A DNA stretch of 64,000 bases from Stachybotrys elegans (taxonomy: Eukaryota > Ascomycota > Sordariomycetes > Hypocreales > Stachybotryaceae): NCBI GenBank assembly GCA_020746835.1, contig JAGPNK010000036.1, forward strand, positions 1 to 64,000, in the 5' to 3' direction. Under the pieces are notes generated by a model. It did no database searches. It had not been told where the DNA came from and saw only the letters and a program-made list of their open reading frames with translations. Position numbers and translations under genes: made by a program. Positions 1 to 64,000 of the stretch are shown in pieces (the stretch's first letter is position 1; each line of letters starts with the position of its first letter).

Positions 1-799
1 ACTAGCTTTAACGCCGCCTGTTTGCTTCTACTGGTGACAAGTATAGATCCATGTTGGCAATGAGGAAGGTATGAAATGAGTGGCTGGCTCTGGCTCTGGC
101 TGTCTAAGCCATCTTGCTCGTTGCTGTAATCGGCTGGATTGTGGAGAAGAAAGCCGGCAGTATCGACATTATCGAGTATGAGGACCCATTTCCCACTCTT
201 TTCGCCCCGCAGCCAGTTGTATAGCAGCTTGAAAACATTGGTCTGAGGATTTTGCCGTCCGGGCAGCTTGAGGAAGTCGGCAATATCTTGGAAACTCTGC
301 TTGTAACGGGCTATACTGCTCGCGTGAACCCAGAAAACCCAAGTCTCGGGCGATCGGCCTCGGATTCGGTAGGCATATTCGATGGCAATCTGTGACTTCC
401 CGACTCCGCCTAGGCCGACGAGGGCAGTTCGTGAGGCTGGCTGACTGCATAAGTTGTGAACCTGATCGAGGATTTTATCCCGGTCGACGAAATCTCGATC
501 CTGGGGGAAAGGAAGGACGGCCGACGGCCTCGGTGGGGTTTCTGGTCGTTCGGGTTGTTCTGGGTTGAGTCTGGCGTTAGCAACCGGAGCGCTATCATGA
601 AGCATCGGGCGCAAAACTAGTAGTTGCTAGAGGTTTTCCTCCTGTGTACTTCTCTTTTCTCTCTTTCTCTTGGAGGGAACTCACGGTTCAGATGAAGGTC
701 CCCTTGAACGATACCCTGGAACAAGCGGCTGCCATCGCTCGCCACAGTGTGGCCAAACTGCTGGCTTACTGCCTGTCGCTCCCGCGAAGACTCTGACAT
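1..799 (-). CDS. NB-ARC NLR (STAND receptor), 3' end outside window
   Basis: Exon 1 is 799..685 and exon 2 runs from 616 off the left edge; the 68-bp intron (684..617) has a GTGAGT donor and CTACTAG acceptor, and splicing restores one frame. About 243 residues are visible. Residues 15-29 form an F-G-x7-S-x3-Q-G segment. It is followed by a Pro-rich linker, the NB-ARC entry motif FVDRDKIL (81-88), the P-loop GLGGVGKS (106-113), a Walker B (KWVLILDNVD) and a sensor-like ILVTSRSK. Fungal NLRs of this type bind ATP/dATP, oligomerise, and usually carry C-terminal TPR or WD repeats, which would lie outside the window. There is no enzymatic N-terminal effector domain; the short motif region sits where amyloid-signalling motifs occur in other NLRs. 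It is divergently paired with the protein at 1126, which carries the same motif. NB-ARC assignment is strong; the signalling role is inferred. Confidence 0.85.
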
Positions 800-1125
800 G
801 GTCGACAGCGCCCGATAAGTGGGCCAGTGCGTAGTGGGGTTTGGCTTGGGATATTTTGACTTCCGTCTTCAGTCGCGATACTTATGCTCAGGGTCTTTAG
901 TCTGGAAAGAAATTGCCTCTGAAGACAGGTTTATGGGAAATCGGGTCCTTGGAGCCTCATGCTGACAGTCATCTCGAGAGGGGAAAATCACGTGTTCCTC
1001 ATACCGTCGAATCAGAATGACTGAGGGGTTTGCGGCTGAGTCTCTATCCCTTAACTACGATCAAGATACAAAACAATCTGGACACTTGCGGTATGGCCAC
1101 AGCCGACAGACCCTAGTTAAATACC
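800..1125. promoter_or_regulatory. Divergent intergenic region, NLR / HeLo-like gene
   Basis: This 326-bp stretch separates the start codons of the two head-to-head genes and must hold both promoters. I see no convincing TATA box. The small overlapping reading frames here have no coding character. Confidence 0.5.
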
Positions 1126-1996
1126 ATGGATTCATTAAGTGTCACAGCGAGTGTGATTGCTGTTGCAGGCCTGGCGACGCAAAGCGCAAAAGCCATTTAC
1201 AAGCTGGTCGATGGCTTGGTCGAGGCACCACAAGCTATTGCCAACTCAAAGACTCTCCTCGCAGGGACACAAAGCTCCTTGGACACCCTTACGGGAGCAT
1301 TGGCGACTAAAGGGGACATGCAGGCCGGGTTTGCCTCGGTTTTGCAAACTATCAACCTCCACGGGGTGTTACTCTCGACTCAAGACCTCTGCGACAGGTT
1401 CAAAACAACAATTACAAATTATACGAGCCACTCTACGGAGTCAAGATTCAGTAACCGTGATAGGTTCCTAGTGAACTTGCACGAGTCACAAATCGTCCAA
1501 TTCAATGACCAATTAAGCGGTTGTCAGAGAACCATCACGTTGGTTGTAGGGGCAATTACATTGTGAGTTTTACACATGATAACAGTACTGAGCCATCCTA
1601 ATAAGATCAATTACATCTAGGATCATGTCTCATAGTACCTCGAATCACGTTCAACAATTAAGCACACGGTTTCAAGCTCAGGAACAGGCTTTATCCACTT
1701 TAGCCACGGAGCTATCAAAGAAAGCCAACGTTGAAGAGGACCAGGCCGTCTCTCGGCGATTTACGATATTGCAAGAAGCCTGCATGGAGGCTCTTCGAGC
1801 AACGAAAGCCGAGCGAACCGGTCAAACATTTGGAGACATGCAGATCGATCAGTCTTCCGGCGGTATGCAGGGGATCGTTGGTGAGGCTCAAAGGGGTATC
1901 AATCAGTCCTTTGGAAACCTGCTGGCGCAAAACAACAGCAAAGCATTCCAAGGCCAGATGGATGCGGCATCCTTCGCTCTCATGTTTGGAAAATAG
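1126..1996 (+). CDS. Fungal N-terminal (HeLo-like) domain protein with two C-terminal amyloid-type motifs
   Basis: Exons 1126..1562 and 1621..1996 (58-bp intron, GTGAGT...CTAG) give 270 aa. The N-terminus (MDSLSVTASVIAVAGLATQS) is the hydrophobic first helix typical of fungal N-terminal/HeLo-like domains, and an all-helical region extends to about residue 210. The last 60 residues hold two copies of F-G-x7-S-x3-Q-G, at 216-230 and 243-257. The same pattern occurs in the neighbouring NLR at residues 15-29, where QGIV after the conserved Ser is identical to the first copy. In characterised fungal pairs (HET-S/NWD2, HELLP/PNT1) an NLR N-terminal motif templates amyloid folding of matching effector motifs, and the HeLo-type domain then permeabilises membranes. 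That role is inferred from arrangement. The domain family may also act as a non-toxic adaptor. Confidence 0.78.
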
Positions 1997-2371
1997 GGAT
2001 GGGGCAAGAGGGGTACCAGGCGGTTAGAGCAGGAGGAAGACTCCTAAGGCCCAGCGTTTCGGTGTGATAAGCAGAGAAGGTGTTGGCCAGACTTCATAGA
2101 TATATTGTTTACCGCCGTGCCTTGCTCAAGTTTTTGTCTTTGATGAACGAGGTCTTGGGTTCGGCTGCCAAGCAACTTAAAGAATCGCTGCGTTTGCTGC
2201 AAGCCAGCCTCCATAGGCAGCCATCGACACAAGGATCGAGGAGCATTGGATATTGAATTATATTGACTCTCCTCGCAAACTATTGTCTGATTAATCCAAG
2301 AGAAATGTCTATTGTCTATTTATACAATCTCGTTAAATCGTCAATGCTTCTACAGTTGAGAGAACAAAAGA
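1997..2371. other. Intergenic between convergent genes
   Basis: The stretch lies between the 3' ends of the HeLo-like gene and the metallopeptidase-like gene. Its right part (about 2260-2350) is AT-rich, as expected for 3' UTR and polyadenylation sequence. No gene is seen. Confidence 0.5.
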
Positions 2372-3531
2372 CTACAACATGATGCTGAGAACAGTTCCCA
2401 GCATCAACACGGGAAGTGCTCCAATAAATGTACGCGGTGCCGCTGAGCCAGAGTCACCACCGCCATTCCCACCTTCGTTGTTGTTGTCGTCATTGCTCTC
2501 GCTTTCACAAGGCCCAGCCTGCCCGTCGCGGATGCACCAGACCTCGGAAGGCTCCAGCTTCGTCTGGAGGCTGCAAGTCCGCTCGGGATCATAGGTCAGG
2601 TAGTCCTCCAGCTGCTCCGTCATGACGGCGGCGGTGCTGGACATGCACGAATCGTCCGCCAGCTCGTCTACTGGGCCGACGTTGAACTCGTACGCGAGCA
2701 TAACGGCGGCTTGAGCATAGAGTTCGGAATAGGCTGGTGAGTTGTTAGCCTCGTGACGAGGATAAGCATCAGAGGAGCACTTACATGTCTTGGAGTAGTA
2801 ATCGGAGACACAAGTGTCATTTTCCACAACATCGATGAATTCCTGCGTCTCTGCATACGACACCTCGGAGCCTTCCGGCCTGACATGCCAGTCGAGGTTG
2901 TGCGCAATTTCATGCACAAACAGAGCAACTGTTGACCAGAGTCCGTAGATGACGAGATCTCCAACCCAGTAAAGCGAAACGCCCTCTAGACTGCTGTTGC
3001 TTGTTGGCGTGACATAGTCGTCACTCAAGACAACGTGTCGAACAAGCTCTCTGGATGCAACAGGAATTCGACTGTTGGCATTCCTCAGTTAGCCATTGAC
3101 AAAAATGGAAAGAAAAAAAAGAGGGATACTGACCCAAAGTCTTCAATGACCTGCTGAAAGTTGTCGTCGGCATCGTGGCATCGGCAAAAGATCCATGGCT
3201 GGCGGCAGTCTTCGTAGGTGACGTTGTACACCTCCAAGCGGTCAAAGGAGCAGTTTCCGGCCACCAACTCGCGGTCTTGTGAGATTTCAGCACATGCTTG
3301 AGGGATCAAGCCCGCCTCCCAACGGCGGACGTTGCTTGGAGTCACTGTGAGGTTTCCGAGGCCGGCTTGCTCGAGGACAATGTTGCCCTCGTCGGGGAAG
3401 ATCTCGTCCAGGTCCTGGTCGGGGACGGGCTGATCCTCTCTGGCGATGAGGGAGTGAGGGTGTTGAGGGTTGCGACTGAGGAGGGGGAGCAGGCAGGTCA
3501 GGCCCTGGGCAGCAGCTTTTGCAGCACGCAT
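2372..3531 (-). CDS. Secreted, probably GPI-anchored HExxH metallopeptidase-like protein
   Basis: Model: exons 3531..3134, 3071..2785 and 2733..2372, 348 aa. Intron 2 (2784..2734, 51 bp, GTAAGT, GCTAAC branch, CACCAG) is a multiple of three without a stop, so an unspliced form would also be open. The start MRAAKAAAQG precedes a hydrophobic LTCLLPLL segment, a plausible signal peptide; the frame is open upstream but looks non-coding. Residues 186-195 read HEIAHNLDWH, a zinc-metallopeptidase HExxH followed by another His. Several Cys suggest disulfides. The C-terminus has a Gly/Ser/Asn-rich linker and a hydrophobic tail, the layout of a GPI signal. Substrate is unknown and activity is inferred from the motif only. 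Confidence 0.72.
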
Positions 3532-4979
3532 GTTGTCTTTCTGTGGTGGGATGAGTTGGAGGATTATCGGGAGGACTTGGATAAGACTGGATACTGGCTG
3601 ATCACAAAATTGCGAAATGGAGCTGGCTGCAGAGCCAGCTATAAGGCTGGAGCGGTGGAGTCTAGGCCGACGATGCCTGGGGTTGAAATGCACCCTTAAT
3701 TTCCACAGCCCCCGGCTCTATTGGAACGACCGGGTATTAATAGCATCGCCTGGGCGCGGATCTCCTCAGCGTCTTGGCGACCAAGCCCGACTGAGTGCTA
3801 AGAACACTGCCACGTAGGGGGGCCTGATCTCCTGCCTGGCATTTCTGTCCAACCAGAGGCCACTGTCGTCTTGGTGCGAGAGCGAGCTGGTCGATTCTGG
3901 GGCAAGCAGGGCTAGTCTTGATGATGGTGCTGTGGTTCACGCGCTGGGCAAAGACAACAGGCAAGGTATGTAGGGTGCCTATTTTGAGGATGCATGGACG
4001 GAAGGAAGAGACGATGCCAGGCCTGGATGAACCAAGTCTCGAGTATTCAGGCCACTTGGGACACATGAGAGCCCCAAGGGGATTTGCCCTAGCGCATGTC
4101 CAGCAACAGGCTCCAGGAGGTGGCTTTGCAGCTGAGGCTGAATAGAGCCATTGGGCTTTTCGTCCCATTATCCCCTGTGCAAATGGATGCACACGGCAGA
4201 ACAAATCCCGGGGTGGAGTCGGGACAGAAACCCTGTTCTGGAAGCTCGATGCGATGAAGTTTTTTTGCATGATCCATTTCATTAGCAAGGTTACGGGGAT
4301 CATGTTGACAATCGCTTTCTCGCATTCGTTCTTTTTTTTTCTTTCTCGCTTATTTTTATTTTGTCTTAGATCAAAACCTACAAAATAAATAAGCAACAAG
4401 TATCTACTGTGCTTAGCGGTTGGTGATGAGAGCGACGTCAAGACATTGTCAATTGAACAGTCTGCCCACTACAAGGCTGATAGATTGCTCAACTACGGGA
4501 TTTCCGAGGGGCGCAGCACCTCCCAAGGCCGCGGCTCTCTGGCATTGATCGCTGTTCATTACCCCAGCAGATATGTATGGAGTAAAGATGCATATCTTGT
4601 TTCACAATACATCCTCCTGTCAGCATGTACTGAAACCTGCTTACATGCGCCCACATTCGCTGTCCTTGTACATTGCAATTACGTGATTTCTTACTCGTCT
4701 TTCCAACGGCATCTACTGTGAGGCAGCAGTCCATAGTAGAGCGATTAGCTGGGACCGTTGTTAGGGTGGCGCATTTTAGTAGCGAATGGGTCGACCAAGC
4801 CATAGTTCTTGGTCTCGGAGCTCCGAGCTGTTTCCATGGGGTAGTGGCGGGGAGGGAAAAAATCATCGTCGTCACATCAACATCAGCTGATAAAAGAATA
4901 AATAAAATCAAGGACAAGAACCACAGGGCGGACGACTGAGCAAGTACAAATACGCTCTGTCATACGAGTCGAAGCGACG
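3532..4979. other. 1.45-kb intergenic region without a convincing gene
   Basis: It lies between two divergently transcribed genes. A 234-codon minus frame (4441..3737) begins inside an A/T- and Lys/Arg-rich tract and has no domain, signal peptide or splice partner, so I treat it as chance. A T-rich run lies at about 4330-4365. No RNA gene is recognised. Confidence 0.5.
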
Positions 4980-6564
4980 ATGGAGTCCGAGTCGGAGCCA
5001 AGACGGAGCCTTGGCTGGCGCTGTCTTGCCAATCTGGCCGACCACGCCGGCGTCGCGTCGGTATATCAATCGTCGCTCGACGTGAAGCTACTCATCATGC
5101 AGCGCTTTACGCGCATGTTTGCCTACGGCGCATCGACCCTCGTGCTGGTCTCGTTTCTGCGCGCACTCGACATTTCCGAGACCAAAATCGGCCTCTTCAT
5201 GACTCTGACCCTCGTTGGAGACATCGTCATCAGCTTTGTCCTCGCATGCTACGCCGACGCCATGGGTCGGAGGCTGACGCTGCTCATCGGATCCGCCCTA
5301 TTGATTGCCAGCGGAGTAGTCTTTGCCCTGTCCAGCTCGTACTGGGTGTTGCTCGTTGCGGCCATTGTGGGCGTCATAAGCCCGAGGTAAGCAACAGGAT
5401 ACATGTATGCTGAGGATATCAAAGCAGATGCCACTAACATGAATCAGTGGCAACGAAATTGGTCCCTTTCGAGCTGTCGAGGAAAGCACCATCGCCCAAC
5501 TGACAGCGGCCCAGCAACGAGGTGACGTATACGCTTGGTATACACTTTGTGGGAGTGCAGGTGCGGCATTCGGCACCATGGTGAGCGGATGGGCGATTCA
5601 AGCCGCCCTTGCCAAGTTGGACTGGCAGGTTGTCGACATATACCGCCTGGTCTTCTACGGATACTCTGGTATCGGCGTGGTCAAGACGCTTCTGACGTTG
5701 ATGTTGAGCCCTGCCGTGGAATCAGAAAAAAGACGAAAAGCCCAAGCCAAAAGCAACCCCGGACGTCCGGCAGAGGAGGAGCCTCTCTTGCCCTCGAACC
5801 AAGAATCTTCCGAGACTCCGGATGGCGGAGCGACAGCTTCTACTTTAAGCAGCAGTGGTAGAAAAATCTTGATATGCCTGTGCTTGCTCTTTGGCTTGGA
5901 CAGTCTCGGATCAGGCTTGGTTCCCCTGTGAGCGCACTTCCCTTGGTTCAAAGTCGCATCGCAGTCGCTAACGAGAATGGCAGCTCATGGATCGTTCACT
6001 ACTTCAAATCACGCTTCAATCTTGTCGAGGGAAGCCTTGGGTCCATCTTCTTTGTCACGCATATCATCGCGGCTGGGTCTACACTCGTCGCGTCCTCCCT
6101 GGCCAAGCGCCTGGGCAACGTTCCAGTACGTTTGATCCAAATGACTAAATAACACGCTTCGTATGCTAACATGTCCAAAGACAATGGTCTTTACCCATAT
6201 ACCCTCGTCGGTATTTTTGGCCCTGATTCCGGTCCCGAGTGAGCTTCACTGGGCATTGACCTTGTTGATTCTGCGGTCATGCATCCAGTCAATGGACGTG
6301 GCTCCGCGGTCGGCTTTCCTGGCGGCGATTCTCGACCCAGCGGAGCGGACCATGAGTTTGGGGCTGGTCAAGGTTGTGCAAACTACAGCTCAGAGCATCG
6401 GTCCCTTGATCACGGGCTTCCTGGTGGAGCACAATTACTTTTGGGTGTCTTTTCTATGCGCCGGATGTCTGAAGATAACCTACGATCTTGGGCTGTTGGC
6501 ATTGTTTAAGAACGCAGAGCATGGCAACAGAGGTAGAAACCGTGCCGGGGAAGACGGCGAGTAG
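4980..6564 (+). CDS. Major facilitator superfamily transporter
   Basis: Exons 4980..5386, 5448..5927, 5984..6125 and 6181..6564 yield 470 aa; all three introns (61, 56, 55 bp) are GT-AG and phase-consistent. The N-terminal half shows successive hydrophobic helices with the MFS loop 2-3 signature around YADAMGRRLTLLIG. A charged cytoplasmic loop rich in Lys, Pro and Glu (EKRRKAQAKS, EEEPLLPSNQ) separates it from a second set of helices, giving the usual 12-helix layout. The C-terminus is short and hydrophilic. The N-terminal residues (about 1-35) are soluble. The substrate cannot be read from sequence. It may be a plasma-membrane or vacuolar proton-coupled porter; the acidic dileucine-like EEPLLP in the loop would suit a vacuolar or endosomal location, which is speculative. 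Confidence 0.88.
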
Positions 6565-7338
6565 GTGATATTATTTGTTGAGGGGATGTAACAGACGCGT
6601 TAGGTGAATCAAATTGCGACGAAGGAGACGTCTGATTCAAGGACCTAATTGATGATACTGGGGTACTTTGAAGGACAAAGCCTCCCATCATTACCAGATG
6701 TATCCAAGCGGAGTGAACAAACAGAATAGGACATTAATCACTGTCATGTCGTGCTTGCTGGGTGCAGTTGACGTATCATTCGCACAAGTAAATAGTACCA
6801 CTTGACGCCACCATCCACATCAGCTGAAAGAAGCACTGATTTCATTTATTCTGACCAGTAGCCGCCTGACCGTTTTATTTTCCATTTACACTGATGCATG
6901 CAACCCAACTTTGGCGGGATGAACATGCGGGGCTACCCTAGACCTCTTCCAATTGGTCCGTGCGCATGACACCATCCCACCTGGAAAAAGCTTCTAGAAA
7001 ATGACAATTTTTGCTTTGACTCAGTCGCCTCGCCATCCGTCCTACCTCCCACCTCCCACCTCTCACCTCTCGCCAGACCTAGTCGCTCGGCTCTAGCCGG
7101 CCATATGACTCGCTTCGTCTGCTTCACCTCTTCACGGCACGAAATTGCTTTTTGAACCAACCGCCCCGGCAATTCCTCGGGTGGGTATTGTCGGCTCCCC
7201 ACGGAAAGTTTTTAAATGTGCGGGCCTTTTTTCTTCTCATGAAACCCCCCCATAAAAACCCATAAGACCACCCGACGATCCTTCACATGAGAGGTAAGAC
7301 GATAACGAACCTCACCTCATACAACACCCCACCCCACC
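6565..7338. promoter_or_regulatory. Upstream region of GTP cyclohydrolase gene
   Basis: A CCAATTGG element lies near 6950 and a pyrimidine-rich tract (CTCCCACCT repeats) at about 7040-7075, both common in fungal housekeeping promoters. No gene is seen in this 774-bp gap. Confidence 0.4.
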
Positions 7339-8595
7339 ATGGCGCAGGAGCAGAAGGATATGAATATCGTGGGCTTCGTGGCCGGCGCCCCGTTGCTGGC
7401 GACCGATGCTCCCCTGCCTGACGCCGCTGCGGCCACTGAAGGAAAGAATCCCGGCAAGAAGAACCGCAACAGGAAGAAGCGCAGACAGGAAGCCACAGCC
7501 GAGGCCGCAGTCGGAGGCGCACAGAGTGAAGCCACGCAAAACGACGCACCACAGCCCGAAGGGTCCCAGAACGAGGGCGCTTCCCTGCTCCCAGCCGTCA
7601 ACGGCGACGCCAATGGCCATGCCAACGGCACCGTCAATGGAGAGGCCAAGACCACGGCCAAGAGCAAGCGCAAAGGCAAAGCCAAGGCCAAGCCCGAGAC
7701 GTGGGCAGACCAGGTCAACAACGACGTCCAAGCCCATGCCAACGGCGACGCCGGCCTCAATGGCAACGAGGTGCGCCGCATGAGCCTCAGCAAACCCGCC
7801 CGCGACCACAACGACACCCCCAGCGGCCCCCGCGGGCCCCGGCGTCAGCGCAAGAAGCGCTCCCCCAAGACGCAGTCCCTCATAGACCAGGACAAGAACG
7901 ACGCCGCCAGCATCGGCCACGACAGCATCGCCACCTCGGCCGCCAGCCCCGTCATCGACTTTGACGGCCTCAGCCGCCCCTCGCGCGGCACCCGCGAGCG
8001 CCTCGAGGAGACCCCCGAGAAGCAGGCCCTCCGCCTCGACCGCATGAAGGGCGCCGTCCGCACCCTCCTCGAGTGCGTCGGCGAGGACCCGGACCGCGAG
8101 GGCCTGCTCGCCACCCCGGAGCGCTACGCCAAGGCCATGCTCTTCTTCACAAAGGGCTACCAGGAGAACGTCCGCGACATCATCAACAACGCCATCTTCC
8201 AGGAGGGCCACAACGAGATGGTCGTCGTCAAGGACATCGACGTCTTCTCCGTCTGCGAGCACCACCTCGTCCCCTTTACCGGCAAGATGCACATTGGCTA
8301 CATCCCCCGCAACGCCGTCATCGGCATCTCCAAGCTGCCCCGCATCGCAGAGATGTTTGCCCGCCGCCTGCAGATCCAGGAGCGCCTGACCCGCGAGGTC
8401 GCCAACGCCATCTTCGAGGTCCTCCAGCCCCAGGGCGTCGGCGTCGTCATGGAGTCCAGCCACCTGTGCATGGTCATGCGCGGCGTCGAGCAGACGAGCA
8501 GCTCCACCATCACGAGCTGCGTCCTCGGCTGCTTCGAAAAGAGGGAGAAGACGAGGAACGAGTTTCTCAGTCTGATTGGCGTCAACCGCCGCTAG
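7339..8595 (+). CDS. GCH1: GTP cyclohydrolase I with long N-terminal extension
   Basis: Single exon, 418 aa. The enzyme converts GTP to 7,8-dihydroneopterin triphosphate, first step of folate and tetrahydrobiopterin synthesis, as a toroidal decamer. The catalytic domain occupies about residues 236-418. The zinc ligands are visible as Cys306 with His308/309 (VCEHHLVPF) and Cys377 (SSHLCMVMRG), and the VEQTSSSTITSC segment matches the family core. Residues 1-235 are a low-complexity extension rich in Ala, Lys, Asn and Arg (for example KKNRNRKKRRQ, AKSKRKGKAKAK). It is far longer than in bacterial FolE and could be regulatory or nuclear-targeting. The 455-codon frame on the opposite strand is a by-product of GC-rich third positions. 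Confidence 0.97.
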   Translation: MAQEQKDMNIVGFVAGAPLLATDAPLPDAAAATEGKNPGKKNRNRKKRRQEATAEAAVGGAQSEATQNDAPQPEGSQNEGASLLPAVNGDANGHANGTVNGEAKTTAKSKRKGKAKAKPETWADQVNNDVQAHANGDAGLNGNEVRRMSLSKPARDHNDTPSGPRGPRRQRKKRSPKTQSLIDQDKNDAASIGHDSIATSAASPVIDFDGLSRPSRGTRERLEETPEKQALRLDRMKGAVRTLLECVGEDPDREGLLATPERYAKAMLFFTKGYQENVRDIINNAIFQEGHNEMVVVKDIDVFSVCEHHLVPFTGKMHIGYIPRNAVIGISKLPRIAEMFARRLQIQERLTREVANAIFEVLQPQGVGVVMESSHLCMVMRGVEQTSSSTITSCVLGCFEKREKTRNEFLSLIGVNRR

Positions 8596-9660
8596 ACCAC
8601 CCATCTTCCTCCCTTTCTCTCTGTCTTCTCTATTTTCTTTTCTTGCATTTTCTTTTGGGACACGGGACATGTTTGGCATATGAATGATATCTCAACGTTG
8701 GTATGTAAAATAAGAAGGTGCTTTCGGCGGTGGTTATATCGGGTTCGGACTGCGCGAGCGGCATCCCCTTCTGGCAAGTCTTTGATCTTGCAACATTCAA
8801 CATACATCCATATTATTAGCATATTTGCATTGGGCTATCGAACACAAAGTTGGTTTGCTGGCTGGGAATGATGCTTCCCGGCGGGTGGTAGTTTATGCTG
8901 GTTGCTGCGGAAGGAGGTAGTCGTTGTCCTCCAGTCAGGGCTCAAGCAATATAGCGCGAGGAATGAAAGTCCATTGATGGTGTTCTTGATCGTCCTGTGA
9001 GCTGGCTCCTATCTGGGAGCGAGATTTACCGGTTGCGAATGTGACTAGACCAAATGAACCGACGGAGAATGCGAATATGGGACGCAGCTGATTTGGCAGT
9101 TCACTGCGAGCACGGTCTGATTATTCATATCCGTCTCTAGACGAGTAAGTGACTCAGTGTATCTTCGTCTATTCCTCTGCAGAAAGGAGTCAAGGACTTG
9201 TAACTCGTCACTGCCAGCACGTCATCCGTGACTTTTTCCATAGTGTGCCACCCAAGGACATTCAAACCAAACAAAAATATGTCATCTCGAATCAAGTTTA
9301 TCATCATCCAAGCAAACAAGCTCTATCTACCGTCGTGTTGCTCCGGCTAATGTGGCTCGTCTTCCCCGCACGGGGTATGAATCTGCATTCTAATACAGGC
9401 AAGGATAGCATGGCCACTCAATTCCCGACGGTTAATTTACCAGACCTTGAGGCCTTACATATGATCAGCTATTGGTGGAATAGATCAAGATCATCGACAA
9501 TGACGCATGTATGCCAGTCTCGCTAGTTTGTTATGCGAGTCGCTCGCTTATAGACCGTCTCCATATGCCTGACCGCCAAGCAATGAGGGAGCATAAAGAG
9601 GCTCGTCTGGACCGATTAACATGTTCGTAGCCATCCCTTATTAATGTGATATTCAAGATC
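8596..9660. other. 1.07-kb intergenic region
   Basis: It begins with a pyrimidine-rich 3' UTR of the cyclohydrolase gene (8600-8660) and ends with the promoter of the beta-helix gene. The open frames at 9137-9526 on both strands lack coding features. Nothing else is recognised. Confidence 0.45.
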
Positions 9661-12027
9661 ATGAAACTCCTTCAACACGCTCTCTTTTTGTCCGCTGTCC
9701 GCCTGTCGGTGGCGGCAGACATCTACGTTGAGACAAATGGGCTGGACAGTAACCCTGGAACAACTGACGAGTCCATCAAAAGCATTGCAAAAGCTCAAGA
9801 ACTTGTCCGAGAGCTCATTCCGTCCATGCACGAGGATATTACCGTCCACGTTGGCCCAGGTACCTGGGTCCTCGATGAGCCTATTGTCTTTACCGCCCAG
9901 GACTCTGGCATCAATGGCTTCTCGGTCAACTGGGCTGGGTCAGAAACAATCATCTCTGGAGGCCTTGTAGTCAGTGACTGGGTAGAAGGCGAGGACGGAA
10001 TATGGTCTGCCTCAGTCCCTGAAGGAACCAAATCTCGCAACCTATTTGTCAACGGCATGGCTGCCCAGTACGCCAGGCGACAGATTCAAAATCGCGAGGA
10101 TTTTGAGTATACCGATGTTGGCATGAGCTGGAACAGTTCTGAGTATGATTGGCTTATGGATACTCCGGGGATCGAGAATGGCGAGCTGCGTGCCATAAAC
10201 TCATTTACTGATCGAATTGTGCTCATTGAATCGGTTGGAGACCGTGTGCTTCGAATGAAAAGCCAAATATGGGCCAACCAAATCATTGGCTACGATCAGA
10301 TCGCGGCGCCTTTCTGGGATGGAGGCGTTTGGATCCAGAATGTCAGGGCTCTGCTGACCGACGGCGGCCAATTCTTCCTCGACAGAAACAACTCGACAGT
10401 CTACTACAAGCCGCTGGAGGGCGAGGACATATCGACAGTGAGCGCTTACCTCGGCATTCAAGAGGTTCTCATGGTCCTCGGAGGCACCTACGAGGAGCCA
10501 ATCCACGATTTACATTTCGAGGGCATCACCTTCAAACACAGCACCTGGTTGAAGCCGGATACCTACGGATACATTGACCAGCAGACGGGTGGACACATGG
10601 GCAACGACAGTCTCTGGCCGGAATTCGAGGCGTCAAGACCCCATTGGTGGCAGATGCCCAGCGCAGTCCAGATCAGCGCGGCGCACAACATCACCATCGA
10701 GTCGTGTACTTTCCGAGAGCTTGGAGCGGGAGGGATCGGCGTGGGCAACGACAAGAACGCGCACGTTACCGGCGTTGGACTGGGTGCTAACAATGTGCAT
10801 GTTTCTGACAGCTACTTCACGCAGGTGATGGGTAATGGTATTACCGTGGGAGGGATCCAAGCTGATGCGCATCACCCTTCGCAGCCGGAGATGCTTCTGT
10901 CCAACATTCACGCAGCTAACAACATTTTCAACAACAACTCTGTTCTCTACAGCTCTACAGTCTCAATTCTCTTTACGTACACGCAGTTCTCGTCCATTAC
11001 GCACAACGACATATACAACCAGCCCTACAGCGGTATCTGTCACGGTTATGGTGCGTCTCCCTGGAAGAACCAGGAAAATACTAATGTGCGCTAGGCTGGG
11101 GAAGCAATGATGAAGGAGGCAGCGTCGATTACTTCAACCGAGGTCTTTACAAATACCAACCCGTGTACGACACGCCGACTGTGATGAAGAACAACCTCAT
11201 CGAGGGAAACCTGATTCATCACTTTGGACAATCCCACACTGACTTTGGTGGCGTTTATACGCTGTCTCGATCGCCGGACACGATGGTGTCATCCAACCTC
11301 ATCTATGATGCGGGATGGCAGGCCATGTATCCTGGTACGTGGACCGGACGGTCTATCTGACACCAACTAACGCTGGGAAGACGAGGCATCGCGGAATATC
11401 ACTTGGTACAATAACCTCGGCTTCACCTCAGGAAGATACTACGCCCCCAACGACTGGGTCCCAGAGCAACACACTGGATGTAAGCACACTCTCACTTCTG
11501 CCCGAGTATGTACTGATTGAGCAGGGAACACCGTCATTGACAACTGGGGCAAACTGGGCGTGGAAGGAAACGAGGTTCTAGACGGATTCCCAAACTTCTC
11601 TGGCCGACGCAACAACACCTTCCTCCGCAACTACCTTGTACCCCACGTAAACGGAACAAGCCTCATCGCGCAGAGGGCAGCATACCGTGCAGGTGTCCTC
11701 CCCGCCAAGCGCCAAGGGCGGCCTGTCACAAACTGTCCGAACCTCGCGGACGCTCACCTTGCCGTGCAAGTGACCGAAGGCCGTGTCGTTGTCAACGTGA
11801 CAAATTTTGACGACGTCGACTTTACTGACGTCGTGTTCCGACTTTCGGCTGCCGGTGTGGTGTTTACGGAGGAGTCGATCCCGGATTCGATCCCGGCCGA
11901 TGGTTTAGCGGCGGCTGTCTACACCTTCTCTGGGTCGCCGGAGGGGAATGCTACGGCTGTGGTTGAGTATGTGAATCCCAGGACGAGAGCATCGAGCCGG
12001 GAGAAGGGGTTTTCTCTTGATGTGTAA
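9661..12027 (+). CDS. Secreted right-handed parallel beta-helix protein, GH141-like
   Basis: Exons 9661..11050, 11095..11334, 11381..11479 and 11525..12027 give 743 aa; the 44-46-bp introns have clear GT-AG ends and one ACTAAC branch site. I start at the ATG at 9661, which opens a signal peptide (MKLLQHALFLSA...VAA). The mature N-terminus, DIYVETNGLDSNPGTT, followed by an Ala/Lys helix and a TVHVGPGTW strand, is typical of large beta-helix glycosidases such as GH141 (fucosidase/xylanase group). Repeated short strands with Asn ladders (AANNIFNNNS, SSITHNDIYN) continue to about residue 600. A beta-rich C-terminal domain follows (VVNVTNFDDVDFTDVVF). It probably acts on plant or fungal wall glycans outside the cell; the exact substrate is unknown. 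Confidence 0.82.
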
Positions 12028-12513
12028 CTCGGGGAGGAGAGAGTAGTCCGGCAGCTAGGATAGTGAACGAGATGTGATTCTGGTATTGTTTTGGAACGGC
12101 CAATGTTCCTCTTCACAAATGGCAGTTTGATTCACAATATGGATATGAAAATAATATATTTAAAATAACAACAAGAACCAATTTAACGATAGAACCAACC
12201 CATGAACAAGTAAGCAAGTACACTTTCCTCCATCGGAATTCTAGGTATGCGAGGGGAAGAAGAAGACAAAGGAGACAAAGAAGACAAAGACAAAGGCGAA
12301 GAAGAAGAAGAAGAAGAAGAAGAAGAAGAAGAAGAAGAAGAAGGAGGAGGAGGAGGAGGAGGAGGAGGAGGAGGAGGAGGAGAACAGTAAAACACCAGAA
12401 CAATAGAATACCAGAACGCCGGGATCTGCGCACACATACATACTGCCATCGTACCTTCATTAGAACCAAACTCCGATAAATGCCAAACCCGCGGCAACAA
12501 TCTATCCCCGCGA
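12028..12513. other. Convergent intergenic region with microsatellite
   Basis: It separates the 3' ends of the beta-helix gene and the small minus-strand gene. It contains an AT-rich segment (12130-12190) and the GAA/GGA repeat annotated separately. Confidence 0.5.
12298..12382. repeat. Compound trinucleotide repeat (GAA)n(GGA)n
   Basis: About 15 GAA units (12298-12342) run directly into about 13 GGA units, preceded by an imperfect GAAGAC/AAAGGA purine run from 12250. The purine strand is plus. It is non-coding and close to the 3' end of the minus-strand gene. Such tracts are length-variable and can form triplexes. Confidence 0.95.
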
Positions 12514-13026
12514 CTACAGTCGACAGTCGCCTCCCCTATAATCGAGCATCTCAACTTCAGGGGACTCGTTCTGGCGGATACATTGGGGTTGAGCGCGAGA
12601 GGTGGGCAGGTCTGGAGCCCTCAGGCCCCGTGAGGCCGCAATGGACTGGCGATCCCCCAGGGAAGCGCCGTGGGATGGCGCCTGGGAGCTGTTGGGGCAA
12701 GGCTCGGTAGCCCTGCGCATGATGACGTGGACGACGGGGTCCCGGGCGCAGTACATTTTGTAGGTGCCGTAGATGGCGTCGTCGTGGAGCATCTCGACGG
12801 CGCTCTGCATGCTCTGCGAGTAGATCCAGAAGCTGTACTCGCGGGCGAAGCCGAAGCCCTGTGTGCGGTCGAGCATCGTCTGGAGGGTAAGGTGCATGCA
12901 CCCCAGCTCGGCCGAGGTGCAGTGGGCTTGGCTGTAGGTGTGGCTTTCCATGTGCTCAACGAGGAAGAACCATAGCTGCTGCAGCTGTGGCTGAGCGGCC
13001 ACGGGGAAGGAGGCGGAGAAGGACAT
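12514..13026 (-). CDS. Hypothetical protein, 170 aa
   Basis: Single-exon frame starting at the ATG at 13026 (MSFSASFPVAAQPQLQQLWF). The frame is open further upstream, but that part reads as low-complexity Pro/Ser/Thr and looks like leader. The first 110 residues are well balanced with several aromatic and Cys residues (EYSFWIYSQSMQSAVEML, YGTYKMYCARDPVVHVIMRR) and look like a small helical domain. The last 55 residues are polar and probably disordered. There is no signal peptide, membrane segment or recognised family. It is likely real because third positions are strongly GC-biased across the helical part. Confidence 0.6.
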   Translation of the reverse strand: MSFSASFPVAAQPQLQQLWFFLVEHMESHTYSQAHCTSAELGCMHLTLQTMLDRTQGFGFAREYSFWIYSQSMQSAVEMLHDDAIYGTYKMYCARDPVVHVIMRRATEPCPNSSQAPSHGASLGDRQSIAASRGLRAPDLPTSRAQPQCIRQNESPEVEMLDYRGGDCRL

Positions 13027-13480
13027 GATTGTGATAGGGGGAGATGTAGGTATGTATGGATGTGATGTGGTGGGAGGTTGAGTATACGGAGAGATGTGAG
13101 ATTCACAGTTACCAGCGGGAGAATGCAACGGTAGATGCTTTCGTGGGCAGAGAAGAAGAAGGGGGAAGATGGGCAGTGCCTGTTGTTTATAGAGCATGTT
13201 GTGAGAATCATGCCCGGCAGGGCAACCTTAAGATCAGACAATACTAGGTACTCTTTCATAGAAAAGTCTACGCGGCAACCTTAATCGCCTATACCTTCGC
13301 AAGTCTCATTATATCGGCCGGCCGGCTCATGCCGGGCCAGAGCAAAATCTGCAAGCCACGGGTAGCAAAGTCACGGTTTCCAACTTAGATGAAAATTCTA
13401 TTCAAACTTCTCCTGCTGACCGTCTCCTTCTCCCAACCTCGCCACCGCCATCACTGAATAAGATTGCCTGCCAAAACACG
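13027..13480. promoter_or_regulatory. Divergent promoter region
   Basis: It lies between the 170-aa gene (minus) and the secreted protein gene (plus). A GC-rich self-complementary GGCCGGCCGG string occurs at about 13315-13325. Purine-rich sequence precedes the minus-strand start. No gene is seen. Confidence 0.4.
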
Positions 13481-14197
13481 ATGCGTATAGCAGCAACCTT
13501 CCTCGCCCTCGTCGCCGGCGTCGCCGCCCTCGACGTCTGGCTCAACTGGTTCGACAACAAGTGCCGCGACGCCAACAGCGTGCGCTGCAAGAGCCTCGCG
13601 CCCAACGTCTGCTGCACCGTATCCCGCGCGCACCGCCGGAGGGGCAACCCCTTTAGCAGCATCGAGTTCCGCGACGTGCCCCGGGCCTGGAAGATTGAGG
13701 CGCGTGGCTACCGCGGCGACGACTGCCGCATGAGGCAGGACACTCGCGCCATGAGGGGCAGCTTGAAGCTCTGCCTGGACCACGGAGCGTTTTCGGGCGC
13801 CGGGTATGGCTTTCTTGCTGAGCGGGCTGTTGGGGCCGAGGGGTGCTCGTCGAGTGTGAGGCCGTCCATCTTGAGCTTTTCTGATGGACCTCAGTATAAC
13901 ATTACCGATCTGGATGACGATTTGTTTGACGAGATGGTATTTATTCTACTTGAATGCATCACTTTATATGGAATAGCAGCTGACAGATGATATCGCAGTA
14001 AGACTTGCTTCTTGCCCAATGGCCGGTTTCTCTGTTCCTTAACCGATGCCTCTTCGACATTTATAACCCTATATTGGTCTCGTCTTTGTTCATTTGCTGA
14101 CACTCAACCACTTAGACTTGATGTCGCCGCGCTGGGAGGGCGTTCCATGGATGTCCCTCAAAAGTTTGACGCGAACAGGATCGACGAGGCCCTTTGA
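13481..14197 (+). CDS. Small secreted Cys-containing protein (hypothetical)
   Basis: The N-terminus MRIAATFLALVAGVAAL is a clear signal peptide. The mature part holds about seven Cys (CKSLAPNVCCTV, DDCRMRQ) and is otherwise polar, as in small secreted fungal proteins. Exon 1 (13481..13936) ends after FDEM at a GTATTT donor. If translated through, it stops at 13990 (169 aa). My preferred model adds an 11-nt exon 13987..13997 and exon 3 14116..14197, giving 182 aa ending ANRIDEAL. All three phases fit, and exon 3 has a coding-like composition. The function is unknown; possibilities include an apoplastic effector or structural protein. Signal peptide and exon 1 are well supported, the 3' structure less so. 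Confidence 0.6.
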
Positions 14198-14559
14198 GCA
14201 TGTACACATATTCGTCTGATATCACGTCCAAGGGTAGAAGGAGGAGGTTCCAGTGAGAGAACAAGTATTAATAACTAATGAGGTTAGTTAGCTGGTATTA
14301 TCGCCAAAATCAGAGTCTCACTCTTCCCTCTGCCCACCTGCACCACACCTCCTTCGCCCATCGCCCATCGCCCATCGCCCATCGCCCATCGCCCATCGCA
14401 TCGCCACAAGTGATGGTGGAGCTGTCTGCGTTGTCCTTGAACGTGGCCATTTGCGCACCCTAGACCTCGTGGATATAACCAAAAGTGCACCTTGGGCTGA
14501 GCTCTCTCGATTTCCCTCCAGATACACGGACAGCCGATGTTCCTGCTTGTGGTTAAGGT
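14198..14559. other. Short intergenic region with 7-bp tandem repeat
   Basis: It holds the CGCCCAT array described separately. The short frames crossing it on both strands simply read the repeat. No gene is seen. Confidence 0.5.
14355..14396. repeat. Tandem 7-bp repeat, six copies of CGCCCAT
   Basis: Six perfect head-to-tail copies are followed by a degenerate seventh (CGCATCG). Unit length is not a multiple of three, which fits non-coding DNA. There are no spacers, so it is a simple microsatellite. Confidence 0.95.
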
Positions 14560-14992
14560 CGAGCTTGTAGGTTGGTACGGCGGAGCTGAGGCCGAGGTGG
14601 TCTATGGGCTACTCTGATATAAATGTGCCTGTCACCTGGGATGCTGCTGGTTTCCCTCTTGGAGAAAGCGGACTCCGCAGTTGGTGTATTTGTTCCAAGA
14701 AAATAGGGCTTGGACATGCACCGGCTCGTCATCGACGTCATGGCCGTCGCTATCAAGGTTGTTGCTCCACCACTTACCATCCAGGGAAACGTCGTGATTG
14801 CCTGGGATGGCAAGCTTGATCTCGGCCGGGAAAGCAGCAAGTCAGTCCAGGGCACGACGGTAGTTAGATATGCCTCTAATCATTTGAGGTCGCCACAGTG
14901 GACAAGAACGTCGGCTGTGGGAGGGACGCCGTGTCTGGAAAGGCATTGTCGTGGGTGTTTGATAGGGCGAGAAGGCGGATCCGCTGCTCCAT
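14560..14992 (-). pseudogene. Decayed calcineurin-like metallophosphoesterase
   Basis: Reading minus from the ATG at 14992 gives a start like LLALSNTHDNAFPD. Shifting frame once gives ADVLVHCGDL, and shifting again gives MIRGISNYRRALD followed by an in-frame TGA (14844..14842). The same frame then continues with FPAEIKLAIPGNHDVSLDG. These are the ordered metal-binding blocks of MPPED-type phosphoesterases (D-x-H, GDL, GNHD) but they are split over three frames with at least two single-base shifts and one nonsense codon, and SNTH replaces the expected SDTH. The 3' part degenerates after about 14650. The locus abuts the 3' end of the Zn2Cys6 gene. The protein blocks are clear; a functional spliced version is very unlikely because no intron can repair all breaks. 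Confidence 0.72.
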
Positions 14993-15046
14993 GACGAAGG
15001 ACTCGGAATCGGCGGTGAGACGGAAGATAGGTATGCATATGATTCA

Positions 15047-16645
15047 CTACCAGTTAAACCGACTAACCGGGTCAGTAAGTTCGCAGACCCTGAGAAACTG
15101 TTCCCGTATCCAGACGACTTGGCCCCCACGCAGCCCACGACAGATGAGCTCTCCGCCCTCCTTTGACAGCACTCTGATGAGGCTATTCAAGTGAAGCAGT
15201 GCGTGCGAAGGGCCTTGAACCAGTATATGTCGCTTGTAATCGAGGAGACTCATCGCCTGATCCCCTTGGAGATACTGCGTACGCACGGCTTCGTCCAAGT
15301 CTTGGTCGTGGTAGTTGGGGATTCTGATCGCTGGGTCTGCCAAGTCGCGCATGCCTCCGTGATTTTGGCGGTTGCCCAGGTAAAACGGCATGGACCGGCA
15401 GATGGAGTCCACCAACTCCTTGCCGCGGTTGGGATCTGGGAAACTGTGTTCCTTGGTAGCAATCGAGATGGTTTGCTGCAGCGCCTCGGGGGGCGCTTTC
15501 GCAAGCAGACAGAGCTCCATCCGCAGGACCATGAGCCGGCAAACGCGCCATACATTCCAGATCGTGGCAATCTGGACGGTCGGGTATATATCGCAGAACC
15601 CGAAGTAAGCAAAGGTGCCTTCTTCGGGTTTTGCATAAGGCTGCCACGAGGTCGGCACCAACTGAACCCAATCCAAGAGTTGTGCGTCAACGGACGAAGC
15701 GTCCTGCCACCAAGTCGCGAGGGCCAGACCATCCAGGTTATTCTTGGCCAGCCCGCACATCAAGGTGGATAGTCTCTTTTGCAAATCGGCAATCGAGAGC
15801 CCGATCAGGTCCAAGACTGCACTCGGGTTAGCTGGCATAGAATCGTCCCACCCCGCATCGAACCAAACATCCAGGTCCGAGGTGTCGTCTGGTTGCACTT
15901 CCATATATGTCGACACATCACAGTGCCGCAGGTAGCTCCTCAAGTATGCGCGGCAATCCGAGTCCGGGACGCTCCCGGCGCCATGTTGGAGCAATGCACG
16001 AGCCCCGTCCTGGTGGGCGCGCATGGTACGCTGGTGCGTCGATCGAGCAGCGAGGCTCTCGTAGAAATGCATCAAGATAGCGCCGAGGACGGTACTGTCC
16101 TTTGACCGCTCGAGGGGATCATTGAGAGCTGCTTGCAGGCGACCCAACGCCCTGGTAAACGGAGGATGAGGTGTTCGATAGCTGTTTGTTGGGGTTCTCC
16201 ACAAACTCCAGAGCTTCGTTGACACGGCGGTCAGGACGGTCGAGAGGACGGAATCCGGATGCTCCTTGGCTACGACAGGGAAAAGAGGCTCCAGGAAGCC
16301 CTGGGTCGAGTGAAAGCTGCGTCCTAAGCTCGCGATCGAGGTGAGGAAGAAGCAGACAGCGGATGATTCGTCGCTGGGGGTAATCGTTGCTGGTATGACG
16401 GCCTGCCTTGTCCATTCTGGCGTTGTCGGCATGCGAGAACTCCTGGACCGTGATGTTGGCGAAGGGAGCCTTGCACCAGTGCCCTGGTTCTTGAACCGAA
16501 TGCCGCCTGTCTTTTTCCCTGATTCGTAACCTCCACACACCCGCCGCAGTCGGAGACATTCACGACAGCTTGGCCTGTCCTCGTCGCATTTGACGCGTCG
16601 TTTGCGACATGTCGAGCAGCCCTTTGAGGGGCCATGGTTGACCAT
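15047..16645 (-). CDS. Zn2Cys6 fungal transcription factor
   Basis: Single exon, 532 aa. The binuclear zinc cluster lies at residues 10-37, with six Cys at 10, 13, 20, 27, 30 and 37 (C-x2-C-x6-C-x6-C-x2-C-x6-C) and the basic KRRVK between. A Ser/Arg/Thr-rich linker follows, and from about residue 90 a long all-helical region of the fungal transcription factor (DUF3468-like) kind. Such proteins bind CGG-type half sites in the nucleus. The gene is divergent from a secreted alpha/beta hydrolase across a 561-bp promoter that contains an inverted repeat, so the hydrolase is the first candidate target. The target and inducer are unknown. Confidence 0.92.
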   Translation of the reverse strand: MVNHGPSKGCSTCRKRRVKCDEDRPSCRECLRLRRVCGGYESGKKTGGIRFKNQGTGARLPSPTSRSRSSRMPTTPEWTRQAVIPATITPSDESSAVCFFLTSIASLGRSFHSTQGFLEPLFPVVAKEHPDSVLSTVLTAVSTKLWSLWRTPTNSYRTPHPPFTRALGRLQAALNDPLERSKDSTVLGAILMHFYESLAARSTHQRTMRAHQDGARALLQHGAGSVPDSDCRAYLRSYLRHCDVSTYMEVQPDDTSDLDVWFDAGWDDSMPANPSAVLDLIGLSIADLQKRLSTLMCGLAKNNLDGLALATWWQDASSVDAQLLDWVQLVPTSWQPYAKPEEGTFAYFGFCDIYPTVQIATIWNVWRVCRLMVLRMELCLLAKAPPEALQQTISIATKEHSFPDPNRGKELVDSICRSMPFYLGNRQNHGGMRDLADPAIRIPNYHDQDLDEAVRTQYLQGDQAMSLLDYKRHILVQGPSHALLHLNSLIRVLSKEGGELICRGLRGGQVVWIREQFLRVCELTDPVSRFNW

Positions 16646-16796
16646 GTCTGCTGCGCAATGATGACGAGGACCGATGTCGCTTCTGGTTGAGAGTTGCCAC
16701 GCGGCCGGTTCTGTTTGCGATTCGCCGCACCCAGGGACTGGGTTATAGATAGCGTCGCGAAGGATGGAGCATTGGACAGTTGCTTCAATGGAGTAA

Positions 16797-16825
16797 CTAA
16801 TCAGCCCCTGAGAGGGACTGATTAG
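16797..16825. promoter_or_regulatory. Inverted repeat CTAATCAG-N13-CTGATTAG
   Basis: Two 8-bp arms are perfect inverted complements, separated by 13 bp that themselves contain CCC and GGG. The position is 150 bp upstream of the factor gene start and about 380 bp upstream of the hydrolase start. This spacing suits a dimeric DNA-binding protein; a role as operator is inferred. Confidence 0.4.
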
Positions 16826-17022
16826 GTCTTATGGGCTGGGCTATGCTACTATGGCAGTGTTGCGAAAGCCGTGGGGTGGCTGGAACTAGACAGGGGCAGA
16901 GCATTACAAGGCGACCAATCGCAAAGAAATTGCCTTGTTCGTCCTAGTTGTCATGGTTCCTGGGGGTACGCAACCAGGAAAAGACCAATCGCAAACAGGC
17001 TCGATGCACGGCTGGTGCATAG

Positions 17023-17047
17023 TGTAGGTGTAGGTGTAGGTATAGGT
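17023..17047. repeat. Short TGTAGG tandem repeat
   Basis: Three near-perfect TGTAGG units are followed by TATAGG and by GGTTGGTTGTTGG. It resembles but does not match the fungal telomere repeat TTAGGG. Confidence 0.85.
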
Positions 17048-17206
17048 TGGTTGTTGGTTGCTCTCGCTGGAACAGATTGCGAGAACAAGCAAATCAAGAT
17101 AAAAAGCAGCGCATCGCCGAGAACATTGTAACGTGGTCAATATCGTCATCAGCAACTCTACCCAATCTTCTCTACTATATACACCTACTTCTGAGTGCCT
17201 CTCAAA

Positions 17207-18523
17207 ATGAAGTCAACTTCCCTGTTCAGCGCTGTTCTGCTGGGGGCAACGGTAGCCTCAAGCTCCATTCTCTCCCGCGACTCTGGGCCATCATCTTCGT
17301 CAAGGGAGCCGCAGGATCCCATCATCCTCTTGAGCAAGGATGAAAGCTTCCATTTCGAGCTGCTCTTCACCCTCGGAAACACCATATTCGGGGCTGGTGA
17401 CGTCAACGACGCCTTGGCCGCAGCGAAAGACATCAAGGCCGGGGATTTCACCAGCTGGCTTGAGACCTTCCACGCGTTGGCCGAATACACCAAGAAGCAA
17501 GCCGAGGATGCGGACAATGCGTACGATCCATTCAACGTCCGGGAAGCCTGGTTCGCCGCAGCGAGCTACTACCGTCAGGCCGACTTCTACAACCGTGCGA
17601 ACTGGACGGACCCTCGTATCAATAGCTTCTGGCTCGAGCAACGCGCTGCGTTCGACAAGGCGCTTGCTGCACTTCCCGTTCCTGGCGAACGTATCCAGAT
17701 CCCGACCGACAACTTCACCATTGAAGCAATCTGGTACACAGCCGCGGCCGACGGGGCCAAACGGCCGACCTTGGTTATCGGCAACGGATACGATGCCGGC
17801 CAGGAAGATTCCTACCACTCGTTCGTCGTACCAGCCTTGGCCCGTGGCTGGAATGTCATGACCTACGAAGGGCCAGGGCAGCCCACGGTTCGCCGCAATG
17901 ATGACATTGGTTTCATCCCTGATTGGGAGAAGGTTCTTACGCCAGTCATCGACGAGTTGATGCATCGCAAAGGTTGCCTCGTCGATGAAGACCGGCTGGC
18001 CCTTGTTGGCGTTTCAATGGGTGGGTATCTAGCCGCTCGTGCCGCTGCGTTTGAGCCTCGCATCAAGGCTCTTATTCTTAATGGCGGCGTGTGGGACGTC
18101 TACGAGGGATACGCCAGTCAGCTGACCCCGGACATGAAGGAACTTCTCGCTGCGGGCAAGCAAGAGGAATTTGACGACGATGCCTTGTCGCTCTTGGATA
18201 ATCCACAGGTGCCTACAACCATGCGCTGGGGTCTAGGACACGGACTGTGGTGCTTCAAACAGCATTCCCCGTACCTATGGCTCGAATCGCTCAAGCAGTA
18301 CAATCTCAAGGACGTTGTTGAGAAGATCACCATACCCGTCCTTGTCGTCGATTCCGAGTTCGAGGGGTTCTTCGCTGGCCAGCCGGAGGTTGTCAAGGAC
18401 GCACTCGGCGATAAGGCAACTTACAAGTTCTTCAATGGAACAGCTGGATATCACGTCCAAGTTGGAGCTGGGCAGGAGTGGAACAGGTACCAGTTTGCCT
18501 GGCTGAACAAGACACTAGGGTGA
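17207..18523 (+). CDS. Secreted alpha/beta hydrolase (FrsA / dihydroxypseudooxynicotine hydrolase-like)
   Basis: Single exon, 438 aa, from the ATG at 17207, which opens a signal peptide (MKSTSLFSAVLLGATVA). The N-terminal 150 residues are a helical cap region (REAWFAAASYYRQADFYN). The hydrolase core then shows the nucleophile elbow GVSMGG with Ser270, an acidic residue in LVVDSEFEG and the His in TAGYHVQVG, a complete triad in the right order. This layout, with a large helical N-terminal part, is that of DUF1100/FrsA-type hydrolases that cleave C-C or ester bonds of small molecules. It is divergent from the Zn2Cys6 factor, which probably regulates it. Substrate is unknown. Confidence 0.85.
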   Translation: MKSTSLFSAVLLGATVASSSILSRDSGPSSSSREPQDPIILLSKDESFHFELLFTLGNTIFGAGDVNDALAAAKDIKAGDFTSWLETFHALAEYTKKQAEDADNAYDPFNVREAWFAAASYYRQADFYNRANWTDPRINSFWLEQRAAFDKALAALPVPGERIQIPTDNFTIEAIWYTAAADGAKRPTLVIGNGYDAGQEDSYHSFVVPALARGWNVMTYEGPGQPTVRRNDDIGFIPDWEKVLTPVIDELMHRKGCLVDEDRLALVGVSMGGYLAARAAAFEPRIKALILNGGVWDVYEGYASQLTPDMKELLAAGKQEEFDDDALSLLDNPQVPTTMRWGLGHGLWCFKQHSPYLWLESLKQYNLKDVVEKITIPVLVVDSEFEGFFAGQPEVVKDALGDKATYKFFNGTAGYHVQVGAGQEWNRYQFAWLNKTLG

Positions 18524-19343
18524 GCAGGATTAGCTTCAATGCGTTCAAGACGGTTTGCTCAAAGCGATGCGCTATGTGTAACAACTAATGTCTACGCCGT
18601 GGTAGGCTGGCGGGACAGTCTGAATGTACCGATATGATTCAGTTGTGTCGGCGGCTTATATATTTTCCTTGTCCCTAAGTACTGTCTACAGTCAACCGAG
18701 TATTTAAATAAATTACATGACTTTCAGCATGGCTTTGAACATAGCGGCCGTGGGTTGGTCGTTCGGCTGCAGCAGCTCGCCAATTGGGAGCCAGGCAAGC
18801 CTTTGATGCCCAACGCAACCGCAGCTGGAGAGCAACAAGGTTGTGACGGCAGCGGCAGTAACCACGTACAAGAATGCGTATGCAGTCAGGGACCTGCAGT
18901 TAGCAGACTGGCCTTGATGATCTTGTGTGCATCCTGACGAGGCGAGTGCTCGTGACTTGCCAACAGTTGCGCGGAGGAATGGACTACAAGACTTTAGATT
19001 TACATTCGATAAACACCAAAACTCGCGTGTTGCTCGCACATGGTGATAAATTGGGGGCCAAGAGCTATAATTAGACGCAGGAAGGGAGTCTTACGTCACG
19101 CGTCCTGTTTCGTATTTGGGACAACTGTCTGACTGCTTTCAAGGGTCCATTCTTTTCATCCTTTCAACATTCTCCGCCGAGCATCCGAGAAGACCAACAC
19201 CATCACAGCCGTCGGGACTCTTCACTCGCCGGGAATCGATAGTGCTGGAATCATGTTTCGACGAGCGCTGGCCACTCAACCCAGCAAGATATCGCGTGCC
19301 ACGAGGCTCGGAGATTTTTGACAGCCCGAAACCCCTGCCCGAG
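18524..19343. other. 0.8-kb intergenic region
   Basis: It comprises the 3' flank of the hydrolase and the promoter of the membrane protein. A 108-codon minus frame (19039..18713) includes one hydrophobic stretch but no start context or homology I recognise. The plus frame is open upstream of 19344 but lacks an in-frame ATG, so it is read as 5' leader. Confidence 0.4.
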
Positions 19344-20477
19344 ATGCGTCGGGCTCCCAATCGGATTTTCTCAGTTATCCTCGTCGCCACCGCCCTCTTT
19401 GCAAGCGCCCAGGCCGCATCTGTGTGGAAGAGCGACGCCGTGACATGGCAATTCAGGTCCTGGTACCCGCAGTATAGCAGGGTCTTCTCCTCAGTACTGC
19501 GGGATTCCTGCCAAGAGCCATACGCCGCCTACCAGCGCGGCTGGGTGGACAATGACAAGATCGACGTTCTCGGCGGCGGCGATGAGCACAGCGCTCTCAT
19601 ACAGCCCGTCATCCTCTGCCTCTTGGACAATACGAGCGAATACATCAAGAGTGCAATGTCGAGCGCGCAGGTGTTGCTCGGTGTGACACCTACGATACTT
19701 GCCTACATGGGGCCGACTGCGCAGGAGCTGTCCCTGCTGAGCGTCGTCGCCAAGCGTCCATTCCTATCCTTCTGCTTGAGCCTGGGGAGCCCCGGGATGC
19801 ACCTCACGCGAGCCTTCCAATACAATGATCCCGCAAAACTGTTCGAGGACCAGGCCGGGTCCTTCCAGCCCGTGGTGCGAGGGAACCGGATCAGATTCAT
19901 CGCGGCTGGGCAATACCTGGCCGCATTCATCGCACTGGCCAACATTGGGCATTTGTATTACGAGTTGAGCGTGCAGACGGTATCTGCCATCTGGCCAGAC
20001 AACTTCATCGGGCCGCTCCTATGGGGCGCCTTTGCTGCGGCATTCCACTTTTCGAGCCTCTGGCTGTTGATGCTACGGATGCGGCGTGCCGAGTACAGTC
20101 TGCGAGAAGGGGAAGTGCGACGCCAGCGAGCCTCGATACTGTCCCGTATACGAGCCTGGTGGCGATTAGAGTGGCAAGTCTCAGCCCACCAGAATAAGAT
20201 CTACATTGTGGTCTACCCTGAGAGCACACAATTCGTTGTGCTCTGGTGGGTTGTGTCGATATGCATGGTCGGCCACCTCGTCTATGGCACGATTCTTCTC
20301 TCGAGCATGTTCTTCATCGGGCCGCGAGACGCTCTCGTCATCATCGCGAGGTTCATGATCAGTGCCCTGATGAGCAGACTGATCATTGCATACGAGGTAG
20401 CAGGGCTGAGAATGAATTATACGGAGCTGGTGGTCAAGTATACCAGGGCAGAGCCGAGGGTAGTTTATGATGTATAA
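19344..20477 (+). CDS. Multi-pass membrane protein with signal peptide, unknown function
   Basis: The first in-frame ATG is 19344, giving 377 aa. A signal peptide (MRRAPNRIFSVILVATALFASAQA) leads into a luminal or extracellular N-terminal region of about 170 residues. Four to five hydrophobic segments follow (AGQYLAAFIALANIGHLYY, LLWGAFAAAFHFSSLWLLML, VVLWWVVSICMVGHLVYG, ARFMISALMSRLIIAYEVAG). A basic cytoplasmic loop (REGEVRRQRASILSRIRAW) sits between helix pairs. The layout matches a group of uncharacterised fungal integral membrane proteins. No catalytic motif or transporter signature is visible. Confidence 0.75.
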   Translation: MRRAPNRIFSVILVATALFASAQAASVWKSDAVTWQFRSWYPQYSRVFSSVLRDSCQEPYAAYQRGWVDNDKIDVLGGGDEHSALIQPVILCLLDNTSEYIKSAMSSAQVLLGVTPTILAYMGPTAQELSLLSVVAKRPFLSFCLSLGSPGMHLTRAFQYNDPAKLFEDQAGSFQPVVRGNRIRFIAAGQYLAAFIALANIGHLYYELSVQTVSAIWPDNFIGPLLWGAFAAAFHFSSLWLLMLRMRRAEYSLREGEVRRQRASILSRIRAWWRLEWQVSAHQNKIYIVVYPESTQFVVLWWVVSICMVGHLVYGTILLSSMFFIGPRDALVIIARFMISALMSRLIIAYEVAGLRMNYTELVVKYTRAEPRVVYDV

Positions 20478-20825
20478 TCCATAACCAACTAAACACATCC
20501 AAGAATACATTGACCAGTACTACATGACCCATCCAGGAGCTTCCCATTGTGATTCGGTCATTTATAGGATCCCATATGGGATCGAAAATCTTCGAAGTAT
20601 ACCCCGATCTCGTTAAACCGCATGGCGGATAAGTGCAGGAAGGCATACTGAGTCTATTAGAGACAGGGGCTGAATACAAACTTTGGAACAGTGAAAGGAA
20701 GTGTGGATGGATAAATGCATATCATGTGACTAGTCTAATCCCAATTCACACAATCAGAGGCATCTTGACTGTCACATGATGTTACGACATTATTCTCCCT
20801 CAGTCGTCCATTGCGAACTGCCAAG
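20478..20825. promoter_or_regulatory. Upstream region of the NACHT-ankyrin gene
   Basis: An AT-richer 348-bp gap with no obvious TATA box or gene. Confidence 0.4.
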
Positions 20826-23800
20826 ATGTCATTCGGGGTCGGCTTCGGTGATATAGTCAAGGCGATAAGTCTAGCCAAACATGTGGTGACGACGTATCGA
20901 AACGTCCCAGCTCAAGTCAAGGAACTAGCTGATGAGTAGGTTCCCGCACAACCCCATTTTTCAGCATGGCGTTCCCATCTAATCAGTGAAGCAGCATATC
21001 CAGATTGGTAGGCGTGCTAGAGGGAGCCCTCATCATCGTCCAAAGAAGGGAACACGGCCTTGCCGAATATGAGAGGAGCACGCTGCTGTCGATCCTCCAA
21101 GGCTACACGGCCATCCTCAACAAGTTCCGCACATTGCACAATGAAAACTACACACTTGTGGCTCACGATTCACATGGTGTCGGAAGCTCCGCTCGAAAGA
21201 CAGCCAAAAGACTAGTTTTCGGGCCGGACGCGATCAAAGAATATCGGCAAGAGATCGTCCACTACAATGCTATGCTTAGCAGCTTCTTGGGGCTCTTGAA
21301 TGCGTAAGTCAGACGCTGGTCGACTTGCATGCCGATTGCCCTACTAAGTTCATTGTCCAGTCCTATCACCTGGAATACCCATCAAAAGATTGTGACGCTA
21401 GTTGAGTACAAGAGTACGCAAGAGGACCAGCAGCTCTTGGCCTGGCTCACCCAACTGGATTTCGGTACCCGGCACACCGAAAGACTAAGAAGGCGAGAAC
21501 CAGGGACAGGCACCTGGCTTTACGCTTCAGACCAATTCCAGGCCTGGCTTGATGAGCCACAGACGACACTTCTCTGCCCTGGGATGCCTGGGGCTGGGAA
21601 GTCATTCCTTGCCTCGATCGCCATAGAATATTTACAACAGATTTATTCCAATGATCGAGATACGAGCGTCCCTTTCTTGCTTTGCGACTTCAGCTCTCAG
21701 CAGGAACAATTCCCCGAGGATCTACTTGCAAACTTGCTGAGGCAACTGATACAGAACCGACCGATTCCAATGGACTTGCGGGAGTTGTTTGTGCAATACA
21801 AGTCAAAACCACCAGGATGCCGACCACTTATGGATGAATTGATCGGTTATCTACACACAGCAATGGCTTTATATGACAGAGTTTTTCTCATCATCGATGC
21901 ATTGGATGAGCATGGAACGGAAAATCGGACGAGGCTTTTGAGAGAGATCTTCAGACTTCAAGCAGATTTTAGATTGAACGTCCTCGCCACTCTAAGACCC
22001 ATTCAAGAGCTTCTTTCCGAGTTTGAAGAGAGCGGTTCCACTCTCCATGTGCTTGAGATTCGAGCACGAGAAGACGACATACGCAAATTTCTCGACAGCA
22101 AACTCAAGACCAACCTGCACTTTCTCAGGAGAAGACCAGAACAAATCAGATTAATGGTTCAAGAAGAAGTCAAGTTAAATATCAGTCAAGCTGCTGATGG
22201 CATGTAAGTGGCATGACTTGACTGGAAATTGGAACAGAGCCCTCTGTTGATGGTGGTTACAGGTTTCTCCTAGCTGTGCTTTACCTCGACTCCATTACGA
22301 AATGCCGAAACGTGGACAATGTTCGAAAATTCATCATTGAGTTACCCAAGGGCCCTGACGCATACGGCAAGATCTACTGCAATACCATGGTCCGCATTCA
22401 AAGCCGAGAGACCCGATATCTGGCGATACAAGTGCTCTCTTGGGTTGCTTGGGCCAAGAGGCCTCTTACAGCTCAAGAACTACAACACGCTTTGGTAATC
22501 ACAGAAGGTTCCATGTCGCTTGACGAGGATAACATGACAGATGCGGAGGATCTCGTCTCCTCATGCGAGGGCCTCGTCACTTTAGACTACAAAACCAATA
22601 TTGTCGAATTGGTCCATAGCACGACCCGAGAGTACCTTGAGACGATCCGGGACACTTGTTTTCCAACCGTCGAAAACGATATATTATCCGTTTGTTTGGA
22701 GCTACTTTCATCCACAGACTTTCAAAAAGGCGGTTGCAAAACAGATGCAGAGTTTGAGGAAAGGTTGAGAGACTATCCATTATACGACTATGCTTCTCAC
22801 TACTGGGGGGATCACGCTAGGAACACAACGGCGATGGAAGAATCGTTGCTTGGGTTTCTCGAAGACGTCCCCAAAGTAGATGCTGCAAGCCAATGCCAGC
22901 TCACATATCGGGGCCGCTGTCAAAGTGTGCCAGTCGGCGTGACAGGTGTACACCTAGCTGCTATGTACGGTCTGGACAATATAGCAGATATCTTGTTAGC
23001 CAACGGCTGCGGGGCAGACTTGAGAACTTCATATGGCCAGTCACCGCTATTCTTTGCAGTGGCTTGTGGTTCTCAATCTACAGTTGCGATTCTCCTGCGG
23101 CACAACGCCCAGATGGACTCTGCAGATATGTTCGGCCGAACCGCGTTATCCTTTGCAGCAGAGTATGGGCAGTTGGAAATTGCGAAGAACTTGATTAGCC
23201 ACGGAGCAAGAGTTGATCTGAAAGACGGCTTTGGCCGCTCCCCACTCTCTGATGCCTCTGAGGCTGGACATGAGGCGATGGCGCGCTATTTGCTAGAAAA
23301 CTTTCCAAATGTTCAGGCAGATCAGAAGGAGAATTCTGGCAGGACGCCACTATGGAGAGCAGCTTCCAAGGGACATTGGGGCGTGGCGAGGCTCCTAGCC
23401 GCTCATGGAGCCAACACCGATACTCATCTCCAAGGTGGCACAACGCTGCTTGGCTGGGCCGCGGAGAACGGAAACAGAGATGCCCTCGACAATCTAATCG
23501 CCATGGGTGCGAACGTCAACTTTGCTGATGGAGATGGTCGGACACCGCTTTCCCGGGCAGCTGAGGAAGGGTCGTCGCTCATTGTGACAACCCTGCTGGC
23601 TAACGGAGCAGACTCGAGCCTCGAAGATGAAGATGGATGGACGCCTTTGATGTGGGCGAGTGACTCGGGCAAGCATGATGTGGTTTCTGCGCTGCTCCGA
23701 CACGGACACCTGCGCCCAAATACCGTGGAGCACACAGATCGTTTCGGCCAAACTGCCCTGTCGCTCGCGAGCCGTGCCGGACACGCAACCGTGGTGGAAC

Positions 23801-24390
23801 TACTCCTTGGGCAAGATCCACAGCGGACGACTGTCAACATGTCCGACGAAACGGGCTGGACACCACTCATACAGAGCGCCAAGCATGGCAGCAGTGAGGT
23901 CCTCAGCCTGCTCCTTGATAAGCAAGGGTCGGCGGGTAATGTTGTTGTTGCACACTGCGATTGTGCTGGTAAGACGGCCTTGCATTGGGCAGCCAAGCTC
24001 GGGCACGTGGCTGCTATACAGACACTGCTTGGAGCGGGTGCATTTATCGACGCCCCAGACAAGGTTGGCCGGACGCCGTTGTGGTATGCTGCGAGGAACG
24101 GGCACGCTGAGGCTGTGGACGTCCTGCTGAAGGCCCATGCCGCAACTCATGTCTCAGATATGCTGGAGAGAACGCCGTTGCGGCTTGCCGTGGAGAACGG
24201 GCATGATGGCATTGCAGAGATGCTGCTTGGCCACGGCGCTGTATTGGAAGCCTCTGCGGGGTCGCAATGGGTGTTTCTGCACATTTCGTCTCTAACGGCG
24301 TCGCCATTGGTGCGAGAGCATGCCAACCGTCTCAGCTCCAAGGAGGGGGGGGATGTCGACCTTCTCAGCTTGGGGGTCTTGTTCGCGTGA
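20826..24390 (+). CDS. NACHT-ankyrin STAND protein
   Basis: Exons 20826..20935, 21004..21303, 21361..22203 and 22263..24390 give 1126 aa; introns are 68, 57 and 59 bp and phases agree. Residues 1-135 form a helical fungal N-terminal domain beginning MSFGVGFGDIVKAISLAKHV. The NACHT NTPase follows, with the P-loop GMPGAGKS (211-218) and Walker B VFLIIDALDEH (about 311). A helical linker leads to about 13 ankyrin repeats (about 643-1083) with well-kept TPL-x-A-A signatures. The tail after about 1083 is not ankyrin-like and follows an 8-G run at about 24346-24353. Fungal NACHT-ankyrin proteins are candidate recognition and cell-death switches. Here the N-terminal domain would be the effector and the ankyrins the ligand sensor; both roles are inferred. 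Confidence 0.88.
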
Positions 24391-24613
24391 TTCGTTATCT
24401 GCACGCTCCACGAATACGGCTGTGCCACGTCAGCGAAGCTGAGGCTGAAGTACACAGGTACCTGCAACTCTGTCAAGCATATGTATCGGGCTTGGGCCGT
24501 CCTTTCGTAAGACGGCTCTCTGGGACCGTGTCTTTCTGTGCTCCAAAAGAACGATATTCGAAGCCCAAACATCAATCATCTATCTGAGACCATCTCACTT
24601 CAATCTGCCTGCC

Positions 24614-25565
24614 ATGGGTTTCTTCGCCCACGCCATTTTTGCCGCGCAACCGGGAAAACTTGTCTACGACCACGAGACCGTCAAGTGCGTGGTTGGGAAG
24701 CCCGAGGCTCCCGCGCCGGAACGTTTCCTCGAGAAACTCAAGCTCGCCTTCGACCAGCGTCCCGACACCACCAACGAGCAGCATCGCTGCATCGTCATCA
24801 CCGTCATTCACCCCTTTCAGGTCTGGAACGGTGTTTGTTTTGGAGAGCCATTCTTCAATACCCAGCGAGTTGTTGAGGGAGGCATTGTCCGTCATTGCCA
24901 ACTCGCCGTCGAAGCCGAACTTGGCAATATCCAGGACATTGTCCGTCATTGCCATCTCGCCGTCGAAGCCGAACTTGGCAATATCCAGGACATTGTCCAT
25001 CATTGCGGACAGCGCTGGTACGAGATCGACTCCGCAAAGGCTGTGCTTGTTAGGGGGCAGGACCTTCGTCATCTGGAGTCTCTTGTCGAATCTGGTCTCA
25101 TCGAGGCGATCGACGACCGTTTCGGTTACGAGGTCGGGGTTCAGCCCGGACTGCCCGGCGGCTGGCAAGGTGATCAGTTTGCCCCCCTGTGCACCTACGC
25201 AGTCGAACTTGTCAACATTGTTGCCTCTGTTGTTCACTGCGTCTTTGACGAGGCTGTGCACCACTTGAACTTGGCCGAAGGAAGCGATCCTCAGCACAAG
25301 GCAGGAAGCGGAACGATCCGTGCCCTGTGAAACTTCGAGGCCAACCCAGTCGTCTTTGCCTGGGATGGAGAACAACCCGCCCCCGGGGTGGCATTGCGTA
25401 AGTCTCTTCCTCTGATGGCTGGCAATTTTGATGCTTGCCTGAACGGCAAAAACACATGCTGATCCTCCACGCCAGCGTTGCGATCCTCCCCGACGATACG
25501 ACTATGCTATTGAGAGATGCAGAGGGTGCGACACATCGCGATACGATGCTGATGGCACCACAATA
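24614..25565 (+). pseudogene. Interrupted unknown gene with internal 54-bp duplication
   Basis: A 238-codon frame (24614..25330) has coding-type codon use (for example ERFLEKLKLAFDQRPDTT) and stops at TGA 25328-25330. Beyond the stop the same frame continues with NFEANPVVFAWDGEQP to a strong GTAAGT donor near 25398. A downstream exon after CACGCCAG (about 25477) would read DDTTMLLRDAEGATHRD and end at TAA near 25565, but its phase is one base off. So there is one nonsense codon and one frame break. The middle carries a 54-bp tandem duplication. The family is not recognised. It lies directly after the STAND gene on the same strand. The 24614-25330 part might still be expressed as a truncated protein. 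Confidence 0.5.
24887..25014 (+). repeat. 54-bp tandem duplication (about 2.4 copies)
   Basis: A 54-bp unit starting CATTGTCCGTCATTGCCA is repeated with one mismatch, and a partial third copy follows. The unit length keeps the frame, so the protein repeats an 18-residue block ending ELGNIQD. Near-identity of the copies points to a recent duplication. Confidence 0.9.
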
Positions 25566-26167
25566 AAACCACAAAACCGACAACAAAAAAAAAACCCCCA
25601 GCGATTGACGGGCATCTCTACGCGATGCTGGGGATCAATTCGCAAGACATGGCACTCGCATGCGGAGCCAAGACCTGTCAGGTAGTATTGGGGCTAGAAG
25701 AATTACCTGCCCCGTACTCAAAACGGAAGATAAAATCTTGTACTACTAGTTACACCTCAGAGGAATGATTTCCGTTGTCTTCAGTTGTTAATACTGTTTT
25801 ATCTGACCGTAGGCGACCCAAAGATACTATAGACAATGAAATGCGTGAGGATCTGGGCGGAGATGGTATTGTATCACTTAGGACAAACATTTACTAGCTA
25901 TCCTGAATTCAGAGATTCCTATTTATGAGGCAGTACAGTGATGTCCAACACTCATTACCTTCGGTCCTTGGTCATTTGGATATCCAAGCCTTCAATGTTG
26001 CCTTTTGAACTGCAGATCAATCCAAGCCAAGGAGGTCAACCATGAGTATCTTCACGGTCTTCTACGCGGCGAGCACCCCGCCTCAGCGTTCTTAGCATCG
26101 TCGTCGCCGCTATGGACCCGGCAGCCATGCCACCGGAAAAGTCGTGGGGTGGTGCTCTGAGGTGATT
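25566..26167. other. Intergenic region, no gene seen
   Basis: It starts with an A-rich tract (about 25566-25600) and is AT-richer than the flanking genes. A short ATG frame at 26042 (MSIFTVFYAA) stops after 17 codons. Confidence 0.4.
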
Positions 26168-26400
26168 AGATCGTAGCATCGCGGCTGCTTCCCCTCAACA
26201 AGTCCTTGGAGAACTGGATACAGGGCCTGCCGCCGGATTGTCGGTCCAAGTCGTACCGGTTCACCAAGGACTCCGGTGTACCCTTCAGAGGTCACGATGC
26301 ACAATACGACATGTACTGCGATCTGTGGACGTGGGATTTCCTGTTCGCCACAGCCACAAGCATCAAGCTTTCCTCGATCAAAGTGTATTTTCTCTATTGA
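26168..26400 (+). pseudogene. Possible gene remnant
   Basis: The frame from about 26168 to the stop at 26398-26400 lacks a proper start. Its middle part reads with good residue balance (YRFTKDSGVPFRGHDAQYDM, then CDLWTWDFLFATA). This is richer in aromatic and charged residues than the surrounding chance frames. No family is recognised. It may be the tail of a decayed gene; support is weak. Confidence 0.25.
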
Positions 26401-26623
26401 TCTAATATTGTCTTTATTGCCAGAGGGGGCGTTCTCAAAGTCACTGGTGTTGGGTGACTGGATTAAAGTTGTTGCTGCCTTTTGAGAGAAAACTTTATCG
26501 AGAGTCGTTGGGTTTCCTGCCTGGCAATCTGTTGAGGCTTCGATTTGTGATCCGTGCATCGCATGAGCTTGGAACAGCTACCGCAAAGTCAGGCTCCTCA
26601 TAATAAGCAGAAAATTCAGGAAG

Positions 26624-27142
26624 ATGGTCTTGGTAGGCAACCCTCCTCCGCTCAACGTACAGGAACTGACATCAATCTAGTCTGCCGCTTCAAGAAACGG
26701 CGCGATGCCACGATTCGCTACCAACGGGACCCCAAAACAGGCTGCCACGCATACGACTTCCTCAAACCCTTCCACCCAAGAGGCCATTGACCCATCCACC
26801 TGCGACACCGTGTTGGAGATCATGGACGGGATAGTAACGACGCACGCCGAGCTCCAGAATCTCATGGAGTTGTCGGTAGACCTGCCATCCCATCTCCGAA
26901 CCATCCACGAGCGCCAGCAGACAGGATCCCACAAGGACTTGGTCGTCTTCAGAAGATGCATGAGCAAGGCCTTGAATTTATCATCTGTCATTACATCCAA
27001 GATGTGCAGGTTCATAGAGAGCATCAACGCCCTGGAGAATAGAGACTTGTGGGATAAGCTGATGCAGGCTTGGCAGGAGCTCCAATCGATCGTAAAGCTC
27101 TTCACCGCTTGGCTGAGGGACCTGACCAGAAGGATAGGATAA
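26624..27142 (+). CDS. Hypothetical helical protein, 156 aa
   Basis: A 3-codon first exon (26624..26632, MVL) splices at GTAGGC to exon 2 (26681..27142) after an AATCTAG acceptor, in phase. The alternative start is the internal ATG at 26705. Residues 1-40 are Thr/Ser-rich. Residues 45-156 are strongly helical with alternating Leu and charged residues (THAELQNLMELSVDLPSHL, LWDKLMQAWQELQSIVKLF). There is no signal peptide or known motif. The helical body resembles small fungal STAND-associated domains only in a general way, so no role is assigned. Confidence 0.42.
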
Positions 27143-27508
27143 GATCGTCTCGCGCTTAAGGCGTGTCTAAGGGCAGACGATGATAGAGAGAGCAGAGCTC
27201 AGAGATTGGATGTAGACTTGATACACGAATTCACGGGATCGAATCATCTGCCTTGTCCAATGTGCTCAGAGTGACTTTTCTCCCGAGATTCCTAGGCTAC
27301 GGACGTTGCCACATGATTATGAAGCAAAATCGAAGAATGTAAGACTCAGAATCAGCCAGGAATCACCTAGTAAACTGATCATGTTATTAATTATGCAAGG
27401 CAAGATGATATTTACTTGGATATCATATGAGCATGCGTAGTATGCGTATGCTCTCTTGATCAAGCACCAACCCACAGGTACTAACGTACAATATTGCTTA
27501 TTCCGCCA
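27143..27508. other. Intergenic region between convergent genes
   Basis: A 366-bp gap that is AT-rich from 27350 to 27450, consistent with 3' UTR sequence. No gene is seen. Confidence 0.4.
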
Positions 27509-29180
27509 TTACTTCTCCTTGGTAAGAGAATCATCGTCAACATGTGGCTCCTGTCCATGGATGAGCGGGTCCCGAGGAGGACCAGTAAAGTTCCGCCTGG
27601 CAAAGGCAAAGTACCATCCCGTGGCCAGGCAAGCAAAGCCAACAAACACAACGGAGGCGTAATTCATGGTCGTGCCGGCATCGACGGGCAGCGCGACGGG
27701 CATGCTGAACAGGACAATGGCGAGCACAATCCAGACACTGCACAGTCCATTGATGAAGAAGCCGAGACGGCCGAGCGAGTAGGGCGCGTTCTTGACGTCT
27801 TTCCTGCCGCCGATGAGGTTCAGGAAGACGGGGATGACGTACGAGGTGGACAGGCAAATGGTGGCGCATCCGGTGAAGCTACCAAAGGCAGAGGCTGATC
27901 CGAGAGCAATCAGGCCGAGAAGGCAGTCGATGACGGTGGAGAGAATGAGAGACCAGAGCGGGACCTCGAAGCGGTGGTTGACGCGGCTCCAGATCTTGTA
28001 GCCCGGGAGAGCCTTGTCACGGCTAAAGGCCCAGCAGCAGCGGCTCGATGCCGTCAGCGCGCCCACGCCGGCAAAGAAGAGAATGCCAAGGATGAGGAGC
28101 AGCAGGCAGAGACCTCCGGCCTTGGAACCGGTGACATCCCGGAACAGGATGCCAATCGGCTGAGTGTACGACAGGAGGTGGGCGACATCGGGGAGGACAA
28201 AGAGGAGCGGGATGAGGTAGACGAGGCCGGTGATGGCAGCCGCAACGACGGAAAGGACCATGGCTCGGGGAACTTCGCGCTCCGGGTTGGCGACCTCCTC
28301 GCACATGCTGGCGACCATTCCGTAGCCGGTGAGGGTGTAAGCAGCCTGCAGCAAGCCGACAAAGAAAGCCCATCCGTCGGCCCATCCGCTCGTCACCTCG
28401 TAATGAGCGAAGACGTACTCGCCGGAGCGGTACGTGTCGGCCGTGGCCAGGAGAGTGATGATGATGGCGAGAACGCTAAAGGCGGTCCAGTACACGCAGA
28501 TTTTGTTGATGAGGTCGAGGTATTTGGATCCAAAGGCATTCACGGCAGCGCAGACGATCATGACGGCCCAGAAGCACAGGATCGTCTGCCATTGCGTGGG
28601 GACAAAGGTGTCGTCAAAGATGGTGATTGCGCTGAGAATGAGCTGAGCGCCGGAGAAGTTGATGGAGAGACTATACGCGGATTAGAAAGGCTAGACCAAG
28701 CCACCACCACGAACGGTGGGGACAAGGGAAAGACATGTCATACGTCACCGTCCAATTGCCCACGAGGGTGAGCCAGCCCGTGACAAAGGCAGCGAGGGGG
28801 CTGCCGCCGCTGAGGCTGGCGGAGAAGTAGTAGACACCGCCGCTCGTGGGGAAGACGGAGGTGATTTCGGCGAGCGAGGCAGCGATGCTAAGGGAGATGA
28901 GGCTGACGAGAACCCATCCCCAGAGCACGGTGACGGCCTGGCCGTTGAGGAGGGAGAAGGAGAGCGTGGTGGAGAGACCAAAGGGGACGGCCACTGTGGT
29001 TTGTCAGTCTTTTTTTTTTTTTTTCCCTTGCGCAGAGCCAAGACATGGATTGAAGGGGGACGCACTGATAGCGAAGCTGAGGCCGAGAATCGACATCATG
29101 GACAGGTGGCGCGGCAGGTCGCGCTTGTAGCCGAGGGCGGCGAGCGCCTGGTCGGCATCGCGGGGGCCGCTTGACTCCAT
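27509..29180 (-). CDS. APC-superfamily permease (GABA/choline/amino-acid type)
   Basis: Exons 29180..29066, 28993..28744 and 28670..27509 give 508 aa with consistent phases. The N-terminus is hydrophilic (MESSGPRDADQALAALGYKR) and is followed by 12 hydrophobic segments. Family hallmarks include the Ser/Gly-rich loop ITSVFPTSGGVYYFSASLSG, CEEVANPEREVPRAM after helix 5, and SRDKALPGYKIWSRV before helix 8. These place it with UGA4/HNM1-like fungal permeases of the plasma membrane that import small amines with protons. Intron 1 contains a long T-run. Substrate within the family cannot be fixed from sequence. Confidence 0.9.
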
Positions 29181-29867
29181 GGTCAAAAGATGGGATTGCG
29201 GGAGATGATGCGCTTCGTGGTGGCGGCGTGAAGCAATGAGAGAGGAGAAGATAGGGAACGACGGACTGAGAGAGGAAGCGAGAGAGAAATACCCAATGAA
29301 CGGATGGAACGATGGATGGCTTATCTCGTCAGCTGGGTAAGGGGAGTCCAAAATCTCTCCACAAGGGCCCAAGATAAAACGGCACGGAGACGCCGGTTCG
29401 ATAGCTATCAGCAGCTAGAGATATCCATGGCGTCGGTCGGATGCAGGTGAAGTGCACTTGGGGCTGAGACAGCGCGCTACCAAGATGCTAGATGCTCGCG
29501 TGGGATAAGCACTGTATTGTGAAACCGACGATGCGCGACGTCATTTTTTTTTTTCTCTCTTCAGTTTCTTTTTTGAGGAGAGAGAGCATCACGTGGGCAA
29601 TTCCCTCCTTCCATGAGGGGAAAGGAAGGCGCGAGCTTTCACTGGTTCTGGAACGATGGACGCTTGGACGCGATTGTAGTCATTTTCTCTCGTAATGAAA
29701 ACTCTTCCCCGTACGGGGGAGGGACCAAAAATTGACGGGATCTGCCGTGATAGAAAAGACAAATGACAGATAGACAGATAGCGAGGGAGATTGTGGTGGA
29801 TCTAACATTGGACCGAGGCCCTTCTCTTGTACGTACCATCGTGAATGTTCGCGATGGTTGCATGCAT
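29181..29867. promoter_or_regulatory. Upstream region of the permease
   Basis: It contains T-rich (29544-29575) and purine-rich (29230-29290) tracts. The downstream end of the next gene lies at 29868. No gene is seen in this interval. Confidence 0.4.
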
Positions 29868-30571
29868 CTACCTGTCCGGCGTAGAGCCCGTATACCCGTG
29901 AATCGTCTGGTCCGCACACCCGGCGGGAGCTGGATACGCCTTGTAAGAGATGGACAAAGCAAAATAAATAAATAAATAAAAGAAGAAGAAAAGAGAAGAC
30001 TCACTCTCATAACCGTAAGCCCCCGTGTTGACGTAGACGAGCTTCTCGTCGCCATCGCAGACCAGCCACGCCGCGTTATTCGGGCGCTGCAACTCGGGCG
30101 TCGACCAGACTACTTGCACGTCAGAAACTCCAATTACATTCTCTCTCTCTCTACTCAGGGAGGGAAATGCGCACTCAACGTGTCGCCCTGAAAGCCAAAC
30201 GTCCCGTACGTATTCTCCGTCGACTAAAAGTACGTCAGCAGCGTCCGCTGGCCCTCGGTCTCGGGCTGCGACACGTGCAGGTACAGCGGCGCCTCGTCCG
30301 CCCCCTCGCCCGTGCTGTACACGAGCTGCCCGTCGCTGAGCTGGAACTGGCCCGCCTGGTCCGGCGCGCCGAGGTGCGCGTCCCCGGGAACCCCCGTCGG
30401 CTGCGCCTGCAGGTACGAGTGGAAGTTGGGCGCCGCTACCGCCCGGATGAAGGACCACCCGGGCACGAGCGTCGGCACCGCCGCCGCCGCCGTGGCTGTC
30501 TGCGCGGCGGCGAGGTCCACGCCGAGGAGGAGGAGAAGAAGCATTGGTGCTAGGTTGGAGAGAGGCGTCAT
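29868..30571 (-). pseudogene. Small secreted protein gene interrupted by a single in-frame TAG
   Basis: Exons 30571..30175, 30109..30005 (or from 30112) and 29929..29868 assemble into about 187 codons. The start MTPLSNLAPMLLLLLLGVDL is a signal peptide. Codon 116 (30226..30224) is TAG, between TLLTYF and STENTYGTFGFQGD. After it the frame continues through two well-placed introns to PAGCADQTIHGYTGSTPDR and a natural TAG. The downstream exons are intact (RPNNAAWLVCDGDEKLVYVN), so only this codon breaks the gene. No intron can remove it. A CAG to TAG change would be a single C-to-T. The function is unknown; the protein looks extracellular and small. It may be a very recent null allele, a sequencing error or stop readthrough. 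Confidence 0.68.
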
Positions 30572-30984
30572 GGTGCGTGCCGTTGGGAGGGGGGATACAG
30601 AGACGAGTTGGAGCTGGACATTGGGAATGTTTTTCTCTCTTTTTTTGTCTTGGGTTTATATACTGTTGCGTCGAAGTGCGGTGCATCCTCCTCGATTGCC
30701 TATTCCAGAAGACGCTCCGCTACTTATAGGTGATCTACATGGCGTTGCCAAGAACGGGCTGGCGGTCTTGGCTCCGAGATTGCGGGAGCGGCGCGGGCTG
30801 CCGGGCCAAGACCTCCCACGACGACCCGTCTCCCCCCTCCCCTTTCGAGCCGAAGGGCGAGGCCAGTCTCCCCGACAGGGGCCGCCGGAGGCAAATCCCA
30901 CCCTGCCTCTCTCTCTAAGTCTCTTTTCTGATTCTCTTCTTTTGTTTTATTTTATTTTTCCTTCCGGGGTATCAACACGGCGCC
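30572..30984. other. Intergenic region
   Basis: A 413-bp gap upstream of the secreted protein gene and downstream of the RRB1-like gene. It contains GC-rich sequence (30770-30880) and then a T-rich 3' UTR (30930-30965). No gene is seen. Confidence 0.4.
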
Positions 30985-32412
30985 TCACACAGAAATGGTC
31001 TTGAAAGCGGAGAAGCCCTTTTCTCCCGTGGCGACGAGGGTTCCGGGGGTGAGCTGGGTGTGCCAGTGGAGCTCCTTGACCATCTCGTGGTAGTGGACAA
31101 AGAGCAGCTGCGGGGGCACGTCCTGGACGCCGGCCGTGTTCTTGGACTCCTCGTCGTCGAGCTCGACGGCCAGGTCCCAGAGGGTGACGGTGTTGTCGCC
31201 GGCGGCGACGGCCATGATGCTGTCGTCGGTGGGGTGCCACTCGACGCTGGTAATCTGCTCCTTGTGGTAGCTAAAGCTGGCGAGGGGCTGGGGCTTGGTG
31301 TCCGTCTTCCACTGGCGCAGGTCCCAGACGGCCCAGGTGCCGTCGTCGGCGCCCGAGGCGAGCAGGTGCGTCGTCTGGCGCGACCACGACATGACGTTGA
31401 CGTCGTAGTCGGACACGGGGACCGTGATGGCGGGCTTGCGCGACTTGGACCGCACGTCCCACACGCGGATGGTGCCGTCGCTCGAGGCTGAGGCGAAGAC
31501 GGACTGCTCCGAGGGGGACCACTGCAGCTCCTCGACGCTCGACGTGTGGCCCTGGAAGGCGCGCGAGTCGGTGACCCAGCCGCCGCCGTCGGTGCGCGTC
31601 GTGGCGTAGATGAGGCCGTCGTTGTCGCCCGTCAGGAGCTTGCCGGCGACCGTGGGGGACCAGTCGAGCGCGTAGCCCTCGGCCTTGTGCGCGCGCACCG
31701 TCGAGATGGGCCTGTTCTGCTGCGCCGAGATGGTGGTGCCCGGGTTGTCGAAGGAGGCGAGGTGCGGCGTCACGTCGTGGATGTAGACGTGCGACGACTC
31801 GGTCATGGTGGCCGTCAGCGTCGAGGCGCCCATGTTGAGGGCGCGGATGCGGTTCGACGTGGCCGCCAGCGGGATGGACCGGCTCTCGAGGACGGGGTCC
31901 GAGTCCTCGTCGTCGTCTGAGTCGTCCTCGTCGTCGTCGCGCTCCATGCGGCTGAGCCCGCTAAACTTCATCACCATGAGCTGGTTCTCGTTGGCGCGCG
32001 CATTCTCGGCCTGGGTGCCCGCCACCGTGTACATGGTGGCCGGGTAGGCGCTGCGGTCGCCCAGCGAGTCCTTGACAATGTCGAAGGACAGGCACGGCCA
32101 GGGCGTGCTGATGCTGTGCAGCATCTCGTAAGTCGACAGGTCCGGGGCGAGGGTCTGGCCGGGCTCCAGCTTAGTGCGGCCGACGATAAAGGTGCTCTGG
32201 TCGACGTCCATGGCCTCCTTCTCTTCGGCCTCGCGCTCGGCGTCGGGTCGTCCGTCTACGCCGGCCTCGATGATCTCGTCCTCGCTCTCAAACTCGTCCT
32301 CGAACTCGTCCTCGAACTCGCCCATGGGGTTGTCGTCGACGTCCATCTTCTCGGGGCGATCGCCGCCCTTGAGGGGCGTGTGGCCGTCGGCATCGGCGGT
32401 TCGCTTCGACAT
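30985..32412 (-). CDS. RRB1: WD40 ribosome-assembly chaperone, RRB1/GRWD1 family
   Basis: Single exon, 475 aa. The acidic N-terminal region (about 25-65: DNPMGEFEDEFEDEFESEDE) and the CAF1-C-like start of the propeller (LAPDLSTYEMLHSISTPWP) are the family's marks, as is a second acidic loop (RDDDEDDSDDDEDSDP). WD repeats follow with typical endings (GTIRVWDVR, GTWAVWDLR, NTVTLWDLA). Yeast Rrb1 binds nascent ribosomal protein L3 and delivers it to pre-60S particles in the nucleolus. Length and domain order are normal. The gene is intronless, like several other housekeeping genes here. Confidence 0.93.
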   Translation of the reverse strand: MSKRTADADGHTPLKGGDRPEKMDVDDNPMGEFEDEFEDEFESEDEIIEAGVDGRPDAEREAEEKEAMDVDQSTFIVGRTKLEPGQTLAPDLSTYEMLHSISTPWPCLSFDIVKDSLGDRSAYPATMYTVAGTQAENARANENQLMVMKFSGLSRMERDDDEDDSDDDEDSDPVLESRSIPLAATSNRIRALNMGASTLTATMTESSHVYIHDVTPHLASFDNPGTTISAQQNRPISTVRAHKAEGYALDWSPTVAGKLLTGDNDGLIYATTRTDGGGWVTDSRAFQGHTSSVEELQWSPSEQSVFASASSDGTIRVWDVRSKSRKPAITVPVSDYDVNVMSWSRQTTHLLASGADDGTWAVWDLRQWKTDTKPQPLASFSYHKEQITSVEWHPTDDSIMAVAAGDNTVTLWDLAVELDDEESKNTAGVQDVPPQLLFVHYHEMVKELHWHTQLTPGTLVATGEKGFSAFKTISV

Positions 32413-34003
32413 GGCGGGCAGGAGATGGGTGATGGGATCGTGGTGGATAGGATGTATTTTACTTTTTCTCGATTTTTTTTTTGCACAAATCTCGTAATTT
32501 TTTTATCGCCCGCTATCTGCCCCTCCACCTCTGTCACCCCTCCACCACCCCGCTTGTGGCGGTGGGTAGCCACCTGTGGCTAGTACAAGACAAATGAGGA
32601 AGGAGCAAAAGAAGCAACAGAAAGGAGAGACAAGGGAAGGAAAGCGAGTGAGGGCATTCGCATTCTGACCTTGTGGAGCAATTCAGTGGATGAATTTCTG
32701 GCAAACGAGGCTACCTGTTCGTTTACCTACTAACTTGCCTTAACCAGTAAACCATTGATTCGCTTAGGGGTACGTAGTTTGGTAGTCTACTGCAGCCGGG
32801 CAAAGCAATAGGTAGGGCTTCAATTCAGTCAACCATGAGATGGAGAGAGATAGACGCGACCCGAAGTCGGTGCACCCACTCTCTGCTTGCACTGCCCCCA
32901 TATTAAAGTGCAAATGCAAAAGTCCCTGCTGCTGCCGCTCCTCACGCTAGCAATCCGTGCGTGAGATGCCAAGCGAGCGGCACAACACCCTTGCAATTGT
33001 CGAGACCTTCCTGTTATCAGAAGGCATGTTGTCGCCATGTCGGCAGTTCAGGCGTCCCGGCTCCAGCCTCAACTTGCCATGGCCGAGCACTAAGAAGCTA
33101 AACGAACATCCTTGTATTCGGAGTTGCCTGCTTTGTACAGAGTTTCACCATCAGCATGCCATTTCTGGATGAGCATTTGTACTTTGGCGACATGCGCCCC
33201 TTCAATACAATTAGTCCTTCAATGTAATTAGTTCTCGTAAAAATCCATCCTAAGTATGCACCTGCAAGCACAGGCGGGTACTAAGTTCCCGGCCTTCTAG
33301 ATGGATGCCCACGTGATTGCCAATTGACAGGTCCTGTCACATAGTGGGCACAGTTCGCAGCAGATCCCCATTCAGGAACCTCGGCTTCTGCCACCTCCAC
33401 AACACCACACGCACATTGGCCTCCCTATCTGCTCCTCTTCTTCATCACTTATGCGAAATCTCCTGCGTCTCAAGCCATGCTCTCTTGATGATGCTCGATC
33501 TTCAATCCAGCCCCTATCGGCTACGCTTCCCGAAACCCCTTGACAATCGCACCCGCTGGAGGCGCAGACCGCTTCAGGGGCCATGACGATGGACAAGATG
33601 ACAAGGCTGCGCGAGATCCATGTCTGACCAGGCACCGCGCCATCTGATTCGCCTATCATGCGCAATCTCCTCGGCGCCAAGCCGGTCTAGGTCCGATACC
33701 CATGCGCTCACCAACTGTCACCGCCCAGGGTTGCCGCCTATCGGGCGTAAGGCGCCCCGCGATGCCGCTTGACCTTCGTTCACCATGTGCTGAGGCTATC
33801 TCGACGTAGCATTGGCAGCGGGGTGGAATACAGGAACCCTTGTTGGCTACCAGCACCGCCCCATCCCATCGTGAAGGATCGCGAATGTTGCCCGTGAGGG
33901 GCTCTATCAACAGGAGTATAAGAAGCCACCCTCGCCGCTTCCATCATGGACCTTCACCACGACCCAACCGGTTCAGCCAACCCCCGCAACCTGTTGGATC
34001 ACC
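32413..34003. other. 1.6-kb intergenic region
   Basis: The left part is the RRB1 promoter (T-rich 32460-32510). Short frames at 32829-33680 on both strands show no coding character. A TATAAG box at 33917-33922 precedes the subtilase gene by 87 bp. Nothing else is recognised. Confidence 0.5.
33917..33922 (+). promoter_or_regulatory. TATA box of subtilase gene
   Basis: TATAAG 82-87 bp upstream of the ATG at 34004 in a CA/CT-rich leader, the normal spacing for a regulated fungal gene. Confidence 0.5.
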
Positions 34004-36902
34004 ATGGTTCGCTCTTCTCTCCTTGTGTCGCTCCTCGCGAGCGCCGCGAGCGCCGCGACCGTCTCTTCTCGCAGCCGCGGCGATAACATCATCAGCAGAG
34101 ACTCGCCGGTCCAAGTTCCCGGTGCCTACATCGTCGAGTTCGATGAGGGTGCTGTACGTCATGAATCCCCTGCAAAACTCATCCACTCCCAACTGACATA
34201 CTGCCATCCAGACGGCCAATGAGTTTCGCATGCAGGCTGAGCCCGAGTATGATACCGTCATGACGCTTGACTACGAGCTCTTCAAGGGCCTCTCCATCAA
34301 GCTCAAGGATGTGGACACGGCCGAGGAGCGCGCCGCCCAGCTCGCCAGCCTGCCCGCCGTCAAGAACATCTGGCCCGTCAGGAAGATCCCGCGCCCGGAG
34401 CCCGTCGCCAGCGGAAAGCTGGGCCGCAAGAGAGACGCCCCCGTCAGGGAGGGTGGCGCCGCCTCCAAACGCTCCCTCTACAGCCGACAGGGCTCGGGAA
34501 ATGACACGGGGGTTTATGCTCCCCACGTCATGACGGGCGTCGACAAGCTCCACGCTGAGGGATTCACCGGTGAGGGCATCACCATTGCCGTCATTGACAC
34601 CGGCGTCGATTACCACCATCCTGCTCTGGGCGGCTGCTTCGGCGAGGGTTGCAAAGTCGCCTACGGTTACGATGTAAGGCTTAGCACCTCCCAGTCTTTC
34701 CAACCCGTGTTCATCAGGTAGCTAACACATCCATCTCAGCTCGTCGGTGACAATGGTGACGCGCCCGACGACGACCCTGATGACTCCTGCGAGTACCACG
34801 GCACTCACGTTGCCGGCATCGTCGCAGGCGACTACCTAGAGGGGAGCCCTGACAACTTCCTGGGCGTCGCTCCCGGCGCCACGCTAGCCGCCTACCGCGT
34901 CTTCGACTGTTGGGGCGGTGGCACCACCACCGACATCCTCATCCAGGCCTTCAACATGGCCTACGAGCAGGGCGCCGACATCATCACCGCGTCCATCGGT
35001 GGCTCCAGCGGATGGTCCTCGGAGCCCTGGTCCGTCGTCGCCAGCCGCATCGTCGAGAAGGGTGTTCCCTGCACGTTGGCTGCTGGAAATGGCAACAGAG
35101 GCATATTTGACAGTTCGAGCGGTACGTTGCCCCATACACAAATTGCAAAGCGCATGCTGACTGAAACTTCATTTGTAGCTGCCGATGGTCAGGGTGTCAC
35201 GTCTGTCGCCTCCTTTGACAACACACTCATCACCGCGACCTGGTCCGAGGCCTTTTCCTCTGTCGACGACGGCGACAGTGTCCCCTTGGCCTGGGACTGG
35301 GGCTTCCCCGTCAATATGGACGGCGTGGAGCGCGAGGTCTGGCCCGTGAGTCTCGATACCAAGAGCACCCGCGATGCCTGCGAACCGCTGCCTGACGACA
35401 CGCCCGACCTGGGCGACTACTACGTCCTGTTCCGCGAGACGGCCGAGTGCAGTGTTTACGACCAGGCCGCCAACCTCGCTGCCAAGGGCGCCCGCTTCCT
35501 CGTCCGCTACGGCATGGACAACCTGATGACGTGGTACGACGTCGAGTTCTACGATGGCACTGAGAACATCCTTGGCGTCGCCTCCATCTATGCCAGCACC
35601 GGCGAGGACTGGATTGCCGCCATCGAGGCCGGCTCCACAGTCAAGGCCATCTTCCCTTACTTTGAAGACGCCGGCGTGTTCAATTACCATGAGTACAACA
35701 CCTTCAACCCCGGCAGCATGAGCGCCTTTTCCAGTTGGGGCCCGACATGGGAGATGGAATTCAAGCCACAGGTTGGCGCTCCAGGCGGTTACATCATGTC
35801 GACTGTGCCTATCGAGTGGGGAAGCTACGGCGTCCTCTCGGGCACGTCCATGGCGACGCCCTTTGTCGCGGGTGCGCTGGCCCTTATCTCGCAGGCCCGC
35901 GGCGTCAAGCCCAGCCCCAAGCTGCTCGAGTCGCTCCTCGCCTCGACGGCCGACGCACAGCTTTACTCGTGGAACACGCCCTTTGCCGAGTTCCTTGCCC
36001 CCGCGGCCCAACAGGGCGCCGGCCTCATCAACGTCTACAAGGCCGCGTACACGCCCGCGCGCCTCGAGCCCACCAGCCTGTCCTTCAACGACACAGCCAA
36101 CTCACCCGGTACATTGAACTTTACCATCTTCAACGAGGGCGAGGAGGACGTCACATATGACATCGGCCACGTCGCTAGCCACAGCATGTACATCCTCGAG
36201 CCGAATGAGCTTTATATGGTGTACGGGCCCGGCGAATTCAACTCGGCCACGGCTGAGCTGTCCTTTAGTGAGACAAAGGTCACCGTGAGCCCCGGCTCAA
36301 CCGTCGTCGTCCAAGTCACGGCCACGGAGCCCCAGGGCCTCAACGTCGCGCGCTACCCCTACTGGTCGGGCTACATTACCGTCAACGGCACCGACGGCAC
36401 GGGTCTCTCGCTGCCCTACCAGGGTCTCGTGGGCTCAATACATGATGCCAACTCGGTTCCGTATGCAGACTTCCAAGACGCTTATGATTGGGAGCCCATC
36501 AGGGACAATACCACCTTCGTGTTCCCGCCTCCTGGCCAGGAGCCCGAGGACACGTACCCTGAACTCTCCATGAGCCTCGAGTGGGGGTCGCGCGCTCTCC
36601 ATTTCGACGTCGTCCCCGCCACGACGTGCGCCAACAACACATACACCATCCCGGGAGGCTACAAGTCCATCGGTGAAGTCGATGGCTTCCCCTTTGAGTT
36701 TGCCCCGCGCACATTCGTCCAATGGGGCTGGTGGGGAGGGCTATCGACGGGCGAGTACGCGCCCGCCGGACGCTACAAGCTGGTGGTGCGCGCGCAGCGC
36801 CTCCTGACGCTCGGCGATGACGACGAAGACTGGCTCACGTGGGTGTCGCCTCCCTTTTACATCCGCTATGGCCACTCCAACTCGACGGCGCACCGAAGGT
36901 AG
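34004..36902 (+). CDS. Secreted subtilisin-like serine protease with PA domain
   Basis: Exons 34004..34153, 34212..34673, 34740..35121 and 35179..36902 give 905 aa. The third intron (57 bp) is stop-free and a multiple of three. A signal peptide (MVRSSLLVSLLASAASA) and an I9-type propeptide (about 40-140, GAYIVEFDEGA) precede the S8 domain. The triad is complete: Asp in IAVIDTGVDYHHP, His in EYHGTHVAGIVAG, Ser in LSGTSMATPFVAG. Between His and Ser lies a PA-like insertion (about 380-500), as in Vpr-type subtilases. The C-terminal 300 residues are a beta-rich Fn3-like region (FTIFNEGEEDVTYDIGHV). It degrades proteins outside the cell; such enzymes serve nutrition or attack of insects, plants or other fungi. 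Confidence 0.93.
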
Positions 36903-37056
36903 ATGGAAGGGATAGGCTTCATACTTGCAACCTCTCGGAATGGGTTTAGAAGGACAGGGCTTACTAGACTGGCTTGTACCAGAGTAGAGTTGGTAATTAA
37001 TGCATAATTAAAGCTGTCAATATCTAAAACGGCCGGCAAGAGCTTGCATAGGCAAC

Positions 37057-38247
37057 CTAGGAGCTCTGAGAAGCTAGAAACTCGTCGCTTAATGGAAACG
37101 TAAGGTAGCCTTCCTCTGTGCCTTGCAGAGTCCCGGGCACATAAAACCTGTCTCGCCGGTAATGCGTGAGCGGCACTCCATGCCTGACACGGAACACCAA
37201 GTCCGGGTTTGACGTAAAATACCTGCCAAACATGACAATCATGTTCATGTCCGGGTACTTGTCGTCCACCAGCTCCCTCGCCAGCTCAGGCGTGTATCCG
37301 CCAGCGATGAGAAACGTGCCCCCCTTCCACAAGTCATACATGAAATCAAGAGTCTCCCGGCTCTGCGTGTCGTCGAACCCAGAAACCCGCGCCTCTATCA
37401 GATGGATAAAGCCGAGGCCGAGCCTCTTCGCCTTGAGCACAATGTCGGAGAACTGCGGGACGGGATCAGCCATCCCCATGCCTTGGAAGTTGCTCCAGGG
37501 ACTCAGGCGGATACCCACGCGCTCCGGCCCTACCGCCTCAGCCACGGCGGCCATGATCTCGTCGAGCAGGCGGGACCTGTTCTCCACGCTGCCGCCGTAT
37601 GCATCTTGGCGCTGGTTGCTGACTTCTTGCAGAAACTCGTCGAGCAGGTATCCGTAGCCGGCCATGATCTCGACGCCGTCAAATCCGGCTCGCCTCGCAT
37701 TCCGGGCAGCCTGGGCGTAGTCTTGCACCGTCTGGTGGATTTCTTGAACGCTCATGGCCCTCGGTGTTGGCCGTGAGCTCTCCGTCCCTGGGATTTCGGC
37801 TGAATCTTTGCCAGTCCCCTCATGACTGATGGGAATGGCGCTGGGTCCAATCACGTCGAACCCCTTTTGCTTCACGACGGCTGGGTCTGCAGCACGACCA
37901 AACGCAAACAGCTGGGCGAAAATGGGAGAGCCCTCGGCGTGCACCGCGTCTGTGACCCGCTTCCAAGCATCGACTTGCTCCTCGGACCATATCGCGCCTG
38001 CGTTTGCCATCCCGGTATGGTTTGGGGCTACGGCAAGAGACTCGACAAACATGAGCGTCCCCGGGGCGGCAGCGGCGCGCTGCTTGTAGTATTCAATCTG
38101 GAGCGGAGTGGCAACGTGATTGTCGAGATTGCGCATCCGTGTCATGGTAGGCATGCCTATACGGTGCTGCAGCTGGGTCGGGCCTAGATTCGTGGGCTTG
38201 AACAGACGGGACGAAGCCATCGATCCGAGACTGGGTTGTTCCGTCAT
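37057..38247 (-). CDS. Old-Yellow-Enzyme-like flavin oxidoreductase with atypical active site
   Basis: A single-exon frame with the likely start at 38247 (396 aa); 38337 and 38220 are alternatives. The FMN beta/alpha-barrel is recognisable from LFKPTNLGPTQLQHRIGMPT to FGRYFTSNPDLVFRVRHGV. Retained OYE residues include the Thr of MTRMRN, the Gln of AQLFAFGRAAD, the Arg of GIRLSPW and the Tyr of GYLLDEFLQ. The usual substrate-anion pair H-x2-N before GYLL is replaced: the segment reads VEIMAGYGYLL, so Met and Tyr occupy the His and Asn sites. FMN binding should persist, while substrate choice or chemistry probably differs from classical enone reduction. It is divergent from the transcription factor at 38785. 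Confidence 0.88.
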   Translation of the reverse strand: MTEQPSLGSMASSRLFKPTNLGPTQLQHRIGMPTMTRMRNLDNHVATPLQIEYYKQRAAAAPGTLMFVESLAVAPNHTGMANAGAIWSEEQVDAWKRVTDAVHAEGSPIFAQLFAFGRAADPAVVKQKGFDVIGPSAIPISHEGTGKDSAEIPGTESSRPTPRAMSVQEIHQTVQDYAQAARNARRAGFDGVEIMAGYGYLLDEFLQEVSNQRQDAYGGSVENRSRLLDEIMAAVAEAVGPERVGIRLSPWSNFQGMGMADPVPQFSDIVLKAKRLGLGFIHLIEARVSGFDDTQSRETLDFMYDLWKGGTFLIAGGYTPELARELVDDKYPDMNMIVMFGRYFTSNPDLVFRVRHGVPLTHYRRDRFYVPGTLQGTEEGYLTFPLSDEFLASQSS

Positions 38248-38784
38248 TTTGTTGTAAGGCGTTGCTGCTTTTACAATTGCTGTTTCTATAATGTTTGCTT
38301 GATTGAGAAATGGTTCTACCTGGCGGGTGGTCATCAACTACTATATACTTGCTCCAGCCACAGAGTTGAATAGAACGCAAGAGTTCACGACCGAACGCCA
38401 ACCTGACATTTGTCAGTCCATCTATCCGTAGCCTTTACCGCATGAGGACACTTATCCATGAGTGCAATACAGCAAGGGCGTACGCTAACTGACCCCTGTT
38501 GTATGCGATGATGGCGACGCCAAAGCGGCCTACCTATCAGATCATCGCTTTTCCGTCGACGGATGACGTGGAATCAATCCAAGGGATCACTAATCCTGCA
38601 TGCCGTGTCGCTTACAATGGAGGCTGCTGAATAATGGCATCTCCACCTTCCTGGACGGGAGATATCATATTCCTTTAAATGCTGCATCTGGAGATATCAT
38701 CTCTGACTCTGGCCGTGAGTTGACTCGTATCCCCCGACACCTTGACACATTTCAGAACAAATAGTACGGAAATTATGGATCCGC
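38248..38784. promoter_or_regulatory. Bidirectional promoter, flavin oxidoreductase / transcription factor
   Basis: A TATATAG lies on the minus strand at 38346-38340, about 95 bp from the oxidoreductase start. The rest of the 537 bp shows no gene. Confidence 0.45.
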
Positions 38785-40391
38785 ATGATAGCATCGCCTC
38801 GCCATCCGAGAGCAGTTCTCAGCCCGGTATGATTGACTTGCAGTTGCTTGCTTGTTCGTTCTACAGAGCAAGGTTGACATCCATGAAGCAGATTCCCAGT
38901 TCCAGTTCATATCTATTGTAAATCCAGACGAATCGCATGACCCAGACATCCGCCGTCGGGCACGATCTCATGCCATCAAGTTGTCTTGGCGAAGTAGGCG
39001 CCGCAAACACGATGAAGCGACAACAGAGGACCCGCGAGATGGTTCGGCAGCGCCACCAAGGCTGGCTAACGCGTTCCCCAGCGACACCTTGCTGGCATCC
39101 CGTCTCCAGGCCTTCTTGGGCATGTTCGCCGCCGTGCAAGCCGCAGAACCCGTCTTTAGCGTGCGGGACCCTGTCGTCTTCCAGAGATTTGATTCGGTAT
39201 TCCGAACAGGGCTGGAAGACACGGCTCTCAAGAATGCCGTCATGCTCACGTTTGCGTTGGCGGCGGGTGGAGGCAAGGATCTCAACCAAGAAAGTCTCGG
39301 CTATCAGTCCTCCGCCATCACCTCGCTACGCACAAAGATGACCTCTGTTGATGTTCCGGCTTTGGAAATGATGCCGACCATCGGCGCGATACTGCTGCTT
39401 GCAGGCGTGGAGGTGGGTAATTTGACCATGAGGAGGCGGTGGAGCACCGGAGGCTAACACTGCTTGTTACAGGCACGTTTGGGAGAGCGGGAGAAGGTTG
39501 AGATACATATGAACGGTGTTAAACACCTACTGGATAGTTGTTCGGCTAGGGGCATCTATCTCACGGATGGCATCAAGAGGGCGGTCTTCTGGTAAACAAG
39601 CGAAGAAAAGCGACAGCGGGATATACTTACTGACGAGAGAATACGAATAGGCAAGATCTAAACTCCTCCATGTTGACGGGATCAACAAGACTGTTCAGCC
39701 ATACCACCATGATGGAGATGCGATGGGCACGAGACCTAGCATCCTACCCCGATTGGTTCCCCCTGCCATCGGGCTTTCGCCAGGTATCCCACCTGTTCTC
39801 CGAGGAATTTACCGAGATTATCAAAGACGTGTACGCATTGCAGCACATCCGCGACTCGCCACCTTTCACATGCGAAGACACCATCGCAATGCTCCACGTC
39901 GACAACCATCAGGCATGGGTCATGTCCAGGCTCCAACCGCTCATATTCCACGAGCCAGCATGGGCAGTCACGAAAAGCTTTCATCTCGCCGTCTACCTGG
40001 CATGCGCCGTGCTGTGCTGCAAGGTGTGGCGGAAGTCGCCCATTCCCGTAAGTGAAGCGGCCCTTTCAGCATCCTGCAGTTGCTTGCCCCGTCGCTAACC
40101 AGCGAGCCCAAACAGGCCCGCATATCGGCGGAACTGGTTCAGGCTATACAGAGTGCAGCCGACGGCGATGCATGGGGCCAGTGCCCGGACCTGTTGACGT
40201 GGATGCTCTGCCTTGGAGGTGCTTTTGCCAGCACGGAGTCACTGCGCGCAGAGTACGTGACGCTGTTGAGACGGAGCTCTCAGGGTATGCATGGTTGGCA
40301 AGAGCTTGTCCGAGTCCTGCAAAGGTTCATTTGGGCCGAGTCCGCATACGAACAAGACGTCAAAAGCTTCTACGAAACATATGTAGCATAA
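38785..40391 (+). CDS. Fungal-specific transcription factor without visible zinc cluster
   Basis: Exons 38785..38826, 38867..39412, 39473..39591, 39651..40047 and 40116..40391 give 459 aa; every phase closes. The first intron would be only 40 bp, so the exact 5' end is uncertain. The sequence near residue 25 (FQFISIVNPDESHDPDIRRR, then ARSHAIKLSWRSRRRKHDE) is the conserved basic N-terminal segment of fungal regulators of the DUF3468 group that lack a Zn2Cys6 cluster. The helical C-terminal region holds motifs typical of that domain (VKHLLDSCSARGIYLTDGIK, then WQDLNSSMLTGSTRLF). It sits between two flavin oxidoreductase genes and close to an epoxide hydrolase, so it probably controls this cluster. 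Confidence 0.75.
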
Positions 40392-40840
40392 TACGTGTAG
40401 GCCGGATACCGATATATTAATGCGAATAATTGAAGTTCACATGCGTGCCTTGTGTTGAAGTCATGCCTCCGTTTCATGTAGCGCAAAGTCTCAATAATAC
40501 CTCCCTGTTCTGCATGTCATCATGCTTCTATCGCCACTCAACTCCCTACCCACTTTGTCCGGATTTGGCAACATCAGAAGGTGTTTCTTCTTCTGTCTAT
40601 GCATAAGCTGACAAGGGACACTTCATATGGCCAATGCAACGCTGCGATATGCAGTGTTGGCTATCTGACCACGGGGCAGTTATTCATGTATCAACTGGAA
40701 CAAGAATGTGTATAAAATGAGCCAATTCTACACGGGCTTTGACTTGCTGCAACTCATCAAGCTACACTCGCCTACATACCCAACTCATCCGTCATTGATC
40801 TAAAGAGCCATAACATAATACTCAAGCCAAGCAAGCCATT
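40392..40840. promoter_or_regulatory. Promoter of second flavin oxidoreductase
   Basis: A TATAAA at 40711-40716 lies 125-130 bp upstream of the ATG at 40841. No gene is seen in the 449-bp gap. Confidence 0.5.
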
Positions 40841-42260
40841 ATGCCTGTTCAACGCTGGCCTGCAGTCCCTGCCGACGTGCTGCCCTTGGCACAGCCACTC
40901 AAGCTGGAGCCATCGGGGAAAATCGCCAAGAACCGCCTCATGAAAGCCTCTATGGCCGAAGGGCTGGCGACCTGGAGCGCCAAGGACATTTCGGCACGTG
41001 GTATCCCAACCAAGGAGACCATCAAGCTCTACCAAAGGTAATTTGGCTCCGCCCACGCAGTAATATTAACGGCCTAACACTGTTGTTTTCAGTTGGGGAG
41101 AAGGCAAGAATAGCTTCGGCATCATCAACACGGGCAACATTGCCATTGAGTACGACATGATGAACTCGGTGGGTGATATGGTCATCACCATCAAGGACCC
41201 GCCCGTCGGGCCTCGGTTCGAGGCCTTCAAGGCGCTTGCAGCAGCTGCCAAGGCTCACGGCTCCCTGGTTCTCGGCCAGGTGGCTCATCCAGGCGGTCAG
41301 CTCTCGGATCGTATTCGCAAGGACACCTTTGCCCCCAGCGCCATCCAGCTGCCACCGCTGGAGCACTATGGTGGTTATGCCGCGCCCCGGGAAGCCACAC
41401 AGGCAGACATCGACCACGTTGTGGCTAGCTTTGCGCATGCCGCTGCGTATCTTGCGGCTGCGGGCTTTGACGGCATGGAGCTTCATGGCGGACACGGCTA
41501 CCTGCTTGCGCAATTCCTCTCCCCGCGCTTCAACAAGCGTACGGATGCGTACGGCGGGTCTCTCACGAACCGGCTCCGCATCATTCTTGACATTGCAGCC
41601 GCTGTCCACGGCTCCCCGGGCGTACCCAAAGATTTCATCCTGGCACTAAAGCTGAACAGTGTCGAGTTCCAGGAGGGCGGTATGACGCCTAGCGAGGCAA
41701 GGGATATGTGCGCCGCTCTGGCGGATGCCGAGTTTGACTTCATCGAGCTGACGGGAGGGAACTGGGAAAACTTTGGCATGACTTGGGAGCGTGAGAGCAC
41801 CATCAAAAGAGAAGGTTTCTTTCTTGAGTTTGCCGACGTCGTTGTTCCCGGACTCGGCCCGGCCCCTCGCAGAACCAAGGCCTTCATCACGGGCGGCATG
41901 CGCTCCGCGGCCGCCATGGTGGATGCCCTCAAGACTGTCGACGGAGTTGGGCTCGCGAGGCCCGCAGCACAGGAGCCTCGTATCGCGAGAGACATCCTGG
42001 AAGGCCGGATCACCAGCGCCATCCGACCGATAGAGGGGCTCGAAGACCTTGGCCGGGGTTTCCGGCTGGCTGGGACGCAGTTGACACAGGTCGGGAAAGG
42101 CGAGGAGCCCTTTGATGCCAGCGATAAGAAGTTGGCCGACAGCTACCTGCTGGACTTTGACAAGTGGTACAAAGACTTGCTGGATGATGGCGACAAGCTG
42201 GAACACCACGGCTATATCCGTCTCAGCACTGAGCAGCGCCCTTACGGACAGGCATACTAG
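40841..42260 (+). CDS. NADH:flavin oxidoreductase (OYE-like), 454 aa
   Basis: Exons 40841..41037 and 41093..42260 (55-bp intron). The FMN barrel starts with PLKLEPSGKIAKNRLMKASM. It includes LGQVAHPGGQ and the active-site segment MELHGGHGYLLAQFLSPRFN, in which both His of the H-x2-H GYLL signature are kept. KRTDAYGGSLTNR and the phosphate-binding ITGGMRS complete the fold. The C-terminal 70 residues (HHGYIRLSTEQRPYGQAY) extend beyond bacterial members. It probably reduces an activated alkene or nitro compound with NAD(P)H. It is a normal active-site counterpart to the unusual paralogue at 37057, and the two flank the same regulator. Confidence 0.9.
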
Positions 42261-42947
42261 CATATGGACTACTTTGATTTGGCGGTATACTTGGACATTG
42301 GAGAGACTGGGGAAGTGGCTTCCTTGTTCTGGAATATGCGTCTCGTGATTCTCTGTCAGACAAAATGATGAGACTAGAATAAGGGACCCGGAACTTACTC
42401 CCCTTATCATAAGATAATTTGACTGACTTCTCAACTCGTCATGTCATCTAACTCGGATGTTTGCGCTTCCTTGTGAACTTGGCCGGGAGCCATTGCAGAA
42501 GGCAGATTAAGACGATCGTCATCGAACAATACAGTATGGACTTGACATTTGCCTGCAAACTTTGGTCAAAGGTATCACGGTTAGCTTTATTCATTGTCTG
42601 ATCACTGACCCAACAGAGGTCGATGGTAGATGGCAGTCCGGATCTTGTTATAGGTACCAATTAGACGTCTATATAAGATACGTGATCATTACTTACACAA
42701 AACGATCTGTACTTCGGTTTATTAGAAGACATACTAAGGTAAGGCTCCAGAATTATAGATATAAGCTCCAGCTACTCTGTGAATAAGACTATACGGCAAG
42801 TATGTTGAATACTACTCGATGCCAGAACTCTGCTCTCAACCCCTTATGCTTCCAATCTCAAGAGAGCAGCCAGGTTATCCTCCTCATTTCCCACCCTCTA
42901 TCCACGACTGATAAGCGCAACAAGCCGCAGCTACTATTTGTCAAGTC
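42261..42947. other. AT-rich intergenic region
   Basis: From about 42400 to 42830 the base composition is clearly AT-richer than the genes on either side, and no frame looks coding. It could be a mutated transposon remnant, but no terminal repeat or transposase fragment can be made out. Confidence 0.35.
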
Positions 42948-44360
42948 TTATTGCCTACTGAATAGCTCTTCGTCCCCAAAGAAGGTCCACGTGTCTTGCA
43001 GTACCAATTCGGGAACATCCAGAGTAGGGAAGTGCCCGCCAATGTCGTGAGTCATGCGCAGCTTCACGTTTCCACGTCTCTGGGCCCATTCGAGCGGAAG
43101 CCCATGCCAAATGTCCAGGGGGAAGTCGGATATCGCCACTGGCTGCGTGACATAGGTGTGGATATCGAACCCGGCAACGGACAGAAAGCCCTCCTGATTC
43201 AATATCAAAGTTAAAGACAGGAAAGGAAAGCCACACAATTGGAGTTGAGCACTTACGTCTGCCAAGTTCTCTGCAATAGCCAAGGTCGCATAGACTCCCG
43301 GAATCCACTGCATCATAGTCCATGTAACAATCCTCTCAGGCACCCAGACTTCGTCCGACTTATACGTCACGGGTGCCAACAAGTCATATATCCACATGGC
43401 AAGGCCAAGTGGGCTATCAGCCAGGGCTACGCTGAGCTTCCTCGGCCGCATGGACGACAAAGTACCGAACGTCGGCCACAGGCGGTGGTTGAATCTCTGG
43501 TTTGTCTCGATGAAAGCCTTCTCTTCTTCGGTGACAGTTCCAGCAATGTATCGTTCCAGATCCCCCTGGGCGGCATTCATGACCCAAAAATACGAGTGCA
43601 GCCCTACCACGGCATCCGGAAGATCCGCAGCCATGACGCGTCCGATGATGGCCCCGAAATCCCCGCCTTGCGTGACATATGTGGCATATCCCAGCTTCTG
43701 CATGAGTTGGTTGAAAGCGCCGCCCATGACTCTAGCTCCTAGCCCTGCTTTCAGAGGTGAAGGAGAAAAGGCGTATCCCGGGAGAGACGGGGCGACAACG
43801 TGGAAGGCCGGGACACTCGAATTGGGAGGGTGTGTGAGGGAGTCGATGAGCGGCTCGACCTCGAGGAAAGAACCGGGCCAACCATGGATGAAGAGCAACG
43901 GGATCGCATCTTGGCGCGGTGACGGGTGGTGAACAAAGTGAAGAGGGATGGGGGTGTCGCCGAACTTGTCGGGTACGGTAACGATGGTGGTGTATTGCTT
44001 AAACTTGGCGTTGATGTCAGCTTCCACATCCCGCCACGAGTACTCGGAAGCCCAGAACGACGCGACGTCCTGCACAATGCGTTTAGGCGGGCCATCCGTA
44101 AACTCTGCCTGACCAGGGGTATCGTCGACAAAGCGGGTGAGCGAGGCTTTGAGGGTGGTCATTTCGATGAAGGACTCGTTCACGGAGATGTTGAAGGGAG
44201 TGATTGCCGTGGAGAATGATGCTTCAAAGGGGAGCCCCAGCTCAGAGGCTGTGAGGATCACATCTGGGCTGTTCCTCGCTTCAACCAGTGGGCTGGCCAG
44301 GGCGGCCGAGCAGCACAGCGCAAGCACAGCGCTTGAGTGCCAAGAGATGGCTGCAGGCAT
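42948..44360 (-). CDS. Secreted epoxide hydrolase (alpha/beta hydrolase with EHN domain)
   Basis: Exons 44360..43257 and 43193..42948 give 449 aa; the 63-bp intron is stop-free and a multiple of three. A signal peptide begins at MPAAISWHSSAVLALCC. The EHN cap region follows (TPFNISVNESFIEMTTLKAS). The core has the oxyanion motif FIHGWPGSFLE, the nucleophile Asp in TQGGDFGAIIG and the catalytic His in HDIGGHFPTLDVPE. Lid helices are present (NHRLWPTFGTLSS). Enzymes of this fold open epoxides to diols. The microsomal-type architecture is here combined with a secretion signal. Location beside two flavin oxidoreductases suggests shared metabolism of an unsaturated or epoxidised compound. A TATATAAG lies at 44437-44430. 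Confidence 0.9.
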   Translation of the reverse strand: MPAAISWHSSAVLALCCSAALASPLVEARNSPDVILTASELGLPFEASFSTAITPFNISVNESFIEMTTLKASLTRFVDDTPGQAEFTDGPPKRIVQDVASFWASEYSWRDVEADINAKFKQYTTIVTVPDKFGDTPIPLHFVHHPSPRQDAIPLLFIHGWPGSFLEVEPLIDSLTHPPNSSVPAFHVVAPSLPGYAFSPSPLKAGLGARVMGGAFNQLMQKLGYATYVTQGGDFGAIIGRVMAADLPDAVVGLHSYFWVMNAAQGDLERYIAGTVTEEEKAFIETNQRFNHRLWPTFGTLSSMRPRKLSVALADSPLGLAMWIYDLLAPVTYKSDEVWVPERIVTWTMMQWIPGVYATLAIAENLADVSAQLQLCGFPFLSLTLILNQEGFLSVAGFDIHTYVTQPVAISDFPLDIWHGLPLEWAQRRGNVKLRMTHDIGGHFPTLDVPELVLQDTWTFFGDEELFSRQ

Positions 44361-44615
44361 GATGGGCAAAGATGGACGATGGTAAGGAAGGGTAGAGAGG
44401 CTTTGGTGTTGAGTTGTCAAGACAATCACCTTATATACTTGGTGTCGTTGTTACGGGTACTGTTTTGGAAATATCTCTGATATTTCCTAATTGAGAAGTA
44501 GCAGTTAAGAAACAACTAGGGTTCCTTGATTCGATCAAGGTTTGTCTACTTTGGGAAATGTAGAAGCTTTTAGTAATTCGCTTTAAGAACCTTGCACAAC
44601 TCCCCTAGTTTACTA

Positions 44616-45755
44616 CTAAATATCTCTAGAATAACCGACGTCCGGGATAAGCTCTGGGTTCCGAATCCACTCTCTTACAATCTCTCGCTCATCAGCTCCA
44701 TATCTCCAGGGGTCCAGCTCTTCTCTCCTTCGACTCTCTTCGTCGATGGTGTCGCTGTAGATTTGCCCAGAAGCCTGCGCCCAGGCTGCTGTCTGGAAAT
44801 TATGCGGCCAGCCGTGCCTGGACAAGGCATTGTCTATAATCTGGCCTTGCATCTCCTGAGTTGTCCATGTCAACAATGCAATCCCTAGAACATAAACTCG
44901 GATGGGTTAGAGCTTACGTTGGATCTGGCAAAATGCTCGCCCGTTGTGCTATACGGGACGATTCTCATGTCCAGCAGATCCTGGGCGTACTGTCTCAGTA
45001 TGAAGGGCGCGGAATAAGCAGGCCAGTTGCGGTAATGGCCAGGCTCATCTGGCCATCCCGATGCAAAATCTTCAGGAGGGCGGAAGCTTGTAGACGGAGG
45101 CTCCGCCATGCGGCTAATGCAGCGAATCGCGTCTGAATCCAGGTTTCGTAAGCCTCCTCTCTGCGGCATGCTACATGAAGAATATAAATATGACTATCTT
45201 ACTGTACTTTATATCCAAGATCCAGGTCAGCCCTTCATCTTCGTACGGGAGGGTCAAGGCAACGTCGTGAGGCAGCAAGTAATCGGCAGCCGGTTCAGAT
45301 TGGGCGCCTTCTCGATAGGACCAGTGCGGGTCGCGACACTCGCGGAGGTCCTCTTCCTCCAGATAGTTGATTGCAATGGCTTCGATGAAAAAATGCGTCC
45401 TATACTGTGGCGAGACAATCTTGGGATACAGGAGCCGCTCGACGAGGGAGATGGCCTCGGGGCTCATGTGCAGCTCATGGTGCAGGCGGTCTTTGCCAAT
45501 GCCCGGATGTCTCCCCGTGTCTTGTGGTGGGAATATGACTTGGTCACGCCGCACAAAGTTGAGCTCAATGAAGATGTCGTAGATGCCCGTCCACAGCGAG
45601 ACGAATTCGTCCTCGTTGAAAGCCGTGGGGGTGTTCGGCTCCGGGGGGGAGGTGATTAGCGGAGCCAGCGCTGGATATGGGTCCAGCCATGTCCTTTCCG
45701 CCGAGTCGAGGAAGACTAGCGGATTGTGTTCCGGGAACCACGCGAACCTGTCCAT
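44616..45755 (-). CDS. Hypothetical protein, 342 aa
   Basis: Exons 45755..45208, 45158..44918 and 44855..44616 close in phase; intron 2 (62 bp) uses GTAAGC and ACTCAG. The protein begins MDRFAWFPEHNPLVFLDSAE and ends IRNPELIPDVGYSRDI. It is rich in Pro, Trp and Tyr with acidic stretches (FIEAIAINYLEEEDLRE, GWPDEPGHYRNWPAYSA). There is no signal peptide, membrane span or known catalytic motif. The composition suggests a soluble globular protein. I do not recognise the family. Confidence 0.62.
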
Positions 45756-46590
45756 GTCCTCTGTTTCCTGCTAGAATCCAAGTTGGTGTAGACTCAGGTT
45801 GGTAGAAACTGTCGTACCCCACCCATGATTGAGACTGAGCTGGGTGTTCGCCTGGGCGTTCCTTGGCATTCACATGTGACAGTAGGCTTCATCGCTACGA
45901 ATGAATTATGATTTTGTGCTTCTTTTGTAATCATATGCACAGATGGCTCTGTGAACGAGTGTAAGACAGGAACATGTCTCCGCTTGCTTCGCCTCGAAAT
46001 GCCGATGCTGATTATTCAACAAGCCGGCACTCGGTCTCCCGACAGCCTCTCCTCTCCCCACCCAATCAAGCCTAGCGCACCCGCAGCCCTCAGAGACGCC
46101 CGCCGCTAAACCGTCTGCAGATCATCTGCAGCCGCGCGATGGCGCAATGGAGGGGTAAAATGGACAGAAGACAGCATAAAAAAAAAAAAGGAAGGGCAAT
46201 TTAAATCTTACAAATCCAAGTCAGCTCGTTGATTCCTCATTTACGACGCGCCGCAGGGGCGTATTCGGTACGGTGTTCCTTGGAAATGGAGGAGATTTCA
46301 TAATCACTATTTCTAAAAATCGCTTTAAGCCGTTTAATTCCAAATACTGCTGTACATAAATCCCTTCCCTCGTCACTGCCCTCGGCCTTCGGTCGGCTTA
46401 TCAAACTTGCATCATCAGCGCCCCTCTATTAGTGCATTAAGTATATAAAAACTACGCAACCCGCCGCCCTTTCCTTCCGCAGACACCCGCCAAAACCAAC
46501 AACGCGCCTCTCTCTTCACAACAATCACCTCTCTCCTCATAACAACAACATCAACCACCTCTCCCTCCAATAATTGTAACCGCATCCACG
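45756..46590. promoter_or_regulatory. Upstream region of thioredoxin gene
   Basis: It holds an A-run near 46178-46190 and, just before the ATG, a CT- and CA-rich leader (46470-46585) typical of highly expressed fungal genes. No gene is seen in 835 bp. Confidence 0.45.
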
Positions 46591-46995
46591 ATGACCGTCA
46601 CCGAAATCAAGACGCGCGCCGAGTTCGACGCCCTCATCAGCTCCACGCCCTACGTCGCCCTCCAGGCCTCCGCCTCGTGGTGCGGCCCCTGCAAGGCCAT
46701 CTCCCCCTTCTACGCAAAGCACGCCTCCTCCCTCGCCGTCCCCGAGCGCGTCGCCTTTGCCAAGTTTGACACCGACGACATCCCCGACCTCGCCGCCGAC
46801 CTCGGCATCCGCTCCATCCCCGCCTTCTTCACCTTTGAGAGCGGCGACAAGACCGACACCCTGGCCGGCGCCAACCCTGCCGCCCTCAAGAAGCTCGTCG
46901 ACGGCCTCGCCGCCAAGGGCGCGCCCCCCTCGGAGCCTGCTGCCTCTGCCCCTGCCTCCGAGGCTGCCGAGGAGAAGAAGGAGCCTGCTGTATGA
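46591..46995 (+). CDS. Thioredoxin with Ala/Pro/Glu-rich tail
   Basis: Single exon, 134 aa. The redox motif WCGPC is at residues 30-34 and the cis-proline loop at RSIPAFFTF. The fold fits cytosolic thioredoxin that reduces protein disulfides with thioredoxin reductase. The buried Asp normally five residues before the Trp (VDF...W) is replaced by Gln25 (YVALQASASW). After residue 108 a disordered tail rich in Ala, Pro and Glu is added (PSEPAASAPASEAAEEKKEP). Strong C-ending codon bias and a CT-rich leader suggest high expression. Confidence 0.95.
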   Translation: MTVTEIKTRAEFDALISSTPYVALQASASWCGPCKAISPFYAKHASSLAVPERVAFAKFDTDDIPDLAADLGIRSIPAFFTFESGDKTDTLAGANPAALKKLVDGLAAKGAPPSEPAASAPASEAAEEKKEPAV

Positions 46996-47130
46996 TCTCA
47001 GACTTTTTTTTTCTCCGATAACACTTGGGGCCGTTCTGACCTTGATAGTTCACCACCGACGAAAACTTCTAGATACCCGATAATCAATAGATATAAATAA
47101 AAAATCGCTATTGCATAACATGTACATTGG

Positions 47131-49918
47131 TCATGGATCCCTGTCGTCTTCATCGCTAAGTTGCCCAACGCCCGAGTCGACTCGTTTCTTCCCCCTTGTC
47201 TCCTCTTCCCGTTTTGCTTCTTTGTCTTGCACCCTTCTCGTCTCGTCCCCTTCGTGCTCTTCGTCCACTTCGGTTGTCCGTCGCAACGCCCCAAACGACT
47301 TTCGCCGCCCTTCGTCCGACATCCTCTGCCGCGATATCTCGTCCAGACCCATGCTTCTGCGTCCCGTTATCCGCTTCGCTGGCCCTAGGGTGCTGGGTGC
47401 TGGGCCGCCTGAGCTATACCGCAGTGTCGGTACGCGCCATCGACTCCAGAATCCTCCTTCGGTCTTGTCCCTGTCGTCCTCGTCCTCCTCGGCGTGGATG
47501 ATGCTAAAACTAGGCGTGGGTGGCACCGACGGCAGGTTCTCTCTGGGGGGTTCCCTGACCCTGACCTTGGACACTGGCGACAAGGGAGGGGTAGGGCGGC
47601 CTAGGCTCGGTGAATAAGGCGGCTTCCGGGCACCCGACAGGTGAGGCGTGCTCTTGACGACGCCCTGAGCCTTGGTGGGTGACATGGACCGCGCGCTGCG
47701 CACCGACCCGTCCTTTTGCTCAATGTCCTGCCGCCAGCTCATGATGCGGTCCGACGTGGGCTGTGGCATCGGGGTCGGCCCAAGGTTGAGCGAGGCTCGA
47801 CGCGAGTGTACGCGACTGCCGCCGCTGGCTCTCGTCACGATGCTGCCGCTCCGTCCTACGCTGTTGAACTTGCCCGAGAACCGAGAGCCCGTCTCCCACA
47901 GGTTCTGCTGGCGCTTCGACCAGGCGCAGTCCTGCCGAAACACCTTGATTGTGCCTGTACGGTCTGCTGTGATGATGATGTTTCCGGCGTGGTGTTTCGA
48001 CCGTTCCACATAGGCGGGCTTCTCCTCGGGCTTCCGCTCTTCAGGTTTCCGCGCTTCCGGCTCTTCGTCCGACAAGGCAACCTGGCTGGCGGTGCGCTCG
48101 TTGAGACTCAGGAGGGTCACGGGAGGAGGGTTGCACAGATCGTATAGGGGGTCGCCCGAGGCGCTCAGCAGCTGCTTGCTCTTAGTCGGGGCCATGAGCG
48201 CCACCGTCACCACCTCGGGATGTGCGTCGAAGCATTCGTACGGCTGCTTGTCGGCGTCGGGCTGGCTCATATCCCAGATGTAGGCGCGACGGTCCTCGCT
48301 TCCACTGATGACGTACTTGGCGTCGTTGCTGAAGCGTGCGTGGATCTGGCTCGATTGATTCTCCAGACCCTTGAGCTTGACCTCAAGCATCTTGGTCTTG
48401 AGGTTGTAGATGCGCACGCGCGAATCGTTGGAGCTGATGAGCACCTTGACATCGGCATTTTCGTCAGCCTGGGCCGTCCGGATACCGGTAATCTTGCTGC
48501 CCTTGGCATTCTTTCCCCTCGAAGACCGGACATGGATCTGATGCTGGTGCTTTAGCCCCTCGGTCTCGTAGAAATGGCACACACCACTCAGTAGACCGCA
48601 TATCGCAGTCTTGCCGTCGGGAGAAAAGGCAACGGCCGTGATAAACTCCTGGATCGAGGCACTGAAGGCGACCGATTTGTCGGGTATACTCCACAGGCGG
48701 AGCTCGCCATCCAGGGAGCCGGCCAGGAAGAAGCGATCATCAGTGGGGTGGAAGGCAATCGATGTGACAAGGTCACTGTGCTTGAAGGTGCAAAGACAGT
48801 CGCTGCGACTCATATGCCATAGGCGCACCGTCTTGTCCATGGACGAGGATAGGAGGAAGTTGTTCTTGCTCCAGCTGAGGGCTAGCACGTCGCCCGCGTG
48901 TCCCTTGAACTCGCGAACCGGCTTGCTGCAGAAGACGGGGGCGCTCAACTTCTCGGCATCTTCTCCCCGTTCCTCCTCCTCCGCCTCGTGGGCCCTTCGC
49001 TCTTCGGGAGTAGATAGGACGGAGAAGACGCGAACGACTTGGTCCTTTCCGGCGACGGCCATATATCGTCCATCAACACTGAATTCGGCGGTCCAGATGG
49101 CGGCGCCCGCCTTGAGCAGCTTGGTTCCTACGGCGGTGGCGGGGGCTCTTTCTTGAGGGGTCTCGGGTTTGGCGCCCAGCAGCTCCTGTGCGAGGAAGAG
49201 GCGATCAAAGTCTCGCCGCTTCTTGTTGTGTGGCCTGACGCGGATGTAACGTGGGGGTTCTTTGTGTAAGGGGATGTAACCTCCGCCTGCGCCAATGACG
49301 GAGGTGAGAGCGCGGGCATCGGTGCCGTCGGTCCGATCGCCAAGCTCCGAGTCCGAGTCCTGGTCCTCGCGCTTCCAGGAGCCGCGCATGCTCAGACGGC
49401 TCAACAGACCTTTCCTGGAGGGGTAAGTATGATTCCGCGGGGAGGAGGGCAAGGAACGAACCTCTTGGGGGCATCCAGCGGGGTATTCGGGACGGTGTCG
49501 TGGCTCTGGCGCTGGAGATCGACGGGGCTGTCGGGTCGGGCACGGAGACGTTGTGCGATGGTGGGATCGGTATTGCTATTGGAGCGGAGGAAGATTTGCT
49601 GGGCAAGTCAGCGATGAATGGTTGGATGGCGATAGCCGGGGCATACTGTGCTCAATGGATCGAGGCCAATTGTGGAGGGGGTGGTGGGAGACTTGGCCAC
49701 GGGCGTCTTTTGTGTGTCTTTGGCGGTCGGGGTAGGCGTGATTCGAGGGAGTAGATGTGTCGAGCGGCGAGTGGCATGGGGGGTTTCTAGAGGTGTGAGC
49801 CGACGGAAGAACCGGAACAGGAGAGGATAGGAATACCGTCGGCGGGAGAGGGCTGGGCCTGAGCCAGAGTGTCAGGCCCTTCCGCCTTGGGCGTAGGCGG
49901 CGACACGAGGGTCGCCAT
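47131..49918 (-). CDS. WD40 protein of the WDR44/DGR2 type, 880 aa
   Basis: Exons 49918..49837, 49786..49647, 49598..49462 and 49414..47131; introns of 50, 48 and 47 bp restore a single frame. The N-terminal 200 residues are disordered and phospho-site-like (SNSNTDPTIAQRLRA, SHDTVPNTPLDAPKRKGLL). Seven WD repeats follow, for example KAGAAIWTAEFSVDGRYMAV, SSSMDKTVRLWHMS and YVISGSEDRRAYIWDMS. A basic, Ser-rich C-terminal tail of about 230 residues completes it. This matches fungal homologues of mammalian WDR44 and yeast DGR2/YMR102C, probably membrane-traffic scaffolds. The first three short exons were found only by phase and codon content. Confidence 0.83.
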
Positions 49919-52900
49919 GCATGCTGTACGGGTAGAGTACCAGGAGGAGAAGGGTCATGCGCGATCAAGAGGGAGAGGGAGAGGGAGGGTGAGCGAGGGG
50001 CTGTGCGCAGCACGGGTGGCTTGTCGACAGAGGTCGCGAGCTGACGGTAGATTTGGGAGGAAGAAGTCGGGCGAGTCGAGATTGTGTAGACGGGAAGATG
50101 CAGCGAGCCCGAGCCCGAGGCCGTGGTCGGAACTGGTGCTGGTGTTAATGTTGGTGCTGGTTGTGGCTGGGCGGGAGATGGGCGGACCAGGAACCGCTGG
50201 AGTCGTGGAGCTGTCCAAGAGAAAACCGGGGTGCGGATCCCACGGAAACGCAAGTGCCAGGCACAGGCAGCGTCGACAGGGCCAAGATGGAGGTGGCAGG
50301 CGACACCGACGGGGTGAATAGGAACGCGGACGCTGAGGTGAGGGGGAATAGATAATAATGCTATGCTGGCAGCCGTTGAAAGGAGTGGGTTGGTGAAATG
50401 AATGGCTGAAATTAGCCCATCGGGAGATCTGGCGAACCCTTCCTTTAAAGTATATGTATGGCTGGGTACTGGGTAAGTAGGTACCTTGTGGTGCTAAAAC
50501 GTGGTAGCAGGAAAGTAAGGAGGCAGGAGGTATGCACCAACACAGCGCTGTACCACTACACGTATCGTAATATCACGTCTGAGTAAGGCGAAGCGACGGC
50601 ACGGCAACCTGCAACTGTCAGAGTCAGATAGAAAAATTGAATACTAAATACATCCATCCATCTCGAATCAGTATCGATGATGGCAGTGCAGGGCGACGAT
50701 CCATGGATACTCGCATGCACGATGGAACAGGCGATACGCGGGAAAACGGGCCTAGCAAGGGGGCCGAAGAAACGGGTCAAAAGGAAAAAGGAAAGGGAAA
50801 AAAAAATTACAGGTGGCTACCAACCCCCTCACTCCGAATTCAGGCTAGAAGCTTGTCCGAGCTGGTGCGAGCTTGTGCGAGCCTTTCTCTTCTCTGCTGG
50901 CTCGACGTGCCGGCTTGGCTCCAAGAAAGCAAGACGAGATAGGTAGCGTCGTTGGGGGGCCACATCTTGGCTTACGCACTCGACGCAATCTAGACGAGGC
51001 GACCAATTGACTGGGCTGGATGGATGGTTTTGGGATGGTCAAAAGGATGGATGACGATGACGATGATGCTGATGCCAGGGGGGTTGCTGTTCTGCCAAGC
51101 CTGATTGGCCAGGCCCTTTCGCTCACGCATCCTTCCACTCCCTCTTCTCACGTCCATCTCACACCATCTCCCACCATCTCACTCAGGTCACGTTATTGCC
51201 CGTTACTGGTCTGGGAGAATCTCCGAGTGGCAAAGGCGGCGATGCAGACGTCTCGCGCATCGACGGGCACGGCGCAGTGGCGTCTGGCCTCAGCAAGACA
51301 CACGAGACGATTCGCATCAGATTCAGATGCATCATCATTATTCTCATGGATTGTCGTGATTCCCATTCCGGTCGCATCAAGCGGCGGCTTTTTCCATGTC
51401 GCCGGCGCACCGTGTATCTGTCAACCCTGCCTTAGCTTTAGCCACCCGGCCTCTCTCAACCTGTGGCGCCCGGCACTTTGCGCTGTACCTGACTGTTTTC
51501 CGTTTCTGTCTCTGTTTCTCGCAGCCTTAGGCCACAGCAGGCCTTCCTTCACCAAGCCCATCGAACCACCATCCATGCAAATCATTCTAAGCAGTGCCAG
51601 CACAGACTCTCTCTCTCTCATCCTGACAACTACTAATGCATAGCCACGATCCGCAATCTCGGACGTCCTCGTTTTCCCCTTTCATCGCTCCCGCCACCGC
51701 CCAGACTAAACGCGAATCCGAATGCGCTCCGAGATGCTCGTCTATCCCCAAAAGGGTCCCAGCGTCAATCCACACTGCGCCCGGCGCCGACGGACTTGTC
51801 GTGCTAGCCCGGCGCCCAAACCGCTAATCTCCACCTCCGCTTCCCCCATCCAACGACGCCATCGCCAATCATCCCTTCTCTTATTCTGCTGCCTGCCATA
51901 GCCACGCGACTGAAGCACTCTAGCCGAGCTGATGATTTCTGTCGTTGGGTTAGGCCATGGATTATTATATTTATTCCCTGTGTTTATCTATTCATTTGAT
52001 GTCTGTATCGTCAGAGATCCCCTCGTAGTCACTAATCTCTGTCCCATTGGGGCGCAGGATTGGGAATTCCCGTATCCAAATGGCTGGTAGCTTTACCCTG
52101 TTACAGCTCGCTACTACGCTCTTGACGAGCGACCGCATTTCCTTGCAAACTCGGGCTGGGCGTGGGAAGCGATATGCCAACATACATCACTCCCGGGTAA
52201 TGCGGTAAATGCCACCAAATCCTGGACTCTGATGATGCCAGCCCCTCACCAGTCGAGTCCTTGACAAAAATTGCACGAGTCTCCTTATGAGCTTTTTGGG
52301 CATGCTGACAATTGCATTCATAATATATTGGAACGCCAGCGCGTGCTGGCAGTCTCTCGTCGTCTTCGGGTGATGTCGTTCGCCCGGATCAATTTACTTC
52401 TGAACAAGTCCTTCAGCCTTATCTTGCTATGCCTTCGGACTACATCTAATTGCTTAGTTGTGAGTCCCCAAGAATTTGTAATCCCTAACTGGTGTGTCTG
52501 GGAATATGCTTACCGTTCGGTATAGGCCATGTCTATCTGGTCTTGGAAGACAGCTTGATAGATCTTGATCGTCTCACCCACTGTTTATATAGGGCATTGA
52601 ACCTTTCTGTTGTTCTTTTTTAAAAGTATAAAAATAATCTCTGTACACGTCTGCGCTACTTAATCGTATTGTAGTGTCCATCTCTCAAGACAGAGCTCAC
52701 CGCTCTTAAGTATCTATACCAGATAATACACGCACTTGGATGGTTCGTCATTCATCCCATGAGTGCTTACCTACATACTTACTTGTAGTAGATGATTGTT
52801 CTACCCTGAGCCGCCTGTCATGATTTTAAGAGCCGATGCCACATTAGCCACCTTTCTATCAGCCACATCTTGGGCCAATACTTGACGCTGGCCGTTTGCT

Positions 52901-53201
52901 CACAGCTGGCAAACACCTCCGCCTCCTGCTACTTGTTTTCCCCTCTTTCTTTGAATTTTTTCTTCTTCCTTTCCTCTTTTCTTTCATCTTCGACATCAAG
53001 CTACACCGTCATATTTTCCGCCGCTATTGTCGGTGTAGCTACCGCTTTTCTCAGACTCACAATCACCATCTGCTCGCCGTATCCAGACTCTGTATCCCAA
53101 CGCTACTACTGTTCGACCTTAGTAAGTTTGCACCTTCACTGCCTCGATTGTTTTTCTACTCATGGCATGTTGCTTGGGTTAGACTTATCTCGGGCACAAC
53201 C
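49919..53201. other. 3.3-kb gene-poor region
   Basis: The left end (49919-50350) is the leader and promoter of the WDR44-like gene. Open frames such as 51020..51643 (+) lack splice or domain support and have low-complexity Ser/Pro composition. The segment 52270-52780 is AT-rich. From 52920 to 53000 a long CT tract marks a promoter or 5' leader of the next gene. No RNA gene is recognised. Confidence 0.45.
53122..53182 (+). other. Probable 5' UTR intron
   Basis: GTAAGT at 53122 and GGGTTAG at 53182 bound a 61-bp segment just before the ATG at 53202, downstream of a CT-rich leader. Without splicing, an upstream ATG (53163) would be included. Confidence 0.35.
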
Positions 53202-54126
53202 ATGGCTTCAAATTGGGCAAACCACACAGCTGCTAACAATGCCTTGGCAGGCAATTACCAATTCTACTGGAAAAACATGGATAAGATCCGGATCAAAATC
53301 CCCCAAAATGCAACAGAGTTTCAGAAGCAGAGAGTACAGGCCCTCAAGGACTTCGTGAGGCAATACCTCCAGGGTAAAAACCACAAGGCTATCCGAGACC
53401 GGCTGGAGGCAAAGGCTGTACACTTATTCAGCATGGATACAAGGGTCCCAATACAGTAAGAGTATCACAGTTTCCAACCCAGTCATACAAACTAATGGTT
53501 TTGGAAGCTGGTCAAGTCTCGCCGAAGCCGAGAGAATGTTCGGTTTTACTTGGGCTGGCTGGGTGGTTCTTCGTATCCAGTTCGGTACATACAACATGGC
53601 TTGGTCATGGACAGGGTCCCAATATCAGGCAGCTTTCCCCGGCGAAGATCTTACCAAGCCCATGCCAAGTAACCAATCAAACATCGACGCAATTCGATAT
53701 ACCCTCAACCTCGTTCCGAGCATCGCCGCATATACAGCTCCAGGGCAAATTGCAGGACAGACATCCACTTATCCTGCCCAAAATACAACCTATAGAGAGC
53801 CATCTAACACTCAGTTCAAGGGGAAGGAGAAAGGGACATCGGTTTTGAGCTCAAAGACCGAATCTCCTCAGCTTTTGGCAATAAGGTCACGAATCAGGAA
53901 CCTTGCATCCCGAGTGGATTGGCTCGAAGCTGAAAACACTGAACTAAAAACCGAGAGAGCAGAAACGAAGGAGAAGCTGAAGAGCCTCTCGGAGGATCTT
54001 GGCGAGGTGCAAGCGAGATTCAGTGCATTTATGGATGGCATGCAAGCCATGTCAAGGCAATCCGGCTCTCGCAAGTCGGGAGGGGGCCAACCACCTGCTA
54101 AACGGCAGCGAGCTGAAAAGGAATAA
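53202..54126 (+). CDS. Coiled-coil protein with C-terminal basic signal, unknown function
   Basis: Exons 53202..53455 and 53508..54126 give 290 aa in phase. The N-terminal 85 residues are helical and basic (EFQKQRVQALKDFVRQYLQG). The middle (110-190) is rich in Ser, Thr, Pro and Gln. From about 225 to 270 a heptad pattern is evident (RIRNLASRVDWLEAENTELK, then EKLKSLSEDLGEVQARFSAF), a coiled coil of about six heptads. The tail PPAKRQRAEKE is a nuclear-localisation-like basic cluster. No bZIP basic region precedes the coil, so this is not an ordinary bZIP. It may be a nuclear scaffold or adaptor. Confidence 0.65.
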
Positions 54127-55041
54127 GCTCCTGGGATGGATCTTACTGTGTCGTCAGGGAATGGATGCATTTGCTTGGAGTTAGGGTGGGTAGCACGGTT
54201 TGGTCGAGGTGATAAAGAAGATGCCCGGACGGAATAGATGCAAGGGATTCATAAAACTGCTCCGTTGTGAATGATTGGTTGTGGTCCCTATATTGCAATT
54301 AAAATCCTGGAATGAATCTGATGAAGTGAACTTGCTGGTCGACATTATTCAAGAACTGGATGCAGTTCCTTTGCTGTCTGGTCCATGGAGTATTCCCACT
54401 CGACCCATCCATCCAGAGGACAGGTTATACACTGAATCACACTGTGGAGGGATTTTGGAGTGCGTGGGAATGTGATCTTTTGTTGTACTTATTGCTCCCG
54501 CCCCGCGAGACCCTTTCCCTTGAAAGGTGGGAAGCGAGTGAGCACCAGGCGACTACCATAGCAGAGAAAGGCCCGGTATACCAGAACTGCCGCTTCCTGG
54601 CGCTCGTACCCGACAAATATTCCCACCAGCAACAGGTAACACGCCTATAATGGTGATGCTGAACAGGTGTGAACTGCATGCCTACGTTATCCCAATCCCC
54701 ACAGCCGATGCCATACTCTGCTTAGCCAGCATCGGTGTTGCATGGTTTGTTGAAGGCGCACAACTCAAACGCTGCCTTGTATGTGCACGACTTTGGCATT
54801 GCCTGTCACGCAGTTTTGACCTGAGAGGTATGGCTCAAGTGCAAGTAATAAGGCAGAGCGGCGGGGGCTAGCACTGCCAGTACCTGCCACCCACAACTCT
54901 GCCTTCACTCTCTTCTCTCACTTTTCTCCCACAATTTTCTCACATCTGCCACACAGAGTTCCTTTTCTCCCTTTACTCTTCTTCTTCATTTTCTTACTGG
55001 CATCCTCCATTCCGTGCCATCCCACTTCTGTACGGCCCACC
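54127..55041. promoter_or_regulatory. Intergenic region and promoter of the RBR ligase
   Basis: The final 150 bp (54890-55020) are strongly pyrimidine-rich, a common fungal transcription start context. Short frames upstream have no coding features. Confidence 0.45.
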
Positions 55042-57398
<2,357 letters not shown>

Positions 57399-57759
57399 AT
57401 TGGGGGTAGTGTCCACTGATGCTGATATCCCAACCACGGCACTGTGCACATGGAAGGGGTGCAACTTGAGGGGAAGATTGTACAAGTCTAGATACGCCTT
57501 TTCTTGCCCGGCTACTACATTTCCGGACTTGCCGGCCAAATGGGCCTGGTCCGGGAGGAATTTGTGAGATAATGGATGGTCAATGAGTGTGGGTGGCTGG
57601 TTTGGAGGAGGATTTGAGTTTGGAGGGCCTCCAAGACACACAACATGTGATTGCTAGCACATAGCCACATGTAAATAAGTTCGCTTGCTTCTTCTTTTTA
57701 GAACATCTTCTTTCTGCAATTTAATACCAAGGTACTCTCAACTGCAGCGCTTTAGCAGT
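57399..57759. promoter_or_regulatory. Intergenic region, RBR ligase / dynamin-like GTPase
   Basis: 361 bp between same-strand genes. The region 57399-57567 stays open in a second frame as a continuation of the repeat frame, but has no independent start. No TATA box is seen. Confidence 0.4.
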
Positions 57760-60115
57760 ATGACCATATCGGCACAAGATCAACAGTCACAAGATGGAAT
57801 CCTTGGCCATCTCCGTACGGACACTTCGACGCGTCGGCTGAACCAAATCGAGAAGATCAGGGCCAATGGGGTTGGTGATTTGGTCTCCCTACCGCAGCTG
57901 GTTGTCTGCGGAGACCAGTCGGCGGGAAAGAGCTCCGTCTTGGAAGGCTTGACAAAGATCCCTTTCCCCCGACAGGAGGGCCTCTGTACGAGATTCCCGA
58001 CCGAGATCATTCTTCGACACTCGGAGACGGTGGCAACGAGCATCAAGGCGAGCATTCGCCCGCACAAGTCGACAGACCAGCGCACGGGGAAGGCATTGTC
58101 CGATTACCAAAAGATTATGAATGACATGTCGGAGCTCCCGGGCGTGATCCACGATGTCTCGCGGTTGATGAAGATTCGCGGTTACGCGGAAAACGACTCT
58201 GGCCATGCCTTTGCCCGAGACGCCCTCCGTGTCGAGATATCCGGTCCAGTCGGACTTCACCTGAGCGTGGTGGACCTGCCAGGTCTAATCTCTGTGTCCA
58301 ACGAAAGCCAGACGGAGGAAGATGTAGAAGCAGTTCACGACATGGTGAACCGTTACCTCCAAAACCCACGAAGCATCATCTTGGCCGTCCTTCAGGCAAG
58401 CAACGACATGGCCAACCAAGGAATCATCAAATTGGCGAGGGAGCATGATCCGCAGGGACAACGGACCGTGGGCATTATAACGAAGCCAGACTTGATCAAC
58501 GAGGGGTCCGAAGCCAAGATTGCACAGGCGGCCAAGAACCAGGACGCCATCAAGCTGAAGCTGGGCTTCTTCCTGGTCAAGAACCCCAGCCCGTCGGAGC
58601 TCAAGGAGGGCCTCAGCATGGCAGATCGAGCCAAGCGGGAGCTCCGCTTCTTCTCTGCTCCGGCGTGGGCGCGCCAGAACCTCGACATGAGCCGAGTTGG
58701 GTCGGAGAAGATGAGGTATTTCCTGCAGGGGCTTCTCGATGCCCACATACAGCGAGAGCTGCCGAGCGTGAGGGACGAAATTAAGAAGATGCTCACTACG
58801 GTCGAAGCCGATTTGGTATCCATCGGTGACGCGCGACCGACGGTCGGGCATATTCGGACGTTTCTCACGATCAAAAGTATGCAGTTTTACGAACTGCTGC
58901 AGGCTGCACTCAACGGCGACTACCATGGCGCTGACACGGCCTTTTTCAGCAATGTCGCAGGTGCTAGGTTGAGGGCGTACATCGAAAACATAAACATGGA
59001 TTTTGCGGAGCGTATGAGGACACAGGGGGAGAGGCACAAGCTCGTCGAACGTCAGGAAGCTGAAGCTCCGCCTAAACCTCAAGCTCCGTCTGAACCTAAA
59101 GCTACATCTCTACCTGAGGTTCCATCTCAACCTAAAGTTCCATCTCAGCCTGGAAATTCATCTCCATCATCAAGCCAGTTAGCGGATCCATCGGCCCAGC
59201 TGGTTCTGACAGAAGCCGAAATGCGGACATGGATTAAGGAGGTAGGTCCAATAACCGTTATTCGAGGGGCGGTAGCTGATGAATAGCGCATAGACGTATC
59301 GAAATACTAGAGGCAAAGAACTGCCGGGCACTTCCAACCCAGCACTCCTGGCCGAGCTGTTTCGCGAGCACTCACTGCTCTGGCGTGGCATCGCCGAAGC
59401 GCACATCCAGAAGATCTTGACGATAGTGTCACAATGGATCGATGCAGCCCTGGGACGAATCATGTCGGAAGATGGGCTTCAGGGTCATATATCAGCAATT
59501 CTCAGGGAGTGGATCGAAGATGCAGAAACATCGGCTCACAAGGAACTGGAGAAGCTCATGGAGGATGAGAAACGGGGTCCTCAGACGTATAATCATTATT
59601 TTACTGACAACGTCCAGAAATCAAGGACCGACATCCAGGAGGCTGCAATGAGGAGGCATTCAGACCAGTTGACCACCACCCATTCGAGTTCCAAGTTCCC
59701 CACCACGGCTACAGTATCGCAAAGCACTTTGAACAAGTTCATCTCCGCCACCACATCCACGGTTATTGTGGACATGGAAGACCAAGCGTGTCGAGAGGCC
59801 AAGATTGAGCTGAATGCCTATTATAAGGTACGCCGGGCATACCTTGTAGCAACGTTCCGCGCCGACGCTAATTCTTTCTCCTCCCAGGTCGCCATGAAGA
59901 CATTTGTGGATAACGTAGCACGCCAAGTCATTGCACGGCACATCATCGCGCCCTTGCCTCAAGCTTTCTGCCCCCAGTCGGTAACGCAGCTTTCGGATGA
60001 GAAGTTGCTGGAGATTGGGACGGAGCCAGCAGACCAGGCGGAGCGGAGGCAAACGCTGATTTCCTCGGCGGCGGGACTGAGAGAGAGCTTGAAGGAGCTC
60101 CAGAGACCGGTGTAA
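57760..60115 (+). CDS. Dynamin/Mx-like large GTPase
   Basis: Exons 57760..59241, 59294..59827 and 59888..60115 give 747 aa. The GTPase domain has the P-loop GDQSAGKSS (51-59), VVDLPG (Asp172) and TKPD (241-244). The first splice joins WIKE to TYRNTRGKELPGT, a conserved stalk sequence. The C-terminal 140 residues end with a GED-like helix (MKTFVDNVARQVIARHII). The last intron (60 bp) is stop-free. Between stalk parts (about 433-475) lies a Pro-rich insert with repeated P-x-x-P (SEPKATSLPEVPSQPKVPSQ). No PH domain or membrane anchor is visible. Such fungal proteins are sisters of Mx/DRP-type GTPases that remodel membranes or bind nucleocapsids; the role here is unknown. Confidence 0.92.
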
Positions 60116-60633
60116 CTGACCCCTTCTCGATTCACATTGAGATCTTGAGTAGATAGAATGAATGAGCCGCAGTATATTTGTCTACCCTACAGTGTTTTGG
60201 CTTGAAGGAGAAATGGTTCAGTAAATTGCAAAGCAGCAACTCAAAAATAACAACAAAAATTAAATTAAAATAAAAACCTTCCAAAAAGAGACTCCTTCCT
60301 CTAGGATGATGCGCAAACTGACTCATTCACAATGTCTGCTGATCTGGCTTGACCGCCGTTGTGCTGCCCAACGAGTGGACTAGGCGCCTCACGCGCAAGG
60401 CTTCCACTTGGAACTGGCAGCAGGCAGTTCGTGGATTTTTTGTTCAACCCCACTATCCCGCTATTCGTATCTTATCACATCCCACCTTGGCCCTCACATT
60501 GCATCATCATCAACAATCGCCTCAACCCGCGCAGCGCATTCTCCCTCACGCGAAACCACCAGGAACAAGAAGGACAAAAAAATAACAAGGATACTGAATT
60601 TTGTTTGTGTCGCTGCCGCCGGCGAACCGCGCC
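60116..60633. promoter_or_regulatory. Intergenic region, GTPase / Dom34
   Basis: An A-rich stretch at 60240-60290 fits the 3' UTR of the GTPase gene. CA-rich leader sequence precedes the ATG at 60634. No gene is seen. Confidence 0.45.
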
Positions 60634-61925
60634 ATGAAGCTGGTTTCGCGCAACGTCCCCAAAGACATCGAGGATGAGCGAGTCTCCCTCCTGCCAGAAG
60701 ACTCGGAGGACATGGTACACCTCCTCTCCTCGCCTCGCCTCGCCTCGCTTCGCTCTCCCTGTGCTGACGCTGCTGCCAGTGGCACGCCTACAACCTCGTC
60801 GTCCCCGGCGACCTCGTCCACGGCCATGCGCTCCGCAAGGTCACCACCATCAACTCGGGCACCAACGCCTCCTCCTCGGAGCGCGTCCACACCGACCTGA
60901 CCATCCGCGTAAAGTCCACCTTCTTCGACCCCGTCATCTCCTCCCTGCGCATCTCCGGCATCGTCGTCTCCGAGAACGACCACGTCTCCATGGGCGCACA
61001 CCACACCCTCGACATCGAGGTCAACCGCTCCTTCACCGTCATCAAGCCCGAAGGCTGGGACTCGGTCGCCAAGGAGGCCCTCTCCCAGGCCCTCTCTGAC
61101 GACAAGAACGGCGCCCTCGCCGCCGTCGTCATGCAGGAGGGCCTGGCCAACATCTGCCTCATCACGCAGTTCCGCACCGTCCTCAAGACCCGCGTCGAGT
61201 CCGTCATCCCCAAGAAGCGCGACGCCGCCGCCGACCAGGACGCCGGCATGCGCCGCTTCTACGACAAGACGCTCTCGTCCCTCCTCCGCGCCATGGACTT
61301 CTCCGAGTCCAGGCCCCTGCTGCTGGCCAGCCCAGGCTTCGTCGCCACCGACTTCAAGGACTACATTGCCAAGCAGGGCCGCGACAAGTCCGACAAGGTC
61401 CTGACGGCCGTGTCCAAGCAGGCCACCGTCATCCACGCCAACAGCGGCCACGTGCACAGCCTCAACGAGGTCCTCAAGAGCCCCGAGGTGCTGGCCAAGA
61501 TGCGCGACATGAAGTTTGCGCGCGAGGCCCAATACGTCGACGACTTCTTCGACCTGCTCAAGCTAGACGACGGGCGCGCCTGGTACGGCACGAGAGCAGT
61601 GGAAAAGGCCGTCGCCGAGGGCGCGGTAGGACCGGGCGGCGGCGTGCTGCTCATCAACAACTCCCTCTTCCGCAGCGAAGACCTGGCCACGCGCAAAAAG
61701 TACGTGGCCCTCGTCGACAAGGTCAAGGCCGACGGAGGCGACGCGCGCGTCCTGAGCAGCGACCACGAGAGCGGCCAGCGGTTAAAGATGATGGGCGACA
61801 TTGCCGCCATCCTGAATTACCCCATGCATGATCTGGACGACGATGGCGAGGAGGAGGAGGAGGCACCCGCAAATGGGCCACGGCATGTTGAAGACGACGA
61901 TTTGATGTTAGACGGCGTCATCTAG
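60634..61925 (+). CDS. DOM34: Dom34/Pelota ribosome-rescue factor
   Basis: Exons 60634..60714 and 60780..61925 (65-bp intron) give 408 aa. The start MKLVSRNVPKDIEDERVSLL and the spliced DMWHAYNLVVPGDLVHG are diagnostic of the Pelota Sm-like N-terminal domain. The central domain contains DKNGALAAVVMQEGLANICL, and the C-terminal domain LLINNSLFRSEDLATRKKYV. The eRF1-type GGQ loop is absent, as expected. With Hbs1 it splits stalled ribosomes in no-go and non-stop decay. An acidic tail (DLDDDGEEEEE) is normal. Codon bias is strong. Confidence 0.96.
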
Positions 61926-62162
61926 AATAGGGAAAATAGGATAAAATAAAAATAAGTAAATAAATAAATACATCCCAAAAATATCAGCCGCACCCAGGCG
62001 TTGTGGTTCGTGGAGTGGCTGTAGCGGTGCGGCTGTAACAGCCCGTCAGTTGATCTGTAATCATCTCATTAAGAGTCTGCAAATGCCCCTCTTCCGCTGC
62101 TTCTCCAAGAAATTCATCATCATTTTCTGTATCGAAGCTGGCCACCACCCACGCTCTACAGA

Positions 62163-63189
62163 ATGGCGTCCAAGCTCACCCTCGAGTCAAAGGTCAAGCT
62201 GCACTCGGGCTACGAGATGCCCGTCCTTGGTTATGGAGTATGAAGCCATCCCACTTCACTTCACTACAATCGTCACTAACGCAGCCAGGTCTACCAAGTG
62301 TATGGCCGCCATCTATCCTCCCCAACAACCTTCTCACCGTGTGCAGTCTCAGGGAAGTAGCTTCAGACGTGTGCCAGGAGGCGCTGCGAGTGGGATACAG
62401 ACATGTAGGCAGCACAACCCTAGCACATCTCCCCTCACTCACTGGCGGCAGATCGACTCGGCATCCGCATACCGCAACCAGGGCGAGTCGGCCGCCTCGA
62501 TCCCAGCCTCGGGGATCCCGCGCTCCGAGATATTCTTCACCACCAAGATCCCCTTCCGCGGCAAGCCCCTCAACTACCAGAACGCCATCTACCTCGTGGA
62601 CAAGGCCCTCGCCGAGACCAAGCTCGACTACCTCGACCTCGTGCTCATCCACTCGCCCTACGGCGGCGTGCAGGCGCGCAAAGAGGCTTGGCGCGCCCTT
62701 GTGGACTGCGTTGAGGCCGGCAAGGTGCGTTCCATCGGCGTCTCCAACTACGGCGTGCACCACCTCGACGAGCTCGAGGCGTGGATCAAGGAGCTCGAGG
62801 CGGAGCGCGGCCAAGGCAAGGGCGGCGTCCTGTCCGTCGGCCAGTATGAGCTGCACCCCTGGCTGTGCCGCCACGACATCGTCGACTGGTGCCGTGCGCG
62901 TGCCATGGTCCTCCAGGCCTACTGCCCCATTGTCCGGGGCGAGCGATTCGGCGACCCGAAAGTCAAGGCGCTGGCGAGCAAGTACGGCAAGACGGAAGCC
63001 CAGATCCTGCTGCGGTGGTCGCTGCAGAATGGCTACGTCCCGCTCGTCAAGTCCGTGACGCCTGCGCGCATCGCCGAGAATGCGGACATCTTCGACTTTG
63101 ACATGACGGAGGAGGAGGTGGCCGGCCTCGCGACGGACGAGTACAGCCCGTGTACGTGGGATCCAACTGTAGAGGCGCTAGATACTTGA
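62163..63189 (+). CDS. Aldo-keto reductase
   Basis: Exons 62163..62237, 62289..62299, 62347..62404 and 62452..63189 give 293 aa. The second exon is only 11 nt; it is needed to join MPVLGYG to VYQV and the helix DVCQEALRVGYRH in frame. The AKR tetrad is complete: Asp and Tyr in IDSASAYRNQ, Lys in FFTTKIPF, His in VLIHSPYGG. The NADP-binding end is seen in QILLRWSLQNGYVPLVKSV. It reduces aldehydes or ketones with NADPH in the cytosol. The substrate is open. Confidence 0.9.
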
Positions 63190-63358
63190 GCAGATCCGGA
63201 GATTGCAGATGTGAATCAAATCAATGAATGCATGTTTCTGCCTCTGCTTGCTCGCTGCATCATCCGTTTGTTGCACGCTCGGAAAATAACCCAGGCACCT
63301 GGGCAAGCAACAGCCCGATATAGTGTGTAATAATCAGGCTGACACCAACAAATACCCC

Positions 63359-63469
63359 GGCACGATGGCTGAGTGGTTAAAGCGTGAGACTCGAAGTTTC
63401 CTAGCAAACTAGGCAAGGAGAAGATATCTCATACCTTCGGGTGCGCAGGTTCAAGTCCTGCTCGTGTCG
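63359..63469 (+). tRNA. tRNA-Ser (CGA) with intron
   Basis: The acceptor stem GGCACGA (63359-63365) pairs with TCGTGTC (63462-63468), and the discriminator is G. The D-arm GCTGAGTGGTTAAAGC, the anticodon stem TGAGA/TCTCA (63385-63389 / 63427-63431) and the T-arm GCAGG-TTCAAGT-CCTGC are all present. The anticodon CGA is at 63392-63394. A roughly 30-nt intron (about 63396-63425) sits one base 3' of the anticodon, the standard eukaryotic position. The long variable arm (CCTTCGGG) fits serine. It reads UCG codons. CCA is not encoded. Confidence 0.93.
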
Positions 63470-63473
63470 AATC

Positions 63474-63479
63474 TTTTTT
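63474..63479 (+). terminator. RNA polymerase III terminator of tRNA-Ser
   Basis: A run of six T residues starts 5 bp after the discriminator base of the tRNA, the usual Pol III stop. Confidence 0.85.
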
Positions 63480-63722
63480 GCCATTCTCTACTGCGAGGCT
63501 CTTCTTGATGCCTAGAATTAAGAACGCCTGACATCCGACTTGCTTAATTCTTAATTTTTGCCAATTTCATTGTCTTACTCCCTCAAGACACTGCCGCTGG
63601 TGCAAGTGCGGCCACCTCGTCACGTGTTCTCGCACCCACCTCGCGTCAAATACCCCACCAACCACAAACACGATGATGCCTCCCTTCTAAACCACCATCA
63701 ACAGCCAAGTCATGCCTTCGCC

Positions 63723-64000
63723 ATGGTCCAGAACACCTTCACGCTGGTGCCGACGGCGGCCGCCCTTGCCACCGCCCCGCGAGCTCTGCCCAACCAGCCC
63801 ATGACGTCCAAGCAGGTCGTCAAGGCGTACAAGGCAGCCCATCGCAAACCACGACTCTCGCGCGCCGAGCAGCGCCGCCAGGACCAGGCCGAGATTGCGC
63901 GCATACGCCGCGAGCAGGAGGCGGAGCGCAAGGCTCTAGAGAAGGAGAAGGCCTCGGTCAAAGCAAAGGCGGCGAGACAGAAGAAGAAGGACGAGGAGGC
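63723..64000 (+). CDS. Charged hypothetical protein, 5' part only
   Basis: The ATG at 63723 opens a frame running off the right edge (92 codons seen). It starts MVQNTFTLVPTAAALATAPR and from about residue 40 becomes very basic and helical with Arg/Lys/Glu repeats (EQRRQDQAEIARIRREQEAE, then KAARQKKKDEE). This predicts a long single helix or coiled coil. An upstream ATG at 63712 is in another frame and soon stops. Third positions are strongly GC-biased. The family cannot be named from this part; nucleolar or spliceosomal proteins often look like this. Confidence 0.65.
   Translation, partial: MVQNTFTLVPTAAALATAPRALPNQPMTSKQVVKAYKAAHRKPRLSRAEQRRQDQAEIARIRREQEAERKALEKEKASVKAKAARQKKKDEE

What the first reader, a model, noticed from the sequence alone, without database searches (positions are those of the whole stretch)
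1..1996. Divergent NLR/effector pair sharing an exact F-G-x7-S-x3-Q-G motif
The NLR (minus) and the HeLo-like protein (plus) are head-to-head with 326 bp between starts. The NLR has one copy of the 15-residue pattern at its extreme N-terminus (residues 15-29). The partner has two at its C-terminus (216-230, 243-257). Copy 1 and the NLR also share QGIV. In known fungal systems such linked receptor/effector motifs template functional amyloids that trigger cell death. Whether this motif falls in the sigma class or a new one cannot be told from memory.
Basis: partly seen in the sequence, partly recalled or inferred. Interest (0 to 1): 0.86.

Follow-up and report, generated by a model that had tools for sequence, protein, structure and literature searches.

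The report
Fungal HELLF-type amyloid death-switch gene pair
In the mould Stachybotrys elegans, a sensor gene and a cell-suicide gene sit head to head and share a short repeated motif that closely matches one already shown in another fungus to pass an amyloid (prion-like) death signal, so this looks like a new example of a known system.

Summary
The effector model (270 aa) equals the deposited Stachybotrys elegans protein B0I35DRAFT_472337; the NLR is cut by the contig end. The architecture is that of FNT1/HELLF: two repeats on a HeLo-like protein, one on the adjacent NLR. So the motif is neither sigma nor a new class but a HELLF-type HET-s-related motif. S. elegans has a second head-to-head pair, with a broken NLR frame, and a relic. 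Outside S. elegans, 12 receptor-effector pairs were matched, 7 by consecutive locus tags and 5 by equal contig length. Most likely the triggered NLR forms an amyloid seed that converts the effector tail and frees its membrane-killing domain; the functional steps are inferred. Oddities: the window's first repeat has glycine where the 37 other members have alanine, and the pair groups with Xylariales, though lateral transfer is not shown. New member of a known kind.

The parts
1..616 (-). NLR exon 2 (part): linker and start of the NB-ARC-type STAND NTPase with P-loop GLGGVGKS; runs off the contig end
   Evidence: (NB-ARC 18.5 bits, below its 23.5 cut-off; AAA_16 20.5 bits, below its 32.6 cut-off)
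617..684 (-). NLR intron 1 (GTGAGT...TAG, 68 bp); exon boundary inferred from frame
   Evidence: the C22 paralogue also has the R0 exon split off and the deposited model P0051 splices after the same LHLN
685..799 (-). NLR exon 1, 38 aa plus one base
713..757 (-). R0 motif FGHTVASDGSRLFQG, NLR residues 15-29
800..1125 (.). 326-bp intergenic region between the two divergent start codons
   Evidence: coordinates; window 1-2049 aligns at 74.5% to the paralogous pair on C22
1126..1562 (+). HeLo-like effector exon 1 (most of the HeLo-like domain, Pfam PF17111)
1563..1620 (+). effector intron (GTGAGT...TAG, 58 bp)
1621..1996 (+). effector exon 2 with the C-terminal prion-forming domain and the stop codon
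1829..1873 (+). R1 motif FGDMQIDQSSGGMQG, effector residues 216-230; one residue longer than in 19 of 38 members, with G where the 37 other members have A
1910..1954 (+). R2 motif FGNLLAQNNSKAFQG, effector residues 243-257
1955..1993 (+). C-terminal aromatic tail QMDAASFALMFGK, aligned to the end of 6EKA's matched stretch

Best explanation
This is the Stachybotrys elegans member of the FNT1/HELLF amyloid cell-death system. Steps: (1) the NLR senses an unknown cue through its C-terminal repeats and oligomerises (inferred from the family; the repeats are off the contig). (2) Oligomerisation clusters the N-terminal R0 motif, which folds as a beta-solenoid rung (inferred from FNT1 and HELLF). (3) R0 templates the R1 and R2 repeats of the adjacent gene's protein, which convert to the same two-rung beta-solenoid amyloid (inferred by homology to 6EKA). 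[quoted passage not shown] Shown here: the gene pair, the three motif copies, homology to the solved amyloid, conservation, and linkage in relatives. The functional steps are inferred.
For: Effector residues 201-270 align without gaps to residues 1-70 of the 78-residue chain 6EKA_A, E 1e-18, 41 of 70 identical; the family profile gives E 1.2e-29. The 6EKA stretch itself holds F-G-x7-S-x3-Q-G twice. [quoted passage not shown] FNT1 is the adjacent NB-ARC/TPR NLR with an N-terminal R0 that forms fibrils and induces [Phi]; HELLF then relocates to the membrane region and causes death (PMC7885112 passages). HeLo-like domain PF17111, E 8e-17. The repeats are more conserved than the rest: mean pairwise identity R1 0.66, R2 0.59, HeLo-like part 0.50, middle 0.41 over all 43 aligned members; 0.76, 0.69, 0.54, 0.45 over the 36 picked by the motif (a pick that favours the motif). 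An HMM made only from other species' effector repeats ranks 16 R0-bearing NLRs first among 141 sequences, the window NLR third (E 0.0041); in 15 of the 16 the best stretch lies at residues 9-32, in P0076 at 249-257; 3 of the 19 R0-bearing sequences were not found at E up to 10. The second pair in S. elegans is also head to head.
Against: No fibril, prion or cell-death result for these proteins was seen. R1 of the window copy departs from the family at a core position, so it may template poorly. Within 13 linked pairs, R0 is no more like its own partner's R2 than like others' (identity sum 107 against a permuted mean of 107.2, p 0.63). The HMM matches in NLRs are individually weak (best E 0.0011). 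The NLR is incomplete, and its NB-ARC score is below the Pfam cut-off.
Confidence: 0.9

Rival explanations
1. The pair descends from an FNT1/HELLF system but is decaying in S. elegans: the window effector's R1 is damaged and its sister pair's NLR is broken, so little or no signal passes.
For: R1 of the window effector is three bases longer than that of the C22 copy and has G where the 37 other members have A. The C22 NLR reading frame is broken about 260 residues in. A third copy on C46 is a relic with an in-frame stop.
Against: The window effector is open along its whole length, and R2, the tail and R0 keep the family pattern. No dN/dS test was run.
Confidence: 0.15
2. The shared motif belongs to another amyloid class (sigma, PP or PUASM) or to an undescribed one.
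For: The Pfam model of the canonical HET-s tail is not among the matches of the window effector.
Against: Direct homology to 6EKA. No sigma Pfam family is among the matches of the effector at E up to 10 (HMMER's filters drop most matches above about 0.1) or of NLR exon 1 at E up to 1. PP and PUASM core patterns are absent from both proteins. Only 38 of 155 HRAM proteins matched the HET-s Pfam model in the founding survey.
Confidence: 0.03
3. Chance or low-complexity resemblance between two neighbouring genes.
For: The motif is short; individual HMM scores in the NLRs are weak.
Against: Shuffles 107 and 52 of 200000; recurrence in a second pair and in 12 matched pairs outside S. elegans, one of which has a short effector model without the repeats.
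Confidence: 0.01

Closest known systems
FNT1/HELLF of Podospora anserina (HELLF tail, by inference PDB 6EKA; prion [Phi])
   Same: HeLo-like effector of nearly the same length (270 vs 277 aa), two tail repeats with the same F-G-x7-S-x3-Q-G spacing, aromatic tail, one R0 on the adjacent NLR, NB-ARC plus TPR (TPR seen only in the C22 paralogue)
   Different: 41 of 70 identical in the tail; R1 of the window copy differs at a core position; S. elegans has two pairs and a relic
NWD2/HET-S (canonical HET-s, HRAM1, Pfam PF11558)
   Same: Two repeats in the effector, one in the NLR, conserved glycine, same overall logic
   Different: HeLo-like instead of HeLo domain; NB-ARC instead of NACHT; glutamine before the glycine; no match of the window effector to the HET-s Pfam model; [Phi] and [Het-s] do not cross-seed in P. 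anserina
HRAM4 example pair of Pestalotiopsis fici (W3WR35/W3WR59, named in PMC5485727)
   Same: P. fici also has two effectors of the present family (PFICI_10698, PFICI_11740), one next to an R0-bearing NLR (PFICI_10699)
   Different: The UniProt codes could not be mapped to these locus tags, and HRAM4/HRAM5 labels differ between papers
PNT1/HELLP (PP motif)
   Same: NB-ARC/TPR NLR plus HeLo-like effector; many NLRs with related NB-ARC carry a PP-like N-terminus
   Different: PP core absent here

Membership tests
HELLF/FNT1-type HET-s-related amyloid motif system | HeLo-like N-terminal domain in the effector | tested here: met
   PF17111, E 8e-17
HELLF/FNT1-type HET-s-related amyloid motif system | Two ~21-residue pseudo-repeats at the effector C-terminus, homologous to the HELLF tail | tested here: met
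   6EKA, E 1e-18, 41 of 70 identical; that 6EKA is HELLF is inferred
HELLF/FNT1-type HET-s-related amyloid motif system | One R0 repeat at the N-terminus of the adjacent NLR | tested here: met
   residues 15-29; found by an HMM of other species' effector repeats, E 0.0041 among 141 sequences
HELLF/FNT1-type HET-s-related amyloid motif system | NLR with NB-ARC and TPR repeats | tested here: inconclusive
   Window copy cut by contig end, NB-ARC 18.5 bits, below cut-off; the C22 paralogue has strong TPR and a weak NB-ARC match
HELLF/FNT1-type HET-s-related amyloid motif system | Receptor and effector genes adjacent | tested here: met
   Window, C22, and 7 consecutive-tag pairs outside S. elegans
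HELLF/FNT1-type HET-s-related amyloid motif system | HRAM residue pattern: G19; hydrophobic 5, 8, 10, 16, 18; R or K preferred at 15 | tested here: inconclusive
   Counted by hand from the numbering: G19, F5, Q3 and Q18 in all three copies (Q18 as in HRAM4); R or K at 15 in R0 and R2; R1 has G at 15 and 16; R0 has T at 8
HELLF/FNT1-type HET-s-related amyloid motif system | Tail forms a beta-solenoid amyloid and prion; triggers membrane relocation and death | not testable with these tools
   Needs fibrils and cells; structure prediction switched off
Canonical HET-s (Pfam PF11558) | Match to the HET-s 218-289 model | tested here: not met
   The list for the effector at E up to 10 holds only PF17111 and DUF7897
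Sigma motif | Match to the Pfam sigma families (names recalled: NACHT_sigma, Ses_B) | tested here: not met
   None for the effector at E up to 10, none for NLR exon 1 at E up to 1
PP motif | NxGxQxGxN core | tested here: not met
   Absent from the effector and from the window NLR's first 125 residues
PUASM | FxGxGxQxxGxGxF | tested here: not met
   Absent from the same two sequences

The most novel reading that the evidence does not exclude
S. elegans carries two HELLF-type pairs whose tails have begun to part. The window effector's first repeat, with an extra residue and glycine in the core, may define a separate seeding specificity from the C22 pair, and the receptor-effector unit may have entered this Hypocreales lineage sideways from Xylariales-like fungi.
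Probability: 0.15. Interest if true: 0.5.

Novelty: new member of a known kind. Interest (0 to 1): 0.3.

Why it matters
It extends an experimentally studied fungal amyloid cell-death pathway to a mycoparasitic mould (lifestyle recalled) and shows that the HELLF-type motif is well conserved and often pair-linked in Xylariales relatives. Two naturally diverged tails in one genome, differing in length and at one core position in repeat 1, offer a natural test of what sets cross-seeding barriers between signalling amyloids, a question that the HRAM papers raise and that is only partly answered.

Tried and rejected
Sigma, PP and PUASM were considered and rejected. A new motif class was rejected once 6EKA appeared. 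Cognate co-variation of R0 and R2 within the family was tested and not seen. Horizontal transfer: the effector tree (40 of the 49 effector hits, N-terminal part only; fungal orders other than that of S. elegans assigned from memory) puts both S. elegans copies in a supported 13-row set with 11 Xylariales. Holding them together with Purpureocillium, another Hypocreales member, is rejected (AU p 1.9e-46), but the 11 Xylariales without S. elegans are not rejected as a clade (p 0.435), so transfer is not separated from ancient paralogy and loss. The UniProt codes of the HRAM4 example could not be mapped. The original HELLF paper (DOI recalled) is not held. Searching with the tail alone gave 17 proteins of 26 candidates, all of them already in the list, so no other effector class (its reach was small, for it missed other known members). 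Alignment A1 held 43 of the 49 effector hits; six short or partial ones were left out. The contig-length matches were made by eye from the tables; 38 of the 158 NLR hits were not listed and not examined. In the NLR tree 8 of 120 NLRs were dropped for lack of the P-loop pattern. The conservation figures used members picked by the motif; one search repeats them without that pick.

Full report
What is there. The window is the first 64 kb of contig C30 of a 43.4-Mb fungal genome. The effector on the plus strand (exons 1126-1562 and 1621-1996) is letter for letter the deposited Stachybotrys elegans protein B0I35DRAFT_472337, so the host is taken to be S. elegans (Hypocreales, Stachybotryaceae). On the minus strand, 326 bp away, an NLR starts at 799. 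Exon 1 encodes 38 residues with the motif, a 68-bp intron follows, and exon 2 carries the NTPase P-loop and runs off the contig. In 200000 shuffles each, one or more matches arose 107 times for the effector and 52 times for the NLR fragment.

What it is. The effector has a HeLo-like domain (PF17111, now named PigL_N in Pfam; E 8e-17). The PDB record is labelled Podospora anserina chromosome 3. That it is HELLF(209-277) is my inference from three facts: the hellf gene is Pa_3_9900, the tail is 209-277, and the HELLF structure shows five stacked subunits, while 6EKA has five chains. A review lists 6EKA among signalling amyloids. The papers describe HELLF as a HeLo-like protein of 277 aa next to fnt1, an NB-ARC/TPR NLR with an N-terminal R0. 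[quoted passage not shown]

Class label. In the 2015 numbering all three copies have Q3, F5, Q18 and G19 (residues counted by hand). The 2015 table lists P. anserina (1), Apiospora montagnei (2) and Pestalotiopsis fici (2) under HRAM4. A 2017 review gives a P. anserina pair (B2B1E9/A0A090CH31, not mapped here) as the HRAM5 example and a P. fici pair as HRAM4, and the 2021 papers call HELLF HRAM5. The homology, not the number, carries the assignment.

Conservation. The protein search gave 49 relatives. 38 of 49 have both repeats: 37 by the pattern, plus P0022, whose repeats lack the S. The other 11 are short or partial models, one Elaphomyces protein without recognisable repeats, and four distant Fusarium proteins with diverged ones. 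Mean pairwise identity over all 43 aligned members is 0.66 in R1 and 0.59 in R2, against 0.50 in the HeLo-like part and 0.41 in the middle. Residue 52, where a lysine change is named for a HELLF construct (its purpose is not stated in the passages I read, and the numbering may not carry over exactly), is leucine in 41 of 43.

Linkage. A search with the N-terminus of the paralogous NLR gave 158 relatives, 120 listed. 18 of 120 carry R0 (17 with the exact pattern, one with D for G). One of the six is the S. elegans C22 pair, leaving 12 outside S. elegans; several of these come from one species, Apiospora arundinis. In PG985 the annotated effector model is short and lacks the repeats. One further R0-bearing NLR shares a contig length with an effector but is 720 tags away; four of the 18 have no listed effector partner. 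Of the 102 NLRs without R0, one shares a contig length with an effector, 101 tags away. An HMM from the repeats of 35 effectors (S. elegans left out) ranks 16 R0-bearing NLRs first among 141 sequences, 20 of them shuffles, the window NLR third; in one of the 16 (P0076) the best stretch is not at the N-terminus, and 3 of 19 R0-bearing sequences were missed.

A second pair. G000:C22 holds a homologous head-to-head pair: effector P0006, and an NLR with R0 and TPR repeats. Window 1-2049 aligns to it at 74.5%. Its NLR frame is broken about 260 residues in; the deposited model P0051 has 820 aa. A fragment on C46 keeps the end of R1 and R2 with an in-frame stop.

Oddity in R1. The window copy's R1 is three bases longer than that of C22 and has glycine where the 37 other members with complete tails have alanine, at position 16, described as one of the hydrophobic positions. 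In length it matches the 19 of 38 members with the longer R1, HELLF's type among them. The glycine could weaken templating or shift its specificity; nothing here decides.

Results against. R0 and R2 of the same pair are not more alike than those of different pairs (13 pairs, p 0.63), so there is no fine-scale co-variation within this family beyond the shared class. No structure model could be made. Whether the window NLR is intact is unknown.

Evolution. The effector tree joins the two S. elegans copies with 11 Xylariales (98/95), while Purpureocillium, another Hypocreales member, lies far away with Apiosordaria (orders recalled); holding the S. elegans copies with Purpureocillium is rejected, but S. 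elegans outside the 11 Xylariales is not. The NLR tree is consistent: the window and C22 NLRs fall in the R0 set with Apiospora and Xylaria relatives, while the listed NLRs of other Stachybotrys species fall elsewhere (quick method). Transfer of the pair is possible, but ancient paralogy with loss is not excluded.

Verdict. It is a new species record of a known, experimentally studied system, with a duplicated pair and an unusual R1. In the literature searches made I saw no paper on this S. elegans pair; only the listed papers were seen, and (20 listed of 48) none of those listed holds the species name.

Noticed in passing
L071 (G000:C22:26000-35999), 2186-6502: A second, diverged copy of the whole pair, head to head; its NLR reading frame is broken about 260 residues in while the effector is open.
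   Followed up: partly
L072 (G000:C46:31000-36382), 4596-4721 minus: Relic of a third effector tail (end of R1, then R2) with an in-frame stop, near the contig end.
   Followed up: partly
NLR relatives P0066-P0170: Many NLRs with related NB-ARC domains carry a PP-like motif instead of R0 (62 of 102 by a loose pattern); two PP-like and one other fall inside the R0 set of the tree, which suggests that N-terminal amyloid motifs have been swapped (quick tree).
   Followed up: partly
P0047-P0050 (Fusarium, distant effectors): Homologous HeLo-like proteins whose two tail repeats keep Q3 and the glycine but have T or A instead of Q18; possibly the HRAM2 type, a bridge between classes.
   Followed up: no
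window 56927-57103: Hexanucleotide array TCAGGC, 29.5 copies, 94% matches, with 18- and 36-base repeats just after it.
   Followed up: no
window 24883-25006: Tandem repeat of 54 bases, 2.3 copies at 97%, a multiple of three.
   Followed up: no
Pfam PF17111: The HeLo-like N-terminal domain is now named PigL_N (pigment biosynthesis cluster protein), which seems to give these proteins the database name 'Azaphilone pigments biosyn...'.
   Followed up: no
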